A DNA stretch of 64,000 bases from Mycobacterium sp. Root135. GTDB taxonomy: Bacteria; Actinomycetota; Actinomycetes; Mycobacteriales; Mycobacteriaceae. Where the stretch lies: positions 248,001 through 312,000 of the forward strand of contig NZ_LMEZ01000004.1 in assembly GCF_001426545.1 (NCBI RefSeq), read 5' to 3'. Below the pieces are notes generated by a model. The model had not been told where the DNA came from, did not search any database, and worked only from the letters and a program-made list of their open reading frames with translations. Positions 1 to 64,000 of this stretch are shown piece by piece. A program made the translations under genes and the position numbers. Positions within the stretch are counted from its first letter, which is position 1. Each line of letters opens with the position of its first letter.

Positions 1-462
1 CGTGCCGACGACGGTGACGACGATGTCGTCCCCCGTCAGCCCGGCTTCGGCGACGGCACGGGCGACCGATTCGCCAACGATGCGCACCAGCATGGCACCG
101 GAGCGGCTCCGGTTGGGCTGCTCGACGCGAGACACGACGACACCGTCCAGGTTGGCGACCGCGACGTGCACCACTCGCCGTCCGACGTCGACTCCGACGA
201 TGTGACCGGCGTCCGGCGCGGTGCGGTAGACCACCGCGGCGCGGCCGGGACGGTCCAGCCGACGGCCGATCGCCTGCACCAGGCCGTGCTGTTCGAGGTC
301 GAGAAGTGCCTGTCCAACAGTGGGTTTGGACAACCCGGTGTGGCCGGCGATCTCCGGCCGCGTCGCCTCGCCGTGCTCGCGCAGCCGGTCGAGCACCAGC
401 CGCTGGTTGAGTGCGCGCATGCTCGCCGGGGTCCCCGCCTGCGGTGCCGTACGGCCGTCCAC
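1..462 (-). CDS. ROK-family transcriptional regulator (N-terminal part; 3' end outside window)
   Basis: The reading frame runs off the left edge of the window, so only about the first 150 residues are visible. They begin with a winged helix-turn-helix (helices around EIAGHTGLSKPTVGQALLDL), followed by the start of a sugar-kinase-like ROK domain (HIVGVDVGRRVVHVAVANLDG, the first phosphate-binding strand). ROK repressors of this shape respond to sugars or sugar phosphates. I chose the GTG at 460-462 because AGGTGG lies about 5 bases upstream; the ATG at 418-420 is an alternative start just before the helix-turn-helix. The gene is divergent from the APC permease at 573, with a palindrome between them, so control of that permease is a reasonable inference. 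Confidence 0.85.
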   Translation of the reverse strand, partial: MDGRTAPQAGTPASMRALNQRLVLDRLREHGEATRPEIAGHTGLSKPTVGQALLDLEQHGLVQAIGRRLDRPGRAAVVYRTAPDAGHIVGVDVGRRVVHVAVANLDGVVVSRVEQPNRSRSGAMLVRIVGESVARAVAEAGLTGDDIVVTVVGT

Positions 463-526
463 CGCCACCTCCCCGTCCTCGTCGACTCCAGAATTTACAC
501 ACGAACTCTCGCACACTTGCGCCGAG

Positions 527-548
527 TATGTTAAGAAACTTTACTAAC
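527..548 (+). promoter_or_regulatory. Candidate -10 and overlapping ROK-type operator
   Basis: A 19-base imperfect palindrome at 530-548 has the form GTTAnnAAACTTTnnTAAC. It lies in the divergent gap between the ROK regulator and the APC permease. GTTAgg-AAA-TTT-ccTAAC type palindromes are typical of ROK operators. TATGTT at 527-532 would serve as a -10 for the permease, so a bound repressor would block it. No convincing -35 is seen. Confidence 0.5.
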
Positions 549-572
549 AAACTACAACGAAGGAGGTGCGTG

Positions 573-1994
573 ATGAGCTCACCGTCGACCGGAGCCTCGA
601 CGCCCCAGCAGCCGGCGCTGGAACGCCAAATCGGCCCGCTGCAGGCCACCGCGATCAACATGACCCAGATGTGCGGCATCGGACCCTTCGTCACCATCCC
701 CGCGATGGTCGCCACCTTCGGCGGGCCGGAGGCCATGTTCGGCTGGATCATCGGCGCGCTCCTCGCCCTCGCCGACGGCCTCATCTGGGCCGAGCTCGGC
801 GCCGCCATGCCCGGCGCCGGCGGCACCTACATCTACCTCCGCGAAGCCTTTCAGTACCGCACCGGCCGGCTCATGCCGTTCCTCTTCGTGTGGAGCGCGG
901 TGCTGTTCATCCCGCTGATCATGTCCACCGGCATCATCGGCCTGGTCCAGTACCTGGGCTACCTGATCCCCGGCGTGAGCGGCGACGGCGGAAACACGCC
1001 GCTGGGCAAGCTGATTGGCGTCGGCATCACGCTGCTGATCATGGCGGCGCTGTTCCGGAAGATCGGCCAGATCGGCAAGCTCACCACCGTCCTGTTCGTC
1101 GTCATGCTCGTCGCCGTGTTCAGCACGATCATCGCCGCGTACAGCCACTTCAGCGCCGCGCAGGCCTTCGACTTCACCCCCGGCGCCTTCGGGTCCCACG
1201 GCACCTTCTGGGCGGGCCTCGGCGCCGGCCTGATCATCGCCGTCTACGACTACCTCGGCTACAACACCACCGCCTACCTCGGCGGTGAGATGCGCGACCC
1301 CGGCCGCACCATCCCGAGGTCCATCGTCTTCTCCATCCTCGGCATCATGAGCATCTACTTCCTGCTGCAGATCGGCGTGCTCGGCTCCCTGCCGCTCGAG
1401 GAGATCAAGTCGTCCACCTCCGTCGCCTCGTCGGTGCTCGAACAGGCGTGGGGTTCGACTGCGGCGCAGATCATTACCGCGCTGATCGTGATCGCCGCCA
1501 TCGGCTCGGTGTTCGCCGGCCTACTCGGCGGGTCCCGCGTGCCGTTCGAAGCGGCGCGCGACAAGGTCTTCCTGTCGGTGTTCGCCAAGCTGCACCCGAA
1601 GCTGAACCTGCCCACCGCGGGCGTGATCGCCATGGGCGTCATCACCATCATCGGGTCGCTGTTCACCTTGACCACGATCATCAACGCCGCGGTCGCCACG
1701 CTGGTGATCATCCAGTCGCTGGCGCAGGTGGCCGCGATTGTGGTGTTGCGCCGCCGCCAGCCCAATCTTCAACGGCACTACCGGCAGTGGCTGTATCCGG
1801 TGCCGACGATCGTCGCGTTGGTCGGCTGGGTGTACGTCTACTACTCGGCGACCTGGCTCTCGATCGCGCTGTCGCTGGGCTGGATCGTCATCGGCTGCGT
1901 CGCCTTCCTGATCTACGCCAAGGCCGAAACCACCTGGCCCTTCGGCCCCAAGGAGATTCGGGAAACCTTCGTCGACGAAGCCGTCCAGACCTAG
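573..1994 (+). CDS. APC-family amino acid/polyamine permease
   Basis: This 473-residue inner-membrane transporter has about 12 hydrophobic segments. The first transmembrane helix carries the APC signature region (NMTQMCGIGPFVTIPAM). The next segment has IWAELGAAMPGAGGTYIYL, the usual E-x-G-x2-P-x-(A/S)-GG-x-Y motif of amino-acid permeases. Substrate cannot be assigned from sequence alone. The ATG at 573 follows a strong AGGAGGTG at 561-568. The stop TAG at 1992-1994 lies in a CTAG palindrome shared with the convergent gene. Divergent to a ROK regulator, which is unusual because ROK proteins normally govern sugar genes; the true ligand may therefore be an amino sugar or a sugar signal. Confidence 0.9.
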   Translation: MSSPSTGASTPQQPALERQIGPLQATAINMTQMCGIGPFVTIPAMVATFGGPEAMFGWIIGALLALADGLIWAELGAAMPGAGGTYIYLREAFQYRTGRLMPFLFVWSAVLFIPLIMSTGIIGLVQYLGYLIPGVSGDGGNTPLGKLIGVGITLLIMAALFRKIGQIGKLTTVLFVVMLVAVFSTIIAAYSHFSAAQAFDFTPGAFGSHGTFWAGLGAGLIIAVYDYLGYNTTAYLGGEMRDPGRTIPRSIVFSILGIMSIYFLLQIGVLGSLPLEEIKSSTSVASSVLEQAWGSTAAQIITALIVIAAIGSVFAGLLGGSRVPFEAARDKVFLSVFAKLHPKLNLPTAGVIAMGVITIIGSLFTLTTIINAAVATLVIIQSLAQVAAIVVLRRRQPNLQRHYRQWLYPVPTIVALVGWVYVYYSATWLSIALSLGWIVIGCVAFLIYAKAETTWPFGPKEIRETFVDEAVQT

Positions 1995-2806
1995 GACTCG
2001 GCGTCCTCCCGCTCGTCCTTCAACCGGTCCTTGCTGCGGATCAGACGGAGCAGCGTCACCAGCGCCAACCCGCCGAGCACGTTGAGCGGTGCGACGTAGC
2101 CGAACCAGGCCAGCCAGTCCAGGTACCCGAACGGCGCCTCACCGGAGATGAGGGCGCCAAAGGTCAACAGCGAGTCCAGGATCGAGTGGAACATCTGGAG
2201 GCCGGCCAGGAGGAAGGCGCCGGCGACGGCGGCGGCGATCTTGGCCGGCATCGAGTCGGTGCCGTGCTGCATGCGGGTCATCAGGGTGATGGCCATGCCG
2301 CCGAGCACCGCCAGCGCAATGGACTCCGGGCCGATCGGTGCGTCGATGTAGTGGCTCGCCGACTCGACGGTCTGCGCCCGCAGCTTCGGGAAGCCGGTCA
2401 TGATCAGCCACATCACCAGCCAGCCGCCGACCAGGTTGGACACCAGCGTGCCGCTCCACAGCTTCAGCAGCTGAGCCACGCTGGCCCGCTTGGCGACCAC
2501 CGTCGTCACCGGCACCAGGAAGCCCTCGGTGAACAGCTCGCTGCGGCCCAGCAGTAGTGCCAGGAACCCGATGGAGAAGGCCAGGCCCGCCAGCAACGGG
2601 TTGTGGGTCTGGTTCATCACCGCCAGATAGGCCAGCACGCCGAGGGCCACCTCGGTGCCGCCGAAGAAGCCGGTCGTGAGCACTTCACGCCACGGACGGT
2701 GCAGCCGCTGGGTGCCCTCGCTAATCATCCGCTGGAAGGCGTCCTCCAGTTCGTCCTCGATGGGGCTGTCGGAATCACCGAGGTCGCGCCGGTCGGTCTC
2801 GGTCAC
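1991..2806 (-). CDS. Formate/nitrite transporter (FNT) family protein
   Basis: The protein is 271 residues long with six predicted membrane segments between about residues 40 and 255, preceded by an acidic cytoplasmic N-terminus (DLGDSDSPIEDELEDAF). Family marks include LGRSELFTEGFLVPVTTVV and NLVGGWLV. FNT proteins are pentameric channels for small monovalent anions such as formate or nitrite; this one looks closer to the YfdC-like branch, whose substrate is unsettled. The gene ends exactly on the CTAG shared with the permease stop. It starts about 100 bp from the divergent cutinase gene. Confidence 0.88.
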   Translation of the reverse strand: MTETDRRDLGDSDSPIEDELEDAFQRMISEGTQRLHRPWREVLTTGFFGGTEVALGVLAYLAVMNQTHNPLLAGLAFSIGFLALLLGRSELFTEGFLVPVTTVVAKRASVAQLLKLWSGTLVSNLVGGWLVMWLIMTGFPKLRAQTVESASHYIDAPIGPESIALAVLGGMAITLMTRMQHGTDSMPAKIAAAVAGAFLLAGLQMFHSILDSLLTFGALISGEAPFGYLDWLAWFGYVAPLNVLGGLALVTLLRLIRSKDRLKDEREDAES

Positions 2807-2871
2807 GGGCGTGGCGCGTTTTCACTGGTCATCAGCTCGTCATACCCCCATTGGCGCCTGTTCACCGCCGA

Positions 2872-2900
2872 CCCCGGGGTTTGGCTGGCAAACCCCGGGG
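2872..2900. repeat. Perfect 12-bp inverted repeat before the cutinase start
   Basis: CCCCGGGGTTTG (2872-2883) and CAAACCCCGGGG (2889-2900) flank a 5-base loop. Each arm also contains the self-complementary CCCCGGGG. The hairpin ends 12 bases before the cutinase ATG, in the place of the 5' leader, and no ordinary ribosome binding site is visible there. It could be an operator or a leader hairpin that limits translation. Confidence 0.6.
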
Positions 2901-2912
2901 TACGTCGGGCCA

Positions 2913-3638
2913 ATGACACTTCGAAACCTTCCACGCCTGCTGAGCGCCGCCGTCGTCTCCGCAGGAGCGATTCTCGCGACCACCACCGCACCCACCGCAA
3001 CGGCCGAACCCTGCGCCGACGTCGAGCTCGTCTTCGCGCGCGGCACCGGTGAGGCACCCGGCGTGGGCGGCGTCGGCCAGTCCTACGTCGACGCGCTGCG
3101 CGCCCAGCTGGGCCCGCGGACCCTCGACGTCTACCCGGTGAACTACGCCGCCAGCGACGACTTCAACAACCGAGAGGCGTTCGCCAGCACCGTGATCGAC
3201 GGTGTCAGGGACGCCGGCAACCACGTGCAGGCCACCGCGGCCAACTGCCCCGCCACCAAGATCGTCCTCGGCGGATATTCGCAGGGCGCGATCGTCGCCG
3301 GCTTCGTCACCGCCAACGAGGTCCCGGCCGGGGTGCCCGCCGCGGTGGCACCGCAGCCCCTGCCTTCCAGCGTCGCCGACCACGTCGCCGCGGTGACGCT
3401 GTTCGGCAATCCGTCGCCCCAGTTCCTGCAGCAGTACGACGCGCCCCAGATGACGATCGGGCCCAACTACGCGGGCAAGACCCTTCAGCTCTGCGCGCAG
3501 GGCGACACCATCTGCGACGGCACGCCCGGCGGGCAGCCCTCGTTCGCACACATCACCTACGGGTTCAACGGCATGACCAACGAGGCGGCGACGTACGCGG
3601 TGGACCGCATCGCACCGGTTCCCGCTCCGGCCGCCTAA
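2913..3638 (+). CDS. Secreted cutinase / carboxylesterase
   Basis: The 241-residue protein belongs to the cutinase alpha/beta-hydrolase family, which cleaves ester lipids outside the cell. A signal peptide covers about residues 1-31 (cleavage near TATA-EP). The nucleophile motif GYSQG places the catalytic serine at about 123. The second catalytic region CAQGDTIC gives Asp 198 and a paired cysteine, and SFAHITY gives His 213. Cysteines at about 34 and 112 match the first family disulfide. The ATG at 2913 is used because it directly precedes the signal peptide; the longer frame upstream has no such feature. The stop overlaps that of the convergent exporter by a few bases. Confidence 0.92.
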
Positions 3639-5887
3639 CGCTGCGGGGGCCGCGGTCCACGCGGCGGCGGCCCCGGCGGGCGGAACCGCGTGGTCGGCGC
3701 CTCTCCCGACGGGGGCGGCGGCTGCTGCGGCGGTCGCGGACGCGGCGGCTGCGAACGTGGCGGCTGCTGGCCGCGCGGCGGCTGCGCACGAGCAGGCTTC
3801 GGCGCCGGGGGTCGACGCGGCGGCTGCGGCGCCCGGCGCGGTGGCCGCAACCGCATCGCCTGCGTCGCGTCCTCCGTGTAATCCCGTTGCACCAGCACGT
3901 TTTGCGATATCCGGTCCAAGGCCTCCCGGACCTGCGTGCGGTCGGGCTGGATGTGCAGCCCGGCGGACTGGGTGAGCCCGTTAGTCAACCACTCCAAGGT
4001 CTGCGCGCGCACCAACTCCACCTCGCGAGCCCCGACCGGCGTCAGCCAGAACTGGTCCTGGGTGCGTTCGGCGTAGCCGGTCAGCGCCAACCTGTCGAAG
4101 GCCGGTTCGAGGATTTCTCGAGGGACGCGCACGTGTTCGGCGATGTCGCTGAGCTTGGCCTGCCCCGCGGCCTGGCCGAACCGGTACACCTGCAGCAGCG
4201 CCCACAGCCTGCTGATGTCGAGCTTGCTGCCGCCCGGCCGCTCCGCGATGGCCCGCAACTGCGCGCCCGAGCCGTGGCGGATCAACCGGCCGACCGCGTT
4301 CTCCAGCAGCTGGTCCGGCGAGTCGGTCGTCGGCATCGCGAAGCCCTCGCCCATGTCGGCGGCGATGCTGACGTCGTTGCTGCGCAGCGGAACCTGCTTG
4401 AGCATCAACGCCAACACGAACCCCACGACGGCCACCGGGGCGGCGTAGAGGAACACCTGGTCGAGCGCCTCGGCGTAGGCCGACGCGATCGGGGCGGCCA
4501 TCTCCGGGGACAACGCGTGCAACGCGTCCGGTGACTGCGTCGCCGCGGCCGGTGCACCGCTCTTGGCCACGGCGTCGGCGAGCGGATCCTTCAGGAAGTT
4601 GTTGAACAACGACCCGAACACCGCTGCACCGAAGGAGCTGCCGATGGTCCGGAAGAACGTGACACCCGACGTCGCGACGCCCAGGTCGGCGAAGTCGACG
4701 GTGTTCTGCACGATCAGGACGAGCACCTGCATGCACATGCCGATGCCCGCGCCGAGGACCACCAGGTACAGCGACTGCACCAGGGTGGAGGTGTCCGGGC
4801 CCATCCGCGACAACAGCACGAAGCCGACCGCCATCACCGCGGTGCCGACGACCGGGAAGATCTTGTACTTTCCGGTGCGGCCGACGATCACGCCGCTGCT
4901 CATCGACATCGTCAGCAGCCCGAGCACCATCGGCAGGGTGTGCAGCCCCGACGTGGTGGCCGAGACGCCGTCGACGAATTGCATGAACGTGGGCAGGAAC
5001 GTCAGCGCGCCGAGCATCGCGAACCCGACGACGAACGACAGCGCGCAGCACACCGCGAACACCGGCTCGCGGAACAGCCGCATCGGCAGGATGGGTTCCT
5101 TCGCCCGCAGCTCGACGGCGATGAAGGCGGCGATCGCCACCACCGACCCGACGAACAGGCCGATGATCATCAGCGAGCCCCAGGCGTACTCGCTGCCGCC
5201 CCAGCTGGTGGCCAGCGTGAGGCCGGTGGCGCCGAGGCCGACCAGCACGATGCCTGCGTAGTCGATGACCGGGCGCGCCTTGCGGCCCAGGTTGGGGATG
5301 GCGATGACGGCGACGATCAGCACGACGACGGCCACGGGCACGTTGATCCAGAACGCCCAGCGCCAGCTCAGGTGGTCGGTGAAGAAGCCGCCGAGCAGCG
5401 GGCCGATCACCGTCGTCACGCCGAACACGGCGCCGAGCGCGCCCTGGTACTTGCCGCGTTCACGCAGCGGGATGACCTCGCCGATCACCGCGGTGGCGGT
5501 GACCATGATGGCGCCGCCGCCGATGCCCTGCAGCGCCCGTGCCGCGACGAGCATCGGCAACGACCCGGCCAAGCCACACAGCACCGACCCGGCCATGAAG
5601 AACAGCACTGCCGCGATGAAGACGGGCTTGCGGCCGAACAGGTCGCCGAGCTTGCCGACGATCGCCGTGACCACCGTCGAGGCCAGAAGGTAGCTGGTCA
5701 CCACCCACGCCTGGTGGCCCGCGCCGCCGAGGTCGGCCACGACGGTCGGCAGCGCCGTCGCCACGATCGTCTGGTCCAGCGCCGCAAGCAGCATGCCGAG
5801 CACCACGGCGGTGAAGATCAGGTTGCGCTTGGGACCGGCGACCTCGACGTCAGCGGGTGGGGGTGGACCGGTCATCGTGGCCGTCAT
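3635..5887 (-). CDS. MFS DHA2 drug exporter with C-terminal winged-helix domain and proline-rich tail
   Basis: This 750-residue protein begins with a 14-helix DHA2 (EmrB/QacA-like) proton antiporter, residues about 20-510: motif D1 [15 protein letters not shown], motif [12 protein letters not shown], and motif [19 protein letters not shown]. Residues about 525-655 form a cytoplasmic segment resembling a winged helix ([20 protein letters not shown], then [12 protein letters not shown]). The last about 80 residues are mostly Pro, Arg and Gln. Mycobacterial exporters related to Rv1877 also have long C-terminal tails; the winged-helix reading is my inference. The ATG at 5887 overlaps no other gene, and a small inverted repeat lies just upstream. 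Confidence 0.88.
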
Positions 5888-5924
5888 GCAGTGGTCCTCG
5901 CTCCGGGTGTCAGTTGATGTCGGC

Positions 5925-5943
5925 GTTAGTTACGCGACCTAAC
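5925..5943. promoter_or_regulatory. Candidate operator upstream of the MFS exporter
   Basis: GTTAG at 5925-5929 and CTAAC at 5939-5943 form an interrupted inverted repeat about 40 bases upstream of the exporter start. The inner positions match only in part. No TetR or MarR gene is adjacent, so the regulator is unknown. Confidence 0.3.
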
Positions 5944-5975
5944 AATGTACCCGCCGAACGCCTGCGGTAATCCCG

Positions 5976-7445
5976 TCAGTCTGTAGAACCGAACTCCAAC
6001 GCCGGCTCCGCCGAGTCGACGTGCCCGTTGCTGATGATGGTCAGCTCGTCGGGTCGCACCTGGTACCTGGCGCCGTCGGCCGGGTTCACGGCGTCGAAGC
6101 CGCTGCCGGATGGCACCGCGTTGGAGAGCCGCACGTTGGCGCCGTCGCGCAGCCGTTGGCCGTGGTAGTAGTAGCTGCCCGACGACTCCTGGCAGATGAC
6201 TGCCAGCGACGACGCCGTCCTGATCGCCGCCACCGCCGTCCCCGTGTCGCAGCGGGCGGCCTCGCCGACGAAGCCCTTCGCGTCGACGTTGGACACCCCG
6301 GACAGCTTCGCGGTGGTGGTGGTCGGCGTGGCGGTGGACGTCTCGGTCTCCGACGTCGAGCTGGGCGGCGCTGCGAGGGGGGTCCGCGGCTGCGGGTCGG
6401 CGCTGCCCCCGGTGAACACGATCGCCGCGGCCAGCCCCGCTGCCAGCCCGAGGGTCGCGACGGTCCCGGCGAGCAGCAGCTTCTGGGTGCGACCGAACCG
6501 CGAGCGGGTCACCGGTGCAGGGGTGGCGACGGCGGGGTGCGGCACGTACGCCGGCGGCCGCTCGGCCGCAAACTGCCTGGTGTGGGGTGGTGCGACGGGT
6601 GGGGGCGACGCGTGGACCGCGGCGGCCGCCGCCCTGGCCAGCTCGCCCGCCGTGGTGAACCGGTCACCGGGGCTCTTCGCCATGCCCTTGGCGACCACGG
6701 CGTCGAACGCGGGGTTGACGCCCGGCCGCACCTCGCTGGGCCGCGGCGGCGGCGCGAACATGTGCGCGCTCATGACCTGGCGGATGTCGGCCGCCTCGAA
6801 CGGCGCCCGGCCCGTCAGGCACTCGAACAACAGACACGTCAGCGAGTAGACGTCCGACGGCGGTCCGCCGGGTGTGCCGCCGAGCCGCTCGCTGGCCATG
6901 TACGCGCACGACCCGATGATCATCCCGGTCCTGGTGACCGTCGCCTCGCCGCCGCCGTTGGCGATGCCGAAGTCCACCAGGTAGGCGAAGTCCTCCGGGG
7001 TCAGCAGCACGTTCTCGGGTTTGATGTCGCGGTGCACCAGGCCGTTGGCGTGGGCGGCGTCCAGCGCGGCGGCGACCTGGCTGACGATCGCCACCGTCCG
7101 CTGCGGGGGCAGGACACCCTTGACCCGCAGTTCGTCCTTGACGCTGCCGCCCTCGACCAGGCGCATGTCGATGTAGAGGACCCCGTCGATCTCGCCGAAA
7201 TCGTGCACGGGGATGACGTGGGGTTCCTGCAGTCGGGCCGCGATGCGCGACTCACGCCGGAACCGGTCCCGGTAACTCGGGTCGGTGGCGACGTCGGCCC
7301 GCAGGATCTTCAGGGCTACCGTCCGCTCACGCACCGTGTCGTAGGCACGGTAGACCTCACCCATGCCGCCCATGCCGATGAGTTCTTGCAGCTCGTAGGG
7401 TCCGAATCGCGTGCTCGGACGCGGTCCAGCACCCGGGGACGCCAT
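5976..7445 (-). CDS. Membrane-anchored PknB-type Ser/Thr protein kinase
   Basis: The 489-residue kinase has a Hanks-type domain at residues about 17-280: glycine loop GMGGMGEVY, catalytic Lys 46 (VALK), HRDIKPEN with Asp 140, DFG at 158-160. A proline-rich linker follows, then one membrane helix at about 321-344, then a 145-residue extracellular part rich in Ser/Thr near the membrane and carrying two cysteines (EAARCDTG and AVICQES) that could pair. No known sensor repeat such as PASTA is visible. Start ATG 7443-7445 is chosen because GAAGGATC precedes it; the longer frame to 7649 crosses a large palindrome. The usual APE motif reads ASE (YMASERLGG), a mild deviation. Confidence 0.93.
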   Translation of the reverse strand: MASPGAGPRPSTRFGPYELQELIGMGGMGEVYRAYDTVRERTVALKILRADVATDPSYRDRFRRESRIAARLQEPHVIPVHDFGEIDGVLYIDMRLVEGGSVKDELRVKGVLPPQRTVAIVSQVAAALDAAHANGLVHRDIKPENVLLTPEDFAYLVDFGIANGGGEATVTRTGMIIGSCAYMASERLGGTPGGPPSDVYSLTCLLFECLTGRAPFEAADIRQVMSAHMFAPPPRPSEVRPGVNPAFDAVVAKGMAKSPGDRFTTAGELARAAAAAVHASPPPVAPPHTRQFAAERPPAYVPHPAVATPAPVTRSRFGRTQKLLLAGTVATLGLAAGLAAAIVFTGGSADPQPRTPLAAPPSSTSETETSTATPTTTTAKLSGVSNVDAKGFVGEAARCDTGTAVAAIRTASSLAVICQESSGSYYYHGQRLRDGANVRLSNAVPSGSGFDAVNPADGARYQVRPDELTIISNGHVDSAEPALEFGSTD

Positions 7446-7627
7446 AACCGATCCTTCCCTCACTTCGTTTCGGGGCTCACTCCTGGGTGACCTGGCGCGA
7501 TACCGAAGCCGAAGCAGCACAAGCCAATTGATTCGTGCCCAGGGTACAGGGCCGCACGGCCGCGTGCGTTCTCGCCAGGATCGCCCGGATCGTCGCCGGG
7601 GGTATGCCCACCCGGTCTGGAACTCGT

Positions 7628-7670
7628 TATCACCGGCGATATCACTCATGCAGTGATATCGCCGGTGATA
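7628..7670. repeat. Perfect 19-bp inverted repeat made of two operator-like half palindromes
   Basis: Two perfectly complementary 19-base arms (7628-7646 and 7652-7670) are separated by CATGC. Each arm contains a near-palindrome of its own, TATCACCGGCGATA or its complement, so the element is two 14-bp sites in opposite order. It lies between the 40-residue protein gene and the kinase, both on the minus strand, 182 bp before the kinase. There is no T-run on either side, so it is at least as likely to be a paired operator as a terminator. Confidence 0.65.
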
Positions 7671-7774
7671 GAGACTTCGCGAGCGGGTCCACGCCCAGAA
7701 CGGCGACCGTTAGCGGTGGCTGCGGGAGCAGTGGTCCACCGTTGGTCCAGCCCCGCCCCGCTCCGCGCGACGAC

Positions 7775-7897
7775 CTAGTCGTCGTCGGCGTCGGGGATGC
7801 CTCCCGGCGGCGGCGTGGCGTACGCCGGATTGGCGGGCGGCACCTCCCCCGGCGTGCCGTCGTCGGAGTTGGTGTCGTCCTGATCGGGCTGCGTCAT
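7775..7897 (-). CDS. Small acidic proline-rich protein (40 residues)
   Basis: This short frame was found by reading the gap between the kinase and the STAS-like gene. It encodes 40 residues, starting MTQPDQDDTNSDDG and ending GIPDADDD, with strong codon bias at third positions toward G and C. The ATG at 7895-7897 is preceded by GAAGGAG at ideal spacing. There is no signal peptide or membrane segment, and 11 residues are Asp. I know of no function. It precedes the kinase gene on the same strand, but the large palindrome between them argues against simple read-through. Confidence 0.6.
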   Translation of the reverse strand: MTQPDQDDTNSDDGTPGEVPPANPAYATPPPGGIPDADDD

Positions 7898-8124
7898 CGT
7901 CGCTCCTTCGTGTGCGGCTAATACACCGACGAGTTACCCACAGTCCGACACCCAAAACGGGCGACGAGCCACCAAACGAAGTGTGCCGACGTTAATCCGT
8001 TGGCGTGCAGTCTCTTTGAAGTTTCGACCCGGCAGCAGACCTCAGTACCGGCTAAGCTGGCCTCCACGGTTGAGCCCGCAGCCGACATCCTAGGTCCGCC
8101 CGACCGAAAGATCGGCTCCCGTTA

Positions 8125-8523
8125 GTGCTCACCAACCGCAACGCCTCGTCGCTCGCAGCCCTCGGTTCCGTGACGGAATGCCACGGCGTCCAGCTGCGCG
8201 CACAGCTGCGCAGCGTCGCCGTCGTCGTTCAGGTGACGGGCCACCTTGGCGCCGCCAACCGCACCCTGATAACCAACCACGTGAGACGGTTCACCCTGGT
8301 CGGTGGCGCGCTGGTGCTGGATCTGCTGGAGGCCGGCGGCGTCGACGACGAGTTCGTGCGTGGCCTGAGTCCCGTCGCCGACCTAACGCTGGTCCTCGAC
8401 CCGGCGCGGCGGGCATCCCTCACGTCCGACGACATCAGGGTCACCGGTTCGGTGGGCGAGGCGATGCGCATCATCGCCGGGCGGCTCACCGCACGTCGCG
8501 CGCTCGTCGGGCTGCCGGTGTAG
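8125..8523 (+). CDS. STAS-like small protein
   Basis: The frame encodes up to 132 residues. The central pattern (VAVVVQVTGHLGAANRTLI, then GGALVLDLLEAGGVDDEFV) resembles the STAS fold of anti-sigma-factor antagonists, with a short conserved loop between strand and helix. The canonical phosphorylated serine of SpoIIAA proteins is not obvious. The start is uncertain: GTG 8125 gives the full frame, GTG 8170 is also possible, and neither has a clear ribosome binding site. The 227-base gap upstream (7898-8124) holds no recognisable element. Confidence 0.55.
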   Translation: MLTNRNASSLAALGSVTECHGVQLRAQLRSVAVVVQVTGHLGAANRTLITNHVRRFTLVGGALVLDLLEAGGVDDEFVRGLSPVADLTLVLDPARRASLTSDDIRVTGSVGEAMRIIAGRLTARRALVGLPV

Positions 8524-8626
8524 CCGACGCCAACACCAACAGTCGGTTGCCATTCGACGACGCCCAGGTCACCGGGGCGCACCAGCCGTACGATGAGGCG
8601 GTCACGACAAGGGAATGGACGTCTCC

Positions 8627-11086
8627 ATGAGCGCAGTGACCACGGCTTGGAACTCGGCCGAAGCAAAACCGTTGAGCGACTACACGTTGGCTCAACTCGA
8701 CGGCTGGTGGCGGGCGGCGAATTACCTGTCCGTCGGCCAGATCTACCTGCTGGACAATCCGCTGCTGCGGACCCCGCTGGCCCGCGACGACGTGAAGCCG
8801 CGCCTGCTGGGCCACTGGGGCACCACGCCGGGGCTGAACTTCCTCTACGCGCACCTCAACCGGGCCATCAAGGAACGCTCGCAGTCGACGATCTACGTCA
8901 CCGGTCCCGGCCACGGCGGGCCCGGTCTGGTCGCAAACGCCTACCTCGACGGCACGTATTCCGAGACCTACTCCGACATCACCTCCGACGCGGAGGGTTT
9001 GCGGCGGCTGTTCCGCCAGTTCTCCTTCCCCGGCGGCATCCCGTCGCACGTCGCCCCCGAGACGCCCGGCTCCATCCACGAGGGCGGCGAGCTCGGGTAC
9101 GCGCTGTCGCACGCCTACGGCGCCGCCTTCGACAACCCCGACCTGCTGGTGGCCGCCGTCGTCGGCGACGGCGAGGCGGAGACTGGCCCGTTGGCGACCA
9201 GCTGGCACTCCAACAAGTTCGTCAACCGCACGCAGGACGGCGTGGTGCTGCCCATCCTGCACCTCAACGGCTTCAAGATCGCCAATCCGACTGTGTTGGA
9301 TCGCATTCCGCAAGACGAACTCCGCAGCCTGATGGTCGGGTACGGCCACGAGCCGTACTTCTTCGAGGCCACCGAGGAGACCGACCTCGCCGACGCGCAC
9401 CGCGACTTCGCCGAGCTACTCGACACGGTGCTCAACCGGATTGCCGAACTCAAGGCACTACCGGACGACCACGACGAGCGCGTCCGCTGGCCGATGATCG
9501 TCTTCCGCACCCCCAAGGGCTGGACGGGACCCGCCACCATCGACGGCAAGAAGACCACCGGATCGTGGCGCGCACACCAGTTTCCGCTCGCCAACGCACG
9601 TGACACCCCCGAACACCTCAAGGTGCTCGCCGACTGGATGGCGTCCTACCGGGCCGACGAACTCTTCGACGCCGACGGCAGACTCGACCCGACGATCGCC
9701 GAACTCGCTCCTGCGGGCCATCTTCGGATGAGCGCCAACCCGCACGCCAACGGCGGACTGCTTCTGAAGGACCTGCGCCTGCCCGACTTCCGCGACTACG
9801 CCGTCGACGTGCCGGCACCGGGGGCGACGATCGCCGAGTCCACTCGGGTGCTCGGCAGCTGGCTCACCGACGTGGTGCGGCTCAACCCCGACAACTTCCG
9901 CATCTTCGGGCCCGACGAGACGGCGTCCAACCGCCTGCAGGGCGTCTACGACGCCACCGACAAACAGTGGAACGCCGAGTACGTCGACCCCGAGGTCGAC
10001 GAACACCTCGCCCGCGCCGGCCGCGTCATGGAGATGCTCTCCGAGCACCAGTGCCAGGGTTGGCTGGAGGGCTACCTGCTGACCGGACGCCACGGCCTGT
10101 TCAACTGCTACGAGGCGTTCATCCACATCATCGATTCGATGTTCAACCAGCACGCCAAGTGGCTCAAGGTGACCAACCACATTGCGTGGCGCCGCCCGAT
10201 CGCCAGCCTGAACTACCTTCTGTCCAGCCATGTTTGGCGTCAGGACCACAACGGCTTCAGCCACCAAGACCCCGGCTTCATCGACCACGTGGTCAACAAG
10301 CGGGCCGAAGTGGTCCGGGTGTACCTGCCGCCGGACGCCAACACGCTGCTCTCCACCTACGACCACTGCCTTCGCTCACGCCAGTACGTCAACGTCGTCG
10401 TGGCAGGCAAGCAGCCCAGCCCGAACTTCCTCACCATGGACGAGGCCGTCGCACACTGCACCCGCGGCCTCGGCATCTGGGAGTGGGCGGGCAGCGAGGT
10501 GCTCGGCGAAGAGCCCGACGTGGTCGTCGCGACGTGCGGTGACGTCCCGACCCTCGAAGGTCTGGCCGCGGTGGATCTGCTGCGGAAGAACGTGCCCGAC
10601 TTGAAGATCCGCGTCGTCAACGTCGTCGACCTGATGCGCCTGCAGGACGAGAAGGAGCATCCGCACGGGTTGTCCGACCGCGAGTTCGACATGCTCTTCA
10701 CCAGGGACAAGCCGGTGATCTTCGCCTATCACGGCTACCCGTGGCTGATCCACCGCCTGACCTACCGCCGCGCCAACAACGAGAACCTGCACGTGCGCGG
10801 CTACAAGGAGGAGGGCACCACCACGACACCGTTCGACATGGTGATGCTCAACGACCTGGACCGCTACCACCTGGTGATCGACGTCATCGACCGCGTGCCG
10901 TCGCTGCAGGCCTCGTACGCGACGCTGCGCCAGCAGATGGTCGACAAGCGACTCGAAGCCCGGCAGTACACGCGCACCCACGGCGACGACATCCCCGAGG
11001 TGCGCGACTGGGTGTGGCCGGCGGCCCACGGCGCGACGTTCGGCGCCGTGGGCGCCACCGAGTCCACGGGCGGCGACAACGAGTGA
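8627..11086 (+). CDS. xfp: Xylulose-5-phosphate/fructose-6-phosphate phosphoketolase
   Basis: The enzyme uses thiamine diphosphate to split xylulose 5-phosphate or fructose 6-phosphate with phosphate, giving acetyl phosphate plus glyceraldehyde 3-phosphate or erythrose 4-phosphate. It is about 819 residues, the normal length. Family marks are [20 protein letters not shown] with SEGxRR-like continuation, the cofactor motif GDGEAETG, and [14 protein letters not shown] favour the ATG at 8627 because AGGGA lies about 12 bases upstream; the in-frame ATG at 8615 abuts that same sequence. The gene converges on the ketose operon, whose aldolase and sugar kinases would produce or consume the same phosphates. 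Confidence 0.95.
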
Positions 11087-11099
11087 CCGGTTAGCCGCC

Positions 11100-11624
11100 T
11101 CAACCGGAGAAGACGGGCAAATCGATTCCGTAGGAGGCGTTCTCCTCGACCGTGGCCAGCTTGTAGCCGTATTCCACGCTCTTGGCGACGAATTGGGCGA
11201 CCTCCTCGGGCGTGGGCGGCTGCAGGTCGGCGGTGACGGGCCTGCCGATCTCCTCGAAGAAGCGGCCCAGCCGCGGTGAGGTGATGATGAGGTCGACGGC
11301 CGGCTGGTCGGTCACGTTGCGATGCGCGTGGACGGCGTTGCCCGGCACCCGAATGTAGTCGCCCGCGCTGGCGTCGCGCCACACCATCGTGTCCCCGTCG
11401 GCGACCAGGACCTGCTGGCTGCCGGACAGGATCAGGAAGTCCTCGGGGTCTTCGTGGCTGTGCGCAGGCACGACCGAGCCCGGCGGGACGATGCCGCGCA
11501 GTACCCAGAAGTCGGCTGACTTGCTGAGGATCTCGACGTAGCCGCCGTAGCAGTCCAGCGTGGGCCCCGGGGCGGTGGTGGCCAGCGCGGCCAGCAGGGC
11601 ACCCTTCTCACTCTCTGCGAACAC
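11100..11624 (-). CDS. Cupin-domain protein
   Basis: This 174-residue cytoplasmic protein has one cupin barrel: motif 1 is AHSHEDPEDFLILSG (metal-binding His-x-His and Glu), and motif 2 is GDYIRVPGNAVHAH. Many such proteins are metal-dependent dioxygenases or sugar isomerases. GTG 11622-11624 is taken as start because GAAGGAG precedes it; the upstream frame lacks coding character. It is the last gene in line after the aldolase (109 bp gap), so it may belong to the ketose operon or have its own promoter in that gap. Confidence 0.85.
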   Translation of the reverse strand: MFAESEKGALLAALATTAPGPTLDCYGGYVEILSKSADFWVLRGIVPPGSVVPAHSHEDPEDFLILSGSQQVLVADGDTMVWRDASAGDYIRVPGNAVHAHRNVTDQPAVDLIITSPRLGRFFEEIGRPVTADLQPPTPEEVAQFVAKSVEYGYKLATVEENASYGIDLPVFSG

Positions 11625-11733
11625 GACTCGATCTCCTTCGGTGCGGCGAGGCCACCTGTTGACCTCACCTCGAGGGTGCCCCGCGAAGGTCCGGCTAGCT
11701 TGGAGATTGCGTGGAGAGTTCCTGCCGGTGGAC

Positions 11734-12756
11734 CTACCGCATCGCCCGGCCGGCCGACCCCAGCATCTGGGCGGCCTCGACAACCCTTGCAGCCATGGCA
11801 TTCTCGGCAGGCTTGCCCCACGACCTCGGGTCGTAGGCTTTCTTGTTGCCGTACTCGCCGTCGACCTTGAGCACCTGGTCGTACTTGGAGATCATGTGAC
11901 CGGCGATGGACCGGGTGAAGGCGTACTGGGTGTCGGTGTCGACGTTCATCTTCACCACGCCGCTAGCCACGGCCGACGCGATGTCCTCAGCGCTCGAACC
12001 GGATCCGCCGTGGAAGACCAGGTCGAACGGCTTGGCCGTGCCGGTCTCGGCGCCGATCACCGTCTGGATCTCCTCGAGGATCTCCGGGCGCAGGTGAACC
12101 GAATCCGGGTGGTACACGCCGTGTACGTTGCCGAACGTCAACGCCGTCAGATACCGCCCGCGCTCGCCGGTCCCCAGTGCCGCGATGGTGGCCCGCGCGT
12201 CGTCGACCGTGGAGTAGAGCTGCTCGTTGATCTCGTGGGAGATGCCGTCCTCCTCGCCACCGATCACCCCGACCTCGATCTCGAGGATGGTGTTCGCCGC
12301 CACCGACGCCTCCAGCAATCCCGCTGCGATGCGCAGGTTCTCGTCGAGCGGCACCGCGGATCCGTCCCACATGTGCGATTGGTAGAGCGGGTCGAGGCCG
12401 CGGGCGCGGCGTTCCGTCGCGTCGGCGATCAGCGGCCGGACCCAGTCGTCGAGGTTCTCGGCGGGGCAGTGATCGGTGTGCAGGGCGACCGTCACCGAGT
12501 AGTGCGATGCGACCTCCTGAGCGTAGAGCGCGAGCGCCTTCGACCCCGCGAAGCGGCTCTGAACCCTGTTGCCGGACAAATAGAGTGCCGTGCCGAGCGA
12601 CACCTGGATGATGCCGTCGCTCTCCGCCTCCGCGAACCCCTGCAGGGCGGCGTTGAGCGTCTGCGAACTGGTCACGTTGATCGCCGGGTACGCGAACCCG
12701 CCCTCCTTGGCTCGGTCCAGCATGGCGACGTAGTGGTCGGGGGTGGCAATCGGCAT
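11734..12756 (-). CDS. fba: Class II fructose-bisphosphate aldolase
   Basis: The 340-residue enzyme cleaves fructose 1,6-bisphosphate to dihydroxyacetone phosphate and glyceraldehyde 3-phosphate. Zinc-site and catalytic features are present: LHTDHCPAENLDDW, ILEIEVGVIGGEEDG, FGNVHGVYHPD, VFHGGSGSS and VVKMNVDTDTQ. The sequence is clearly related to the housekeeping mycobacterial Fba but has differences such as SLGTALYLSG in the early loop, so it is probably a second, pathway-specific copy. The ATG at 12756 follows AGGACG. It sits 37 bp behind the LacI gene in the ketose operon. Confidence 0.93.
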   Translation of the reverse strand: MPIATPDHYVAMLDRAKEGGFAYPAINVTSSQTLNAALQGFAEAESDGIIQVSLGTALYLSGNRVQSRFAGSKALALYAQEVASHYSVTVALHTDHCPAENLDDWVRPLIADATERRARGLDPLYQSHMWDGSAVPLDENLRIAAGLLEASVAANTILEIEVGVIGGEEDGISHEINEQLYSTVDDARATIAALGTGERGRYLTALTFGNVHGVYHPDSVHLRPEILEEIQTVIGAETGTAKPFDLVFHGGSGSSAEDIASAVASGVVKMNVDTDTQYAFTRSIAGHMISKYDQVLKVDGEYGNKKAYDPRSWGKPAENAMAARVVEAAQMLGSAGRAMR

Positions 12757-12793
12757 GGTCGAACGTCCTGTCGGTGGGTGTTGAGCTGAATGG

Positions 12794-13792
12794 TTAGGTG
12801 CAGCCGCACGAGTTGCGGTGATGGAACGTGGTCGGCACGTGAATTCGTTGCGGGGCACCGTCGTGTCCGCGGATGCGGGCCAGAAGCAACTCGGCCGCGG
12901 TGGCGCCGATCGTCTCGACGTCTTGGGCCGCGGCGGTAAGCCGTGGCTCGAAGAGGTCCGACCATTCGAAGTCGTCGAAGCAGACGAACGCGACGTCCGC
13001 CGGGATCGACAAGCCAAGGCCGCGAATAGCTTTGATGGCCCCGATGGTCATGGAGTTGTTCAGCGACACCAGCGCGGTGGGGCGGTCGTCGCCCGACATC
13101 AGCGCTCGTACCTCGCGATCGGCCACGTCGGTGTTGGATGCGCCCTCGAGGACCAGCGCCGGGTCGACGGCGACGCCACGATCGGCGAGCGCCGCCGAGT
13201 AACCGTCGAACCGCTCGGTGGTCGAGGAGATGCCGGCCAGCCCGCGGAGCACCCCGATCCGGCGATGGCCAAGGTCGAGCAGATGCGCCGTCAGCGATCG
13301 AGACGACGCGAAGTTCTCCGGGACGACCTGGTCACTCTCGACGTCGACGCCACGGTCGATCAGCACCAGAGGTGTTCCCGTCCTGGCGATTTCGGGAAGG
13401 GTGCCGCGTTCAGAGCCGGCCGAAGGCGCCACGATCATCCCGTCCACCTGGCGGTCAAGGAGCGAATCGATGACGCGCTTCTCCGACACCACCTCGTCGT
13501 GGGAGTCCCCCACGATCAGCACGTACCCGGCGTTCGACAGGGCCCGCTCCACGGCGTGCACCAGGCTCCCGAAGTACGGATTCGTCAACGCCGAGATCGA
13601 CAGCCCGACCGTGTGCGTGCGCCCGGCGGCGAGCGATCGCGCGACGACGTTGCGCCGGTAGCCGGTCTTCACGATGGCCGCCTCGACGCGGACCCGCGTG
13701 GCGGTGTCGACCTTGCGCGTGCCGTTGAGCACGTGCGAGACGGTGGACGCGGAGACACCCGCAAGGCGGGCGACGTCGCCCATCGTGGTCAC
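12794..13792 (-). CDS. LacI-family transcriptional regulator
   Basis: The N-terminal helix-turn-helix and hinge are typical (MGDVARLAGVSASTVSHVLNG, then ARSLAAGRTHTVGL). A periplasmic-binding-protein-like effector domain of about 270 residues follows and ends in NSCGC. It is probably the repressor of the operon it lies in, with the tandem AGCGCT palindromes at about 18160-18192 as its sites. GTG 13792 overlaps the TGA of the upstream kinase in GTGA, pointing to coupled translation; ATG 13783 is an alternative three codons later. The effector is likely a sugar phosphate or the ketose itself. Confidence 0.92.
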   Translation of the reverse strand: MTTMGDVARLAGVSASTVSHVLNGTRKVDTATRVRVEAAIVKTGYRRNVVARSLAAGRTHTVGLSISALTNPYFGSLVHAVERALSNAGYVLIVGDSHDEVVSEKRVIDSLLDRQVDGMIVAPSAGSERGTLPEIARTGTPLVLIDRGVDVESDQVVPENFASSRSLTAHLLDLGHRRIGVLRGLAGISSTTERFDGYSAALADRGVAVDPALVLEGASNTDVADREVRALMSGDDRPTALVSLNNSMTIGAIKAIRGLGLSIPADVAFVCFDDFEWSDLFEPRLTAAAQDVETIGATAAELLLARIRGHDGAPQRIHVPTTFHHRNSCGCT

Positions 13793-14448
13793 CGGAGACG
13801 CACGATCCGATCGGCTCGACCGGCAGTCGACTCGATCAATTGAGCGTTGCGCTCGTCGGGGCCCAGGGCCCAGTACGCCGCGTCCTGCGGTGACTTTCCG
13901 TACGCCTCGTGGCGCCGCAGCAGCCGTTGGTGCCGAATGTCGGTGTCGGGGGCCAAGAACCACACCTCGTCGATGCACGACCGGGCCGCCGGCCACGCGT
14001 CGGACTCCAGGAGCAGATAGTTGCCCTCGGTGACCACGAGCGGCACCGTCGGCGGAACGGGGATGGACGAGCCGATCGACTCCTCGATCTCCCGGCGGAA
14101 CCGCGGCGCGTACTCGACCGGGCCGTCGACGCGTTGCGCCCGCAGCGCCGCGATCAGCCGGGCGTACCCGCCGTCGTCGAACGTGTCGTTGGCACCCTTG
14201 CGGTCCCGGCGCCCCAGGTCGAGCAGCACCTCGTTGGCCAGATGAAAGCCGTCCATCGGCACCAGCACGGCGACGTCGGGGCCGAGCGCGGTGACGAGTT
14301 GCTCGGCGACGGTGGACTTTCCGGCTCCCGGTGCGCCGGTGAGACCGAGGATGCGGCGCTCGCCGTCGACGACGAGCGCCCTGGCCCAGGTGACCAACTG
14401 GTCGAGGGTGGCGTCCTGCACGTCGTGGTCGATGCTCACCGTTCTCAC
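13789..14448 (-). CDS. P-loop carbohydrate/nucleoside kinase, FrcK/uridine-kinase-like
   Basis: This 219-residue protein has a Walker A loop GAPGAGKST at about residues 38-46, then VPMDGFHLANEVL and TEGNYLLL, all shared by the uridine-kinase/pantothenate-kinase-like group that includes FrcK of rhizobial fructose operons. Its likely job is phosphorylation of an incoming sugar or derivative. The GTG at 14446-14448 overlaps the TGA of the PfkB gene (GTGA). A second kinase of a different fold in the same operon is notable, since one fructokinase would suffice for fructose. Confidence 0.82.
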   Translation of the reverse strand: MRTVSIDHDVQDATLDQLVTWARALVVDGERRILGLTGAPGAGKSTVAEQLVTALGPDVAVLVPMDGFHLANEVLLDLGRRDRKGANDTFDDGGYARLIAALRAQRVDGPVEYAPRFRREIEESIGSSIPVPPTVPLVVTEGNYLLLESDAWPAARSCIDEVWFLAPDTDIRHQRLLRRHEAYGKSPQDAAYWALGPDERNAQLIESTAGRADRIVRLR

Positions 14449-15356
14449 TTCCGAATCTGTTCACTGGAAAATTCACTCAGCCAGGCCCGCGGCCCGACCA
14501 TCGAACACCGTAGTGCCGCCACGTGAGCGGAGCGTTCGATGCGCTCGGCGACACTGCCGTCGCCCCGCGTCGCGAAGTACGAATACGCACCGTGGAAGGC
14601 ATCCCCGGCCCCGAGTGTGTCGACCACCACTACCGGTTCCGCGGGCACGGAGCCGGACTCGCCGTCCGACCACCACTGAACGGGGTCACCGCCGTGGGTG
14701 ACGACGACGGTCCGCACCCCGGCAGCCACCAGCGTCGCCGCGGTGGCCTCCGACGTCTCGTCGCCCGGCGTGTGGAAGTCGTTGGAGCACACCATGTCCG
14801 TCGCATACTCGACGAGGTCGCCCATCACCGGCTTCCACCGGCCGGCGTCCACGACGAGCGTGGTCGACCGGTCCCGCGAATGCCGGGCGGCGGCCCGCGC
14901 CATCAGGGGATGGTGCCCGTCGACCAGCACCACGTCGGCGCCTGCCACCAGGGCGTCGAGCTCCCCCGGTGGCACCGCGTCGGAGTTCACCGCGTCCAGC
15001 GAGACGACTGACCGGTCGCCCGTCGACTCGACCACCGACACGGCCGACACCGGCACCGCCCGGGTGGTACCCGCCGCCGCGTCGACCACGGTCACGCCGT
15101 ACGCAAGGAGGTCGGCTCGGATCAGGTCGGCGACCGGATCGTCACCGAGCGCGGTCACCAGGGTCGCGTCGCCGCCGAGTGCCGCGAAGGTGACGGCCGC
15201 GTTCGCGGCCGGTCCCCCTGCGGAGACGAACTGCTCACTCGAGGTGATCTTCTGGTTCGCCCCAGGCGCTTTCGCGATGCGGTGGATCACGTCGAGCGTC
15301 GCCAACCCGACGAAGACCCCGACCGCGGCCCTCTCAGAGCCCGGCGCGTTCCTCAT
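14445..15356 (-). CDS. PfkB-family carbohydrate kinase
   Basis: The 303-residue protein is a ribokinase/PfkB-type sugar kinase: substrate loop SAGGPAANAAVTFAALGG near residues 46-62 and the ATP/anion-hole signature VDTLGAGDAFHGAY with catalytic Asp near 245-255. It would phosphorylate a hexose, pentose or sugar phosphate. ATG 15356 is chosen because GGAGGAG lies about 8 bases upstream; this makes the gene overlap the end of the ATPase gene by 23 bp. Substrate cannot be read from sequence, but the aldolase downstream fits a path through fructose 1,6-bisphosphate or an analogue. Confidence 0.9.
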   Translation of the reverse strand: MRNAPGSERAAVGVFVGLATLDVIHRIAKAPGANQKITSSEQFVSAGGPAANAAVTFAALGGDATLVTALGDDPVADLIRADLLAYGVTVVDAAAGTTRAVPVSAVSVVESTGDRSVVSLDAVNSDAVPPGELDALVAGADVVLVDGHHPLMARAAARHSRDRSTTLVVDAGRWKPVMGDLVEYATDMVCSNDFHTPGDETSEATAATLVAAGVRTVVVTHGGDPVQWWSDGESGSVPAEPVVVVDTLGAGDAFHGAYSYFATRGDGSVAERIERSAHVAALRCSMVGPRAWLSEFSSEQIRK

Positions 15357-16116
15357 CGGTCGGCTCCTCCGCACCCGTCATGAGCGCCACCACCTCGGAC
15401 ATCGACCGCGACTTCGGGTCGACGACGCCGGCGCGCTGCCCGAGCCGGTGGATGTGGATGCGGTCGGCCACCTCGAACACGTGCGGCATGTCGTGACTGA
15501 TGAGCACCACGGGGATGCCGCGGTCGCGGATCGACCGGATCAGGTCGATGACCTGTCCCGACTCCCGAACGCCGAGGGCTGCCGTCGGCTCGTCCATGAT
15601 GATCACGCCCTTGCCGAACGCGGCGGCCCGCGCCACCGCGACACCCTGACGCTGCCCACCGGACAACGTCTCGACGGCCTGGTTCACGGACTTGATGCCG
15701 ATCTTCAGGTCGGCGAGGTGCTGGGAGGCCTCCTCGCGCATTCTCGGCATGTCGAGTCTGCGGAAGAGGCTGCCCGCGAGACCCTTTCGGCGCACCTCAC
15801 GTCCGAGGTATAGGTTCGACGCGATGTCGAGGGCCTGCACGACCGCGAGGTCTTGATACACCGTCTCGATGCCGGCCGCCCTGGCGTCGCGGGTGTTCTT
15901 GAACGACACGGGCGAGCCGTTCATCAGCATCTCACCGGAGTCAGGAACCACCGCGCCCGCCAATGCCTTGATGAGGCTGGTCTTTCCGGCACCGTTGTCG
16001 CCGATGACCGCGAGCACCTCGCCCGCGCGCAGTTCGAAGTCGGCCCCGTTGATCGCCGTGACGTTGCCGTACTTCTTGACGAGTCCGCGGGCTTCCAGAA
16101 CCGGTGCGCCAGTCAC
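15334..16116 (-). CDS. Sugar ABC transporter ATPase, FrcA-like
   Basis: A single ATP-binding domain of 260 residues: Walker A GDNGAGKTS, Q-loop VYQDLAV, signature LSGGQRQGVAVARA, Walker B VIIMDEPTAAL, and the switch histidine ISHDM. Sugar importers of the ribose type often have a double-length ATPase; this half-length form matches FrcA-like systems and probably works as a homodimer. GTG 16116 has AGGAGGTCACA in front and overlaps the permease stop as GTGA. Confidence 0.93.
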   Translation of the reverse strand: MTGAPVLEARGLVKKYGNVTAINGADFELRAGEVLAVIGDNGAGKTSLIKALAGAVVPDSGEMLMNGSPVSFKNTRDARAAGIETVYQDLAVVQALDIASNLYLGREVRRKGLAGSLFRRLDMPRMREEASQHLADLKIGIKSVNQAVETLSGGQRQGVAVARAAAFGKGVIIMDEPTAALGVRESGQVIDLIRSIRDRGIPVVLISHDMPHVFEVADRIHIHRLGQRAGVVDPKSRSMSEVVALMTGAEEPTDEERAGL

Positions 16117-17108
16117 TGTGACCTCCTGCGAGCGAATTGGTCGACGGCGACCGCGACGATGACGAGGACGCCGGTCGCGATGTTTTGGTACAGATTGTCG
16201 ACGCCTGCCTGGGTGAGGCCGTTGCGCAGGACGCCGACGATCAACGTGCCGACCAACGTCCCGCCGACACCGCCACGGCCACCGAACAGGCTGGTGCCGC
16301 CGATGACCACCGCGGTGATCGACTCGAGGTTGGCGTTCTGGTACGCGTTCGGGTCGGCGTTCGGGATCCGACCGAGCGCGGCCCACGCGGCGATGGCCGC
16401 GATCACCCCCGTCGTGATGTACACGGAGAACAGCACCCGCTGGGACTTGATGCCCGACAGGTTCGACGCCTGCGGGTTGCCACCCACGGCGTAAACGTGC
16501 TTACCCCAAGCGGTTTGGGACAGCGCGTACCACATCACCAGGTAGACCAGGAGCATCGCGACCACGCCGTAGGTGGTCGAGAACGACCCGACGCGGAAGG
16601 ACGTGCCGAGGAAGGTGAGCAGGCCCGGCTCCACGCGGTAGGTCTCCGAACCCGCGAGCAGCCGGGTGGCCGCCTGGATCGCGGTGAACGTGCCGAGGGT
16701 GACGATGAACGGCGGCAGTCGCAGTGCCGTGACGAGTCCACCGTTGATCGCACCGAACACCACGCACACCAGCAGCGTCGACCCCAGGGCCATGAAAGGC
16801 CCGTTCGCGCCGGCGGTTTGGGCCATCACGATGGTGCCGAAGACGGCCACCGCACCGATCGAGAGGTCGATGCCTGAGGTGAGGATGATCAGCGTCTGGC
16901 CGACGGCGAGGATGCCGACGACGACCGACTGCTGCAGGATCAGCGACACGTTCTGCGGGTTGAGGAACGAGTTGGAGACCGAGCTGAAGATGATGATCGC
17001 GATGAACAGCGCCACCAGCGGGCCGAGCAACGGTTCACGCAGGAGGTTGCCCGCGTTGAACCGGCTCGAGACCGATGGCGATGCCGTCGCAGGAGCGTCG
17101 GTGGTCAT
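16113..17108 (-). CDS. Sugar ABC transporter permease, RbsC/FrcC-like
   Basis: The 331-residue integral membrane protein has about ten hydrophobic segments. The conserved stretch GQTLIILTSGIDLSIGAV and the loop LGRIPNADPNAYQNANLESI with VVIGGTSLFGGRGGV are marks of the ribose/fructose/xylose importer permeases. It would form a homodimer with the adjacent ATPase. ATG 17108 overlaps the TGA of the binding-protein gene as ATGA. Confidence 0.93.
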   Translation of the reverse strand: MTTDAPATASPSVSSRFNAGNLLREPLLGPLVALFIAIIIFSSVSNSFLNPQNVSLILQQSVVVGILAVGQTLIILTSGIDLSIGAVAVFGTIVMAQTAGANGPFMALGSTLLVCVVFGAINGGLVTALRLPPFIVTLGTFTAIQAATRLLAGSETYRVEPGLLTFLGTSFRVGSFSTTYGVVAMLLVYLVMWYALSQTAWGKHVYAVGGNPQASNLSGIKSQRVLFSVYITTGVIAAIAAWAALGRIPNADPNAYQNANLESITAVVIGGTSLFGGRGGVGGTLVGTLIVGVLRNGLTQAGVDNLYQNIATGVLVIVAVAVDQFARRRSQ

Positions 17109-18106
17109 GCGCCCGCTTTGCCCCAGCAGTTCTGCTCGCCCCAGGCGGTGTCCTTGGACTCGAGGCCGGCGACGGGCTTGTCGGTGATGAGCTGCGAACC
17201 GGTGTCGTTGAATCCGCTGGGCTTGGTGCCGTCCTTGGCGAACTTGACCACGGCCTGCACGCCCAGTTCGGCCATCTTGGCCGGGAACTGCATGACGGTC
17301 GCGCCGATCTTTCCGGCCTTCACGTCGGCGACGCCGGTGCAGCTGCCGTCGATGGAGCCGATGGTGATCTGGTTGGCGCGGTTCGCGGCCTGAATCGCCT
17401 GGTACGCACCGGCGGCCGCCGGCTCGTTGATCGTGTACAGCGCGTTGATGCCCGGCGCGCGCTGGAGGATGTTCTCCATCGCGGTCTGAGCCTTGGTCTG
17501 GTCGCCGTTGGTGTTCTCCTGGCCGACGATCTCCGGTGAGCCGTTGGCGATGCCGAAGCCCTCGAGGAAGCCGTCGTGACGGAAGGTGTCGACGGTGCCG
17601 CCGGGGGTTCCGTCCAGCATGACGACCTGCGGCGCCGCGGTGCCGAGCGCGGCCTTGACCCACTTGCCCTGGCTGACGCCGGCGGCCTTGTTGTCGGTGG
17701 CGTACGTCGCGTCGACCGCGTCCTCGGGATCGGTCGCGGTGTCGAGCGCGATGACGACCACGCCGGCGTCGCGCGCCTTCTTGATGGCGTCGAGCACGCC
17801 GGTCGAGGAGTTCGGAGTGATCAGGATGCCCTTGACGCCCTGGCCGACCATGTTCTCGATGGCCGCGACCTGGCCTTCGTTGTCGCCGTCGAACGCTCCT
17901 GCGAGCGCGATCAGCTTGGCGCCGTCCTTGTCGGCCTGGGCCTGGGCGGCCTCACGCAACTTGACGAAGTACGGGTTGGAGTCGGTCTTGGTGATCAAGC
18001 CGACCTTGACCTCGTCGGAGCTGGATCCGCCGCACCCGGAGAGGCCGAGGACCAGCGTGCCTGCCATCAGAACCGCTCCGACGACGTGCGAGGGCCTTGC
18101 GAACAT
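17105..18106 (-). CDS. Sugar ABC transporter substrate-binding lipoprotein
   Basis: The 333-residue protein opens with a lipoprotein signal peptide ending in the lipobox LSGC (Cys about 25), so it is tethered outside the membrane. The mature part is a type I periplasmic binding fold (VGLITKTDSNPYFVKLREA, GVVVIALDTATDPED, INALYTINEPAAAGAYQA), closest to fructose/ribose-binding proteins of the FrcB group. It is the first gene of the operon, and tandem AGCGCT palindromes lie just upstream. Confidence 0.93.
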   Translation of the reverse strand: MFARPSHVVGAVLMAGTLVLGLSGCGGSSSDEVKVGLITKTDSNPYFVKLREAAQAQADKDGAKLIALAGAFDGDNEGQVAAIENMVGQGVKGILITPNSSTGVLDAIKKARDAGVVVIALDTATDPEDAVDATYATDNKAAGVSQGKWVKAALGTAAPQVVMLDGTPGGTVDTFRHDGFLEGFGIANGSPEIVGQENTNGDQTKAQTAMENILQRAPGINALYTINEPAAAGAYQAIQAANRANQITIGSIDGSCTGVADVKAGKIGATVMQFPAKMAELGVQAVVKFAKDGTKPSGFNDTGSQLITDKPVAGLESKDTAWGEQNCWGKAGA

Positions 18107-18159
18107 GTGGACTCCCTTGTCCTCTATGCGACGCTGGTCGTCGCGCGATGTTGGGGAGC

Positions 18160-18192
18160 CTAAGCGCTAGGCAAGCGCTTGCGCACGCGCTT
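18160..18192. promoter_or_regulatory. Tandem LacI-type operator palindromes at the ketose operon promoter
   Basis: AGCGCT cores occur at 18163-18168 (in CTAAGCGCTAG) and 18174-18179 (inside the perfect 12-mer GCAAGCGCTTGC, 18171-18182), exactly 11 bp apart. A weaker copy, ACGCGCTT at 18185-18192, follows 12 bp later. LacI-family sites commonly have a central CG dyad with A/T-ended arms. The sites lie 54-86 bp upstream of the binding-protein start, all on one face of the helix. Confidence 0.65.
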
Positions 18193-18201
18193 TCGCAAAA
18201 C

Positions 18202-19281
18202 TTACTGACCCGGTTCGTGGAAGCGGCCGATGATCGGGATGCGTTCGATGATCCGGTCGCGCAACCGAGGCTGCTGCGGCGGCGGTGGCGGGGGCACGTA
18301 GACCGGTGGGGGCGGCGGCGCGGCGGCGGGCGGCGGGACGTACGCCGGTGCGGCAGCGGGCGGGGGTGCCTGCGGCACCGCGACGGTCATCGTCTTCGCG
18401 ACGACGTTCGGGATGTCGGGGAATCGAACGGCCGAGCGGCCGGCCGGCGGTGGCGGTGCCACAACGCGTTCGGGTTGCGCTGCGGCACTGAGGTTCTCGA
18501 CCGGCTCGTCCTCACTCAGGTTGAGTCCGATCGCGATCGACAACGAGACGACGAACGTCACCACCGCGACGGCGAGCACACCGAACAGGACGCCGGCTCG
18601 CCGCGGCGGCACGTCCCCGAGCGGAGGGCCCGACATGTCGAGCGTCCTGGCGGCGACCAGTGCCGCGCCGCGGGCCAGCGCGAGGTCGGCCTCCGCGGCC
18701 GAGAAGACGGGCGCCTCGGTGATGGCCTCGAAGGCGGTCACGATGACCCCGACGTCGTCGGAGCCGATGACGAAGATGGCGGCGGGCTCGCGGTCCAGCA
18801 CGGCGATGACGCTGCTGGTGAGTTCGAGCGCGTCGTCCCTGTCCGCGGGGCGGTCGACGTAGTGGACCGTCACCTCGCCGCCGTCGACCACCGCCACGAA
18901 GGCCGAGTCCGGCTCGACGATGCACACGGCGACGTCGTCGTAGTCGGTGATGTCGGCGACGCCTTTGGCCAGGGCGGCGACCGCGGCAGTGTCCGAGACG
19001 GGCGCGACGTCGCGGTGACCCCGCGCCACCAGGGCGTCGACGACGGCGGCCGCGGCCGGACCGGCGTCCGCGGTGGAGGTGACGCCGACGACGCGGATCC
19101 GGTCCTCGGCGACGACGGCGGGGTTCAACACCGCGTGGACCAGCAGATCGGCGTCGACGTCGTCGATCGCGGGGATGTCGAGCTCACCGCGGTCGATCGG
19201 GTCGCCCTCGCCCGTCGACCCCTCGACGAGCACCCAGCGCAGCGCCGCCGTGGTGAGCGACAAGCCGAGGACGAGGTCCAT
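18202..19281 (-). CDS. DUF7159-like membrane protein with proline-rich C-terminus
   Basis: The 359-residue protein begins MDLVLGLSLTTAALRWVLVEG, the usual opening of mycobacterial DUF7159 proteins, whose fold resembles an actin-like or hydantoinase-type ATPase half. Residues up to about 225 form that domain. One membrane helix follows (VLFGVLAVAVVTFVVSLSIA, about 245-265), then a region with long Pro/Ala runs and a basic end (RDRIIERIPIIGRF). ATG 19281 is preferred to the longer frame, which lacks coding character. Function is unknown. It follows the receptor kinase gene on the same strand by 161 bp. Confidence 0.8.
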   Translation of the reverse strand: MDLVLGLSLTTAALRWVLVEGSTGEGDPIDRGELDIPAIDDVDADLLVHAVLNPAVVAEDRIRVVGVTSTADAGPAAAAVVDALVARGHRDVAPVSDTAAVAALAKGVADITDYDDVAVCIVEPDSAFVAVVDGGEVTVHYVDRPADRDDALELTSSVIAVLDREPAAIFVIGSDDVGVIVTAFEAITEAPVFSAAEADLALARGAALVAARTLDMSGPPLGDVPPRRAGVLFGVLAVAVVTFVVSLSIAIGLNLSEDEPVENLSAAAQPERVVAPPPPAGRSAVRFPDIPNVVAKTMTVAVPQAPPPAAAPAYVPPPAAAPPPPPVYVPPPPPPQQPRLRDRIIERIPIIGRFHEPGQ

Positions 19282-19442
19282 GAAGGTCACGTTACCGCTG
19301 GGGGCAAGCACCCTGGCTTGACGCGGCCGCAGACCGAGGGGCCAACAACTCCATCCGACGCCGCCGGAAACCCAGGTCGACACACCCGGCCAGACTCGAT
19401 ATCACCCGTGACATCAACTCCCAGAACGTGTCTGGGCCGGCG

Positions 19443-21254
19443 CTAGCGGGCCCCGTTGATCACCGGTGCGTCGATCAGCCCCTTCTCGATGCCCCACTGG
19501 GTCGCGATGGTCCGGTACTCACCCGTCTTCATCAACTGTTCCAACCCCTGCTTCAACGACTCCGCCAGGCCGGACCCCTTGGCCACCGGCCAGCCATACG
19601 ACGCGGAGTCCGTCACCTCCCCCGCCGTCTCCAGCACACCGGCGCTGAGCTTCACCGCGAAACCCGTCACCGGCGAATCCGCCGACATCGCGTCGACCTC
19701 GCCTGCCACCAACGCCTTGGTCAGATCGTCCTGCCGGGTGAACACGACCATGTCGATCGGCGACAGCCCCGCCGCTGCACACTCGTCACTCTTGGCCGGG
19801 ATCTCCTTGGTCTCCTGCAAACCGCCCTGCGCCACACCGACTTTCAGTCCACACGCCGCTGACGGCTCCACCGACGTCCCCGCCCGGCGGGCCCACAGGT
19901 TGCCTGCCGAGAAGTACGTCACGAAGTCGACGTCCTGCTCCCGATCGGCGGTGTCGGTGAACGACGACGCCCCCACGTCGAAGTTGTCGCCCTGCACCGA
20001 CGGAATGATGCTGGCGAACGCCGTCTCGCGATAGTCGGCCTCCAGCCCCAACGTTCGCGCGATCGCGTTCATCAGGTCGACGTCGAAGCCGACGATGTTC
20101 CCCTGCGAATCCTTGAACTCGTTGGGGGCGTACGGAACGTTGATCCCGATCACCAACCGGCCGGACTGCCGGATGTCCGCCGGCACCGTGGCCGCGATCG
20201 ACGGCACCGCGCCAGCCCGCAGACTCGGATCCGGCGGCGCCGTGCTGTCCTCGACGGCGGCCTGCCGGGGGTCGTCCTGCTCGGATCCGCTGCGCCACTG
20301 CACGACTCCGAACGTGCCGACCGCGGCGATCAACACCACCGCCGACACGACTGCGACCATCGTCCGGGTGGGACGCCAGACGCCGCGGGTCGGAACCCGG
20401 CGCGCAGAATGCCGACCGGAACGGCCGCTGCCCCGCACGGGCGCATTCAGCGCGCGACGCGCGGCGGCGGCCAGTTCGGCACCGGTCTGATACCGCTGAG
20501 CCGGCTTCTTGGCCATCCCCTTGGCGACTACGTCGTCGAAGGCCGCCAGTCGCGAGTCGAACGCCGACGGCCGCGGCGGCGCCTGCACCATGTGCCCGGC
20601 AATCTGCTGCTCGAGGCTGTCGGCGGGGAAGGGCCGAGAACCCGTCAAGCTCTCGTACAACACACAGGCCAACGCGTATATGTCTGACCGCGGGTCGCTC
20701 TGCCCCGCGTCGAACCGCTCCGGCGCCATGTACGCCAACGTGCCGAGGGTGTTGCCCGCCGTCGTCATGCCCTGCTCGCCCGCGGTGCGCGCCAAACCGA
20801 AGTCGATCAGATAGGCGAACTGCTGCTTGGTGAGCAGAATGTTGGACGGTTTGACGTCCCGGTGGATCAAGTGTTCCTGGTGAGCGGCGTCCAGTGCGGT
20901 GGCCACCTGCTCGACCACCTCGACGGCCAGCGTCGTGTCGACGGGCCCTTCGCGCTCGGCGAGAATGTCCCCGAGGGTCTTGCCGTCGATCAGTCGCATG
21001 TCCAGGTACAGCCGGCCGTCGATCTCGCCGTACCCGTGGATCGGCACCACGTGCGGGTCGGTCAGACTGGCCGCGGCCTGCGATTCCCGGCGAAACCGCT
21101 GCTGGAAGACCTTGTCCTCGGCCATGTGCGGTGGGAGCACCTTGAGCGCGACGACGCGATCGGTTCTGGTGTCATAGGCGCGGTAGACCTCGCCCATTCC
21201 ACCGCGGCCCAGCAGCTCGCGCAGCTGATAGTGACCAAATGACGTCGCGTCCAC
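19443..21254 (-). CDS. Receptor Ser/Thr kinase with extracellular amino-acid-binding-protein (SBP type 3) domain
   Basis: The 603-residue protein has a PknB-like kinase at about residues 8-270: GRGGMGEVY, Lys 38, HRDVKPSN with Asp 133, DFG at 151-153, APE at 177-179. A basic juxtamembrane stretch (275-297) leads to one membrane helix at about 299-319. From about residue 360 to the end lies a complete type 3 solute-binding-protein fold: RLVIGINVPYAPNEF, IVGFDVDLMNAIARTLGL, IIPSVQGDNFDVGAS, and QWGIEKG at the end. Such domains bind polar amino acids or opines in ABC importers. Here the domain would sense the ligand directly and control the cytoplasmic kinase. All catalytic motifs are intact. 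The dehydrogenase-like gene 45 bp upstream is probably co-transcribed. Confidence 0.93.
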   Translation of the reverse strand: MDATSFGHYQLRELLGRGGMGEVYRAYDTRTDRVVALKVLPPHMAEDKVFQQRFRRESQAAASLTDPHVVPIHGYGEIDGRLYLDMRLIDGKTLGDILAEREGPVDTTLAVEVVEQVATALDAAHQEHLIHRDVKPSNILLTKQQFAYLIDFGLARTAGEQGMTTAGNTLGTLAYMAPERFDAGQSDPRSDIYALACVLYESLTGSRPFPADSLEQQIAGHMVQAPPRPSAFDSRLAAFDDVVAKGMAKKPAQRYQTGAELAAAARRALNAPVRGSGRSGRHSARRVPTRGVWRPTRTMVAVVSAVVLIAAVGTFGVVQWRSGSEQDDPRQAAVEDSTAPPDPSLRAGAVPSIAATVPADIRQSGRLVIGINVPYAPNEFKDSQGNIVGFDVDLMNAIARTLGLEADYRETAFASIIPSVQGDNFDVGASSFTDTADREQDVDFVTYFSAGNLWARRAGTSVEPSAACGLKVGVAQGGLQETKEIPAKSDECAAAGLSPIDMVVFTRQDDLTKALVAGEVDAMSADSPVTGFAVKLSAGVLETAGEVTDSASYGWPVAKGSGLAESLKQGLEQLMKTGEYRTIATQWGIEKGLIDAPVINGAR

Positions 21255-21299
21255 CGTCTACTCCTTGGCGGCAGCCACCCCCGTGGCTGTCGATAGAAG

Positions 21300-22433
21300 T
21301 TACCTCACGTGCGGATACTCCGCCGACCGCTTCTGAAATGCGAGAATGTCCGGATTGACGATGTTGCCGTCGCGGATCTCGATGGCACGACGTACCGTCT
21401 CGTCGTCGTCCCACTCCGTCGGCCCGGCCAGAATCGTTGACAGGTAGGGGATCAACGCCTCGCTAATCTCCCACGTCGCGGCGTTCCACAGGTAGGACGG
21501 GCTGTGGTCGACCGCGTAATACGTGATGTTGTTGCCGACGATGAACGTCGGATCGTCGAACGACGTCGGCAGCGCCCAGCTGAAACCCATTCCGGCGTCG
21601 CACGATACGTCGATGAACAGGCTCCCCGACCGGAACGCTTCGAGGTCGGCCTCGTGCAGGAAGACCAACGGGGCGTTGGGGTCCTGAAGCACGCAGTTCA
21701 CGACGACGTCGTGCTCGGCCAAGTACTGGGCCAGCCGCACCCGGCCGTCGTCGGTCAGCGCGAAGCTCGAGCCTTGCTCGTCGGACTCGAACTGCACGAT
21801 CTCCGCCGAGTGAATCGGCGACGCCACTTCGGAGACGTTGCGGTTGGTGAGGATGTCGATGTCGTGGACGCCGATGGCGTTCAGCGCCGTCACCGCGCCG
21901 CGGGCGGTGGCGCCGAATCCGATCACCGCGGCGCGCAGCCGTCGCCCGTAGGTGCCGGTCGACCCGATGATCTCCAGCGCGTGCAAGACCGAGCAGTAGC
22001 CGGCCATCTCGTTGTTCTTGTGGAACACGTGCAGCTTGAACGAGCCGTCCTTGCGCCACAGGTTCATCGCCTCGAACGCGATCAACGTCAGGCGGCGGTC
22101 GATCGCCTGCTGCGTCAACTCCGCGTCCTGCACGCAGTGCGGCCAGCCCCAAAGGATCTGTCCGTCGCGAAGTTCGGCGAGGTCGCCGGCATCCGGCTTG
22201 GCCAACAGGATGACGTCGCACTCGGCGATCAGCTCTTCGCGCGACCGCACGCCCGCCACCGAACGCGACAGTTTCTTGTCGGAGATGCCGAAGTGCTCGC
22301 CGTAGCCGCGCTCGAGATAGATCTGCCCGATGACGCTCTTGTCGATGCGGTCGAGGTGCTCCGGATGGATCGGCAGCCGGTGCTCGTTCTCCTTGTGCGT
22401 ACGTGCGATGACGCCGAGCTTGAGTTCGCTCAC
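21300..22433 (-). CDS. Alanine dehydrogenase / N5-(carboxyethyl)ornithine synthase-like enzyme
   Basis: The 377-residue protein has the two-domain layout of alanine dehydrogenase and transhydrogenase alpha subunits: N-terminal KLGVIARTHKENEHRLPIHP with the conserved Arg and Lys, and a Rossmann domain AAVIGFGATARGAVTALNAIG at about 205-225. Several stretches (GWPHCVQD, FIDVSCDAGMGFSWALPT, VDHSPSYLWNAATWEIS) are nearer to carboxyethylornithine synthase, which joins pyruvate to the side-chain amine of ornithine, than to alanine dehydrogenase. I therefore infer an amino-acid or opine-type dehydrogenase. GTG 22431-22433 is preceded by GGGAGGG. Upstream ATG codons lack such a site. It precedes the receptor kinase. 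Confidence 0.75.
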   Translation of the reverse strand: MSELKLGVIARTHKENEHRLPIHPEHLDRIDKSVIGQIYLERGYGEHFGISDKKLSRSVAGVRSREELIAECDVILLAKPDAGDLAELRDGQILWGWPHCVQDAELTQQAIDRRLTLIAFEAMNLWRKDGSFKLHVFHKNNEMAGYCSVLHALEIIGSTGTYGRRLRAAVIGFGATARGAVTALNAIGVHDIDILTNRNVSEVASPIHSAEIVQFESDEQGSSFALTDDGRVRLAQYLAEHDVVVNCVLQDPNAPLVFLHEADLEAFRSGSLFIDVSCDAGMGFSWALPTSFDDPTFIVGNNITYYAVDHSPSYLWNAATWEISEALIPYLSTILAGPTEWDDDETVRRAIEIRDGNIVNPDILAFQKRSAEYPHVR

Positions 22434-22601
22434 GTGGCCCTCCCGAGGCATGGTCATCCCCGAAGCCGGGATGCCGACTCGGTGATTAGACCGTACTCGA
22501 CCAGCCGTCGGCGATCCCATTTCGCCCACGTGTCAACGAAATTGACACCTCGCCGATATCCGCGTCTACTGGAGACCTATCAAGAATTCGAGGCGCCGTT
22601 C

Positions 22602-22817
22602 GTGACCACCAATTCGATCGTTCTGATCGTCGTCGCCGTATTCGTCACGCTTGCCCTCGCCGGCGTGGTGGCGATCTTCTCGCGCAAGTTCCGCTCCGAT
22701 CGCCGACTACTCGGTGGCGCCACCGTCCTCGGCGAAATGGCCGCCGAAGCGGCGGTCGTCCAGCATCGCGACGACGTGCGCGCCCAGCGCGAGAGCCGTC
22801 CCGCTACCGAGGAATGA
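22602..22817 (+). CDS. Small single-pass membrane protein
   Basis: This GTG-started frame encodes 71 residues: an N-terminal membrane helix (about residues 5-27, SIVLIVVAVFVTLALAGVVA), a basic stretch FSRKFRSDRR, then a soluble charged tail with LGGATVLGEMAAEAAVV. It does not match a family I can name. It lies alone on the plus strand, convergent with the transglutaminase-like gene (6 bp between stops). Confidence 0.6.
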   Translation: MTTNSIVLIVVAVFVTLALAGVVAIFSRKFRSDRRLLGGATVLGEMAAEAAVVQHRDDVRAQRESRPATEE

Positions 22818-22823
22818 TCCGCG

Positions 22824-23642
22824 TCAGCGGATCGAGACCAGCTGGTCGATCGAGTCGCGTGGCAAGAGCCCGTCGACGATCGCCGTGACGTACATCGAGT
22901 TCAGGGTGATGGCGCCCTTGTGGTTGACCAGGAAGGCCGTGTCTGCGGCGTCGCCCCCGGTGGAGATCCGCACCAAACTCTGGCGAGGCGCGAGCAACGT
23001 CGCGTCCACGACGCGCCACTGCCCCTCGACGAACGCCTCGGCGACCGCGTGGAAGTCCATCGGATAGAGCCCCGGCGCGTAGACCGCGACCATGCGGGCG
23101 GGCACGTTGACCGCACGCAGCAGCGCGACGACCAGGTGGGCGAAGTCGCGGCACACCCCGGCGCCGGCGAGCAGCGTGTCGACCGCCCCGTCGATCGGGT
23201 CACTGGACCCCGGCACGTAGTTCAGCCGGCTGCCCACCCACGACGACACGTGTTCCAACACGGTGGCCGAGTCGGCGTAACCGCCGAATTCCGTTGCGGC
23301 GAAACCGTAGAACTTGTCGGCCTCGGCATATCGGGTCGGCCGGAGATACCGCGACAGGTCGTAGTCGGTCACCGGAGCCGGATCGGTCTGGCCGATGACG
23401 GTGGCCGAGTAGTTCACCTGCAGATTGCCCCCGGCCACCTGAAGCTGGTGAATCCGGTTGCCGTGCTCACCGCTGATCTCCTTGGCCGGCACGGCAACGC
23501 CGTCCAGCACGAACGTCAACGCTTCCCACACCTCGGTGTTCGGATGCGGCGCGATCGCGACCTGGAATTCCAACGTGGTCGGCGCGGTGACGTCGACGTC
23601 GAGCCCGCAGGCCACCTCACGCCGCATCACGTCACCCGTCAT
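22824..23642 (-). CDS. Transglutaminase-like (cysteine protease fold) protein
   Basis: The 272-residue protein has an N-terminal beta-rich domain and a C-terminal transglutaminase core with the full triad: Cys 164 in GAGVCRDFAHL, His 198 in PMDFHAVAEAF, Asp 213 in WRVVDATLL. Bacterial members act as proteases or amide hydrolases. No signal peptide is present, so it is probably cytoplasmic. Its ATG overlaps the stop of the preceding gene (ATGA), and it is last in a three-gene overlapping cassette with a glycosyltransferase. Confidence 0.88.
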   Translation of the reverse strand: MTGDVMRREVACGLDVDVTAPTTLEFQVAIAPHPNTEVWEALTFVLDGVAVPAKEISGEHGNRIHQLQVAGGNLQVNYSATVIGQTDPAPVTDYDLSRYLRPTRYAEADKFYGFAATEFGGYADSATVLEHVSSWVGSRLNYVPGSSDPIDGAVDTLLAGAGVCRDFAHLVVALLRAVNVPARMVAVYAPGLYPMDFHAVAEAFVEGQWRVVDATLLAPRQSLVRISTGGDAADTAFLVNHKGAITLNSMYVTAIVDGLLPRDSIDQLVSIR

Positions 23643-24568
23643 TCAGCGACGGCCGAAAAGCGTTGCGCGTTCTGCATCGCCGACAGCACGGCCAACGTGG
23701 ACATCGCACCCTGGTTGCGGTCGACGCCCTCGCTGCCGAGACCGTCGAAACCACCGCCGGTCAGCGAATCCCACATCGGCTCGCCGGAGCCGTTGGCGCC
23801 CTCGAACCACGCGGCAGCCGCGCGGACGGCGTCCGGCCACTTCGGGCTGGCGTCGACGCCTGCCGCTCGGGTGCAGGCGTCCGACATCTCGGCGACCGCT
23901 GCGGGCTGACGGTCGACCACCTCGTCGTCGAGCAAGCCGTTCAACAGGTCCAACCCCTGCTGGCACAGTGCGGGCCGGTCCAGCGTGGTGCCTGCGGCGA
24001 TCATCGCCTCGGCCATCACGGCCGCGCCGGGGGCCTGCGCCGACGACTCCGAATCGGCGAAGGCGGTCAAGAGGGCGCGGGCGATCGCGTGGTCGGGTTC
24101 CACCGAGAGGACCTCGGCGGCACCAAGTGCGGCGTACGCCATCGCGAGCGGAGACGGCGACCGCACCTTGCCCGAGCGCTCGAACTGGATGACGGCGACC
24201 CGACGGACCAGACCCACGCTGCTGTGCGCGGCGGCGGTGCCGAGCGCCCACAGGCACCGGCCCCACCACACTTCGAGGGACGGCTGGTCGACCCAGTTGC
24301 CCTTGCTGTCCATGTGGTTGCGGCACGGACCCGCGTACGACTGCGCGTCGTTGAGGTAGCGCACCGCGAGACCGGCGAGACCGTTGACGGCGCCGTCCGG
24401 GTCCGGCTGACGGGTGGCGACGACCAGCAGCCGGGCCATGTCGTCGGTGCGGTAGCCGCCGCTGCGCTCGGGCTCGGTCAGCAACGCGTGTTCGAACGTG
24501 CCGCGCCGGTCCGAGAGGTGCAGCAGATGGTCGAAGACCGGAAGCGGTGTCGAATGTGGTTCGGTCAC
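23639..24568 (-). CDS. Probable alpha/alpha-barrel protein paired with a glycosyltransferase
   Basis: The 309-residue protein is helical and Ala-rich, with repeated helical hairpins and aromatic loop motifs (RSGGYRTDDMARLL, NHMDSKGNWVDQPSLEVWWGRCLWALG, GGFDGLGSEGVDRNQGAMSTL) that resemble the helical-barrel glycosidase/epimerase folds. The paired Asp and Asn/Gln in these loops could line an active site. I cannot name an activity. It starts in an ATGA overlap with the glycosyltransferase and ends in an ATGA overlap with the transglutaminase-like gene, so the three are translated together. Confidence 0.7.
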   Translation of the reverse strand: MTEPHSTPLPVFDHLLHLSDRRGTFEHALLTEPERSGGYRTDDMARLLVVATRQPDPDGAVNGLAGLAVRYLNDAQSYAGPCRNHMDSKGNWVDQPSLEVWWGRCLWALGTAAAHSSVGLVRRVAVIQFERSGKVRSPSPLAMAYAALGAAEVLSVEPDHAIARALLTAFADSESSAQAPGAAVMAEAMIAAGTTLDRPALCQQGLDLLNGLLDDEVVDRQPAAVAEMSDACTRAAGVDASPKWPDAVRAAAAWFEGANGSGEPMWDSLTGGGFDGLGSEGVDRNQGAMSTLAVLSAMQNAQRFSAVAE

Positions 24569-25728
24569 ACCATCGCCGCGCGATCGGCGACGACCCGGCG
24601 AGCGAGCGCCAGGTACGCGGTCGCCGATTCTGGCCAGCCCATCGACGGCGCCAAACGTCGCGCCTCCGCGGCCATGTCACCGGTCATCCGGGGGTCGGTC
24701 AGCATGCGGCGCAACGCCGTTGCCAGCGCTTCGGGGTCGTCGTGGTCGACGACGATGCCCGCTCCGCTGCCGAGAAGTTCCACGGCATGTGGGAAGGCGG
24801 TGGCGACGACCGGCCGTCCCGCGGCGAGCGCGTCGACCAGCACGCCGGAGTTGGCCTGATCGGTGGAGTCGTACGGCAACACCACAGCGGCCGACGTCTG
24901 GATCAGCGCCGACAGCGACGCGGTGCTGCGGTAGATGGAGTCGAAGCTCACCGCGCTCGCGACGCCGGCAGCCTTGGCCCGCTCGATGCAGGCTTCCCGG
25001 TAGGCCTCACCCTCGGCGGCAAGCACGTTCGGGTGCGTGGCACCGGCGACGAGGTAGCGCGGCTGGCCGCGCAGGTCCTTGAGCCCGCCCATGGCGTCGA
25101 TGACCCGCTCGACACCCTTGCCGGGGCCCATCAGGCCCCACGTCAGGAGCGTCGGTCGGCCCGAGCGCTTCAGCGGGGCCACCGTCGGCAGCGTCGCGCC
25201 GCGCTGGATGGTGACGACCTTTCCGGCGTCGACCGCGTAGTCGGCGCAGAGGCGCTCGTTGGCCGAGCGGGACATGACGACGACCCGGTCTGCCTTGGCG
25301 ACCAGGGTCTCCATCGCCGAACGCTGTTGCGGCGTCGGGTGTTTGAGTACTTTGTGGGCGACGACGATGGTCGGGACCCGCAGGTCCTCGACGACGTCGA
25401 GGATCTCGGCGCCGAAGACGTCGTAGTCGTGCTGGATGACGGCGACGTCACGCTGATTCAGCAGTTCGATGCACGCGCTGACCGATGCGGACGAACCGTT
25501 GACGAACTCCCCGATGACCGCCTTGCTCGTCGGCTCGGCACCATCGGCGACGCGAATCACTCCGACGTCTGATCCATTGCTGGACAGACCGTTGGCCAAC
25601 CCCGCGCTGAACGTGGCGAGGCCACATGGCGTCGGCGGAAAGCTCGTGAGAATGCCGAAGGTCGGATTCAAGCGTCGTTCCGGCGCCATGTGGCCGATGA
25701 AGGACGGAAAACGGGTTGGAACGTTCAA
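24565..25728 (-). CDS. Family GT4-type glycosyltransferase
   Basis: The 387-residue protein has a GT-B fold: N-terminal SFPPTPCGLATFSAGLANGL, and C-terminal donor-site motifs TWGLMGPGKGVERVIDAM and LPYDSTDQANSGVLVDALAAGRPVVAT (the usual E-x7-E is partly replaced around residue 315). The sugar and acceptor are unknown. TTG 25728 gives the longest product and has GGGA upstream; ATG 25689 would remove 13 residues and lacks a ribosome binding site, so the start is uncertain. First gene of the three-gene cassette. Confidence 0.85.
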   Translation of the reverse strand: MNVPTRFPSFIGHMAPERRLNPTFGILTSFPPTPCGLATFSAGLANGLSSNGSDVGVIRVADGAEPTSKAVIGEFVNGSSASVSACIELLNQRDVAVIQHDYDVFGAEILDVVEDLRVPTIVVAHKVLKHPTPQQRSAMETLVAKADRVVVMSRSANERLCADYAVDAGKVVTIQRGATLPTVAPLKRSGRPTLLTWGLMGPGKGVERVIDAMGGLKDLRGQPRYLVAGATHPNVLAAEGEAYREACIERAKAAGVASAVSFDSIYRSTASLSALIQTSAAVVLPYDSTDQANSGVLVDALAAGRPVVATAFPHAVELLGSGAGIVVDHDDPEALATALRRMLTDPRMTGDMAAEARRLAPSMGWPESATAYLALARRVVADRAAMV

Positions 25729-25820
25729 GGTGGTCCCGACTGGCGGATGACACCGAAGTGCCCGGCGTGAGCGGATGCTCCTAGAGAACAGCGGCGGACA
25801 GCTGTCTCAATCCCGGACTG

Positions 25821-25834
25821 GTTGGGGTCCCAAC
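25821..25834. promoter_or_regulatory. Short perfect palindrome upstream of the glycosyltransferase cassette
   Basis: GTTGGG-GT-CCCAAC lies in the 188-bp gap (25729-25916) between the glycosyltransferase start and the end of the GAF-ANTAR gene, about 93 bp upstream of the cassette. It could be an operator. Nothing else recognisable is seen in this gap; the overlapping plus-strand frame at 25775 has no ribosome binding site or coding bias. Confidence 0.3.
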
Positions 25835-25916
25835 GACCCCGACTTTACCACCTTCGACGTGCTCCAACCTGCCCAGTGTTGCCCATTCCCACAGCTAGAG
25901 GGCCTGACGGGCAACC

Positions 25917-26678
25917 TCAGGGCGTCTTGTTTCTGGCATGCGCACGGCGTACCGCCTCGTCCACGACGTGCGCCGCGACGTCGGCCAGTTTGCGGTGTTC
26001 GCTCTGGCTCATCCCCTGCAACTGGACGAACGCGTCCTCCGCAGTCCGCCCGGTCCGGGCCCGAATGATCCCGATGGCTTGGTCGATGACGGGGCGCGAC
26101 GACAGGGCCCGCTGCAGCTGGGCGTTGAGCGTCAAGGCCTCGGAGAGCACCTGGGCGTTGTGCACGGCGGCGGCCGCCGGACTCGCGAAGAGCTCACCCA
26201 GTTCTTCGGCGTGGGCGTCGAAGACGTCCTTGCCGTAGGAGTAGACGGTGATGGCCCCGACCACGCGGTCCGGCAGCAGCAGCGGCAACGCGAGCACGCT
26301 GTGCACACCCATCCGGCCGACGCGGGGGCCGAACCTCGGCCACATCTTCTCCCCGCCCAACGAACCGGAACGCACGGGCCGCCGGTCGCGGGCCGCGGTG
26401 ATTCCGGGCCCCTCGTCAAGCGTGACGTACTGGATTTCGTCGATCGCGGCGACGAACGGAGCGCTCGCCGCCAGCGCAGCCACCGCGGTGTCGGTGGCGT
26501 CCACCCGCAGCAGCGTCACCGCGGCGCCGTCGGCCCCGGGAATGGCCCGGCACGTGAACGCCGCCACCTGCGCCAGCAATTCGGGCAAGCCGAGGCTGCC
26601 CGCGAGGAGACCCGCCAACGCGTCTATTCCGGCCCGGAGGTCGGCGACGTCGGCATCGGATGCCGTGACTTCCGTCAT
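25917..26678 (-). CDS. GAF-ANTAR RNA-binding antitermination regulator
   Basis: The 253-residue protein carries a GAF-type sensor domain (about 20-180; LDEGPGITAARDRRPVRSG and VGAITVYSYGKDVFDAHAEEL) and a C-terminal ANTAR domain (about 185-245; LSSRPVIDQAIGIIRARTGRTAEDAFVQL). ANTAR domains bind paired hairpins in transcripts and prevent termination. In mycobacteria, GAF-ANTAR proteins are abundant and tied to stress and nutrient responses. ATG 26678 is used. The transcript targets are not evident here. Confidence 0.9.
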   Translation of the reverse strand: MTEVTASDADVADLRAGIDALAGLLAGSLGLPELLAQVAAFTCRAIPGADGAAVTLLRVDATDTAVAALAASAPFVAAIDEIQYVTLDEGPGITAARDRRPVRSGSLGGEKMWPRFGPRVGRMGVHSVLALPLLLPDRVVGAITVYSYGKDVFDAHAEELGELFASPAAAAVHNAQVLSEALTLNAQLQRALSSRPVIDQAIGIIRARTGRTAEDAFVQLQGMSQSEHRKLADVAAHVVDEAVRRAHARNKTP

Positions 26679-26887
26679 GCCCTACCTGCCAGCCGTGGAG
26701 TGCCGCGAACCGCAGCAGAACGACCTCCAGACTATGCCCGCGACGCCCCCACCGATGCGCCACCCGAACCGTGGGCAAAACCCGTTGCCGGAGAACGCGT
26801 TTCGGCGCCGCCACCGTAGCCTTGCCCGTGGCGGGCGTATGGTCGTGGAATCGGGACCATTCAGGCCCCCAATGCAAAGGGCCACCG

Positions 26888-27019
26888 ATGTCTGACAAGT
26901 CCCCCAGATCCGCGATGTCCAAGAAGGCCGGCAAGTCGCTGAAGGAAAAGCGCGCCGACAAGCGCACCAAGGCCGACACCACCTCGGCTACCGAGGACGC
27001 CATCCGCAAGAAGCGCTGA
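26888..27019 (+). CDS. Small highly basic protein (43 residues)
   Basis: The frame MSDKSPRSAMSKKAGKSLKEK... ends in DAIRKKR and is 43 residues long with 15 Lys/Arg. AAAGGG sits at good spacing before the ATG at 26888. Short basic proteins of this kind are common and conserved across actinobacteria, but have no assigned function known to me; nucleic-acid binding is a guess from charge only. The 209-base gap upstream shows no clear promoter. Confidence 0.75.
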   Translation: MSDKSPRSAMSKKAGKSLKEKRADKRTKADTTSATEDAIRKKR

Positions 27020-27063
27020 TGTGGGCGCCGCCGTTTCGAGTCACGGCCGACGTCAAACGGTGA

Positions 27064-27092
27064 TTGACGTCACCGTTGCTGACAGCTAAGTT
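27064..27092 (+). promoter_or_regulatory. Predicted SigA-type promoter
   Basis: TTGACG (27064-27069), a 17-base spacer and TAAGTT (27087-27092) form a good housekeeping promoter. The start of transcription would fall near 27098-27100, inside a small inverted repeat TCCCA-TATT-TGGGA (27095-27108). This supports expression of the 61-residue protein that follows. Confidence 0.6.
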
Positions 27093-27134
27093 TGTCCCAT
27101 ATTTGGGATGGATTTGCTAAACGGGGGAGTTCGC

Positions 27135-27320
27135 ATGGGGCGCTGGATCACCGGAATGTTCACGACACGGGGCGCCTCGATCAGCACCGGCGACGAGGGT
27201 TGTTCGGTCTGCGACCATCCGTTCGGGCACCTGACGCACGCATGCATCAGCTCGATCGGCCCCGCCGCTCCGGTGCGCCTGGAGCTTCCCATTCTCGTCC
27301 CCGTGGCCGTCGTCGCCTGA
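27135..27320 (+). CDS. Small Cys/His-containing protein (61 residues)
   Basis: ATG 27135 follows GGGGGAG at 6 bases, and a good promoter lies 40 bases upstream, so this short frame is probably expressed. The protein contains CSVCDHPFGHLTHAC, with a C-x2-C pair followed by two His and a third Cys, a spacing able to hold a metal ion, and ends in a hydrophobic VRLELPILVPVAVVA. No family is recognised. An in-frame ATG at 27108 is possible but lies in the inverted repeat. Confidence 0.55.
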   Translation: MGRWITGMFTTRGASISTGDEGCSVCDHPFGHLTHACISSIGPAAPVRLELPILVPVAVVA

Positions 27321-27339
27321 CGTTCGGGCCCAATCACCC

Positions 27340-28026
27340 TCAGCGGTAATAGATCTCGTCACCGGTGGGATATCCCCCGCCGAACGTCGTCAAGTGCACG
27401 TGGTCGAAGTGCGCGGCGCCGGAGTTCTGCGGACCACTCGGCGTGTAGTAGACGCCTCGCCAGATCGCATCCTGTAGTCCGAACCGGGCCGCGTTCTGCA
27501 ACGCGTACGCGACGATCCGGTTCCCCAGCGCGATGCCCCCTGGTGAACTCGGGTTGGGCACCATGACGTCGAGGGCCAGGCCGTCCGGATGCCACCGGAG
27601 CGCATCGGCGCGCATGCCACCGATGCTGTGAATCTCGGGGAATACCACGCTCAGGCTGCGAGCCAGGAAGATCGTCTTCACCTGGAGCCCGGCCTCGGGG
27701 GCCACCCCCTTTGGCAGGATCCGATGACTGTCGATGACCCGCCACCGCGACGCCGCGACGGGTGCCGCAGCGCTGCGGGCGGGTGCGGCCGACGAGAACA
27801 ACGCCATGCTGACCGGAAGCGCCGAGTGGGCGTCGACCTGCGACGCGGGGACGACCTCGAGGCAGCACGGCGAGGCCGTCGCCGGCGCGGCCGATTCCGC
27901 CGCCACCTCGACCGCAACGGGGTGGGGACTGGCGCCTGCAGTCGCCAAGACGGCGAGGGAGGTCATCACGGCAGCCAAGAGCAGCGGCGGTTTACGCCGT
28001 TGCTTGACCAGCTGATGTCTGCCCAC
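27340..28026 (-). CDS. Secreted protein with M15/ARB_07466-like catalytic domain
   Basis: The 228-residue protein has a signal sequence or anchor (about 13-31), a low-complexity Ala/Ser linker to about residue 95, and a C-terminal domain with the pattern of LAS-type zinc peptidases: His 146 and Asp 153 in HPDGLALDV, and HFDHVHLT (His 206, 209, 211). Such enzymes cut peptidoglycan peptides, though mycobacterial proteins of this group are little studied. No neighbouring cell-wall gene helps the assignment. Confidence 0.75.
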   Translation of the reverse strand: MGRHQLVKQRRKPPLLLAAVMTSLAVLATAGASPHPVAVEVAAESAAPATASPCCLEVVPASQVDAHSALPVSMALFSSAAPARSAAAPVAASRWRVIDSHRILPKGVAPEAGLQVKTIFLARSLSVVFPEIHSIGGMRADALRWHPDGLALDVMVPNPSSPGGIALGNRIVAYALQNAARFGLQDAIWRGVYYTPSGPQNSGAAHFDHVHLTTFGGGYPTGDEIYYR

Positions 28027-28148
28027 GAGAGCACTTTACGAGGTCTCGACCCCTAAACAGTAATCTTTCCGAGATTCAATCGTGATCTGCAGTTGAATTC
28101 CTTTGCCAAATACCGCTGTGAATGCGCTGTGCGTCTATTCATTGCGGC

Positions 28149-28182
28149 GTACGGTCCCGTATCGTACTGTCAACCTAGTTGA
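28149..28182. promoter_or_regulatory. Candidate operators upstream of mmpS/mmpL
   Basis: Two inverted repeats lie 70-100 bp before the MmpS start: GTACG-9-CGTAC (28149-28167) and TCAAC-CTA-GTTGA (28170-28182). The second is a compact 13-bp dyad of the kind bound by TetR-family proteins, which often control mmpS/mmpL pairs. No such regulator gene is in the window. The rest of the 28027-28250 gap is AT-richer than average. Confidence 0.4.
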
Positions 28183-28250
28183 TCTAACGACCGCGTGGTC
28201 GGCAGCTCCTACCACCGTCCACATGTCCCCGCTCGCCGAAAGGCCCACGC

Positions 28251-28697
28251 TTGCACGGGATTTCGATTGGAAGGCGCCTGGGTCGACGGTGGATGCCACT
28301 GGTGGCCGTCCTCGTCGTGTTGGTGGCCGGCTTCGCGGTGTACCGCCTGCAGGCCGTCTTCGCCTCCCAGGACGTGGTCTCGACGCCCAGCGCGGGCGCC
28401 AACGAAATCGTCCCGTTCAACCCCAAACACGTGGTCCTCGAGGTATTCGGCCCGCCCGGCACGGTCGCGACCATCACGTACCTGGACGTGAACGCGCAAC
28501 CGCAGCGCGCCGACGCCGTCCCGCTGCCGTGGGCCTACGACGCGACGACCACCCAACCGTCGGTCTTCGTCAACGTCGCCGCCCAAGGTGACAGCAGCAC
28601 CCTCGGCTGCCGCATCAAGATCGACGACGTGGTGAAGGACGAGAGAACGGTGAACACGCTGAACGCCTACACCTACTGCCTGGACAAGTCCGGATGA
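28251..28697 (+). CDS. MmpS-family transport accessory protein
   Basis: The 148-residue protein has the MmpS layout: a short basic N-terminus, one membrane helix (about 15-34, after RRLGRRW), then an exported beta-rich domain with VVLEVFGPPGTVATITYLDVN, two cysteines (LGCRIKIDD and TYCLDKSG) and family length. MmpS proteins assist MmpL pumps on the outer face of the membrane. TTG 28251 is taken as start because GAAAGG lies 7 bases upstream; ATG 28293 would remove the basic segment. The stop overlaps the MmpL start (ATGA). Confidence 0.9.
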   Translation: MHGISIGRRLGRRWMPLVAVLVVLVAGFAVYRLQAVFASQDVVSTPSAGANEIVPFNPKHVVLEVFGPPGTVATITYLDVNAQPQRADAVPLPWAYDATTTQPSVFVNVAAQGDSSTLGCRIKIDDVVKDERTVNTLNAYTYCLDKSG

Positions 28698-31576
28698 GCA
28701 CCCACCACGCCGAGGGCACCACCCGAACCGACCGCATCGGACACACGATCCGGCGGTTCTCACCGCTCATCGTGCTGTTCTGGCTGGCGCTCGCCGTCGC
28801 CACCAACGTCTTCGTCCCGCAACTCGAGAAGGTCGCCGAAGCCCACAACGTCTCGCTGAGCCCGCAGGATGCACCATCGCTGCAGGCAAGCAAGGAGATC
28901 GGGAAGAAGTTTCAGCAGTACGACTCCGACAGCGCGGCGATGATCGTCCTCGAGGGCGACCAACCGCTTGGCGCCGACGCCCACCACTACTACGACGACC
29001 TGGTGCGCAAGCTGTCCCAGGACACCACCCACGTCGAACACGTCCAGGACTTCTGGGGCGATCCGCTGACGGCGGCCGGATCCCAGAGTTCCGACGGCAA
29101 GGCGGCGCTGCTTCAGGTCAACCTCGCCGGCAACCAGGGCGAATCGTTGTCCAACCAATCCGTCGACTCGATCCGCGACATCGTGAACCGGTCGACGCCG
29201 CCGCCCGGAGTGCACGCCTACGTCACCGGCGCCGCTCCCCTGGTCACCGACCAGTTCGAGGTCGGCAGGCAAGGCACCCTGAAGACCACCCTGATCACCC
29301 TCGGGGTGATCGCCCTCATGCTGTTCTTCATCTACCGCCGTCTCACCACGGTGTTCCTGGTGATCTTCACCGTGATGATCGAGCTGACGGCCTCCCGCGG
29401 CGTGGTCGCCGTCCTGGCCAACGCCGGCATCATCGAGCTGTCGACGTACTCGACCAACCTTCTGACGTTGTTGGTCATCGCGGCCGGCACCGACTACGCG
29501 ATCTTCATCCTCGGTCGCTACCACGAAGCGCGCCACGTCGGCGAAGACCGCGTGACGGCCTACGCGACGATGTACCGCGGGACCTCGCACATCATCCTTG
29601 GGTCGGGTCTGACCATCGCAGGCGCCGTGTTCTGCCTGACCTTCACCCGGCTGCCCTACTTCCAGAGCCTGGGCGTGCCCGCCGCGACCGGCGTCCTCGT
29701 CGCCGTCGTGGCCGCGCTGACGTTGGCGCCTGCGCTGCTGTCCATCGGACGGCACTTCGGCCTGTTCGAACCCGCCCGCCCGCTGAACACCCGGGGCTGG
29801 CGACGCATCGGCACGGCGATCGTGCGCTGGCCGGGACCGATCCTGGTGGCGACCATCGCCGTCGCCCTCATCGGCCTTCTCGCCCTGCCCGCCTACAAGA
29901 CGAGCTACGACGCCCGCCCCTACATCCCCGCCACCGCACCGGCCAACGTCGGCTACGCGGCCGCCGAGCGGCACTTCTCCCAGGCCCGCCTCAACCCCGA
30001 ACTGCTGATGGTCGAAGCCGACCACGACCTCCGCAACCCGACCGACATGATCCTTCTCGAGCGGGTGGCCAAGGCGGTCTTCCACACCGACGGAATCGCG
30101 CAGGTGCAGTCGATCACCCGACCGCTGGGTACGCCGCTTGACCACACCTCGATCCCGTTCCAGATCAGTGCGGGCAGCTCGGCCCAAATCCAGAACCTGC
30201 CCTTCCAACAGGCCCGCGCCGACGATCTCCTCAAACAGGTCGCCACCATCGACGACGGCGTCCGGGTGCTCCGCCAGCAGTACGCCCTGCAGCAGCAGTC
30301 CGCCGAGGTCACCGACGAACAGGCCAAGGCGTTCCAGCAGACGGTCGCCACCGCTCAAGACCTCCGCGACAAGATCGCCAACTTCGACGACTTCTTCCGG
30401 CCGCTGCGCAGCTACTTCTATTGGGAGCCACACTGTTTCGACATTCCCGTGTGCGCGGCGCTGCGGTCGATCTTCGATGCGCTCGACGGCATCGACGCAC
30501 TGACCGATCAGCTGGGTGACGTCGCGGGCAGCATCGCCAAGCTCGACGCACTGCAGCCGAAACTGCTCGCGCTCTTCCCCCCTCAGTTGGCCAATCAACA
30601 GACCAACCGCGACCTGACGATGACGAACTACGCCACCAACTCGGGCATCAACAACCAGTCCGCGGCGTCGCTGCAGAACGCGACGGCCCTCGGCCAGGCC
30701 TACGACGCCTCCAAGACCGACGATTCCTTCTACCTGCCGCCGGAGGCGTTCACCAACCCCGAGTTCATTCGCGGGCTCAAGCTGTTCCTCTCCCCCGACG
30801 GCAAGGCCGCGCAGATGATCATCACCCACGAGGGCGATCCCGCGACGCCCGAAGGGATTTCGCACATCGACGGCATCAGGCACGCGGCGCAGGAAGCCGT
30901 CAAGGGCACCCCGTTGGCGGGATCGAAGCTCTACCTCGCCGGTACCGCGGCCACCTACAAGGACATTCAGGACGGCGCCAAGTACGACCTGATGATCGCC
31001 GCGATCGCGGCGATGAGCCTGATCCTGCTCATCATGATGTTCATTACCCGCTCGCTGGTGGCCGCGTTCGTCATCGTGGGCACCGTCGCGCTGTCGCTTG
31101 GCGCCTCGTTCGGCCTGTCGGTGTTGATCTGGCAGGACCTTCTCGGCATCGACCTGTACTGGATCGTGTTGGCGCTGGCCATCATTCTGCTGTTGGCGGT
31201 GGGATCGGACTACAACCTGCTGCTGATCTCACGGTTCAAGGAGGAGATCCACGCCGGCCTGAACACGGGCATCATCAGGGCCATGGCCGGCTCGGGATCG
31301 GTGGTGACCGCCGCCGGGCTGGTGTTCGCGGCGACCATGGCGTCGTTCGTGTTCGCCGACCTGCGGATCCTCGGTCAGATCGGAACGACCATCGCCCTCG
31401 GTCTGCTGTTCGACACGTTGATCGTGCGGTCGTTCATGACGCCGTCCATTGCCGCGCTGCTCGGGCGCTGGTTCTGGTGGCCGCTGGTGGTCCGGCCCCG
31501 CCCCGCCCGAAACTGGCCGAAGGCCGACGAGTCGCGCCAGGCCGGTCGTCAGCTACCGCTGTGGGAGGACGCGTAG
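28694..31576 (+). CDS. MmpL-family RND transporter
   Basis: The 960-residue inner-membrane protein has two repeats, each with one helix, a large extracellular domain and five helices. The proton-relay Asp-Tyr pairs are present in both central helices (AAGTDYAIFILGRYHEAR near 275 and AVGSDYNLLLISRFKEE near 840). MmpL proteins export lipids, siderophores or drugs. The second extracellular domain has the coiled-coil-like stretch typical of MmpL4/5-like members (VRVLRQQYALQQQSAEV) and cysteines in PHCFDIPVCAALR. With its own MmpS it resembles siderophore/drug-type pairs rather than MmpL3. Confidence 0.93.
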   Translation: MSTHHAEGTTRTDRIGHTIRRFSPLIVLFWLALAVATNVFVPQLEKVAEAHNVSLSPQDAPSLQASKEIGKKFQQYDSDSAAMIVLEGDQPLGADAHHYYDDLVRKLSQDTTHVEHVQDFWGDPLTAAGSQSSDGKAALLQVNLAGNQGESLSNQSVDSIRDIVNRSTPPPGVHAYVTGAAPLVTDQFEVGRQGTLKTTLITLGVIALMLFFIYRRLTTVFLVIFTVMIELTASRGVVAVLANAGIIELSTYSTNLLTLLVIAAGTDYAIFILGRYHEARHVGEDRVTAYATMYRGTSHIILGSGLTIAGAVFCLTFTRLPYFQSLGVPAATGVLVAVVAALTLAPALLSIGRHFGLFEPARPLNTRGWRRIGTAIVRWPGPILVATIAVALIGLLALPAYKTSYDARPYIPATAPANVGYAAAERHFSQARLNPELLMVEADHDLRNPTDMILLERVAKAVFHTDGIAQVQSITRPLGTPLDHTSIPFQISAGSSAQIQNLPFQQARADDLLKQVATIDDGVRVLRQQYALQQQSAEVTDEQAKAFQQTVATAQDLRDKIANFDDFFRPLRSYFYWEPHCFDIPVCAALRSIFDALDGIDALTDQLGDVAGSIAKLDALQPKLLALFPPQLANQQTNRDLTMTNYATNSGINNQSAASLQNATALGQAYDASKTDDSFYLPPEAFTNPEFIRGLKLFLSPDGKAAQMIITHEGDPATPEGISHIDGIRHAAQEAVKGTPLAGSKLYLAGTAATYKDIQDGAKYDLMIAAIAAMSLILLIMMFITRSLVAAFVIVGTVALSLGASFGLSVLIWQDLLGIDLYWIVLALAIILLLAVGSDYNLLLISRFKEEIHAGLNTGIIRAMAGSGSVVTAAGLVFAATMASFVFADLRILGQIGTTIALGLLFDTLIVRSFMTPSIAALLGRWFWWPLVVRPRPARNWPKADESRQAGRQLPLWEDA

Positions 31577-31749
31577 CCCGTGGTGGCCGCCCGCGCCAGT
31601 CGGTAGCCATGAGGCCGCGCCCTTGGGGTTGGTTGGCAATTGGCCCAGTGCTCGGTTGTGACGATCCGCCGTTGTTAAGCTGGTGCGAACTTTGCTAGAG
31701 CGCAGCGGACCATCCCGGGCTCGTCGTGCCGCAACCCGCGGAGGTGCCC

Positions 31750-34080
31750 TTGACGACGCGCCTTCCGCTGATGACGATTCTGGCCGGGGCGGCGGTGTTG
31801 GTGCTGGTCAACGGCGCGGCGCCGTGGAGCTACGCGACGGCGAACGCGCTCGACAACGCGATGCAGCTCGCCGCGGGGACGACAGCGGTGGTCACGGGCG
31901 TGATCAGTGGACTTCGCCGACGCGGGTCCGAGCGAACGTGGCGGCTGCTGATCGCTACGGGAATGGCGGCGTGGACCGGTGGTTTGATCATCTGGTCCTG
32001 GTACCAGATCGTCGACGGTGAAGGTTTGCCGTCGCCGTCGCTGGCCGACGCCGGGTTCCTGGCCTACCCCGTCTTCGGCTTGGCGGCGATGTCCGTCCTC
32101 GGACGGGCCGCGGCTCGCAACGCCCAACCGGTCGACGGTCAGCGAGGCCGCCATGGTTACCGTTCCGTCGAGCTCGTCCTCGACGGACTGATCGTCACGG
32201 CGTCGCTGTTCTTCCTGAGCTGGTCTGGGGCCCTCGGAACGATCGTCACCGCCGGCGCACCGGACCGGGTCACCCTCGCGGTGGCGCTCGCCTACCCCGT
32301 GACCGACCTCGTCATGGTCGTCGTCGCGGTGCTGATGGTGGTGTTCGGACGCATCCGGGAGGCCGATCGTGCCGGGTTCCAGTTCCTCATCGCAGGAGTG
32401 GTGGCCCTCGCGACGTCCGACAGCATCTACGCCTACCTGATCTCCGTCGACGCGGCGACGATGACGCCGTGGGAGAACGCCGGCTTCGTCATCGGGCCGT
32501 TGCTCGTCGCCTGCGCCGTACTCGAACGTGGATCTGGCGGCGGGGCAGCCGTCCGACCCGTCGAGAACGCCGACAGGTGGGCGCTGGGACTTCCGTACCT
32601 TGGCCTCGCCGCCGTCGGCGCAGTCGTGATTGGGCGGTGGGTCACCGGCCACGAGATCAACCTCGACCCCGTCACGACGGTCACGGGACTGCTCGTGGTG
32701 ACGCTGGTGATCGTCAACCAGCTGCTCACGGCCCTGCACAACCGACGACTCATCAACCGCGTCTACGCCAACCAGCACCTGCTCCTGCATCTGGCGTATC
32801 ACGACTCGCTGACCGGGCTGGCCAACAGACTGAGTTTCGCCAGACGCCTCGACGGCGCGCTAGCGTCACATCAGCCGCTGTCGCTGGTGCTGGTCGACAT
32901 CGACGACTTCAAGGACGTGAACGACCGGTTCGGGCACGCCGAGGGCGACCGCCTGCTCTGCGAGGTCGGCACGCGACTGCAGGCCACCGTCAGCCCCCGC
33001 GACACCGTCGCCCGAATCGGCGGTGATGAATTCGCCATCCTGGTTGTCGGCGAGCCGGCGACGGCCACCGAGCTGGTCTCGAGGATTCGGGCCGCGCTCC
33101 GGACCCCCGTCGCCGTCAAGGACGTCCAGGTTCGGCTGCGGGTCAGCATGGGGGTGGTGCTGCCGGACGTCGACGAGCCGTTCCTCGACGGCGACGTGCT
33201 GCTCAGCCGCGCCGACGCGTCGATGTACGCCGGCAAGCGCACGGGCAAGGACACCGTGGTGATCTACCGGCCGGCGCTCGGCGACGCACCGGACTTCCCC
33301 AGCGCGCTGCGCGCCGCCTTCGGCGAGCGGCCGGTCGGCTTCTTCATGGTCTATCAACCCGTGGTCAGGCTCTTGGACGGCGAGGTGGTGGGCTTCGAAG
33401 CGCTGGCACGATGGAAGGCCGCCGACGGCAGCGACGTCGAACCCGGCATCTTCGTACCGTCGGCCGAACGTGCCGGGCTCGGGCGCGTCCTGGACACGAT
33501 GGTGGTCAACGCCGTCTGCGGCGAGATCGCCGACCTGCCGCCGCATCTCACCGTGCACGTCAACGTCGGAGCGGCCAGACTCGGCGATCTGGCATTCGAA
33601 TCGGCTGTCCAGGAAACACTTTCGACGCACCACGTGCCACCAGGACGCCTGCTGTTCGAGATCACCGAGACCGAAGCGGTAGCCAATCTCGGCGAGGCGG
33701 CCGCGGCGATCCGGCGGCTACAGAGCCTCGGGATCCGGCTCGCGCTCGACGACTTCGGCACGGGGTACAACTCGTTGAACTATCTTCACGAGTTGCCAGT
33801 CGACGTCATCAAACTGGATCGCAGCATGACCGAGTGGGTAGCTCCCCAGAACGACGTCAGGTTGTACCGCTCGCTGATCGGGATCTGCGGCGAAATGGGA
33901 CTCGACGTCATCGCCGAGGGCATCGAGACCGAGGAGTCGGCGGCCCGGGTGCGGCAGATGGGGTGCGGATACGGCCAGGGCTATCACTTCGGGCGCCCCA
34001 AGGTGCTCGGCGCGGTCAGCGGAGCTTCCGAGGGGTCAGGTGTTGGCGGCCTCGGGCGTGAGCGGGACGACCTCGCGTAG
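31750..34080 (+). CDS. Membrane GGDEF-EAL cyclic di-GMP synthase/phosphodiesterase
   Basis: About nine membrane helices fill the first 335 residues. A GGDEF domain follows with an intact RIGGDEFAIL motif (about 424-428), then an EAL domain with GFEALARW (about 550-552), FEITETE, LDDFGTGYNSLNYL, KLDRSM and AEGIETEE, all metal and catalytic positions present. The protein could both make and break cyclic di-GMP. The product-inhibition site RxxD before GGDEF is missing (SPRD). TTG 31750 is favoured because GGAGG lies 5 bases upstream; GTG 31726 would add 8 residues. No PAS or GAF domain is present, so the membrane part is the likely sensor. Confidence 0.92.
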   Translation: MTTRLPLMTILAGAAVLVLVNGAAPWSYATANALDNAMQLAAGTTAVVTGVISGLRRRGSERTWRLLIATGMAAWTGGLIIWSWYQIVDGEGLPSPSLADAGFLAYPVFGLAAMSVLGRAAARNAQPVDGQRGRHGYRSVELVLDGLIVTASLFFLSWSGALGTIVTAGAPDRVTLAVALAYPVTDLVMVVVAVLMVVFGRIREADRAGFQFLIAGVVALATSDSIYAYLISVDAATMTPWENAGFVIGPLLVACAVLERGSGGGAAVRPVENADRWALGLPYLGLAAVGAVVIGRWVTGHEINLDPVTTVTGLLVVTLVIVNQLLTALHNRRLINRVYANQHLLLHLAYHDSLTGLANRLSFARRLDGALASHQPLSLVLVDIDDFKDVNDRFGHAEGDRLLCEVGTRLQATVSPRDTVARIGGDEFAILVVGEPATATELVSRIRAALRTPVAVKDVQVRLRVSMGVVLPDVDEPFLDGDVLLSRADASMYAGKRTGKDTVVIYRPALGDAPDFPSALRAAFGERPVGFFMVYQPVVRLLDGEVVGFEALARWKAADGSDVEPGIFVPSAERAGLGRVLDTMVVNAVCGEIADLPPHLTVHVNVGAARLGDLAFESAVQETLSTHHVPPGRLLFEITETEAVANLGEAAAAIRRLQSLGIRLALDDFGTGYNSLNYLHELPVDVIKLDRSMTEWVAPQNDVRLYRSLIGICGEMGLDVIAEGIETEESAARVRQMGCGYGQGYHFGRPKVLGAVSGASEGSGVGGLGRERDDLA

Positions 34081-34494
34081 TCGGCCCCTCAACCGGGCGA
34101 CCTTGCGCAGCTGAACGGCGATGTTCATCGACGTCAGCATCGGGATGCCGCCGATGAAGGTGCGGAAGGACGGGTCACCACCGTAGAGGTGGAGCTCGTA
34201 GAGACAACCCACCACGTAGAAGAAGCCCGTGCAGAACAGGGTCGCGGGGATCGCGAGGGCCAGCGGTGACCTGGCGTCGGTGACGAGCTCCGTCGCGTAG
34301 TCGAACTCCTCCCGCGACAACGGTTCACCCTTGCGCACCTTGGCAAGGATCGCCTTGTGGGCGCCGACCTCCTCGCCCAGTGGAGCCGGCGTCCGATTCT
34401 CCAACCGCCGCACGTAGACGAACACGCAGGCGGCGAACGACAGCCCCGCCACCGCCGCGAGAACGGTCAGAACACCCCACAGACCGAGATCCAC
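34036..34494 (-). CDS. Small membrane protein of unknown function
   Basis: The 152-residue protein has three membrane helices: an N-terminal one (about 6-28), a second at 78-97 and a probable third near 112-125, with a charged soluble segment between the first two (VRKGEPLSREEFDYATELV). It does not match a family I can name. Its last 45 bases overlap the end of the convergent GGDEF-EAL gene, an unusually long overlap for convergent genes. Confidence 0.65.
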   Translation of the reverse strand: MDLGLWGVLTVLAAVAGLSFAACVFVYVRRLENRTPAPLGEEVGAHKAILAKVRKGEPLSREEFDYATELVTDARSPLALAIPATLFCTGFFYVVGCLYELHLYGGDPSFRTFIGGIPMLTSMNIAVQLRKVARLRGRLREVVPLTPEAANT

Positions 34495-34531
34495 GGCGTC
34501 CTCCTCGCACTCGACTAGGTAGTACCGCTAA

Positions 34532-35956
34532 TCAGGTTACGTCAAGCAGCGGCGGGGTGCGGCGCCCATGCCACGTCAACTCCTCGAACGCGGCCGCAAT
34601 CCCCAACAGCCGGGACTCGCTGCGCGCCCTGGTCACCATCTGCGCACCCACCGGCAACCCCTGCGCGGTGAAGCCCGCGGGAACCGACATGGCCGGAACC
34701 CCAAGCGGCGTAATCAGATAGCACGCCGCCATCCAATCCAGATAGGTCGCCATCGCGGTGTCCCCGATCTGGTGCGGCCAATCCCACGACGCGTCGAAGG
34801 GCGCCACCTGGACCACCGGCGCCAACAGCACGTCGTACTCGTCGAAGAACTGCTCGGCAGCGCGGTGAAGCCGAGCCAACTCCGCCACCGCTCGCGTGAC
34901 CTGTCGCCCGCCGAGCTTGCCGCCCTGCCTGACGTTCCAGGCGATGTCCGCCTTGAACGAATGGGGTTGACGTTCGAGCAGGTCACCCCAGGTGAGGTCG
35001 AAGTCCGCGGCACGCAGCGTCCTAAAGACGAAGTCCGCGCCGTCGAGGTCGGGGCACGCCACGTCGACCCGGGCACCCCCGGCCTCGAACACCGCCACCG
35101 CGTCCTCCAACACGGAGACGACCTCGGGCTCCACCGCGATCCGTCCGCCCAGCGTCGGCGCCCACGCCACCCGAAGGCCGCGCAGGTCTACGGGGCTGAC
35201 GTCGGCGAAGTGGCGCGGGTCCTCCGACAGCGATGTCGGATCCCCCGGGTGCCGGCCTGCGATCGCCGACAACATCAGGCCCACGTCGCCAACGGTCCTC
35301 GCCATCGGACCCGCCACCGCCAACCGGAAGAACGGCAGCCCGTCGGTGGGGTCGGGCACCCGGCCCGGGGTCGGTCGCAGACCCACGACGTTGCAGAAGG
35401 ACGCCGGGTTGCGCAACGAGCCGCCCATGTCGCTGCCGTCGGACAACGGCTGGAACCCCGCGGCCAGCGCCGCGGCGCCGCCGCCGCTGCTTCCGCCGAC
35501 CGAACGGCTGGTGTCATACGGGTTCACGGTGGTTCCGAAGACCGGGTTGTACGTGTGCGACCCCGCCGCCATTTCCGGGACGTTGGTCTTGCCGACGACG
35601 ACGACCCCGGCGGCGCGGAGCCGCGCGACGATCTCGTCGTCGACGGTGGGCACGTTGTCGGCAAAGAGCTTGGAGCCGTAGGTCGTTCGCAGCCCGGCGG
35701 TGGCGTGCGTGTCCTTGATCGACATCGGTAGGCCGGCCAGTGGCCCGCACGGCGAACCGGCGGCGCGCGCCGAGTCGACCGCGGCGGCCGCGTCGACCGC
35801 CCGATCCAGGTCTTGCGACACGACGGCGTTCAACGTGCCGTTGAACCGGTCCATCTGCTCGACGTGGGCGTCGAGCAGCTCACGGGCCGAGAACTCGCGA
35901 TCCTCGAGCCCGCGCAGCTGCTCCCGCGCGCTGCGCATCACCAACGAGTCGGTCAT
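34532..35956 (-). CDS. Amidase-signature family amidase
   Basis: The 474-residue enzyme has the Ser-cisSer-Lys triad region: Lys in LPMSIKDTHATAG (about 82), GGSSGGGAAALAAG (about 155-168), and the nucleophile context SDMGGSLRNPASF (about 175-187). It hydrolyses a carboxamide to acid and ammonia; the substrate is not evident. ATG 35956 lies 3 bp after the stop of the upstream amidohydrolase, whose tail supplies GAGGT, so the two form an operon, probably under the Lrp-type regulator next to them. Confidence 0.92.
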   Translation of the reverse strand: MTDSLVMRSAREQLRGLEDREFSARELLDAHVEQMDRFNGTLNAVVSQDLDRAVDAAAAVDSARAAGSPCGPLAGLPMSIKDTHATAGLRTTYGSKLFADNVPTVDDEIVARLRAAGVVVVGKTNVPEMAAGSHTYNPVFGTTVNPYDTSRSVGGSSGGGAAALAAGFQPLSDGSDMGGSLRNPASFCNVVGLRPTPGRVPDPTDGLPFFRLAVAGPMARTVGDVGLMLSAIAGRHPGDPTSLSEDPRHFADVSPVDLRGLRVAWAPTLGGRIAVEPEVVSVLEDAVAVFEAGGARVDVACPDLDGADFVFRTLRAADFDLTWGDLLERQPHSFKADIAWNVRQGGKLGGRQVTRAVAELARLHRAAEQFFDEYDVLLAPVVQVAPFDASWDWPHQIGDTAMATYLDWMAACYLITPLGVPAMSVPAGFTAQGLPVGAQMVTRARSESRLLGIAAAFEELTWHGRRTPPLLDVT

Positions 35957-35959
35957 CGG

Positions 35960-37570
35960 TCAGACCTCGACCGTCACGCGCTTGCCCGCCACGTAGGTCG
36001 ACGTCACGTTGGTGGTCAGCAGTTCGACCTCCTCGCCGGTGAACGGATTGCGATCCAGGACGACGAAGTCGGCGGCCTTTCCCGCGACCAGCTGACCGGT
36101 CAAGTGGTCGAAGCGCCCGCCGTAGGCGGCGTCCTTGGTGCCGTGGGCGAGTGCCTCTGCCATGGGCAGCGAAAGCTCCGGAACGTTGGCCGGGAGCCCG
36201 GGCGTGATCGCCGAGCACCGGGTGGTGGCCACGTACATGTTCGGCAGCGGACGATGAGGAGCGGTCGGTGCGTCGGTACCGAACGCGAGCACGCCACCGG
36301 CCGCGGTGATCTCGGGCCACGGCATGCCGCGCTTGGCACGGTCGTCGCCGAGCATGGCCACCCAGTTGTCGATGATCGCCGGATCGGCGTGCACGGGTTG
36401 CATGGACGCAACCACGCCGAGACCCGCCAGGCGCCAAATGTTCTCCGGCGTCACGGTTTCCAGGTGCTCGATGCGATGGCGGCGAGGAATGGGGCCGTTT
36501 TCCGCGTGGGCGTGCTCGATGGCCGACAACGCGATGTCGGACGCGTCGTCACCGATGGCGTGCATGGCCACCTGCAGACCGGCGGCATCGGCGGCCGCGA
36601 CGACGGGACCGAGCGCATCCAGGCTCCAGATAGGTCCGGCGTTGCTGCCGTCGGCGTACGGCAACTTCATTGCCGCGGTGCAACTGTCGATCACACCGTC
36701 GACCATGATCTTGATGCCCGTGACGCGGAGCCACGGCCCGTTCAGGCGCTCGGCGAGCTTCGCCGCATGCTGCACCTGGGCGACGTTCTCGGCCTCGGTG
36801 GCGCACAGGTCGACCAGCCAGTGGACGGCGACTCGGATCGGAAGCGTTCCGTTGCCGTGCGCCAATTGCCGCTCGAGGCAATCCAATTCGGCCGTGCCGA
36901 CGGACATGTCGACGGCAGCGGTCACACCGGACGCCAGGTACTGCGAGAACGCCGACTGCAGCGCCCGATCCCGGTCGTCATCGGTGACCTGAGAGGTCAG
37001 GAAGCGTGCGGCGAAATTCAACGATGCCGTCTCGTAGAGCAATCCGGTGGCGACACCATCGGCGTCACGGGCGATGCGGCCGCCGATCGGATCCGGGGTG
37101 TCGTCGTCGACCCCGAGCTCCCGTAGCGCCGCGGTGTTGAGCCACATCGAGTGGGAATCGAAACAGTCCAAGTACACCGGCTTCTCGGATTCCATCGCGT
37201 CCAACATGTGACGGTCCGGTGCGCCGCCGGGGATCGAGGTCGGCAACCAGTTGCGACCCAGAATGCGGACCGCGTCCGGGGCGGCTGCGGCGGCCGCCTC
37301 GACGAGGGGCTGCATCTCCGCGAGATTCGCCGTGCCCATGAGGTCGACCTGACTCAAGGACTCGCCGAATGCGACCAGGTGGGTATGGGAGTCGATGAAC
37401 CCGGGCAACACGAATGCGCCGTCCAGGTCGACTGTTTCGGCATCCGGGGCCGCGGCCTGGGCCGCGGCGTCGTCGCCGACGAACGTCAGGACGCCGTCGT
37501 CGACCACCATCGACTCCGCCCATGCGGGTTCAGCCGTGGTGAAGATGCGGCCGTTGCGGTAGTGGATCAT
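35960..37570 (-). CDS. YtcJ-like amidohydrolase (amidohydrolase family 3)
   Basis: The 536-residue metal-dependent hydrolase has the N-terminal HxH (GFIDSHTHLVAFGE, about 57-70), later metal ligands in HAIGDDA and RHRIEHLE, and the terminal FGTDAPTAPHRPLPN. The substrate of this group is often an N-substituted amide or imide. It is the first gene of a pair with the amidase. The promoter gap upstream carries two inverted repeats next to the regulator gene. Confidence 0.9.
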   Translation of the reverse strand: MIHYRNGRIFTTAEPAWAESMVVDDGVLTFVGDDAAAQAAAPDAETVDLDGAFVLPGFIDSHTHLVAFGESLSQVDLMGTANLAEMQPLVEAAAAAAPDAVRILGRNWLPTSIPGGAPDRHMLDAMESEKPVYLDCFDSHSMWLNTAALRELGVDDDTPDPIGGRIARDADGVATGLLYETASLNFAARFLTSQVTDDDRDRALQSAFSQYLASGVTAAVDMSVGTAELDCLERQLAHGNGTLPIRVAVHWLVDLCATEAENVAQVQHAAKLAERLNGPWLRVTGIKIMVDGVIDSCTAAMKLPYADGSNAGPIWSLDALGPVVAAADAAGLQVAMHAIGDDASDIALSAIEHAHAENGPIPRRHRIEHLETVTPENIWRLAGLGVVASMQPVHADPAIIDNWVAMLGDDRAKRGMPWPEITAAGGVLAFGTDAPTAPHRPLPNMYVATTRCSAITPGLPANVPELSLPMAEALAHGTKDAAYGGRFDHLTGQLVAGKAADFVVLDRNPFTGEEVELLTTNVTSTYVAGKRVTVEV

Positions 37571-37618
37571 CGAGGAACTCCAGTTCTGCCCGAGTCGTAG
37601 CGTGCGACAGCGGCGGGT

Positions 37619-37696
37619 GTGACGTGATGAGTCACGCTACCAATAAGGCAGTACCGAATGAACCATCAGTGCGAATTTTTTGGCGTAAATGGTTCA
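37619..37696. promoter_or_regulatory. Inverted repeats in the amidohydrolase-amidase promoter gap
   Basis: GTGAC-7-GTCAC (37619-37635) and TGAACCAT-22-ATGGTTCA (37659-37666 and 37689-37696) lie in the 132-bp gap between the Lrp-type regulator and the amidohydrolase. The centre of the second holds a run of six T. Two sites, one widely spaced, fit an Lrp/AsnC octamer wrapping DNA. Confidence 0.5.
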
Positions 37697-37702
37697 CAGT
37701 CC

Positions 37703-38662
37703 TCAGCGGTTGAACGGGCTGATTTCCGTCACCGCCACTCCGCTGCGCTTGTACGCCGAGAGCACCGGCGACGATCGAATCGACTCCACCTTCCCCGTCC
37801 AGGGCTGTTCGGTGACGAACTGCCGAAAGTCCTCGAGCGTCTCGACGGCCACGTCGATCACCAGCTGGTGCTCGCCCATCGTCATCGCGGCGTAGCGCAC
37901 GTAGTTCGACTCGGTGATCTCCGCGGCGACGGTCCGCACGGCCCCCGGCGTCGCACGAATCCACAGGAACGCCGAGACGTCCAAGCCCAGCAGCGTCGGG
38001 GCGACGACGGCGCGCACGTCGACCCCCGTTCCGACCAGACCGTAAAGCCTCCGGCGGATACTGGCCTCCGACTGGCCGACGGCAGCCGCGATGTCGGTCA
38101 AGGGCGCCCGTCCGTCACGCTCGAGGATGGCGAGGATCTGCTGGTCCACCTCGACGAGCGGCGCCGTGCCCACCGGAGGTAGGCGCCCGAACCCGTCGTT
38201 GAGCGCGGCGGCCTCCGCCTCCGAGAGCTGACCGGGCATCCACGAGCTGAGCGTTCGGTAGTAGTCGAGGATGGGGCTGGCCGACACCCCGGTGACGCCG
38301 TCGATCGCGGGGATCTCCTCGATGACCGCTCTGGCCAGGGCGCCACTGGTCAACTGTTGTTCTTCGACGACGATCCTGGCGGGCGCACTGAGCACGTAGA
38401 CGAAGATCGTGTCGCTACGGGCGGCCAGCGCCCGCGCCACGGCGTCCACTCGCTGCGGGACGGTGGTGATCTCCAGGATCGCGGTGGTGGTCGTCCCCGG
38501 CAACGCGACCACGCGGACGGCACCGGAGCTCAACAGTGCCGTGCCGCGTCGGGTCACCGTACTGACCGGGGTCTCCAGAACGTCGGCGATGCGCCGCCAC
38601 GACGCGCGACCGTCGACCTGAAGAGCCCCGACGATTCTGCGGTCCAAGTCGTCGAGTTGCAC
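37703..38662 (-). CDS. Tandem-domain Lrp/AsnC-family regulator
   Basis: The 319-residue protein is twice the usual length and contains two copies of the AsnC unit: helix-turn-helix at about 3-45 (LDDLDRRIVGALQVDGRASW) with a ligand-binding RAM domain to about 145, then a second helix-turn-helix at about 170-215 (EVDQQILAILERDGRAPLTDI) and a second RAM domain. Such proteins usually sense amino acids. It lies between two catabolic operons on the same strand and is a candidate regulator of both. Start GTG 38662 has only a weak ribosome binding site. Confidence 0.88.
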   Translation of the reverse strand: MQLDDLDRRIVGALQVDGRASWRRIADVLETPVSTVTRRGTALLSSGAVRVVALPGTTTTAILEITTVPQRVDAVARALAARSDTIFVYVLSAPARIVVEEQQLTSGALARAVIEEIPAIDGVTGVSASPILDYYRTLSSWMPGQLSEAEAAALNDGFGRLPPVGTAPLVEVDQQILAILERDGRAPLTDIAAAVGQSEASIRRRLYGLVGTGVDVRAVVAPTLLGLDVSAFLWIRATPGAVRTVAAEITESNYVRYAAMTMGEHQLVIDVAVETLEDFRQFVTEQPWTGKVESIRSSPVLSAYKRSGVAVTEISPFNR

Positions 38663-38732
38663 TGCGACAGTATGCCGACGAAGTGCCTCCGCCAGACGAC
38701 AGTGGCCCAGATGCGAAGGCGCAGCGCCCCGC

Positions 38733-40007
38733 TCAGTCGTACTCGACGTCGGTCAGCGCCGTGTCGAACCGCTTGACGGTCTCGTCGACGTCGTCGAGGG
38801 TGTGGGCCGCCGACACGTACCAGATGCCGCGGTAGGCCACCCAGATCCCGGCGGCGATCAGCTTGGTCGCGAACCGTCCGTAGCGCTCAGCGTCGAGTGC
38901 CTGCACCTGGGCGTACCTGGTGACGGGTTCGGTGCCGGTGTCGAAGCGCGCGTGGAAGGCCATCGGCAAGCCCTGCAGCCTGATCGGCACGTCGTGGTGC
39001 GTCAACAGCTCGGTGAGACCGTCGACCAGAGCGCTGCCCACCGACTCGACGTGGCGGTAGACGCTGCGGTCCTCCAGTTCGTCGAGTGACGCGAGCACCG
39101 CGGCGGTCGCAATGGTGTTTCCGTTGAAGGTGCCTGCGTGCGTCAGCGCGCCAACGGCCACGTCCGCGAAGAGCTCGCCCCGCCCGACCAACGCAGCGCA
39201 CGGCCAGCCCGCCGCCATGGCCTTGCCGTAGACCGCGAGATCCGGCGTCACACCGAAACGTTCGGCGGCCCCGCCCAGTGCCACCCGGAAGCCGGAGATG
39301 GTCTCGTCGAAGATCAGCACGATGCCGTGCCGAGTGCAGAGCTCGCGCACGTGCTCCAGGTAGCCGTCGGCAGGCACGATGGCTCCCGCGTTGAGCATCA
39401 TGGGTTCCATCACCACCGCGGCGACCGTGTCGCCGTGATCGCGCAGCGCGGCGGTGAACGCCTCGGCGTCGTTCCACTCGATGGTCAGCATCGGATCGAG
39501 CGCGTCCGGAACCTGCCCGAGGCTCCCCGGCATGACCCGGTCACCGTCCGAGCGGATCTGAATGTTGTCGAACCACCCGTGGTAATGCCCGTGGAAGCGG
39601 AGGACGTTGCGACGTCCGGTCGCGTTGCGCGCCATCCGCATGGCTGCCTGAATCATCTCGCTGCTCGAACTTCCGAACCGGAGCTGATCCGCCCACGGCA
39701 GGACGCTCAAAACCCGTTCGGCCGCTTCGATTTCACGACGATGGGTCGCCGCGTAGATGATGCCGTCGTGTTGTGCCGCGACGATCTTCTCCACCACCCG
39801 CGGCGGACCGTAGCCCAAGAAGTTGGGCCCCTGGCCAAGCAGATAGTCGAGGTACTCGGTGCCGTCGACGTCCCACAGTCGGCAGCCACTGGCCCGTTCG
39901 ACGATGAGGTGCGGGTTGAGCAATCGGGTGTTGCTGCTGACACCGCCTGCCAGCGCCCGCATGGCGCGTTCCTGGAGGTCCTGCTGAATGGTGGTGGCGC
40001 CGTTCAT
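38733..40007 (-). CDS. Class III aminotransferase, glutamate-1-semialdehyde-aminomutase-like
   Basis: The 424-residue pyridoxal-phosphate enzyme resembles HemL: GFxGxxP-like pocket YLLGQGPNFLGYGPPRV, GSSSSEMIQAAMRMARNATGR, FHGHYHGW, LIFDETISGFRVALGG with the cofactor Asp, and the Schiff-base Lys in YGKAMAAGWPCAALVG (about 255). Being inside a catabolic operon it is probably not the haem enzyme; it more likely moves an amino group on a small oxo-acid or amino-sugar derivative. Its ATG overlaps the preceding stop (ATGA). Confidence 0.9.
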   Translation of the reverse strand: MNGATTIQQDLQERAMRALAGGVSSNTRLLNPHLIVERASGCRLWDVDGTEYLDYLLGQGPNFLGYGPPRVVEKIVAAQHDGIIYAATHRREIEAAERVLSVLPWADQLRFGSSSSEMIQAAMRMARNATGRRNVLRFHGHYHGWFDNIQIRSDGDRVMPGSLGQVPDALDPMLTIEWNDAEAFTAALRDHGDTVAAVVMEPMMLNAGAIVPADGYLEHVRELCTRHGIVLIFDETISGFRVALGGAAERFGVTPDLAVYGKAMAAGWPCAALVGRGELFADVAVGALTHAGTFNGNTIATAAVLASLDELEDRSVYRHVESVGSALVDGLTELLTHHDVPIRLQGLPMAFHARFDTGTEPVTRYAQVQALDAERYGRFATKLIAAGIWVAYRGIWYVSAAHTLDDVDETVKRFDTALTDVEYD

Positions 40008-40867
40008 GAGCGATCTTCCTTCGGGCCGATGCCGGGTGGTCGGTAGACGTGTAATGCGTTGCCGTACATGATTTTGTGTCGATCATCAGGGTCGATTTCC
40101 GCGAGTGTCTCCGTCGCGGCGGCCGTCACCTGGCCGTAACTCGCGGCCAGCTCACACACCGGCCAGTCGGAGCCGAAGATCAGCCGCTCGGCGCCGAACG
40201 CGGCGAGCAAGTGGTCGACGTACGGCCGCAGGTCGGCGACCGTCCACGAGCTCCACGATGCCTCGGTGACCAGACCCGAGAGCTTGCACCACACGTTCGC
40301 GTTCGCTGCCAGGGCGGCGATTCCGTCTGCCCATCCCTGGGACCATCCCGTGGCGACGGGAGGTTTGGCCCCATGGTCGACGACGAAGCGGACGCCCGCG
40401 TGCCTGCGCACCAGTACGCCGGCGGCGGGCAGCTCCCGAGCGGTGATCTCCAGGTCGAAGGACAGCCCGCTCGCCGCCACCAGCCGCATTCCCGCGTCGA
40501 CGTCGTCGCGAAGGAGCCAGTCGGGGTCGGGTTCGTCGGCCGCGGCGTGGCGCACCCCGACGAGGTGCTCACCGCCGACACCACTGCGCAGCAGGTCAAT
40601 CTGTCCCGCGACGTCCGACGACGTCAGGTCGACCCACCCCACCACTCCGACGACTTCTGCCGTACGCGAAGCGAGTTCGAGTAGGTCGACGGTCTCGGCC
40701 AGATCCGCGCGAACCTGCACCACGATCGTCGCAGCCACACCGTTGGCGACCAGGTGCGGACGAAGGTCCTCGACGTCGTAGCGCCGCCGGAGAGCCGCGA
40801 AGTCACCCGTCATCCACGGGTAGTCGCCGACGTCGGGGTCCCACAGATGATGGTGTGCGTCAATCAC
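40004..40867 (-). CDS. COG3618-type amidohydrolase (probable sugar lactone hydrolase)
   Basis: The 287-residue protein begins VIDAHHHLWDP, the first metal site of the amidohydrolase-2 family that includes L-fuconolactonase and 2-pyrone-4,6-dicarboxylate hydrolase. Later marks are VVDHGAKPP, NVWCKLSGLV and RLIFGSDWPVC (final Asp). GTG 40867 is chosen because it directly gives the HxH start; it overlaps the end of the aldo/keto reductase gene by 8 bp. Beside a sugar dehydrogenase, opening of an aldonolactone is the best inference. Confidence 0.88.
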   Translation of the reverse strand: MIDAHHHLWDPDVGDYPWMTGDFAALRRRYDVEDLRPHLVANGVAATIVVQVRADLAETVDLLELASRTAEVVGVVGWVDLTSSDVAGQIDLLRSGVGGEHLVGVRHAAADEPDPDWLLRDDVDAGMRLVAASGLSFDLEITARELPAAGVLVRRHAGVRFVVDHGAKPPVATGWSQGWADGIAALAANANVWCKLSGLVTEASWSSWTVADLRPYVDHLLAAFGAERLIFGSDWPVCELAASYGQVTAAATETLAEIDPDDRHKIMYGNALHVYRPPGIGPKEDRS

Positions 40868-41903
40868 TCTCGACGTCGTTCCCCACGGGGGCGCCCTCGT
40901 CGAGCAACCCCTCCGACACCAGATCGCCCCACAGTTCGTCGGGGATCGGACGGTCGAACAGCGCTGCGTTCTCGACGATCTCGGCCCGACTGCGGGCACC
41001 GGTCAGGACCGCGACGACCGCGGGATGGGCCCGTGGGAACTGCAACGCGGCGGCCTTGAGGGGCACGTCGTGCCGTTGACACACCTCGAAGAGCCGGTGG
41101 GCGCGCGCCACCATCTCGGGTGGGGCGGGGTCGTAGTCGTACCGCGCGCCTGGCCCGGCGTCGGCCAGCAGGCCGCTGTTGAACACGCCGCCGGCCACCA
41201 CTGCGATTCCGCGTTCGGCGCACAGCGGCAGGAACGACTGCAGCGCAGTCTGTTCCAGCAGGGTGTAGCGGCCTGCCAGCAGGAAGATGTCCGGATCGCT
41301 CTCGCGGGCGAAACGCTCCAGCGCCGCCGTCTGATTCATCCCGGCGCCGATCGCGGACACCACCTTCTGCTCCCGCAACTCGATCAAGGTGGGGAACGCC
41401 GTCGCCAACGCCTCGTCGACGTAGTCGTCGGGGTCGTGCACCAGCGCGATGTCGAGACGGTCGGTGCCGAGCCGGTTGAGGCTCTCCTCGATCGACCGCA
41501 GCACGCCGTCGCGCGAATAGTCGTACACGGTGGCCACATCCGGCGCACCTGCGTCATAGGGGCGACCGGTGGAGTCGAAGTCGTCGGGGTGCGGATCGGC
41601 GTCGGCGCGCAGCAGGCGGCCGACCTTGCTCGAGAGCACGTAGTCCTCGCGCCGATGGCCGGCCAGTCCGCGTCCCAGTCGGACCTCTCCATTGCCACGC
41701 CCGTACTGCGGGGCGGCGTCGAAGTAGCGCAGCCCGGCGTCCCATGCGGCCGCAACGGTGTCGACCGCGGCGTCGTCGCCGACCTCGGTGTACATGCCAC
41801 CGATGGCGGTCGCCCCGAAGCCGAGGGCTGTCACCTCCAGCGCGGTTCTGCCGACTCGCACCATCGTGTCGTGGACGACGCGGGTGGGATCCTTCACCGT
41901 CAT
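40860..41903 (-). CDS. Aldo/keto reductase, D-threo-aldose-1-dehydrogenase-like
   Basis: The 347-residue TIM-barrel oxidoreductase has the usual tetrad context: AGLRYFDAAPQYGRGNGE (Asp and Tyr), VLSSKVGR (Lys), IALVHDPDD (His). The length, the YGRGN loop and the long insertion after SSKVGRLL are those of the fucose/threo-aldose dehydrogenases, which oxidise aldoses at C1 to lactones with NAD(P). Its ATG is directly adjacent to the stop of the mutarotase-like gene. The lactonase-like gene follows with overlap. Confidence 0.9.
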   Translation of the reverse strand: MTVKDPTRVVHDTMVRVGRTALEVTALGFGATAIGGMYTEVGDDAAVDTVAAAWDAGLRYFDAAPQYGRGNGEVRLGRGLAGHRREDYVLSSKVGRLLRADADPHPDDFDSTGRPYDAGAPDVATVYDYSRDGVLRSIEESLNRLGTDRLDIALVHDPDDYVDEALATAFPTLIELREQKVVSAIGAGMNQTAALERFARESDPDIFLLAGRYTLLEQTALQSFLPLCAERGIAVVAGGVFNSGLLADAGPGARYDYDPAPPEMVARAHRLFEVCQRHDVPLKAAALQFPRAHPAVVAVLTGARSRAEIVENAALFDRPIPDELWGDLVSEGLLDEGAPVGNDVESD

Positions 41904-42896
41904 CTATCGCACCGTTCCGTCGGCCTGCAGGTCGGCGACTTCGGCGACGCCGTCGTACACGACGGCGACGACCTCGGTCGACTCGGATTCCTCGGGGCCG
42001 AGCAGGCGCGCCCGCCCCGCGGCCACCGCTTCGTCGAGCGGGCTGGGATAACCGGTCCAGGGCTCGATGAGGGCCTGGTGATAGCCGCGCCAGCCGCCGT
42101 AGACCAGACAGAACCACACCACGGGAAACAGCTCGTGGTCGAAGCACAACCCGAAGCCGCGCCGGTCGGCGACGTCGGTGGCCGCGACCCAGCCCGCCGT
42201 CAACCCGGTCAGATAATGCAACGCAAAGGCTCCGACGTCGATGTCGTCGGCGCGGCGCAGGTCGTGTCCGCGCAGCATCGGCCAGTCGTATTCGTCGCCC
42301 GGGAGGCCGAGCAACTCGCCACCCGCCTCGTCGACGAGGCCCCTGGTGGCCGGGATGTCGAAGCGCATACCGGACCTCAGCGCCAGGCTCGGATGCACGC
42401 CCCAGTTGTAGTCGAACGGCATCGTGCCGATGTTGCGCAGCGAGTAGCCGAGGGTGAAGCGTTGCTCGCCGGCACGCAGGGTGATGGTGCGCGTCAGCTC
42501 GGCAGGCGTGATCGGGGTGCGAACCGTGGTGGTGAGCACCACTTCATCTGCCGTGGAACGGATTTGGTAGTCCGACCGCGCCGTCCACACCTCCCCCATG
42601 TACGGCAACAGGTCGCCGTACCGGTTGCGGCACGCCCTGCCCCCTGGGAAGGCGTCGTCCCAGCCACCCGCCCAATGGTCGTCGAAGTCCGAGTGCACCG
42701 CCGCAACGTGGGGGGCGACCCGTGGCGACTTCCACAACAGGTCGACGTCGCGCTTCTTGTCGACGACCCGAAAGATGTTGGCGCCGCGTTCGGGCAACAC
42801 GTCGACGGCCAGGTGCTCGTTCTGCATCCGGACGACCCGCATGCCGTGGTAGGTCCAGTCGTCGTCGATGCTGAGATGCGTTGTCCCACGGGTCAT
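41904..42896 (-). CDS. Aldose-1-epimerase-fold (galactose-mutarotase-like) protein
   Basis: The 330-residue protein has the beta-supersandwich pattern of sugar mutarotase relatives: VDVLPERGANIFRVVDKK, a Trp/Gly-rich substrate loop HWAGGWDDAFPGGRACRNRYGD, the YNWGVHPSLAL histidine, and WFCLVYGGWRGYHQALIEPWTGYP with the likely catalytic Glu. It may interconvert anomers before oxidation by the reductase downstream, or act on glycosides. It sits between permease (ATGA overlap at 42893-42896) and reductase (no gap). Confidence 0.82.
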   Translation of the reverse strand: MTRGTTHLSIDDDWTYHGMRVVRMQNEHLAVDVLPERGANIFRVVDKKRDVDLLWKSPRVAPHVAAVHSDFDDHWAGGWDDAFPGGRACRNRYGDLLPYMGEVWTARSDYQIRSTADEVVLTTTVRTPITPAELTRTITLRAGEQRFTLGYSLRNIGTMPFDYNWGVHPSLALRSGMRFDIPATRGLVDEAGGELLGLPGDEYDWPMLRGHDLRRADDIDVGAFALHYLTGLTAGWVAATDVADRRGFGLCFDHELFPVVWFCLVYGGWRGYHQALIEPWTGYPSPLDEAVAAGRARLLGPEESESTEVVAVVYDGVAEVADLQADGTVR

Positions 42897-44479
42897 GACT
42901 TGGCAACCTCCGGAGTCTCACCATGGAAGCCACCGGTCACCCGCGGCGTCGAGTCGCGGTGCACATGCTCCTCGACTTCCTCGACCGCGACGGCCAGGTA
43001 ACCCGCATCGGTGGTGAGTCCCTCGTCGCGGCTCAACGACTCCGCGATCCGGCGCGTGGTCTTGGGGGCAGCGAAGATGACGACGATGATCGCGATCACC
43101 CATACCGCCGCGATGACGATGTTGGCGCGTCCCGCACCCGTCGCCGGCCACGGCGACACGTTGCGGACCATGGTGTAGCCGATCACGGCGATGGCCAGCA
43201 GCGGCACCACGTAGTCGAGCGCGGCGGCCTTGTGCCCCAGCCGCGGGGCGCGGATGCAGAGGTAGTACCACGCGCCGACCGAGAACAACGCGTAGGCGAC
43301 CAGGAGCACCAGCGTCCCAACCGTTCCCGACCACGCGAACAGGTCGAAGGCGGTGTCGGTGACCAACACCCGCATCAGCACGATGATCGCCGCGGCCAGC
43401 CCGCAGACGAACAGCGTCGCGCTGATCGGGGTGCCGGACTTCGCCGAGACCTTCGTGAAACCGCGACGTTCGAAGGCCCCGCGGTTGAGCGCGAACAGCA
43501 GCCGTGACGCGGCGACCGCAGTGGCCAGTGCACACCCCATCGCGGAGATCGCGGTACCCAACGTCACCAGATCTCCGACGACCGGGCTGACGTACTGCTC
43601 ACCCAACGTGCCGAACAGCGACGCGGACTTCGAAAACGCCTCGACGCCAGCGGCATCGGTGCCGAATCCGAGCATCTCCACCGTGGTGCCCACGATGTAG
43701 AAGAGCCCGCCGAACAGGGCCACGCCGAAGATGGCGATCGGGATGGCCCGCCTCGGGTTGGTCGTCTCCTCACCGAGGGCGGCGGCCGCTTCGAAGCCGG
43801 CGAACGACAGGAAGCCGAACACGATGCCCAGGAAGAGCGTGCTGGTCGAGATGCCCGGCGGCACGCTGAACATGTCGAGGTTGAACCGCTGCCCACCGGG
43901 AGCGGTACCGCCGACCACACGGACCACGACCACGACGGCGATCACCACGATGACCGCGGTCGTACAGATCTCCACCCACAGCAGGGTGGCCATCGACTTC
44001 TTCACCGGCGAGATGGCCAGCAGAGTCGCGATTCCCACCGACACCAGTGCGATGACCCACGGCACGATGTCGGGGGTGGTCTCGTAAAGGCCCAATCCGC
44101 GAAGGAATTCAGCGCCGAAGATGCCCGCCGTCATCGACGTGGTCAGCATGAAGCTCAGGTAGGCGCCCAGCAGCGACCACCCCGCCACCACACCGGCCCG
44201 CGGACCGATCGTCACGCCGGTCAAGCCGAACACCGAGCCCGCGTGGCTGAGGCGACTGCAGATCCTCGCGAATCCGTAGGCCACCAGCAGCACCCCGACG
44301 GTAGCCAGGATGAACGTCAGCGGGACGGCCCTGCCGACGGTCGCACCTGCGCCCTGCGGGTTGATGTTGACGGCCAAGCTGGCGCCCATCGCGGCCACGG
44401 ACAGCGAGATCGCCGCCCAGGTCGCCAACGATCGTCTTAGCTTCGGTTGTGTGCCAGGTGATTCTGCTGGTGAAGTCAT
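42893..44479 (-). CDS. APC-family permease of the catabolic operon
   Basis: The 528-residue transporter has about 12 membrane helices. The first holds SLSVAAMGASLAVNINPQGAG, and further marks are GVTIGPRAGVVAGWSLLGAYLS and FGFLSFAGFEAAAALGEETTNPRRAIP (the APC helix 6-7 region). The C-terminus is cytoplasmic and charged. It is first in the five-gene operon and therefore probably brings in its substrate, which by family is an amino acid, amine or amino-sugar-like compound. ATG 44479 has GGGA at short spacing; ATG 44488 is also possible. The 209-bp gap upstream holds one clear palindrome. Confidence 0.88.
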   Translation of the reverse strand: MTSPAESPGTQPKLRRSLATWAAISLSVAAMGASLAVNINPQGAGATVGRAVPLTFILATVGVLLVAYGFARICSRLSHAGSVFGLTGVTIGPRAGVVAGWSLLGAYLSFMLTTSMTAGIFGAEFLRGLGLYETTPDIVPWVIALVSVGIATLLAISPVKKSMATLLWVEICTTAVIVVIAVVVVVRVVGGTAPGGQRFNLDMFSVPPGISTSTLFLGIVFGFLSFAGFEAAAALGEETTNPRRAIPIAIFGVALFGGLFYIVGTTVEMLGFGTDAAGVEAFSKSASLFGTLGEQYVSPVVGDLVTLGTAISAMGCALATAVAASRLLFALNRGAFERRGFTKVSAKSGTPISATLFVCGLAAAIIVLMRVLVTDTAFDLFAWSGTVGTLVLLVAYALFSVGAWYYLCIRAPRLGHKAAALDYVVPLLAIAVIGYTMVRNVSPWPATGAGRANIVIAAVWVIAIIVVIFAAPKTTRRIAESLSRDEGLTTDAGYLAVAVEEVEEHVHRDSTPRVTGGFHGETPEVAKS

Positions 44480-44666
44480 GCTTCCCATTTCTCGTGCGGC
44501 GACCCTCGGGCCGAAGTGCCACTGCATCTAGTAGCGGCTGGGGATGTGCTGACACCTACTCGGTGGCCGTCACGCCAACACGACGTTGCGCCGAAACCAC
44601 CAATCGGAGTGGGTCGACCGTATGGCCGGGATCCGCCCGACACAATGACGAACCTGGCCGACCATT

Positions 44667-44683
44667 GTTCGGTGGTCCCGAAC
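44667..44683. promoter_or_regulatory. Palindrome between the LysR gene and the permease operon
   Basis: GTTCGG-TGGTC-CCGAAC is a perfect 6-bp dyad 5 bases beyond the LysR stop and about 190 bp upstream of the permease. GTTCG also occurs twice in the LysR/hyi divergent gap, so the same regulator may bind both. It is too short and lacks a T-run for a convincing terminator. Apart from this palindrome, nothing is recognised in 44480-44688. Confidence 0.4.
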
Positions 44684-44688
44684 GATGC

Positions 44689-45618
44689 TCACGGGATGGC
44701 GAGCCGGTTGGCCGCCTTGAGCTGTTCGGCGATGGCACTGAATCCGGTGGCGATGGCGACGAGATCGGCGACCTTGGCGGTGTGCTCCGGCCACCACGCC
44801 AACGCCACCACGCACGGCGGGATGTCGCGAATGCGCCGAAACGCCACCCCTGGTCGGGAGTAAAAGCGTTGCGCTCCAGCAGAAGTCACGCTGATGCCAA
44901 CGCCGCGGGCGACGAGGTGCAGCTCGGCGTCGCGAGTGCTGGCCTCATCGACGACGAGGGCCGGGGTGGTGCGGTATTCGTTGAGTAGCCAGTAATCCCG
45001 CCACGGGCCGGGCGCCTTCGGCGCGGCGATGATGGGTTCCTTGAGCAGATCGGCGACGCACACGGTGTCCTGACTCGCCAGCGGATGCCCGTCGGGAAGG
45101 CACACCACCCGGTCCTCGCTGACCAATTCCAGGGTGGTCAGACCGGCAAGACCGGTCGGCGGCCGGATGATCGCCGCGTGGACCGAGGAGTCACGCAAAC
45201 CGGCGGTGGGGTCGGCGAAGTCGTATTCCACCGATCGCAACAGCCGCTGCGGGTACTCCGCGGCGAAGGTTCGCAACAGCCACGGGATGACCTCCAGGCC
45301 CGCGCCGATCGTGTACCCCAACGTCAACGCCGACCCGTCCCGGTCGGCCGTCCGCTGCGCGGATTTGATGGCCGAGTCAAGATCGTCGAGGACCCTGGCG
45401 ACGAGGTGGGAGAAGACCGCACCGGCGTCGGTCAGTTCCACCGACCGGGTGGTGCGCACGAACAGCTGCACCTTGAGCTGGCGTTCCAAGTCCTTGATCG
45501 TCTCGCTCAACCACGGGTTGGACACCAACAACTGCTCGGCCGCACGCGAGAAGCTGCGGTGCTCCGCGACGGTCAGGAACGCGCGCAACTGGCGCAGGTT
45601 GATGTTGGGCTGCGTCAT
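44689..45618 (-). CDS. LysR-family transcriptional regulator
   Basis: The 309-residue protein has the N-terminal helix-turn-helix (INLRQLRAFLTVAEHRSFSRAAEQL, with NPWLSETIKDLERQLKVQLF) and a type 2 binding-protein effector domain. ATG 45618 places the motif at the normal position; the longer frame to 45690 runs into the promoter region. It is divergent from hyi-glxR-tkt and upstream, on its own strand, of the permease operon, so it can reach both halves of the island. Confidence 0.92.
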   Translation of the reverse strand: MTQPNINLRQLRAFLTVAEHRSFSRAAEQLLVSNPWLSETIKDLERQLKVQLFVRTTRSVELTDAGAVFSHLVARVLDDLDSAIKSAQRTADRDGSALTLGYTIGAGLEVIPWLLRTFAAEYPQRLLRSVEYDFADPTAGLRDSSVHAAIIRPPTGLAGLTTLELVSEDRVVCLPDGHPLASQDTVCVADLLKEPIIAAPKAPGPWRDYWLLNEYRTTPALVVDEASTRDAELHLVARGVGISVTSAGAQRFYSRPGVAFRRIRDIPPCVVALAWWPEHTAKVADLVAIATGFSAIAEQLKAANRLAIP

Positions 45619-45650
45619 GCGGCAAAAGACTACTCGGCCAGCCGCCCAAC

Positions 45651-45690
45651 TGTTCGTCATCGGCGAATAATCGTCGACGGTGTTCGTCAT
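45651..45690. promoter_or_regulatory. LysR-box with 30-bp direct repeat in divergent promoter
   Basis: TTCGTCATCGGCGAA (45653-45667) is a T-N11-A dyad of the LysR type. TGTTCGTCAT at 45651-45660 is repeated exactly at 45681-45690, 30 bp apart, about three helical turns. The element lies between the LysR start (45618) and the hyi start (45770), as expected for autoregulation and activation. Confidence 0.6.
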
Positions 45691-45769
45691 TGTTCAATGC
45701 CCCGCCGGTACCTAGTGTCGTTGACGCTGCGACATCCATGCAGCCCAACGGTTTTGAAAAGAGGACGTG

Positions 45770-46633
45770 GTGGCTTCCGCATTGTGGGCGACGTCGCAGG
45801 CGAACATCTCCCTGCTGTTCGGCGACGTTCCCTTCGAACGACGGGCCGCAGCCGCGGCCGCCGCCGGCTTCGAGTCGATCGAGTGCTGGTGGCCATTCGC
45901 CGTCGCCGCACCACCCACCGCCGAGGTCGACGCATTCGTGGCGACGGTCGCCGACGCGGGCGTGACGCTGCGCGGCCTGAACTTCTTCGCAGGAAACATG
46001 GCGGCCGGAGATCGCGGCATCGCGTCGAACCCGCACCGCAGGAACGAATTCGACGACAGCGTCGCCGTCGCCGTCGACGTCGGCGCCCGCCTGGGCGTCA
46101 CCGCATTCAACGCGCTCTACGGCAACCGCTTGCCGGAGCTGAGCGTCGCCGAGCAGGACGAGGCCGCGCTCGACGCCCTCGCCGCGGCCACGGAGCACGC
46201 CGACTCGATCGGGGCGACCGTACTCGTCGAGCCGGTCAGCGGCATGGACGCCTACCCACTCAAGCTGGCCGGTGACGTCCTCGCGGTGATCCGCGGGGTA
46301 CGGGAGCGGACCCAGCGCGGCAGGATCGCGCTGTTGGCCGATCTGTACCACCTGACCGTCAACGGCGACGACGTCCGCCGCGTGGTGACCGAACACGTCG
46401 ACCACATCGGACACGTCCAAATCGCAGACGCCCCCGGCCGCCACGAGCCCGGCTCAGGAGACGCCCCCCTCGTCGAGTTGGTCGAACTCCTCGCGCAATC
46501 CGGATACACGGGAAGGCTTGGCCTGGAGTACATCCCGACCGGTGACACCGTTGCCGGACTCACCTGGTTGCACCAACTGACCTCGAGCCCGAGCGCAGAC
46601 GCCACCTCGACCGTCGCCGAGGTGACCCGATGA
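45770..46633 (+). CDS. hyi: Hydroxypyruvate isomerase
   Basis: The 287-residue TIM-barrel enzyme interconverts hydroxypyruvate and tartronate semialdehyde. Typical features are NISLLFGDVPFERRAAAAAAAGF at the start, RGLNFFAGNMAAGDRGIAS, the metal-site glutamates in VLVEPVSGMDAY and LGLEYIPTG, and ALLADLYHLT. Two GTG codons are adjacent (45767, 45770); AGAGGA upstream is better spaced for the second. It overlaps glxR by ATGA. The pair is characteristic of glyoxylate or sugar-acid catabolism leading to glycerate. Confidence 0.9.
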   Translation: MASALWATSQANISLLFGDVPFERRAAAAAAAGFESIECWWPFAVAAPPTAEVDAFVATVADAGVTLRGLNFFAGNMAAGDRGIASNPHRRNEFDDSVAVAVDVGARLGVTAFNALYGNRLPELSVAEQDEAALDALAAATEHADSIGATVLVEPVSGMDAYPLKLAGDVLAVIRGVRERTQRGRIALLADLYHLTVNGDDVRRVVTEHVDHIGHVQIADAPGRHEPGSGDAPLVELVELLAQSGYTGRLGLEYIPTGDTVAGLTWLHQLTSSPSADATSTVAEVTR

Positions 46634-47535
46634 CCACCCCACGAACCGACAAACCAACCGTCGCCTTCATCGGACTCGGCATCATGGGCTCGCCGATGGC
46701 GGCGAAGCTGTGCGCCGCCGGGCTGGACGTCGTCGGCTTCAGCCGCACCAGAGCCAAGGACGACGCGCTGGTGGCCAAGGGCATGCGCGCCGCCGACGAC
46801 GTCGCGAGCGCCGTCCGCGACGCGGACGTCATCATCACGATGCTCCCCGACTCTCCCGACGTCGAATCGGTGGCGCTCGGGTCCGCGGGCATCCTCGCAT
46901 CGGCCACGCCGGGCGCGCTGTTCGTCGACATGAGCACCATCCGACCCGACACCGCGCGAGCCGTCGGCGCGGCAGCCGAGACGCGCGGACTCCGCTTCCT
47001 CGACGCCCCGGTCAGCGGTGGCGAGCAAGCCGCAGTCGACGGCACGTTGTCGATCATGGTCGGCGGACCGGCAGAGTCGGTAGCCGAAGCCACCTCGGTC
47101 CTCGCGCACGTCGGCACGACCATCGTCCACGTCGGCCCGGTCGGAGCCGGCCAAACCGTCAAGGCCGCCAACCAACTCATCGTGGCGGGCAACATCGAAC
47201 TCCTGGCGGAAGCCCTGGTGTTCCTCGAAGCGCAACAGGTCGACACCGAGAAGGCGATCTCGGTACTCGAGGCAGGCCTGGCCGGCAGCACCGTCATGGC
47301 CCGCAAGGCACGGACGATGGTCGCCCGCCAGTTCAATCCAGGGTTCCGAATTGCCCTGCACGACAAGGATCTCGGCATCTTCACCGCTGCAGCCCGGACG
47401 TCACGGACAGCCACCCCCCTCGGTGCGGTCGTCGCCCAACTCGTGTCGACCGCCCACGCTCAAGGCGACGGCGACCTGGACCACTCCGCCCTGTTCCGGC
47501 TCGTCGAGCGGCTCTCCGGCCACCCGACGCCGTGA
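46630..47535 (+). CDS. glxR: 2-hydroxy-3-oxopropionate (tartronate semialdehyde) reductase
   Basis: The 301-residue beta-hydroxyacid dehydrogenase has the NAD(P) motif GLGIMGSPMAAKL, the substrate motif DAPVSGGEQAA, and the catalytic Lys in GAGQTVKAANQLIV. It reduces tartronate semialdehyde to D-glycerate, consuming the product of the isomerase upstream. The stop overlaps the GTG that begins the broken glycerate kinase. Confidence 0.92.
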   Translation: MTTPRTDKPTVAFIGLGIMGSPMAAKLCAAGLDVVGFSRTRAKDDALVAKGMRAADDVASAVRDADVIITMLPDSPDVESVALGSAGILASATPGALFVDMSTIRPDTARAVGAAAETRGLRFLDAPVSGGEQAAVDGTLSIMVGGPAESVAEATSVLAHVGTTIVHVGPVGAGQTVKAANQLIVAGNIELLAEALVFLEAQQVDTEKAISVLEAGLAGSTVMARKARTMVARQFNPGFRIALHDKDLGIFTAAARTSRTATPLGAVVAQLVSTAHAQGDGDLDHSALFRLVERLSGHPTP

Positions 47536-48246
47536 CCGCCGTCATCGCCACGCCCGACACGCTCGAGGGCAGCCTCTCCGAGGGGTTCACGGCGGTCCCC
47601 GCGACGGCAGCAGGGCCCTGGGACACCCGACGCCGCGCAGCCAGGATCGCCGTCAGGGACCAGACCGCCGTCGTCGAGCTCGCCACCGCGGTGGGAAGCG
47701 TCACACGCGGCGACAATCCGCTCAAACGCAACCACTCTCGGCCTCGGCCACCTGGTCAAGCACGCGCTCGACGTGGGGTGCACCGAGATCGTCCTCGCGC
47801 TCGGCGGCAGCGTCAGCACCGACGGCGGCGCAGGCATGCTGCACGCGCTCGGCGCGATGCTGCACTCTCTTCGCGGCCGCCCGTTGACACTAGGGATCAA
47901 CGCGATCGGCAACGCCGCCTACCTGGACCTGGCCGGGTTGGACCCGCGAGTCGCCAACACGACGTTCACCGTCGTCGCCGACGTCACCAACCCGCTGCTC
48001 GGCCCCTACGGCGCCGCGACGGCCTTCGGCCCGTCGAAGGGTGCCACCCACGCCCAAGTCGTCATCCTCGAGCGCCGACTCCGCGGGTGGAGCGAACTGG
48101 TCAACGCCGCCACCGGCACGGACATGACGCTGACCCCTGGCGCAGGCGCGGCCGGCGGAACGGGGTTCGCCGCGATGGCAGTTCTCGGGGCGAATTTCCG
48201 ACATCTGGTGACTCCCGCCAACCCCATCGTGCTCGACAACCCATGA
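47532..48246 (+). pseudogene. glxK: Degraded glycerate kinase (deletions and frameshift)
   Basis: From GTG 47532 the first frame gives VTAVIATPDTLEGSLSEGFTAV, a worn form of the glycerate-kinase start (APDSFKGSLS...), then skips the ADGGEGT region and continues to TAVVELATAVG...DNPLK near 47724. At about 47724-47731 the homology moves to another frame (TTLGLGHLVKHALDVG, then IVLALGGSVSTDGGAGMLHALG) and runs to 48246, where it stops soon after PGAGAAGGTGFAAM, lacking the last third of the family. About 238 codons remain where about 370 are normal. In the original frame no stop occurs before the transketolase, which starts 17 bp later. Confidence 0.85.
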
Positions 48247-48263
48247 CACTCAAAGGAATTCCC

Positions 48264-50330
48264 ATGACCGATCTGGCCACCCCCGTCACCTTCGACGCCG
48301 ACACGGTCGCCGTCAACACGATCAGAACACTGGTCATCGACGCCGTCGCTCAGGCGAAGTCGGGGCACCCCGGCGCGGCGATGGCCCTGGCTCCGGTCGG
48401 ATACACGCTGTGGAACCGGGCACTGACCTACGACGTCGACGATCCACGCTGGGTCAACCGCGACCGGTTCGTGCTGTCGGCGGGGCACGCCTCGATGCTG
48501 CTCTACGCGCTGCTGCACCTGGCTCGCGTCCGCTGCGCCGAACGCGACCGACTGACGATCGAACTCGACGACATCCGCCGGTTCCGTCAACTCGGGAGCC
48601 CGTGCGCAGGACACCCCGAATACGAACTGGCCGACGGGATCGAGTGCACGACGGGGCCGTTGGGAACGGGCGTCGCCACCAGCGTCGGCATGGCGATGGC
48701 CGGCAAATGGCAAGCGGCACAGTTCAACCGGCCGGAATTCGACGTTTTCGACTACCGCGTGTTCGCCCTGGCCGGTGACGGCGACATGATGGAGGGCATC
48801 AGCCAGGAGGCGGCGTCGCTGGCCGGGCACCTCAAACTGGACAACCTCTGCTGGATCTACGACAGCAACGCGATCACCATCGAGGGCGAGACGTCGCTGG
48901 CGTTCACCGAGGACGTGGCGACCCGCTTCCGCGCCTACGGGTGGGCCGTCACCTACGTCGCGGACGCCAACGACATCGGCGCGCTGCAAAGGGCTTTCGG
49001 TCAATTCGCCTCGCACACCGGATCTCCGATGCTCATCATCGTCCGCAGCATCATCGGCTACGGCGCACCGACGAAGCAGGGCACCGCGTCGGCGCACAGT
49101 GAACCGCTCGGCGCGGACGAGGCGCGCGCTGCCAAACGCTTCTACCAGTGGCCGGTGGACGCCCAGTTCCTCGTCCCCGACGTCGCTTACGAGCAGTTCG
49201 CGCTCGGAGTCGCCGCCAGAGGCACCAGGAAGCGCGCCGACTGGAACGCCATGCTCGCCCGATACCAAACCGCCCATCCCGAGCTGGCCGACGGGCTCGC
49301 CTCGATGATCAGCCGGACGCTGCCCGACGGCTGGGATGCCGACCTGCCCGAATTCACCCCCGACGACGGCCCGATGGCCGGACGAATGGCCAATCACCAA
49401 GTCCTCAACGCGGTGGCCACGGCGGTGCCGTGGCTGCTGGGCGGCGCGTCCGACCTGGCACCGTCGACCAAGACGGCGCTCGACGACTGCGGGCACTTCG
49501 GTCCCGCCGACTACGCCGGGAGGAATCTGCACTTCGGGGTGCGCGAGGCCGCGGCCGCGGCAGCCGCGAACGGGTTGGCGCTGTGCGGGTTACGCCCCTT
49601 CCAAGCCGGCTTCCTCGTCTTCTCCGACTTCCAGCGGGGACCTCTGCGCCTCGGCGCCCTGATGGGCCAACCGGTGATCCACGTCTACACCCACGACTCC
49701 ATCGGCATGGGTGAGGACGGTCCCACGCACCAGCCCGTCGAGCAGCTGGCCTCGCTGCGCGCGATGCCCAACATGGTCGACCTGCGCCCCGCCGACGCCA
49801 ACGAAATTCGCGAAGCCTGGCGGGTCATCATGTCCGTCGTCGACGGGCCCGTCGCGCTGGTGCTGTCCAAACAGGACGGTCCCGTCTTCGACAGGACGAC
49901 ACTCGGGTCGGCGGCAGGCGTGGCCCGCGGCGCATACGTCTTGGCCGACCCGGCCGACGGTGCGCAGCCCGTCGCGCTGATCATCGCCACCGGAAGTGAA
50001 GTGGCACTGGCGATGCAGGCACGGGAGCTCCTCGCCGAGTCCGGCGTCGCCGTCCGCGTGGTCAGCATGCCGTCGTGGGCGTTGTTCGACGCCCAGGACC
50101 GCGACTACCGCGACTCGGTCCTGCCGCCGAGCCTCACCGCGCGGGTGTCCGTCGAGGCGGCGTCCGGTTTCGGCTGGGAACGCCACGTCGGGCCGCTGGG
50201 TCGAATCATCGCGGTCACCGGCTTCGGCGCCTCCGGGCCCGCCGCGGATCTGCGCCGCCACTTCGGCTTCACCCCCGACGACGTCGCACGTGCCGTGCAC
50301 GAGGTGCTCGCGATTCACCCGAAGGAGTAG
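48264..50330 (+). CDS. tkt: Transketolase
   Basis: The 688-residue thiamine-diphosphate enzyme moves two-carbon units between ketose and aldose phosphates. Marks are AKSGHPGAAMALAPV, the cofactor motif GDGDMMEGISQEA, FGVREAAAAAAANGLAL, the RPFQAGFLVFSDF stretch and IHVYTHDSIGMGEDGPTHQPVEQ. ATG 48264 follows AAAGGA at 6 bases; the ATG at 48243 inside the pseudogene end is less likely. The sequence diverges from what I recall of housekeeping mycobacterial transketolase, so it is probably a second copy serving this island. Confidence 0.93.
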   Translation: MTDLATPVTFDADTVAVNTIRTLVIDAVAQAKSGHPGAAMALAPVGYTLWNRALTYDVDDPRWVNRDRFVLSAGHASMLLYALLHLARVRCAERDRLTIELDDIRRFRQLGSPCAGHPEYELADGIECTTGPLGTGVATSVGMAMAGKWQAAQFNRPEFDVFDYRVFALAGDGDMMEGISQEAASLAGHLKLDNLCWIYDSNAITIEGETSLAFTEDVATRFRAYGWAVTYVADANDIGALQRAFGQFASHTGSPMLIIVRSIIGYGAPTKQGTASAHSEPLGADEARAAKRFYQWPVDAQFLVPDVAYEQFALGVAARGTRKRADWNAMLARYQTAHPELADGLASMISRTLPDGWDADLPEFTPDDGPMAGRMANHQVLNAVATAVPWLLGGASDLAPSTKTALDDCGHFGPADYAGRNLHFGVREAAAAAAANGLALCGLRPFQAGFLVFSDFQRGPLRLGALMGQPVIHVYTHDSIGMGEDGPTHQPVEQLASLRAMPNMVDLRPADANEIREAWRVIMSVVDGPVALVLSKQDGPVFDRTTLGSAAGVARGAYVLADPADGAQPVALIIATGSEVALAMQARELLAESGVAVRVVSMPSWALFDAQDRDYRDSVLPPSLTARVSVEAASGFGWERHVGPLGRIIAVTGFGASGPAADLRRHFGFTPDDVARAVHEVLAIHPKE

Positions 50331-50422
50331 CCGCCAGTGCCGGGCGCGGGCGAACGTCAACTGACGTTCATCTGCGCGAGGTACACCGGATCCGTGCCGA
50401 CGAAGACTGCAGGAGCGATGCC

Positions 50423-50701
50423 ATGACCACACCGAGCCGACGCGAGGATCCGTCGTCGCGACGCATGATCGACCTGGCCACCGGAATGCTGATGGGACTC
50501 CGCGGATGCTCGGAGCGTGACGCCTTCGACGACCTCGTCAAGGCGGTCCACGAAACCGGCATCGGCCCAGCCGCTCTGGCGACGGCCCTGGTGCACCTGG
50601 TCGGCGGCGAGCGCGACGGAGTTCCCCATCAGACCGAGGCAGCCCTCGTCTGGGGTCACCTGCTGCCGGCGCGGGTCGCGTCGGCCGCCGTGGCCGAATG
50701 A
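50423..50701 (+). CDS. ANTAR-domain protein (no sensor domain)
   Basis: The 92-residue protein is little more than an ANTAR RNA-binding domain (SSRRMIDLATGMLMGLRGCSERDAFDDLV...) plus a short helical tail. AGGAG lies 7 bases before ATG 50423. Lacking GAF or receiver domains, it would depend on a partner for signal input, or bind RNA constitutively. It overlaps the next gene by ATGA. It could act on the transketolase-side transcripts, but no paired hairpins were identified. Confidence 0.8.
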   Translation: MTTPSRREDPSSRRMIDLATGMLMGLRGCSERDAFDDLVKAVHETGIGPAALATALVHLVGGERDGVPHQTEAALVWGHLLPARVASAAVAE

Positions 50702-50931
50702 CTCCGCCGACAGTGACCTACGACGCACCGACCGGTGACGTCCGGTCGGCGTTCCAGCACGCGTTGATGTGCGCCATCACCGATGGACGCCTTCCTGGCA
50801 GAAGTTGTCCGTTGCGCGCGAACACCTGGGCGGCGATCGAGGCGATCGCGCGCAATCATCCCGAAGCCGCAACCGAGTTGATCAACCACGCCTACGACTC
50901 GTTCCAGTCTGAGTACGGCGCGGTCGGCTGA
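50698..50931 (+). CDS. Hypothetical protein co-translated with ANTAR protein
   Basis: The 77-residue soluble protein (TPPTVTYDAPTGDVRSAFQ..., ending DSFQSEYGAVG) starts in the ATGA overlap with the ANTAR gene. It is helical, has two Cys, and matches no family I recognise. The tight coupling suggests that the two products work together. Confidence 0.65.
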   Translation: MTPPTVTYDAPTGDVRSAFQHALMCAITDGRLPGRSCPLRANTWAAIEAIARNHPEAATELINHAYDSFQSEYGAVG

Positions 50932-51312
50932 CGGCCTGCCCGCCATGGGCTCTGATCGCCGCTCCCAGCTAAACGTTTGCCAGGTCGGCGCGAACCCTGC
51001 GCTCTACCAGTAGCGGCACGAGGTCGGAAGACGCGAAGGCCCTTCAGGCTCGAACGCTCCTGAAGGAATTGCGCGACCAGGTCGAGACGGTGTCTCGCAA
51101 GCTGGAGATCGTCGAAATCAGTCCAGGTCCGCTCGCGGCATCGCCTACGTTCACCGTCACCAGTCCGAGTTGCGTCGAGAGCTCCGAGAAGCGCACCGAC
51201 TCGTGGACGCCCTACGCGCCGTCACCGGGAGACCCTCACCTGCGCTCTGCCACGCGACTCCGCTGCGCACGTGTAGGTCGAGCCGTTCGCGAAGACCCAG
51301 ACCCCACAACGC
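50932..51312. other. Non-coding or decayed stretch upstream of tRNA-Tyr
   Basis: No intact gene is supported here. Plus-strand frames contain two helix-like charged pieces, QARTLLKELRDQVETVSRKLE (about 51044-51110, split by frame from) RRELREAHRLVDAL (about 51173-51215), which read as parts of one coiled-coil protein broken by a frameshift. No ribosome binding site or complete frame is present. Confidence 0.35.
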
Positions 51313-51342
51313 AGCCAGGCCCCCTCGAAAGGGGGCCTGGCT
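51313..51342 (-). terminator. Hairpin terminator after tRNA-Tyr
   Basis: A perfect 13-bp stem (AGCCAGGCCCCCT pairing with AGGGGGCCTGGCT) with a four-base CGAA loop lies 5 bases past the tRNA 3' end on the minus strand. There is no U-tract, as is common for mycobacterial hairpin terminators. Confidence 0.7.
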
Positions 51343-51347
51343 GGGTG

Positions 51348-51430
51348 TGGCAGGTACAGGATTCGAACCTGTGTAGGCGTTAGCCGACGGATTTACAGTC
51401 CGCTCCCATTGGCCGCTCGGGCAACCTGCC
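51348..51430 (-). tRNA. tRNA-Tyr (anticodon GTA)
   Basis: The minus strand folds as a class II tRNA of 83 bases: acceptor GGCAGGT pairing with ACCTGCC, D-arm with GAGCGG, anticodon loop CTGTAAA (GTA), a long variable arm, and T-arm with GGTTCGAATCC. The discriminator is A and CCA is not encoded. A plus-strand reading through it gives the well-known false peptide AGTGFEPV. Confidence 0.95.
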
Positions 51431-51530
51431 GGGATTCGCACCAATCCGGAACCCCGGTTTGGTGCGACTAGCAGGGTACAACGAGGATGGTCCCAACACG
51501 AAAACGCATCAACATAGGAGGGAGCCATCC

Positions 51531-52022
51531 ATGGCGGATTCCAGCTTCGACGTCGTCAGCAAGGCCGATCGCCAAGAGGTCGACAACGCGCTCAACCAAG
51601 CTGCCAAGGAGTTGTCCACCCGATTCGACTTCCGCGGCACCGAGACCACCATCGAATGGCAGGGTGAGGAGGGCATCATCCTCGTCTCCTCCACCGAGGA
51701 GCGCGTGAAGGCCGCCGTCGACGTCTTCAAGGAAAAGCTCATCCGACGCGACATCTCGATGAAGGCCTTCGACGCCGGCGACCCTCAGGCCTCCGGCAAG
51801 ACCTACAAGGTCATCGGCAGCATCAAGCAGGGCATCGACAGCGAGAACGCCAAGAAGATCACCAAGCTCATCCGCGACGAGGGCCCCAAGGGCGTCAAGG
51901 CGCAGATTCAGGGCGAGGAGATCCGCGTCAGCTCCAAGAAGCGCGACGACCTGCAGGCCGTGCAGTCGCTGCTGCGGGGCGCCGACCTCGAGGTGGCTCT
52001 GCAGTTCGTCAACTACCGGTAG
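51531..52022 (+). CDS. yajQ: YajQ-family nucleotide-binding protein
   Basis: The 163-residue protein has the YajQ pattern ([44 protein letters not shown], ending VALQFVNYR). Members bind cyclic di-GMP, GTP or RNA; some act as co-regulators. It corresponds to Rv0566c. ATG 51531 follows a strong GGAGGGAG. A GGDEF-EAL enzyme is encoded elsewhere in the window, but no direct link is shown. Confidence 0.94.
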
Positions 52023-52116
52023 CGCGCCGAACGTGACGCCACGGTGAGAATGGCGCGGCTTTCTCGCAGTGGCATCACAATGGGCGACGGCCAGCCGCCC
52101 CAGCACCCGTGAATGC

Positions 52117-52153
52117 AACGAGCCCGGAGACGTTGGACGTCTCCGGGCTCGTT
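52117..52153. terminator. Bidirectional hairpin terminator between convergent genes
   Basis: AACGAGCCCGGAGACG (52117-52132) and its exact complement (52138-52153) enclose a 5-base loop, a 16-bp perfect stem. TGTTGGTT follows on the plus strand. It sits 95 bp after yajQ and 37 bp after the minus-strand secreted protein gene, and can serve both. Confidence 0.85.
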
Positions 52154-52189
52154 GTTGGTTCAGCGCCCGCTAGGGCGAGGTAAGGCCTA

Positions 52190-52705
52190 TTACGACTCGG
52201 GGTCCGACCCACCGTTCTGGATCGCGCGGATGAACTGGCCGGGGGCGTTCGCGAGGCTGTTGGCCAGGGTTCCCGGCGCGGCAGCCAAAGCTCCACCGGC
52301 AATCACAGGCGAGGTGGCGATGATGCCTGCGCCTGTTGCAAACTGGCTCGGAAGGCCCGCCACGCCAGCGGCGAACTGTCCGGGCACGGCTACGAGACCA
52401 CAGCTGCCGTCGCCCGGGTTCGAACCATCCTCATTGGGCGGGCATCCCACACCTGCGAGGTTCTCGACACTGGCAAGACCACACTTGGAAAAGGTGCCCG
52501 TGCCCTTGCCCCCGGCGGTGTATTCCGCACAACTCTGACCGGCGAGCTGCGCCGGCGCCGCAGCGACGTTGTCCGCAATGGTGCACGGAATGGACGTGAG
52601 TCCAGGTGCGCAGGCTGCCGACGCAGGCGCGGCCATCCCCGCGAACAAGCCGGCGAAGAGACCGGCGGCGGCGATCACCAGAGCCGCCAAGAACTTTGAA
52701 ATCAC
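52190..52705 (-). CDS. Secreted Gly/Ala-rich hypothetical protein
   Basis: The 171-residue product has a signal peptide (about 1-30, ending PASA-AC). The mature part is rich in Ala and Gly, has six cysteines in its first half (LTSIPC, GQSC, KCG, GCPP, SCG), and repeats of a helix-like VPGQFAAGVAGLPSQFA type. No family is recognised. GTG 52705 has TAGGAGA 6 bases upstream, and a TATGCT -10 lies at 52751-52756 on the minus strand. Confidence 0.75.
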   Translation of the reverse strand: MISKFLAALVIAAAGLFAGLFAGMAAPASAACAPGLTSIPCTIADNVAAAPAQLAGQSCAEYTAGGKGTGTFSKCGLASVENLAGVGCPPNEDGSNPGDGSCGLVAVPGQFAAGVAGLPSQFATGAGIIATSPVIAGGALAAAPGTLANSLANAPGQFIRAIQNGGSDPES

Positions 52706-52903
52706 GGATTCTCCTAAGTATGAGCAACGAGCGCGTGTGCGATGCGCCATAGCATAACCCCCTGAGAGCCTCAGTAGCGCACCAAAATGCAAGTTCGTCA
52801 TCAGGCCGCCTGGCAACCATAATTGACGTACTAATCAACGATCTTGACCGTGAAAGAAAAGCCTTGCGTCGCCAAAGCATTCACTCGTCGAGGCCGTCGG
52901 CCA

Positions 52904-52909
52904 TACCCT
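52904..52909 (+). promoter_or_regulatory. Possible -10 for leaderless gpsA mRNA
   Basis: TACCCT lies 7 bases before the gpsA ATG, and no ribosome binding site is visible. A transcript starting at or next to the A of the ATG would be leaderless, a common mycobacterial mode. The -35 region is not recognisable. Confidence 0.3.
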
Positions 52910-52916
52910 GTTCGCC

Positions 52917-53942
52917 ATGGCACCTGCGCAGCGCAAACCGAACGTCGTCGTCCTAGGTGGAGGGTCCTGGGGCACCACGGTGGCCTCCATTTGCGCCCGC
53001 CGCGGCCCAACCCTGCAGTGGGTTCGCTCCCAGCAAACCGCCGACGACATCAACGACAACCACCGCAACTCCCGATACTTAGGCGAGGAGGTCGAGCTCG
53101 CCGAGAGCCTTCGCGCCACCACCGACTTCGCCGAGGCCGCCAATTGCGCCGACGTCTTGGTGATGGGCGTGCCGTCACACGGCTTCCGTGGCGTGCTGGA
53201 GGAACTGGCGAAGGAACTGCGGCCGTGGGTGCCCGTCGTGTCCTTGGTGAAGGGCCTCGAGCAGGGCACCAACATGCGGATGAGCGAGATCGTCAACGAG
53301 GTGCTGCCCGGTCACCCGGCCGGAATCCTCGCCGGCCCCAACATCGCTCGCGAGGTGGCCGAGGGCTACGCCGCCGCGGCGGTGCTCGCCATGCCCGACC
53401 AACTGCTGGCCGCAAACCTGGGAAACCTGTTCCGCACCCAGCGTTTCCGCACCTACACCACCGACGACGTGGTGGGCGTCGAGATGGCCGGCGCGCTCAA
53501 GAACGTCTACGCGATCGCCGTCGGCATGGGCTACAGCCTCGGCATCGGCGAAAACACCCGCGCGATGGTGATGGCGCGCGCCGTGCGGGAGATGTCGAAG
53601 CTCGGTGAAGCCATGGGCGGTCACCGCGACACGTTCGCCGGGCTGGCGGGCATGGGCGACCTGATCGTCACCTGCACCAGCCAGCGCAGCCGCAATCGCC
53701 ACGTCGGCGAACAGCTGGGTTCCGGCAAGTCGATCGACGAGATCATCGCGTCGATGAATCAGGTAGCCGAAGGCGTGAAGGCCGCCAGCGTCATCATGGA
53801 ATTCGCCGACAAGCACGGCCTGAACATGCCGATCGCCCGCGAGGTGGACCGCGTCATCAACCACGGGTCGACGGTCGAGGACGCCTACCGCGGCCTCGCG
53901 GCCGAGAAGCCGGGCCACGAGGTGCACGGCTCCGGCTTCTAG
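52917..53942 (+). CDS. gpsA: NAD(P)-dependent glycerol-3-phosphate dehydrogenase
   Basis: The 341-residue enzyme makes sn-glycerol 3-phosphate from dihydroxyacetone phosphate for phospholipid synthesis. Marks are VVLGGGSWGTTVA (NAD binding), VPSHGFRGVL, SLVKGLEQGTN, ILAGPNIAREVAEG, the catalytic Lys in EMAGALKNVYAIA, and the GLAGMGDLIVTC signature. It corresponds to gpdA1 of M. tuberculosis (Rv0564c). No ribosome binding site precedes ATG 52917; see the candidate -10 just upstream. Confidence 0.95.
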   Translation: MAPAQRKPNVVVLGGGSWGTTVASICARRGPTLQWVRSQQTADDINDNHRNSRYLGEEVELAESLRATTDFAEAANCADVLVMGVPSHGFRGVLEELAKELRPWVPVVSLVKGLEQGTNMRMSEIVNEVLPGHPAGILAGPNIAREVAEGYAAAAVLAMPDQLLAANLGNLFRTQRFRTYTTDDVVGVEMAGALKNVYAIAVGMGYSLGIGENTRAMVMARAVREMSKLGEAMGGHRDTFAGLAGMGDLIVTCTSQRSRNRHVGEQLGSGKSIDEIIASMNQVAEGVKAASVIMEFADKHGLNMPIAREVDRVINHGSTVEDAYRGLAAEKPGHEVHGSGF

Positions 53943-53949
53943 CGGCCCG

Positions 53950-54492
53950 TCAGTTGGCGTACGGGTTCGACGGCTGCGGCCGGTCGATCAGCGGGTTGTT
54001 CGGGTCGACGGCAAAGCTTCCCGCCGGGCTCAGGACGAAGCCGCCGCCGTCGTAGTTGTTGGTGCACGTCGTCGTCGTGCCGTCGGTGCCGCACGTGACG
54101 TTGCGGAAGCTGATCTTCGTCCCGGGCTCGAGGCGCTTGGGCAAGGTGTCGAATACGTACAGCGGACGATCGGAGCTCGAGAAGCCCGCCGGGCCGACCT
54201 GCTGACCCGTGACCACGTTGGCGCCGTTCGGCGCGGCCGGGAGGGGCCCGCTGCAGCCGTAGTTGCCGGAATTGCGGTTGATGATGCAGGCGACGTCGCC
54301 CGGCACGGCGAAGCCGTAGAGCGACCCGTCCTGCAGCAGGAACTCCGACGGCTTGACCGACGCAAAGCCCATCACGTTGGGAGCCGGCGGCGAGGGCGGC
54401 GGCCCTGGTTCCGGATCGGCGGCCGCAATTCCGGGCACGCCGATCACGGCTGCCCCCACAGCGACCAGGCCGATCAGAAGTCTGCTTAGCAC
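53950..54492 (-). CDS. Secreted hypothetical protein
   Basis: The 180-residue product has a signal peptide of about 26 residues ending AAADPEP, then a Pro-rich segment and a beta-rich domain with four cysteines (ACIINRNSGNYGC and VTCGTDGTTTTC). No catalytic motif is visible. Such small cysteine-containing exported proteins are common in mycobacteria. GTG 54492 is used because the signal peptide follows directly; the ribosome binding site is weak. Convergent with gpsA (7 bp between ends). Confidence 0.75.
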   Translation of the reverse strand: MLSRLLIGLVAVGAAVIGVPGIAAADPEPGPPPSPPAPNVMGFASVKPSEFLLQDGSLYGFAVPGDVACIINRNSGNYGCSGPLPAAPNGANVVTGQQVGPAGFSSSDRPLYVFDTLPKRLEPGTKISFRNVTCGTDGTTTTCTNNYDGGGFVLSPAGSFAVDPNNPLIDRPQPSNPYAN

Positions 54493-54595
54493 GCGATCAG
54501 CGTAGAGCAGGCGTCCCTCGGGTGCGGGCTTACCAAACGGAGTAGTCGTCACACCGGGGTCATCGGTCGACGCCGACGAAACGTTAACCGTGGCG

Positions 54596-55474
54596 TCAGT
54601 ACTGCCCGGGGCCCCGGCCGGCCATCTGCTCAAGGCGCGCGATGCGCTCCTCCATCGGAGGGTGCGTGGAGAACAGCTTGCCGATCTTCTCGCCGGCCCG
54701 AAACGGGTTGGCGATCATCAAGTGCGCCTGGTCGGCCAGCTGCGTCTCGGGAGGCAACGGCGCCAACTCCACGCCGCGGGAGATCTTGCGCAGCGCACTG
54801 GCCAACGCGAGCGGGTCACCGGTCAGCTCGGCTCCGGACTGGTCGGCCTGGAACTCCCGCGACCGCGACACGGCCATCTTGATGACGGTCGCCGCGATGG
54901 GACCGAGCAGCGAAACCAGCAGGATCGCAAAGGGATTGGTGCCACCCTCGCGGTTCCCGCCGAACATGCTCGCGAAGAAGGCGAGGTTCGCCAGCGCCGT
55001 GATGACCGACGCCATTGCGCCCGCCACGCAGGAGATCAGGATGTCGCGGTTGTAGACGTGCGACAACTCGTGACCGAGCACGGCCCGCAGCTCGCGCTCC
55101 TCGAGGATGTCAAGGATCCCGGTGGTGCAGCAGACCGCCGCGTTGCGGGGATTGCGCCCCGTCGCGAAGGCGTTGGGCGCGGCGGTGTCGCTGACGTACA
55201 GCCGCGGCATCGGCTGGTGCGCCGTCGTCGCCAACTCGCGGACGATGCGATACATCGCGGGAGCCTGCATTTCGTTGACCGGCTGGGCGTGCATCGCCTT
55301 CAGCGCCAACTTGTCACTGTTGAAGTAGACCCACACGTTCATGCCGACCGCGAACAGCACGGCGAGGAACATGATGGATCTGCCGAACAGCGCGCCCACG
55401 AACACGATCAGCCCGGAGAAGACGGCGAGCAACACGAACGTCTTGAACCGGTTCGCGTGGGGATGCCAAGTCAT
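54596..55474 (-). CDS. htpX: HtpX membrane zinc metalloprotease
   Basis: The 292-residue protein has two N-terminal helices (about 10-30 and 34-52), the zinc motif HELSH (135-139) in [16 protein letters not shown], two further hydrophobic segments and the third ligand Glu in [13 protein letters not shown]. HtpX degrades misfolded membrane proteins. It corresponds to Rv0563. ATG 55474 follows GGAGGGCC. Confidence 0.95.
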
Positions 55475-55559
55475 TGGCCCTCCTACTCAAACCACCGACT
55501 ACTCAAACCTTGGGAGTCGTTCGCTGAACCAACGCACGGGAGGCCGTGTCTGGTTCCAA

Positions 55560-56567
55560 TCAGCCGTGTCGGTTGATCGTGTAGTCGACCAGGTTGGCCA
55601 GCGCCAGGCGGCCGGGCACGTCGGGGAGTTTGGCCAGCTCGTCGCGGGCCTGCGCGGCGTAGTCGGCGACGGTTTCCTTCGCTCGCACGATGCCGCGTGA
55701 CGAACGCAACAGCGCCAACGCCTCGGCGACGTCCGCGTCGTCCTCGACGGGCCCCTTGAGCAGCTGGCGCAGGCGGTCGGCGTCCGGCCCGGTCTCCTGC
55801 AACGCGTACAGCACGGGCAGCGTGTGCACGCCTTCGCGAAGGTCGGTGCCGGGCAGCTTGCCGGACTCGTCGGGGTCGCTGTCGATGTCGATGATGTCGT
55901 CGGAGATCTGGAAGGCCGTGCCGACGATGCCGCCGAGCCTGCCGAGCCGCTGGATCTGCTCGTCGTCGGCTCCGGAGAACGTCGCGCCGAACGTGCCGGA
56001 CGCCGCGATCAGGCAGGCCGTCTTCTCGTACACGACCTTGAGGTAGTGCTCGACGGAGTCCGCACCGTCGACCACACCGCGCGTCTCGCGCATCTGGCCG
56101 GTGACCAGCTGCGCGAACGTGTCGGCGATGACGAGGACGGCGTCGGGACCGAGCTGGGCGACGAGCCGCGAGGCCGTCGCGAAGAGATAGTCACCGGCGA
56201 GGATCGCGATGTTGTTGCCCCAGCGCGCGTTCGCGCTGTCGGCGCCGCGTCGCACCTGAGCCTCGTCCATCACGTCGTCGTGGTAGAGCGTCGCGAGGTG
56301 CACCGCCTCGATGACGGCACCGGCGACGGTGACCTGCCAGGCGTCGGGCTCGGGCCCCAGTTGTGCCGAGAGCACGGTGAACAGCGGGCGGAACCGCTTG
56401 CCGCCGGCTTGGAAGAGGTGCTGAACGGCCTCGGCCATGAGCTCGTCGGCCTTGCCCAGCTCGGTGGCCATGAGTTCTTCGATGCGCGCCACCCCGTCGC
56501 GAACACTCGCAGCGAAGATTGCGTCCCCGAACTCCACGCCGGCGACCACGGTCGCTGGTGTCTTCAT
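55560..56567 (-). CDS. grcC1: Polyprenyl diphosphate synthase (GrcC1-like)
   Basis: The 335-residue enzyme is a trans-prenyltransferase: first Asp-rich motif YHDDVMDEA, second SDDIIDIDSD, with GGKRFRPLF before and GDYLFATAS between. It probably makes the long isoprenoid side chain of menaquinone. The sequence matches M. tuberculosis GrcC1 (Rv0562) from MKTPATVVAGV to the end. ATG 56567 has no clear ribosome binding site, and the divergent menJ starts only 21 bp away. Confidence 0.94.
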   Translation of the reverse strand: MKTPATVVAGVEFGDAIFAASVRDGVARIEELMATELGKADELMAEAVQHLFQAGGKRFRPLFTVLSAQLGPEPDAWQVTVAGAVIEAVHLATLYHDDVMDEAQVRRGADSANARWGNNIAILAGDYLFATASRLVAQLGPDAVLVIADTFAQLVTGQMRETRGVVDGADSVEHYLKVVYEKTACLIAASGTFGATFSGADDEQIQRLGRLGGIVGTAFQISDDIIDIDSDPDESGKLPGTDLREGVHTLPVLYALQETGPDADRLRQLLKGPVEDDADVAEALALLRSSRGIVRAKETVADYAAQARDELAKLPDVPGRLALANLVDYTINRHG

Positions 56568-56588
56568 TGCTACAACATACTGGGAGGT
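56568..56588. promoter_or_regulatory. 21-bp divergent gap between grcC1 and menJ starts
   Basis: Only 21 bases separate the two start codons, so each promoter must lie inside the other gene or the transcripts must be leaderless. On the minus strand TATGTT lies about 12 bases before the grcC1 ATG. GGGAGG precedes the menJ GTG by one base only, too close for normal use. Confidence 0.5.
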
Positions 56589-57809
56589 GTGGACCTCAAA
56601 CATGACGTGGTGGTGATTGGCGCTGGACCTGCCGGTTCTGCAGCCGCCGCGTGGGCGGTCCGCAACGGCCGCGACGTGCTGGTGATCGACGGTCAAGACT
56701 TCCCGAGGGACAAGGCGTGCGGCGACGGCCTCACCCCCCGCGCGATCGCCGAACTCGAGTTGCTCGGCCTCGGGCCGTGGCTGAACGGAAGGGTCCGCCA
56801 TCGCGGGCTGCGGATGTCGGGCTTCGGCGCCGACGTGGAAATCGAGTGGCCAGGCCCGTCGTTCCCGCCCACCAGCAGTGCCGTCCCGCGGACCGAGCTC
56901 GACGAGCGCATCCGTCAGGTCGCCGTCGACGACGGGGCACAGATGCTTCTCGGAGTCAAAGCTGTTGACGTGGAACATGATTCAACTGGTCGCGCGACGT
57001 CGGTGACGCTTGAGGACGGCACCACGGTCGGATGCCGAGAGCTGATCGTCGCCGACGGTGTCCGCTCGACGCTGGGCCGCGTGCTGGGCCGCGAATGGCA
57101 CAAGGAGACCGTCTACGGCGTCGCGATCCGCGGCTACATCGCGAGCCCACGCACCAACGAACCGTGGATCACCTCGCACCTCGAACTGCGCTCCCCCGCC
57201 GGCGAGGTCCTTCCCGGCTACGGCTGGATCTTTCCCCTCGGCGACGGTGAGGTGAACATCGGCGTCGGCGCCCTCGCGTCGGCGAAGCGACCCGCCGACG
57301 CCGCCCTGCGTCCGCTCCTCTCGCACTACACGAACCTGCGACGCGACGAGTGGGGCTTCGACGGCGAACCTCGGGCGGCACTGTCGGCGTTGTTGCCGAT
57401 GGGCGGCGCGGTCTCCGGTGTCGCGGGCCCGAACTGGATGCTGATCGGCGACGCCGCGGCGTGCGTCAACCCCCTCAACGGCGAGGGCATCGACTACGGA
57501 CTGGAGACCGGCCGAATGGCCGCCGAGATGCTGGGCACGGGCGATCTGACCAAGGCGTGGCCCGCCGAACTGCACCGGCACTACGCCCGCGGGTTCTCGG
57601 TGGCGCGCCGGCTCGCTCTGTTGCTGACGATCCCCCGCTTCCTGCCGACCGTCGGTCCCGTCGCGATGCGCTCGTCATTCCTCATGGAGGTCGCCGTCCG
57701 TGTGATGGGCAATCTGGTGACCGACGACGACGCGGATTGGGTTGCCAGGGCATGGCGCATGGCAGGGGCCGGATCACGCCGAATCGACGACCGAAAACCA
57801 TTCAGTTGA
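56589..57809 (+). CDS. menJ: Menaquinone reductase MenJ (geranylgeranyl-reductase-type flavoprotein)
   Basis: The 406-residue FAD enzyme reduces the beta isoprene unit of menaquinone. Marks are [21 protein letters not shown], the FPRDKACGDGLTPRAI motif, and WMLIGDAAACVNPLNGEGIDYGLETG for FAD contact. It closely follows Rv0561c through to the end (DRKPFS). GTG 56589 is the only sensible start; the next in-frame choices fall inside the FAD motif. Confidence 0.94.
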   Translation: MDLKHDVVVIGAGPAGSAAAAWAVRNGRDVLVIDGQDFPRDKACGDGLTPRAIAELELLGLGPWLNGRVRHRGLRMSGFGADVEIEWPGPSFPPTSSAVPRTELDERIRQVAVDDGAQMLLGVKAVDVEHDSTGRATSVTLEDGTTVGCRELIVADGVRSTLGRVLGREWHKETVYGVAIRGYIASPRTNEPWITSHLELRSPAGEVLPGYGWIFPLGDGEVNIGVGALASAKRPADAALRPLLSHYTNLRRDEWGFDGEPRAALSALLPMGGAVSGVAGPNWMLIGDAAACVNPLNGEGIDYGLETGRMAAEMLGTGDLTKAWPAELHRHYARGFSVARRLALLLTIPRFLPTVGPVAMRSSFLMEVAVRVMGNLVTDDDADWVARAWRMAGAGSRRIDDRKPFS

Positions 57810-57961
57810 GCAGAGCGCACCGTGTTTGCCAAACTTGCCGCTGCGGGTATGGACCGCTTACGTGTTAAATCTACGTTGACGTAAGCCATAATCGGTTTGT
57901 CATTTGCCCTCAGTGGTTACAGGCGACCAAGGGCGAAATCCGACGACGGGGGGCCCAGTAG

Positions 57962-60712
57962 GTGGTGCGCTCACGGACGGCCGAAACGCGTGCGGTGACG
58001 GCATTTCTGGAGTCCACCGCGGCGCGACCGTCGGCACTCGTCATCGGGGGCGAGGCTGGCATCGGCAAGACCACCCTCTGGCTGGCTGCGCTGGACCAGG
58101 CCAGGGACAACGGTTTTCACGTGTTGTCGGCCCGCGGCGGCCAAGCCGAGTCCGGGCTGACCTACGCGGTCCTCGCCGACCTTCTGGAGCCCGTGACCGC
58201 CGAGGTGCTCGACACGCTGCCCCATCTCCAACGAGTGGCTGTCGACCGCGTGCTGCTCGAAGGTGACGGCTCGGGTCCGGTCACCGACGAACGGGTGGTC
58301 GCCTCGGCATTCCTGACGCTGCTTGACCGACTGGCCGCCGACGCGCCCGTGATCGTGGCACTCGACGACGTGCAGTGGCTGGACTCCTCGAGCCAGGCAG
58401 TGGTCGCGTTCGCGACCCGTCGGCTCAAGGGCCGCATCGGGGTGCTCGCCACGGAACGAACCGAGGCCGACGGGCTGCACGGCACAGACTGGCTCAAGCT
58501 CAGCCGGCTCGACGGCGTGGAACGAATTTCGTTGGGGCCGTTGAGCGTCAGCGGGTTGCGGCAAGTCATCTCGAGCAAGTTGGGCCGCTCGTTCTCCCGG
58601 CCGACGATCGGGCGAATCAGCGAGCTCTCCGGGGGCAACCCCTTCTATGCCCTCGAGTTGGCGCGGGCGATCGACGGGCAGTCCAGCCTCGCCGACGCCG
58701 CGCTTCCGGGGTCGTTGGCCGAGCTGGTCCGTTCCCGACTCGACCAGTTCAAGGAGGACACCCAAACCGTGCTGCTCGCCGCGGCCAGCGTGGGCACACC
58801 AACGGTGGACCTGTTGGCCGAGGTCACCGAACAGACCCCACAACGCGTCGTCGAACTCCTCGAAGTGCCCGAGACCGACGGCATCGTGCACATCGCGGGA
58901 AACCGGGTGAGGTTCGCCCATCCGCTGCTCGCCCGCGGCGTCTACAGCGTGGTGGGACCCGCCCGCCGCCGACAGATGCACCGCGCCCTGGCCGGCATCG
59001 TCGAACAACCGGAGATGCGTGCACGCCACCTGGCGCTCGCCGCCTCGAGCGCGGATCCCGCGACCCTGCTGGCCCTCGACACTGCGGCGGACTCCGCCCG
59101 CGTGCGAGGGGCCCCGGCGGCCGCCGCCGAACTGTTGGACCTCGCCATCAACCTCGGCGGCGACACGCCCGACCGCCGAATCCGCTGCGCCGACCACCAC
59201 TTCCGCGCCGGGGAGGCTCAACGCGCCAGCGAGCTGCTGGTGCCGACGGTCGACCAACTCCCCCCGGGCTCGCTTCGGGCGGTTGCGCTGAATCTGCTTG
59301 CCTCCATTCGCATTTACAGCGACAGCATCGTCGAGGCCATCGAATTGCTCGACCGAGCGCGCGACGACGCCGAGGACGACCTTGCACTGACCGTGCGAAT
59401 CCTTCTGCTGTCGTCCTTTGCGCTGATGTACTCGGGCCAGTTGGACGCCGCCGTCGAACGCACCGACGAGGCGCTGGAACGGGCGCGAGGCCTCTCGCTG
59501 CCCGAGCTGACCAGCCAGATCCTCGCGATGTCGGTCCTGACGAAGTGCACGCGCGGCGACGGCGTCGACGAACTTAGCTTGCAACGCGCCCTCGAATTGG
59601 AGGACCTCGACGCCGACGCCCTCATGCAGTTCCGGGCCTGCGCGGTCAGGGCGATCACGCACGCGTGGACGGGTGAACTCGAAGCGGCGAGAGCGGAATC
59701 GGCCACCGTGCGGCAGCTCTGCCTGGCCCGCGGCGCCGAGAGCGACGTGATGATGTTCGACGCCCACACCGCACTCGCCGACGTGTGGCGAGGGGACTTC
59801 GCCGCCGCGGAAGTGCTCGCCGAGGAGGCCATCGAACGCGCGGAACACATTGACACGCAAAACCTTCGAGGCGTGGCACTCATGATCCGCGCCACCGTCC
59901 TTGCCCACCAAGGGCAGGAGGCCGACGCCCGCAACGACGCCAACGCCGCGCTTGCAATCGCCCGGGGAACGGGCGCACCGCAGCTCGGGATTCGAGCGTT
60001 GACGGCTCTCGGCTTCGTCGAACTGTCCGTGGGCAACCACGCCGAGGCACTGATCACCCTGCAGCCGCTGATCGACGCCTTCGGGGTGCTGCCCCGCGGC
60101 GAGATGCGCAACCTCGAGTACGTGCCGTATGCGATCGAGGCGCTCATCGCCAACGGCCGGGCCAAAGATGCCGAGCCGATGATCGAACAGCTGGAGAACG
60201 ACGGTCGCCGACTGGATCGGCCGTGGCTGCTGGCGACCGGCGCCAGGGGGCGGGCGATGTGGCTGACCGCCAAGGGCGAGCTCGACCAGGCCGCCCGTGC
60301 CCTCGGCTACGCGCTGGCGCAGCACGACCGGCTGCCGATGCCGTTCGAACGGGCCCGCACACTGCTCGTGCTCGGGCAGGTGCAGCGTCGGCAACGGTTG
60401 AAGCAGGCGGCCGCCGACACCTTCGCCGAGGCGTTACGGGAGTTCGAGCGGATCGGCGCAGCGCTGTGGGCAGACCGAGTACGCGACGAACTCGGCCGGA
60501 CCAAGGTCGCGGCCCCGCAGAAGCCCACGCTCACCGCATCCGAACAGCGGATCGCCGAGCTGGCCACGTCGGGGATGACGAACCGGGACGTGGCGGCGAC
60601 GCTCTACGTCAGCCTCAAGACCGTCGAGGCGAACCTGACGCAGATCTACCGCAAGCTCGGTATCCGGTCGCGCGCCCAACTCGCGGCGATGCTGGCCTCG
60701 GGTGAGCTCTAG
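57962..60712 (+). CDS. Large LuxR-type AAA regulator (LAL family)
   Basis: The 916-residue protein has an N-terminal P-loop ATPase (Walker [10 protein letters not shown] at 30-38; Walker [13 protein letters not shown] near 128-139), a long helical TPR-like middle region, and a C-terminal LuxR helix-turn-helix ([44 protein letters not shown]). These regulators respond to nutrients or secondary signals. The in-frame TAG at 57959-57961 directly precedes two adjacent GTG codons, so the start is fixed to 57962 or 57965; the family usually has about 10 more residues (VGR) before this point, so the protein begins slightly short. The stop shares CTAG with menG. Confidence 0.92.
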
Positions 60713-61401
60713 GCGTCAGGCTTGGTGGCGGCGTGCAGGGCCACGATGCCGCCGGTGAGGTTGCGCCAGCGCACCGCCGACCACCCGGCGTCGGCGATCC
60801 GTCGAGCCAGCGCAGCCTGATCCGGCCAGGCGCGGATCGACTCCGCCAGGTAGACGTAGGCGTCGGGATTGCTCGACACCGCGCGCGCAGCCGACGGCAA
60901 TGCCCGCATCAGATACTCCTTGTACGCCGTGCCGAACAACGGGTTCGTCGGCGTGGAGAACTCGCACACGACCAGCCGGCCGCCGGGGCGCGTGACCCGC
61001 GCCATCTCGCGAAGCCCCTCGACGTGGTCGACGATGTTGCGCAGCCCGAAGCTGATGGTCACCGCGTCGAAGACGCCGTCGGCGAACGGCAGCTTCGTCG
61101 CGTCACCGGCCACCTTGGGCACCGGGCGATCCGCGCCTGCGGCCAGCATGCCCACCGAGAAGTCGGCGGCGACGCACCACGCCCCGGACTGACCGAGCTC
61201 GACGGTCGACACGGCCGTGCCTGCCGCGAGGTCGAGGACCGCGTCGCCGGGACCGATCTCCAGCGCGGCCCGCGTCGCGCGCCGCCAGTAGCGGTCCTGG
61301 CCCAGGGACAACACCGTGTTGGTGATGTCGTAGCGACGGGCGACGCCGTCGAACATCGACGCCACTTCGCGGGGGTTCTTCTCCAACGTCGCACGGCTCA
61401 C
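60709..61401 (-). CDS. menG: Demethylmenaquinone methyltransferase
   Basis: The 230-residue S-adenosylmethionine enzyme performs the last methylation in menaquinone synthesis. Marks are [26 protein letters not shown], the cofactor motif [15 protein letters not shown], and [22 protein letters not shown]. It corresponds to Rv0558. GTG 61401 is the start. The last codons overlap the LuxR-type gene by the 4-bp CTAG. Confidence 0.95.
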
Positions 61402-61521
61402 GCCTCCGACGCTACCTGTGAATGTGCACGTCCCGGGAATGGGTAAGCGGGTGAGACGTTGGTACGACTCGAGACCCCTCGCGAGCAGTCCACCGCGTGC
61501 GGGAAGACCAGAGGAGAAGGC

Positions 61522-62346
61522 ATGGCCGAAAAGGTGTGGTTCATCACCGGGACGTCGCGAGGCTTCGGCCGGGAGTGGACGATCGCCGCGCTCGAACGAG
61601 GTGACAAGGTCGCCGCGACGGCCCGCGACACCTCGACGCTCGACGACCTGACCGAGAAGTACGGCGACGCGCTACTGCCCATCGCGTTGGACGTGACCGA
61701 CCGCGCCGCCGACTTCGCCGCCGTCCAACGGGCCCACGAGCACTTCGGCCGCCTCGACGTCGTCGTCAACAACGCGGGCTACGGCCAGTTCGGCTTCATT
61801 GAGGAGCTCTCCGAGGCCGAGGCGCGCGACCAGATCGAAACCAACGTGTTCGGCGCGCTGTGGATCACCCAGGCCGCCTTGCCGTTCCTGCGGGCCCAGC
61901 GCAGCGGCCACGTCATTCAGGTGTCGTCGATAGGCGGCATCACCGCGTTCCAAAACGTCGGCATGTACCACGCATCCAAGTGGGCGCTGGAGGGCTTCTC
62001 GCAGTCCTTGGCACAGGAGGTCGAACCGTTCGGCGTCCACGTGACGCTCGTCGAGCCGGGCGGCTTCTCCACCGACTGGGCGGGATCGTCGGCCAAGCAC
62101 GCCGAGGAGATCGCCGACTACGCCGAGGTTCACGAGGCGGCCAGGAAGGCCCGCGCGCAGCGCACGTCGGCGTCCGGTGACCCGAAGGCCTCAGCCGCTG
62201 CGATCCTCAAGGTGGTCGACGCCGAGAAGCCGCCGCTGCGAGTCTTCTTCGGCAGCTTGCCGATTCAGCTGGCCAAGGCCGACTACGAGAGCCGCATCAA
62301 GACGTGGGAGGAATGGCAGCCGGTCGCCGAACTCGCGCAGGGCTGA
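61522..62346 (+). CDS. Short-chain dehydrogenase/reductase
   Basis: The 274-residue classical SDR has the cofactor motif TGTSRGFG (residues about 9-16), NNAG, the catalytic Ser in QVSSIGG and Tyr-Lys in YHASK. Its substrate is unknown. ATG 61522 follows AGAGGAGAAGG. It and the CLC channel lie between menG and the mgtA-like gene, which are neighbours in M. tuberculosis as I recall. The stop is 1 bp from that of the convergent channel gene. Confidence 0.93.
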
Positions 62347-62347
62347 C

Positions 62348-63664
62348 CTACGCGGGTTCGGGAGGCATCCGCTCGCGCAGGCTGTCGTAGATCGGCGGTG
62401 ACCCCAGCAGCTCGGCCGCCAGCACTGCTGCTGCGGTCGCCGCAAGCATCGGCACCAACACCGACGTCGTGGCCGTCATCTCCACGACGAGCACGATCCC
62501 CGTCACCGGAGCTCGGACCGTGGCGGCGAAGAACGCCGACATCCCCACGATCGCCATCGGAATGGCAAGCGACGCATGGCTTCCCGGCAAGAAGGCGTCG
62601 ACGCAGCCGGAGAACAGCACACCCCACAGTGTGCCAACGGCCAGCAGCGGCGCGAACAACCCGCCGGGGACGGCCGCGGCATAGGACAGCGGACCGGCAA
62701 GGAACCGCAACGCCAGGAAGCCGACGACGACGGAGAGCTCCAGACTCCGCCCGCCGAGGATCGACTGGTTCAGGTCGTCACCGCCACCGGTGGCCAACGG
62801 TTGCACGAACATCAGCAGGCCGATCACCGCACCGATGACGGCGGCCTTCGCGACCGTCGGTATCCGGGGCACCAGCCCAACGTGGTCGACGAAGCCCAAC
62901 ACCAGTCGGTTGTAGAAGACACCGAGACAGCCGGTGGCCAACCCGAAGACGACGAACAACGGCAGCCACCCCAGGCCGGGTGAATTCACCTCGGGCAGGG
63001 TGAAGTCGGGGTGATCGCCGACGACGAGCCGTGCACAGCCGACGCCTGTGGCAGCCGCGAAGGCCGTCGCGAGGACGGTTTGCAGACGGAAGCCCTTCGT
63101 CACCTCCTCGAGGGTGAAGAGGACTCCACCGATCGGAGCGTTGAACGCCACGGCCAGGCCGGCGCCGCCCACCGCCGTCTGCAGCATCCGGACCGTCTCG
63201 TCGCCGAGCCGGGCGCACCGTGCGACGGCGGCACCGATCGCGGCACCCATGTGCACGGTCGGTCCCTCCCGGCCAAGAACCAGACCCGAGCCGATGCCCA
63301 ACACACCGCCGACGAACTTGGCGGGAAGCAACCGCAACTGCGGCTGTGCGGCATCGCCGCGGAACACCGCCTCGACGTGCGGGATGCCGCTGCCCGAGGC
63401 CAACGGCTGCCACCGCACGATCAACGCGGCGAGGGCGGCCCCGAGGGCGGTGGCCGCCATCGGGACGAGCCAGCCCGGACCAGCCAGCCGATGTGCCCAG
63501 TCGGACAGGTCGATTCGCAGGGCGTCGGCATACTCCAGACACCACCGGAACGCACCACCGACGAATCCGATGAAGGCACCCGCCACGATGGCGACCGCAC
63601 AGACGACCACCGACCCCTGCACGCCGTCGTGGGCATGCTTCGGGTCTGGACTGGACGTCGTCAT
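62348..63664 (-). CDS. CLC-family chloride channel/antiporter
   Basis: The 438-residue membrane protein has the CLC filter motifs GSGIPHVEAVF (91-101) and GREGPTVHMG with the gating Glu 133, plus the late VPGGLFAPLLAVG. The internal proton Glu of the antiporters (position 203 in the E. coli protein) is not obvious at the expected site, so it may be a channel or a differently coupled antiporter. There is no C-terminal CBS domain. ATG 63664 is the start. Confidence 0.92.
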   Translation of the reverse strand: MTTSSPDPKHAHDGVQGSVVVCAVAIVAGAFIGFVGGAFRWCLEYADALRIDLSDWAHRLAGPGWLVPMAATALGAALAALIVRWQPLASGSGIPHVEAVFRGDAAQPQLRLLPAKFVGGVLGIGSGLVLGREGPTVHMGAAIGAAVARCARLGDETVRMLQTAVGGAGLAVAFNAPIGGVLFTLEEVTKGFRLQTVLATAFAAATGVGCARLVVGDHPDFTLPEVNSPGLGWLPLFVVFGLATGCLGVFYNRLVLGFVDHVGLVPRIPTVAKAAVIGAVIGLLMFVQPLATGGGDDLNQSILGGRSLELSVVVGFLALRFLAGPLSYAAAVPGGLFAPLLAVGTLWGVLFSGCVDAFLPGSHASLAIPMAIVGMSAFFAATVRAPVTGIVLVVEMTATTSVLVPMLAATAAAVLAAELLGSPPIYDSLRERMPPEPA

Positions 63665-63760
63665 CGGTATCCCACCTGTCGTGGACCCGCGTGGTGGGCG
63701 GGCCCGGTGCGGATACGCAAGCAGTTCCGAGAGCCGATCGTCAAACGGAGGCGGCGTCTG

Positions 63761-64000
63761 TCAGGCCGCCTTAGCGCCGCGCCGGCCGAGCACCTCCTCG
63801 TAGTGGCCGAGGAGCTGATCGCAGACCGCGGGCCAGGTGCGAGTCAATACGCTGCGCCTGGCCGCGGTCGAATAGCGCTGCCGCTCGGAGAGGAGATGGT
63901 CGACGGCACCGGGCAGCCGGTCGGAGAACTCGTCGACCCCCAACAGCAGCCCGGTGTGCATCGGCGTCACCAAGTCACGCGGGCCACCGGCGTCGGGGGC
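63761..64000 (-). CDS. mgtA: GDP-mannose-dependent alpha-mannosyltransferase, C-terminal part (MgtA/PimB'-like)
   Basis: Only the last about 79 residues are inside the window; the 5' end lies beyond 64000. The visible part ([60 protein letters not shown]) matches the end of the GT4 mannosyltransferase encoded by Rv0557, which adds mannose in lipomannan and glycolipid synthesis. The order menG-mgtA supports the call. The first visible Met is internal, not a start. Confidence 0.85.

Follow-up and report, generated by a model that had tools for sequence, protein, structure and literature searches.

StpK7 of Mycobacterium sp. Root135, a receptor kinase whose outer solute-binding domain probably senses a free amino acid

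The gene stpK7, which lies in a 64,000-nucleotide stretch of the Mycobacterium sp. Root135 genome (contig NZ_LMEZ01000004.1, positions 248,001 to 312,000; the whole stretch is hereafter termed the window), encodes a kinase that is a member of the known StpK7 family. In the reading that we consider probable, this protein is a receptor: a single predicted membrane helix links a PknE-like kinase to an outer solute-binding protein (SBP) domain, which likely has a free amino acid as its ligand and would switch the kinase on lobe closure. A ligand would close the two SBP lobes, the movement would pass through the helix, and lobe closure would change kinase pairing and autophosphorylation. The amino acid read by the sensor may be the one carried by a related transporter, and a swapped sensor would retune the ligand. 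The dehydrogenase gene next to stpK7 would have a metabolic role and share the variable region in which stpK7 lies, but would be no part of the receptor.

Architecture and family of the receptor kinase

The stpK7 open reading frame starts with GTG and codes for 603 amino acids (Table 1). Pfam places a Pkinase domain at residues 9-254 (E 2.5e-45) and an SBP_bac_3 domain at residues 367-588 (E 8.5e-28). The glycine loop, Lys, HRD, DFG and APE elements of Hanks-type Ser/Thr kinases (PknB/PknE group) are all present as intact catalytic motifs (GRGGMGEV at 16, VALK at 35, HRDVKPSN at 131, DFG at 151 and APE at 177), and the best solved chain by sequence is that of PknE (2h34, E 5.8e-84). Nine 19-residue Kyte-Doolittle means exceed 1.6, none of them outside residues 295-321, with a value of 2.21 at residues 301-319. 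AlphaFold2 modelled residues 349-603 as a confident two-lobe SBP with a mean pLDDT of 90.3. Pfam, motifs and hydropathy agree with the original prediction that an intact kinase domain, one membrane helix and a full type 3 SBP reside in one chain, and the lack of a ligand pocket in a structure model of the outer domain, which had been named as counting against it, did not occur.

Table 1. Features of the stpK7 region, in window coordinates.
Feature	Coordinates	Strand	Evidence
stpK7, receptor Ser/Thr kinase with outer SBP domain	19443..21254	-	NCBIfam NF052427, Pfam, motifs, hydropathy
Predicted cytoplasmic kinase domain of StpK7, residues 1-280	20415..21254	-	Pfam, PDB sequence match, motifs
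Predicted single membrane helix of StpK7, within residues 295-321	20292..20372	-	Kyte-Doolittle hydropathy
Outer type 3 solute-binding domain of StpK7, residues 349-603	19446..20210	-	Pfam, AlphaFold2, Foldseek
Probable recombined segment of the sensor, starting near residue 390 (approximate) and running to the C-terminus, matching the L021/L047 lineage better than the kinase's lineage	19446..20087	-	Sliding identity, AU tests
45-nt gap with a perfect 7-bp hairpin just 5' of the stpK7 AAGGAG ribosome-binding site	21255..21299	-	
AlaDH/PNT-superfamily enzyme, 385 aa	21300..22457	-	Pfam, NCBIfam, database entry P0121

The protein scores 1102.9 bits over residues 1-602 against the StpK7/MSMEG_1200 equivalog of NCBIfam (NF052427, cut-off 900), and its full-length architecture is identical to that of StpK7 (MSMEG_1200) of M. 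smegmatis. The single-chain combination of kinase and binding protein had been put forward as novel, but it is no discovery here: the family and its unusual architecture are already in print, in the NCBIfam equivalog and in a discussion passage of a 2018 mBio paper that remarks on a kinase and an SBP in a single chain. According to passages in reviews (on Li et al. 2023 Cell Host Microbe), the regulator MSMEG_1198 is a phosphorylation target of StpK7 in M. smegmatis, and in this way the kinase keeps a BREX-like island down, so that phage TM4, which requires StpK7, infects; one review passage gives this phage-defence island as MSMEG_1191-1200. The window differs from the M. smegmatis locus described in these passages in that no PADLOC family was found among the five proteins tested from the neighbourhood of stpK7, and in that the sensor appears to have recombined in the window's lineage. 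The open full-text passages around StpK7/MSMEG_1200 contain nothing on its ligand, on a descent from a transporter or on exchange of the sensor; what we add to the known family is the kinship between its sensor and a transporter SBP, and a probable swap of the sensor by recombination.

StpK7 also differs from two other sensing systems. The SBP GlnH, the membrane transmitter GlnX and PknG, which together sense Asp/Glu, are separate proteins, whereas StpK7 combines sensor, membrane helix and kinase in a single chain. The periplasmic-binding-protein sensor of PDB 3h7m belongs to a histidine kinase and not, as in StpK7, to a Hanks-type Ser/Thr kinase.

Within a sample of the taxonomic family, stpK7 was detected in 11/21 genomes of the same genus and 0/230 others (E<=1e-200), and 185 of 396 genomes of the genus carry it (E<=1e-250), 183 of them above the NCBIfam cut-off. 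The architecture gave full-length matches in only 3 of the 296 genomes of a phylum sample, all of the same genus (E<=1e-90). In these samples and at these strict thresholds, the StpK7 family is confined to the genus.

A plasmid-borne copy occurs in L093 (M. frederiksbergense LB 501T plasmid unnamed1, 10001-11796); the length of this match is no multiple of three, about half of it aligns in one piece and the frame looks broken. The window encodes a second PknE-like Ser/Thr kinase (5976-7649, minus strand), 51% identical over residues 3-288 and different in its C-terminal part. The gene found most often directly upstream of stpK7, in 15 loci, encodes a divergent 790-aa LPG_synthase_TM membrane protein (L021:3111-5483; family F1, 37 loci), no member of which was called near stpK7 in the window. 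Directly downstream of stpK7 the window carries a DUF7159/DUF7157 protein (18202-19383), a relative of which (family F13) is found near stpK7 in 14 loci, the window included.

Kinship of the sensor with a transporter SBP and probable sensor exchange

The sensor of StpK7 is closely related in sequence to the SBP of an amino-acid ABC transporter encoded by three genes. Among the paralogues that the same genome encodes, the nearest is a stand-alone SBP (L096:6668-7522, 61% identity over residues 342-602) that adjoins an ABC permease and an ATPase, both examined in the window's genome. This transporter SBP shares the core pocket residues of the StpK7 sensor but stands alone beside permease and ATPase, and its loop at StpK7 positions 475-479 differs from that of the kinase-linked sensors. 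An SBP tree of 132 rows places 92 kinase-linked sensors beyond one long branch (97/100), with a single stand-alone row, P0304, among them. Since this tree, which has a single and very distant outgroup, is not firmly rooted, we infer rather than read off the direction of capture: the sensor would have been taken from the SBP family of that transporter and would share its ligand class. The pocket-edge loop, which is not the transporter's, counts against the transporter's ligand being the one that is read. The transporter SBP (E<=1e-112) is present in 175/185 stpK7 genomes and 40/211 other genomes of the genus, an association part of which must be shared ancestry. Row P0304, from a 1677-base contig, is a stand-alone lipoprotein-type SBP, transporter-like in its first part and resembling kinase-linked sensors (L045 clade) in the rest; it represents either gene exchange or an assembly chimera.

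The kinase and the sensor of the window's StpK7 group with different relatives. L016, L017 and the window cluster with L018-L020 (100/99) when the tree is built from the kinase domain, and with L021 and L047 (100/99) when it is built from the sensor. When AU tests were run on 39 picked rows, with groups named after the first trees had been seen, each grouping was rejected on the other domain (p 0.00071 and 0.00098). Nucleotide identity to the window over the kinase (residues 1-280) is 80.7-82.3% for L018-L020, 76.2% for L021 and 73.9% for L047; over the sensor (350-603) the corresponding values are 74.8-76.2%, 81.2% and 79.7%. From residue 392 onwards L021 is closer to the window than all of L018-L020 in every 40-residue step, with L047 falling behind in the last one, and before this residue L021 leads all three only at steps 21-60 and 81-120. 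We read these patterns as an apparent swap by recombination of the sensor in the window's lineage. At the pocket edge, the swapped sensor departs from those of L018 and L020, its sisters by kinase, at positions 429, 452, 476 and 478, and from that of L018 also at 477 and 479.

Such conflicts extend beyond the window's lineage. Of 49 kinase splits with good support over 78 rows, 11 are contradicted by sensor splits that are likewise well supported. In a control under a simpler model, conflicts amounted to 3/34 between kinase halves and 0/34 between sensor halves, as compared to 8/34, 8/34, 13/39 and 8/39 between a kinase half and a sensor half. Because kinase/sensor conflicts exceed those inside either domain, we read them as pointing to repeated sensor exchange among stpK7 alleles.

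A broader scenario, speculative and in our view rather improbable as a whole, would make StpK7 a swappable-sensor nutrient receptor that arose by one capture of a transporter SBP, in which kinase and transporter read the same amino-acid class, mycobacteria retune by exchanging sensors, and extracellular amino acids set the level of the phage-defence island. If true, amino acids from lysed neighbours would be among the signals setting this level in M. smegmatis.

Apart from this scenario, the kinship of sensor and transporter SBP, together with the kept core pocket, narrows the search for the StpK7 ligand to the transporter's substrate, and recurrent sensor exchange would supply natural variants separating ligand from signalling.

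The sensor pocket and its candidate ligands

Pocket columns, mapped through an AncQR alignment and matching spacing and not by direct alignment to LAO, were compared over 86 distinct kinase-linked sensors and 39 stand-alone SBPs. The Arg expected to bind a carboxylate (Arg438) is found in 86/86 kinase-linked rows, and the alpha-amine columns hold Asp526 in 86/86 and Thr433 in 84/86; the sequence carries the Arg for carboxylate and the Asp plus Ser/Thr for alpha-amine that characterise the pocket of free-amino-acid SBPs. Tyr375, Phe413, Arg438 and Asp526 are identical in every one of the 86 kinase-linked and 39 stand-alone rows.

The residues separating amino-acid from opine binders are named in passages of papers on NocT, OccJ and LAO (PMC4192606, PMC5740067). 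According to these passages, the free alpha-amine is held in place in LAO by Ser72 and Asp161, LAO binds octopine once mutated (Q122A), and OccJ N202D, with Asp at the column of Asp526, retains octopine binding at 6-16 nM. The opine-signature columns of the window's sensor hold Thr433, Asn452, Leu479, Gln480 and Asp526, matching one of the five residues of the OccJ signature (Ser91-Asn111-Thr163-Ala164-Asn202) and none of the four of NocT (Gly97-Met117-His170-Ser207). The match is at position 452, Asn in the window and Thr in 80/86 rows, which corresponds to OccJ Asn111 by a mapping that crosses a gap. Gln480, at the column of LAO Q122, is kept in 85/86 kinase-linked rows. At the Asp526 and Gln480 columns the opine binders NocT and OccJ have Ser/His or Asn/Ala, whereas LAO has the same residues as StpK7. 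The StpK7 pocket resembles that of LAO more than those of NocT and OccJ and looks likely to belong to a free-amino-acid binder. Asp526 speaks against a NocT-like mode of binding but not, alone, against octopine, because OccJ N202D still binds this opine, an observation that slightly raises the likelihood of an opine ligand and slightly lowers that of our main reading. Of what was originally proposed for the sensor, an amino-acid-type pocket is supported and the opine is disfavoured, the opine-binder columns carrying the LAO residues Asp526 and Gln480.

Two other functions of the outer domain have to be weighed against sensing of a free amino acid of the transporter's class. Sensing of a basic amino acid (Arg, Lys or Orn) is suggested by the top Foldseek matches of the sensor model, AncQR, ArgBP and LAO, although fold matches do not discriminate ligands, and by a score of 101.5 bits against the LAO-type NCBIfam model TIGR01096, below its cut-off of 256.35. 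At the column where an acid faces the basic side chain in LAO (Asp11) and OccJ/NocT (Glu), however, Asn372 replaces the acidic partner in 84/86 kinase-linked and 39/39 stand-alone rows. This argues weakly against a basic ligand and is not decisive, since T. maritima ArgBP has Ser at this column; on balance we find a basic ligand quite unlikely. The outer domain might instead be a protein-docking or structural module that touches a component of the wall or the ABC transporter to which it is related, a small ligand being secondary. In favour of this, the transporter SBP accompanies stpK7 in 175/185 genomes, and GlnH supposedly signals to PknG via GlnX. Docking would not, however, require Arg438, Asp526, Tyr375 and Phe413 to be invariant over 86 sensors, and we hold it to be unlikely.

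The neighbouring dehydrogenase

As originally predicted, a dehydrogenase gene lies upstream of the kinase on the same strand, its stop codon being 45 nt from the stpK7 start. Its longest open reading frame extends to 22529, and the likely start gives the length of database entry P0121, to which the protein is 99% identical over the whole query. Its AlaDh_PNT_N and AlaDh_PNT_C domains (Pfam) and its fold are those of the AlaDH/PNT superfamily; against the alanine dehydrogenase equivalog TIGR00518 it scores 66.3 bits, below the cut-off of 391.85. Database names common among its relatives are N5-(carboxyethyl)ornithine synthase, an enzyme that condenses pyruvate reductively with ornithine or lysine, and alanine dehydrogenase; no N5-(carboxyethyl)ornithine synthase was found among its PDB sequence matches. 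In the gap between both genes, the predicted outer stem of the hairpin pairs the stpK7 ribosome-binding site. This hairpin is identical in L016 and L017, and L023 and L064 have other sequences with the same predicted pairing; over 75 stpK7 starts, no family-wide trend to a hairpin was found.

The conserved gene pairing anticipated in relatives largely failed to appear. In 7/80 named loci (L016-L020, L023 and L064) a same-strand dehydrogenase gene lies no more than 600 bp upstream of stpK7, with gaps of about 48 to 560 bp and, in L019, a 65-aa open reading frame called inside the gap. Among the 396 genomes of the genus, stpK7 occurs in 185, the dehydrogenase (E<=1e-100) in 99 and both in 84, so that the latter was not found at this threshold in 101 of the stpK7 genomes. 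Both genes are on one contig with places listed in 54 of the 84. Within these 54, the pair is directly adjacent in 11 (11/185 stpK7 genomes; 52-563 bp by match ends), lies within 30.2 kb in 28 (dehydrogenase downstream and on the opposite strand in 26 of these) and is farther apart in 15. L125 is a twelfth adjacent case, truncated at the end of its contig. The odds ratio for co-occurrence drops from 10.9 to 2.3 (p 0.034) among genomes bearing the transporter SBP, a restriction that serves as a crude control for lineage. We also picked 20 dehydrogenase loci, 13 from among the 15 dehydrogenase genomes in which stpK7 was not found and 7 with stpK7 at least 1 Mb away, and the transglutaminase gene found near the dehydrogenase in the window was present in 9 of them. 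Given the rarity of adjacency, the absences, the drop in odds ratio and these transglutaminase loci, dehydrogenase and stpK7 often share a common variable region and are side by side in few lineages, and do not form a dedicated pair.

These counts bear directly on the proposal of an opine-like N-carboxyalkyl amino acid that is made by the dehydrogenase and sensed by StpK7. The genes are seldom adjacent, the dehydrogenase is missing from the matches in more than half of the stpK7 genomes, and the odds ratio among transporter-bearing genomes is only 2.3. The LAO-like pocket residues agree poorly with it as well: the Gln480 column, nearly invariant here, is Ala in OccJ and His in NocT, LAO needed Q122A to bind octopine, and matches to the opine signatures are limited to one of five and none of four residues. 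We regard a make-and-sense pair as very unlikely, and prefer the receptor for a free amino acid, with the dehydrogenase probably a metabolic neighbour.

The transglutaminase-like gene forms part of a tight cluster in the window (22824-25728, minus strand) together with genes for an unknown 309-aa protein and a glycosyltransferase. This transglutaminase-like cluster recurs by the dehydrogenase with or without stpK7 nearby.
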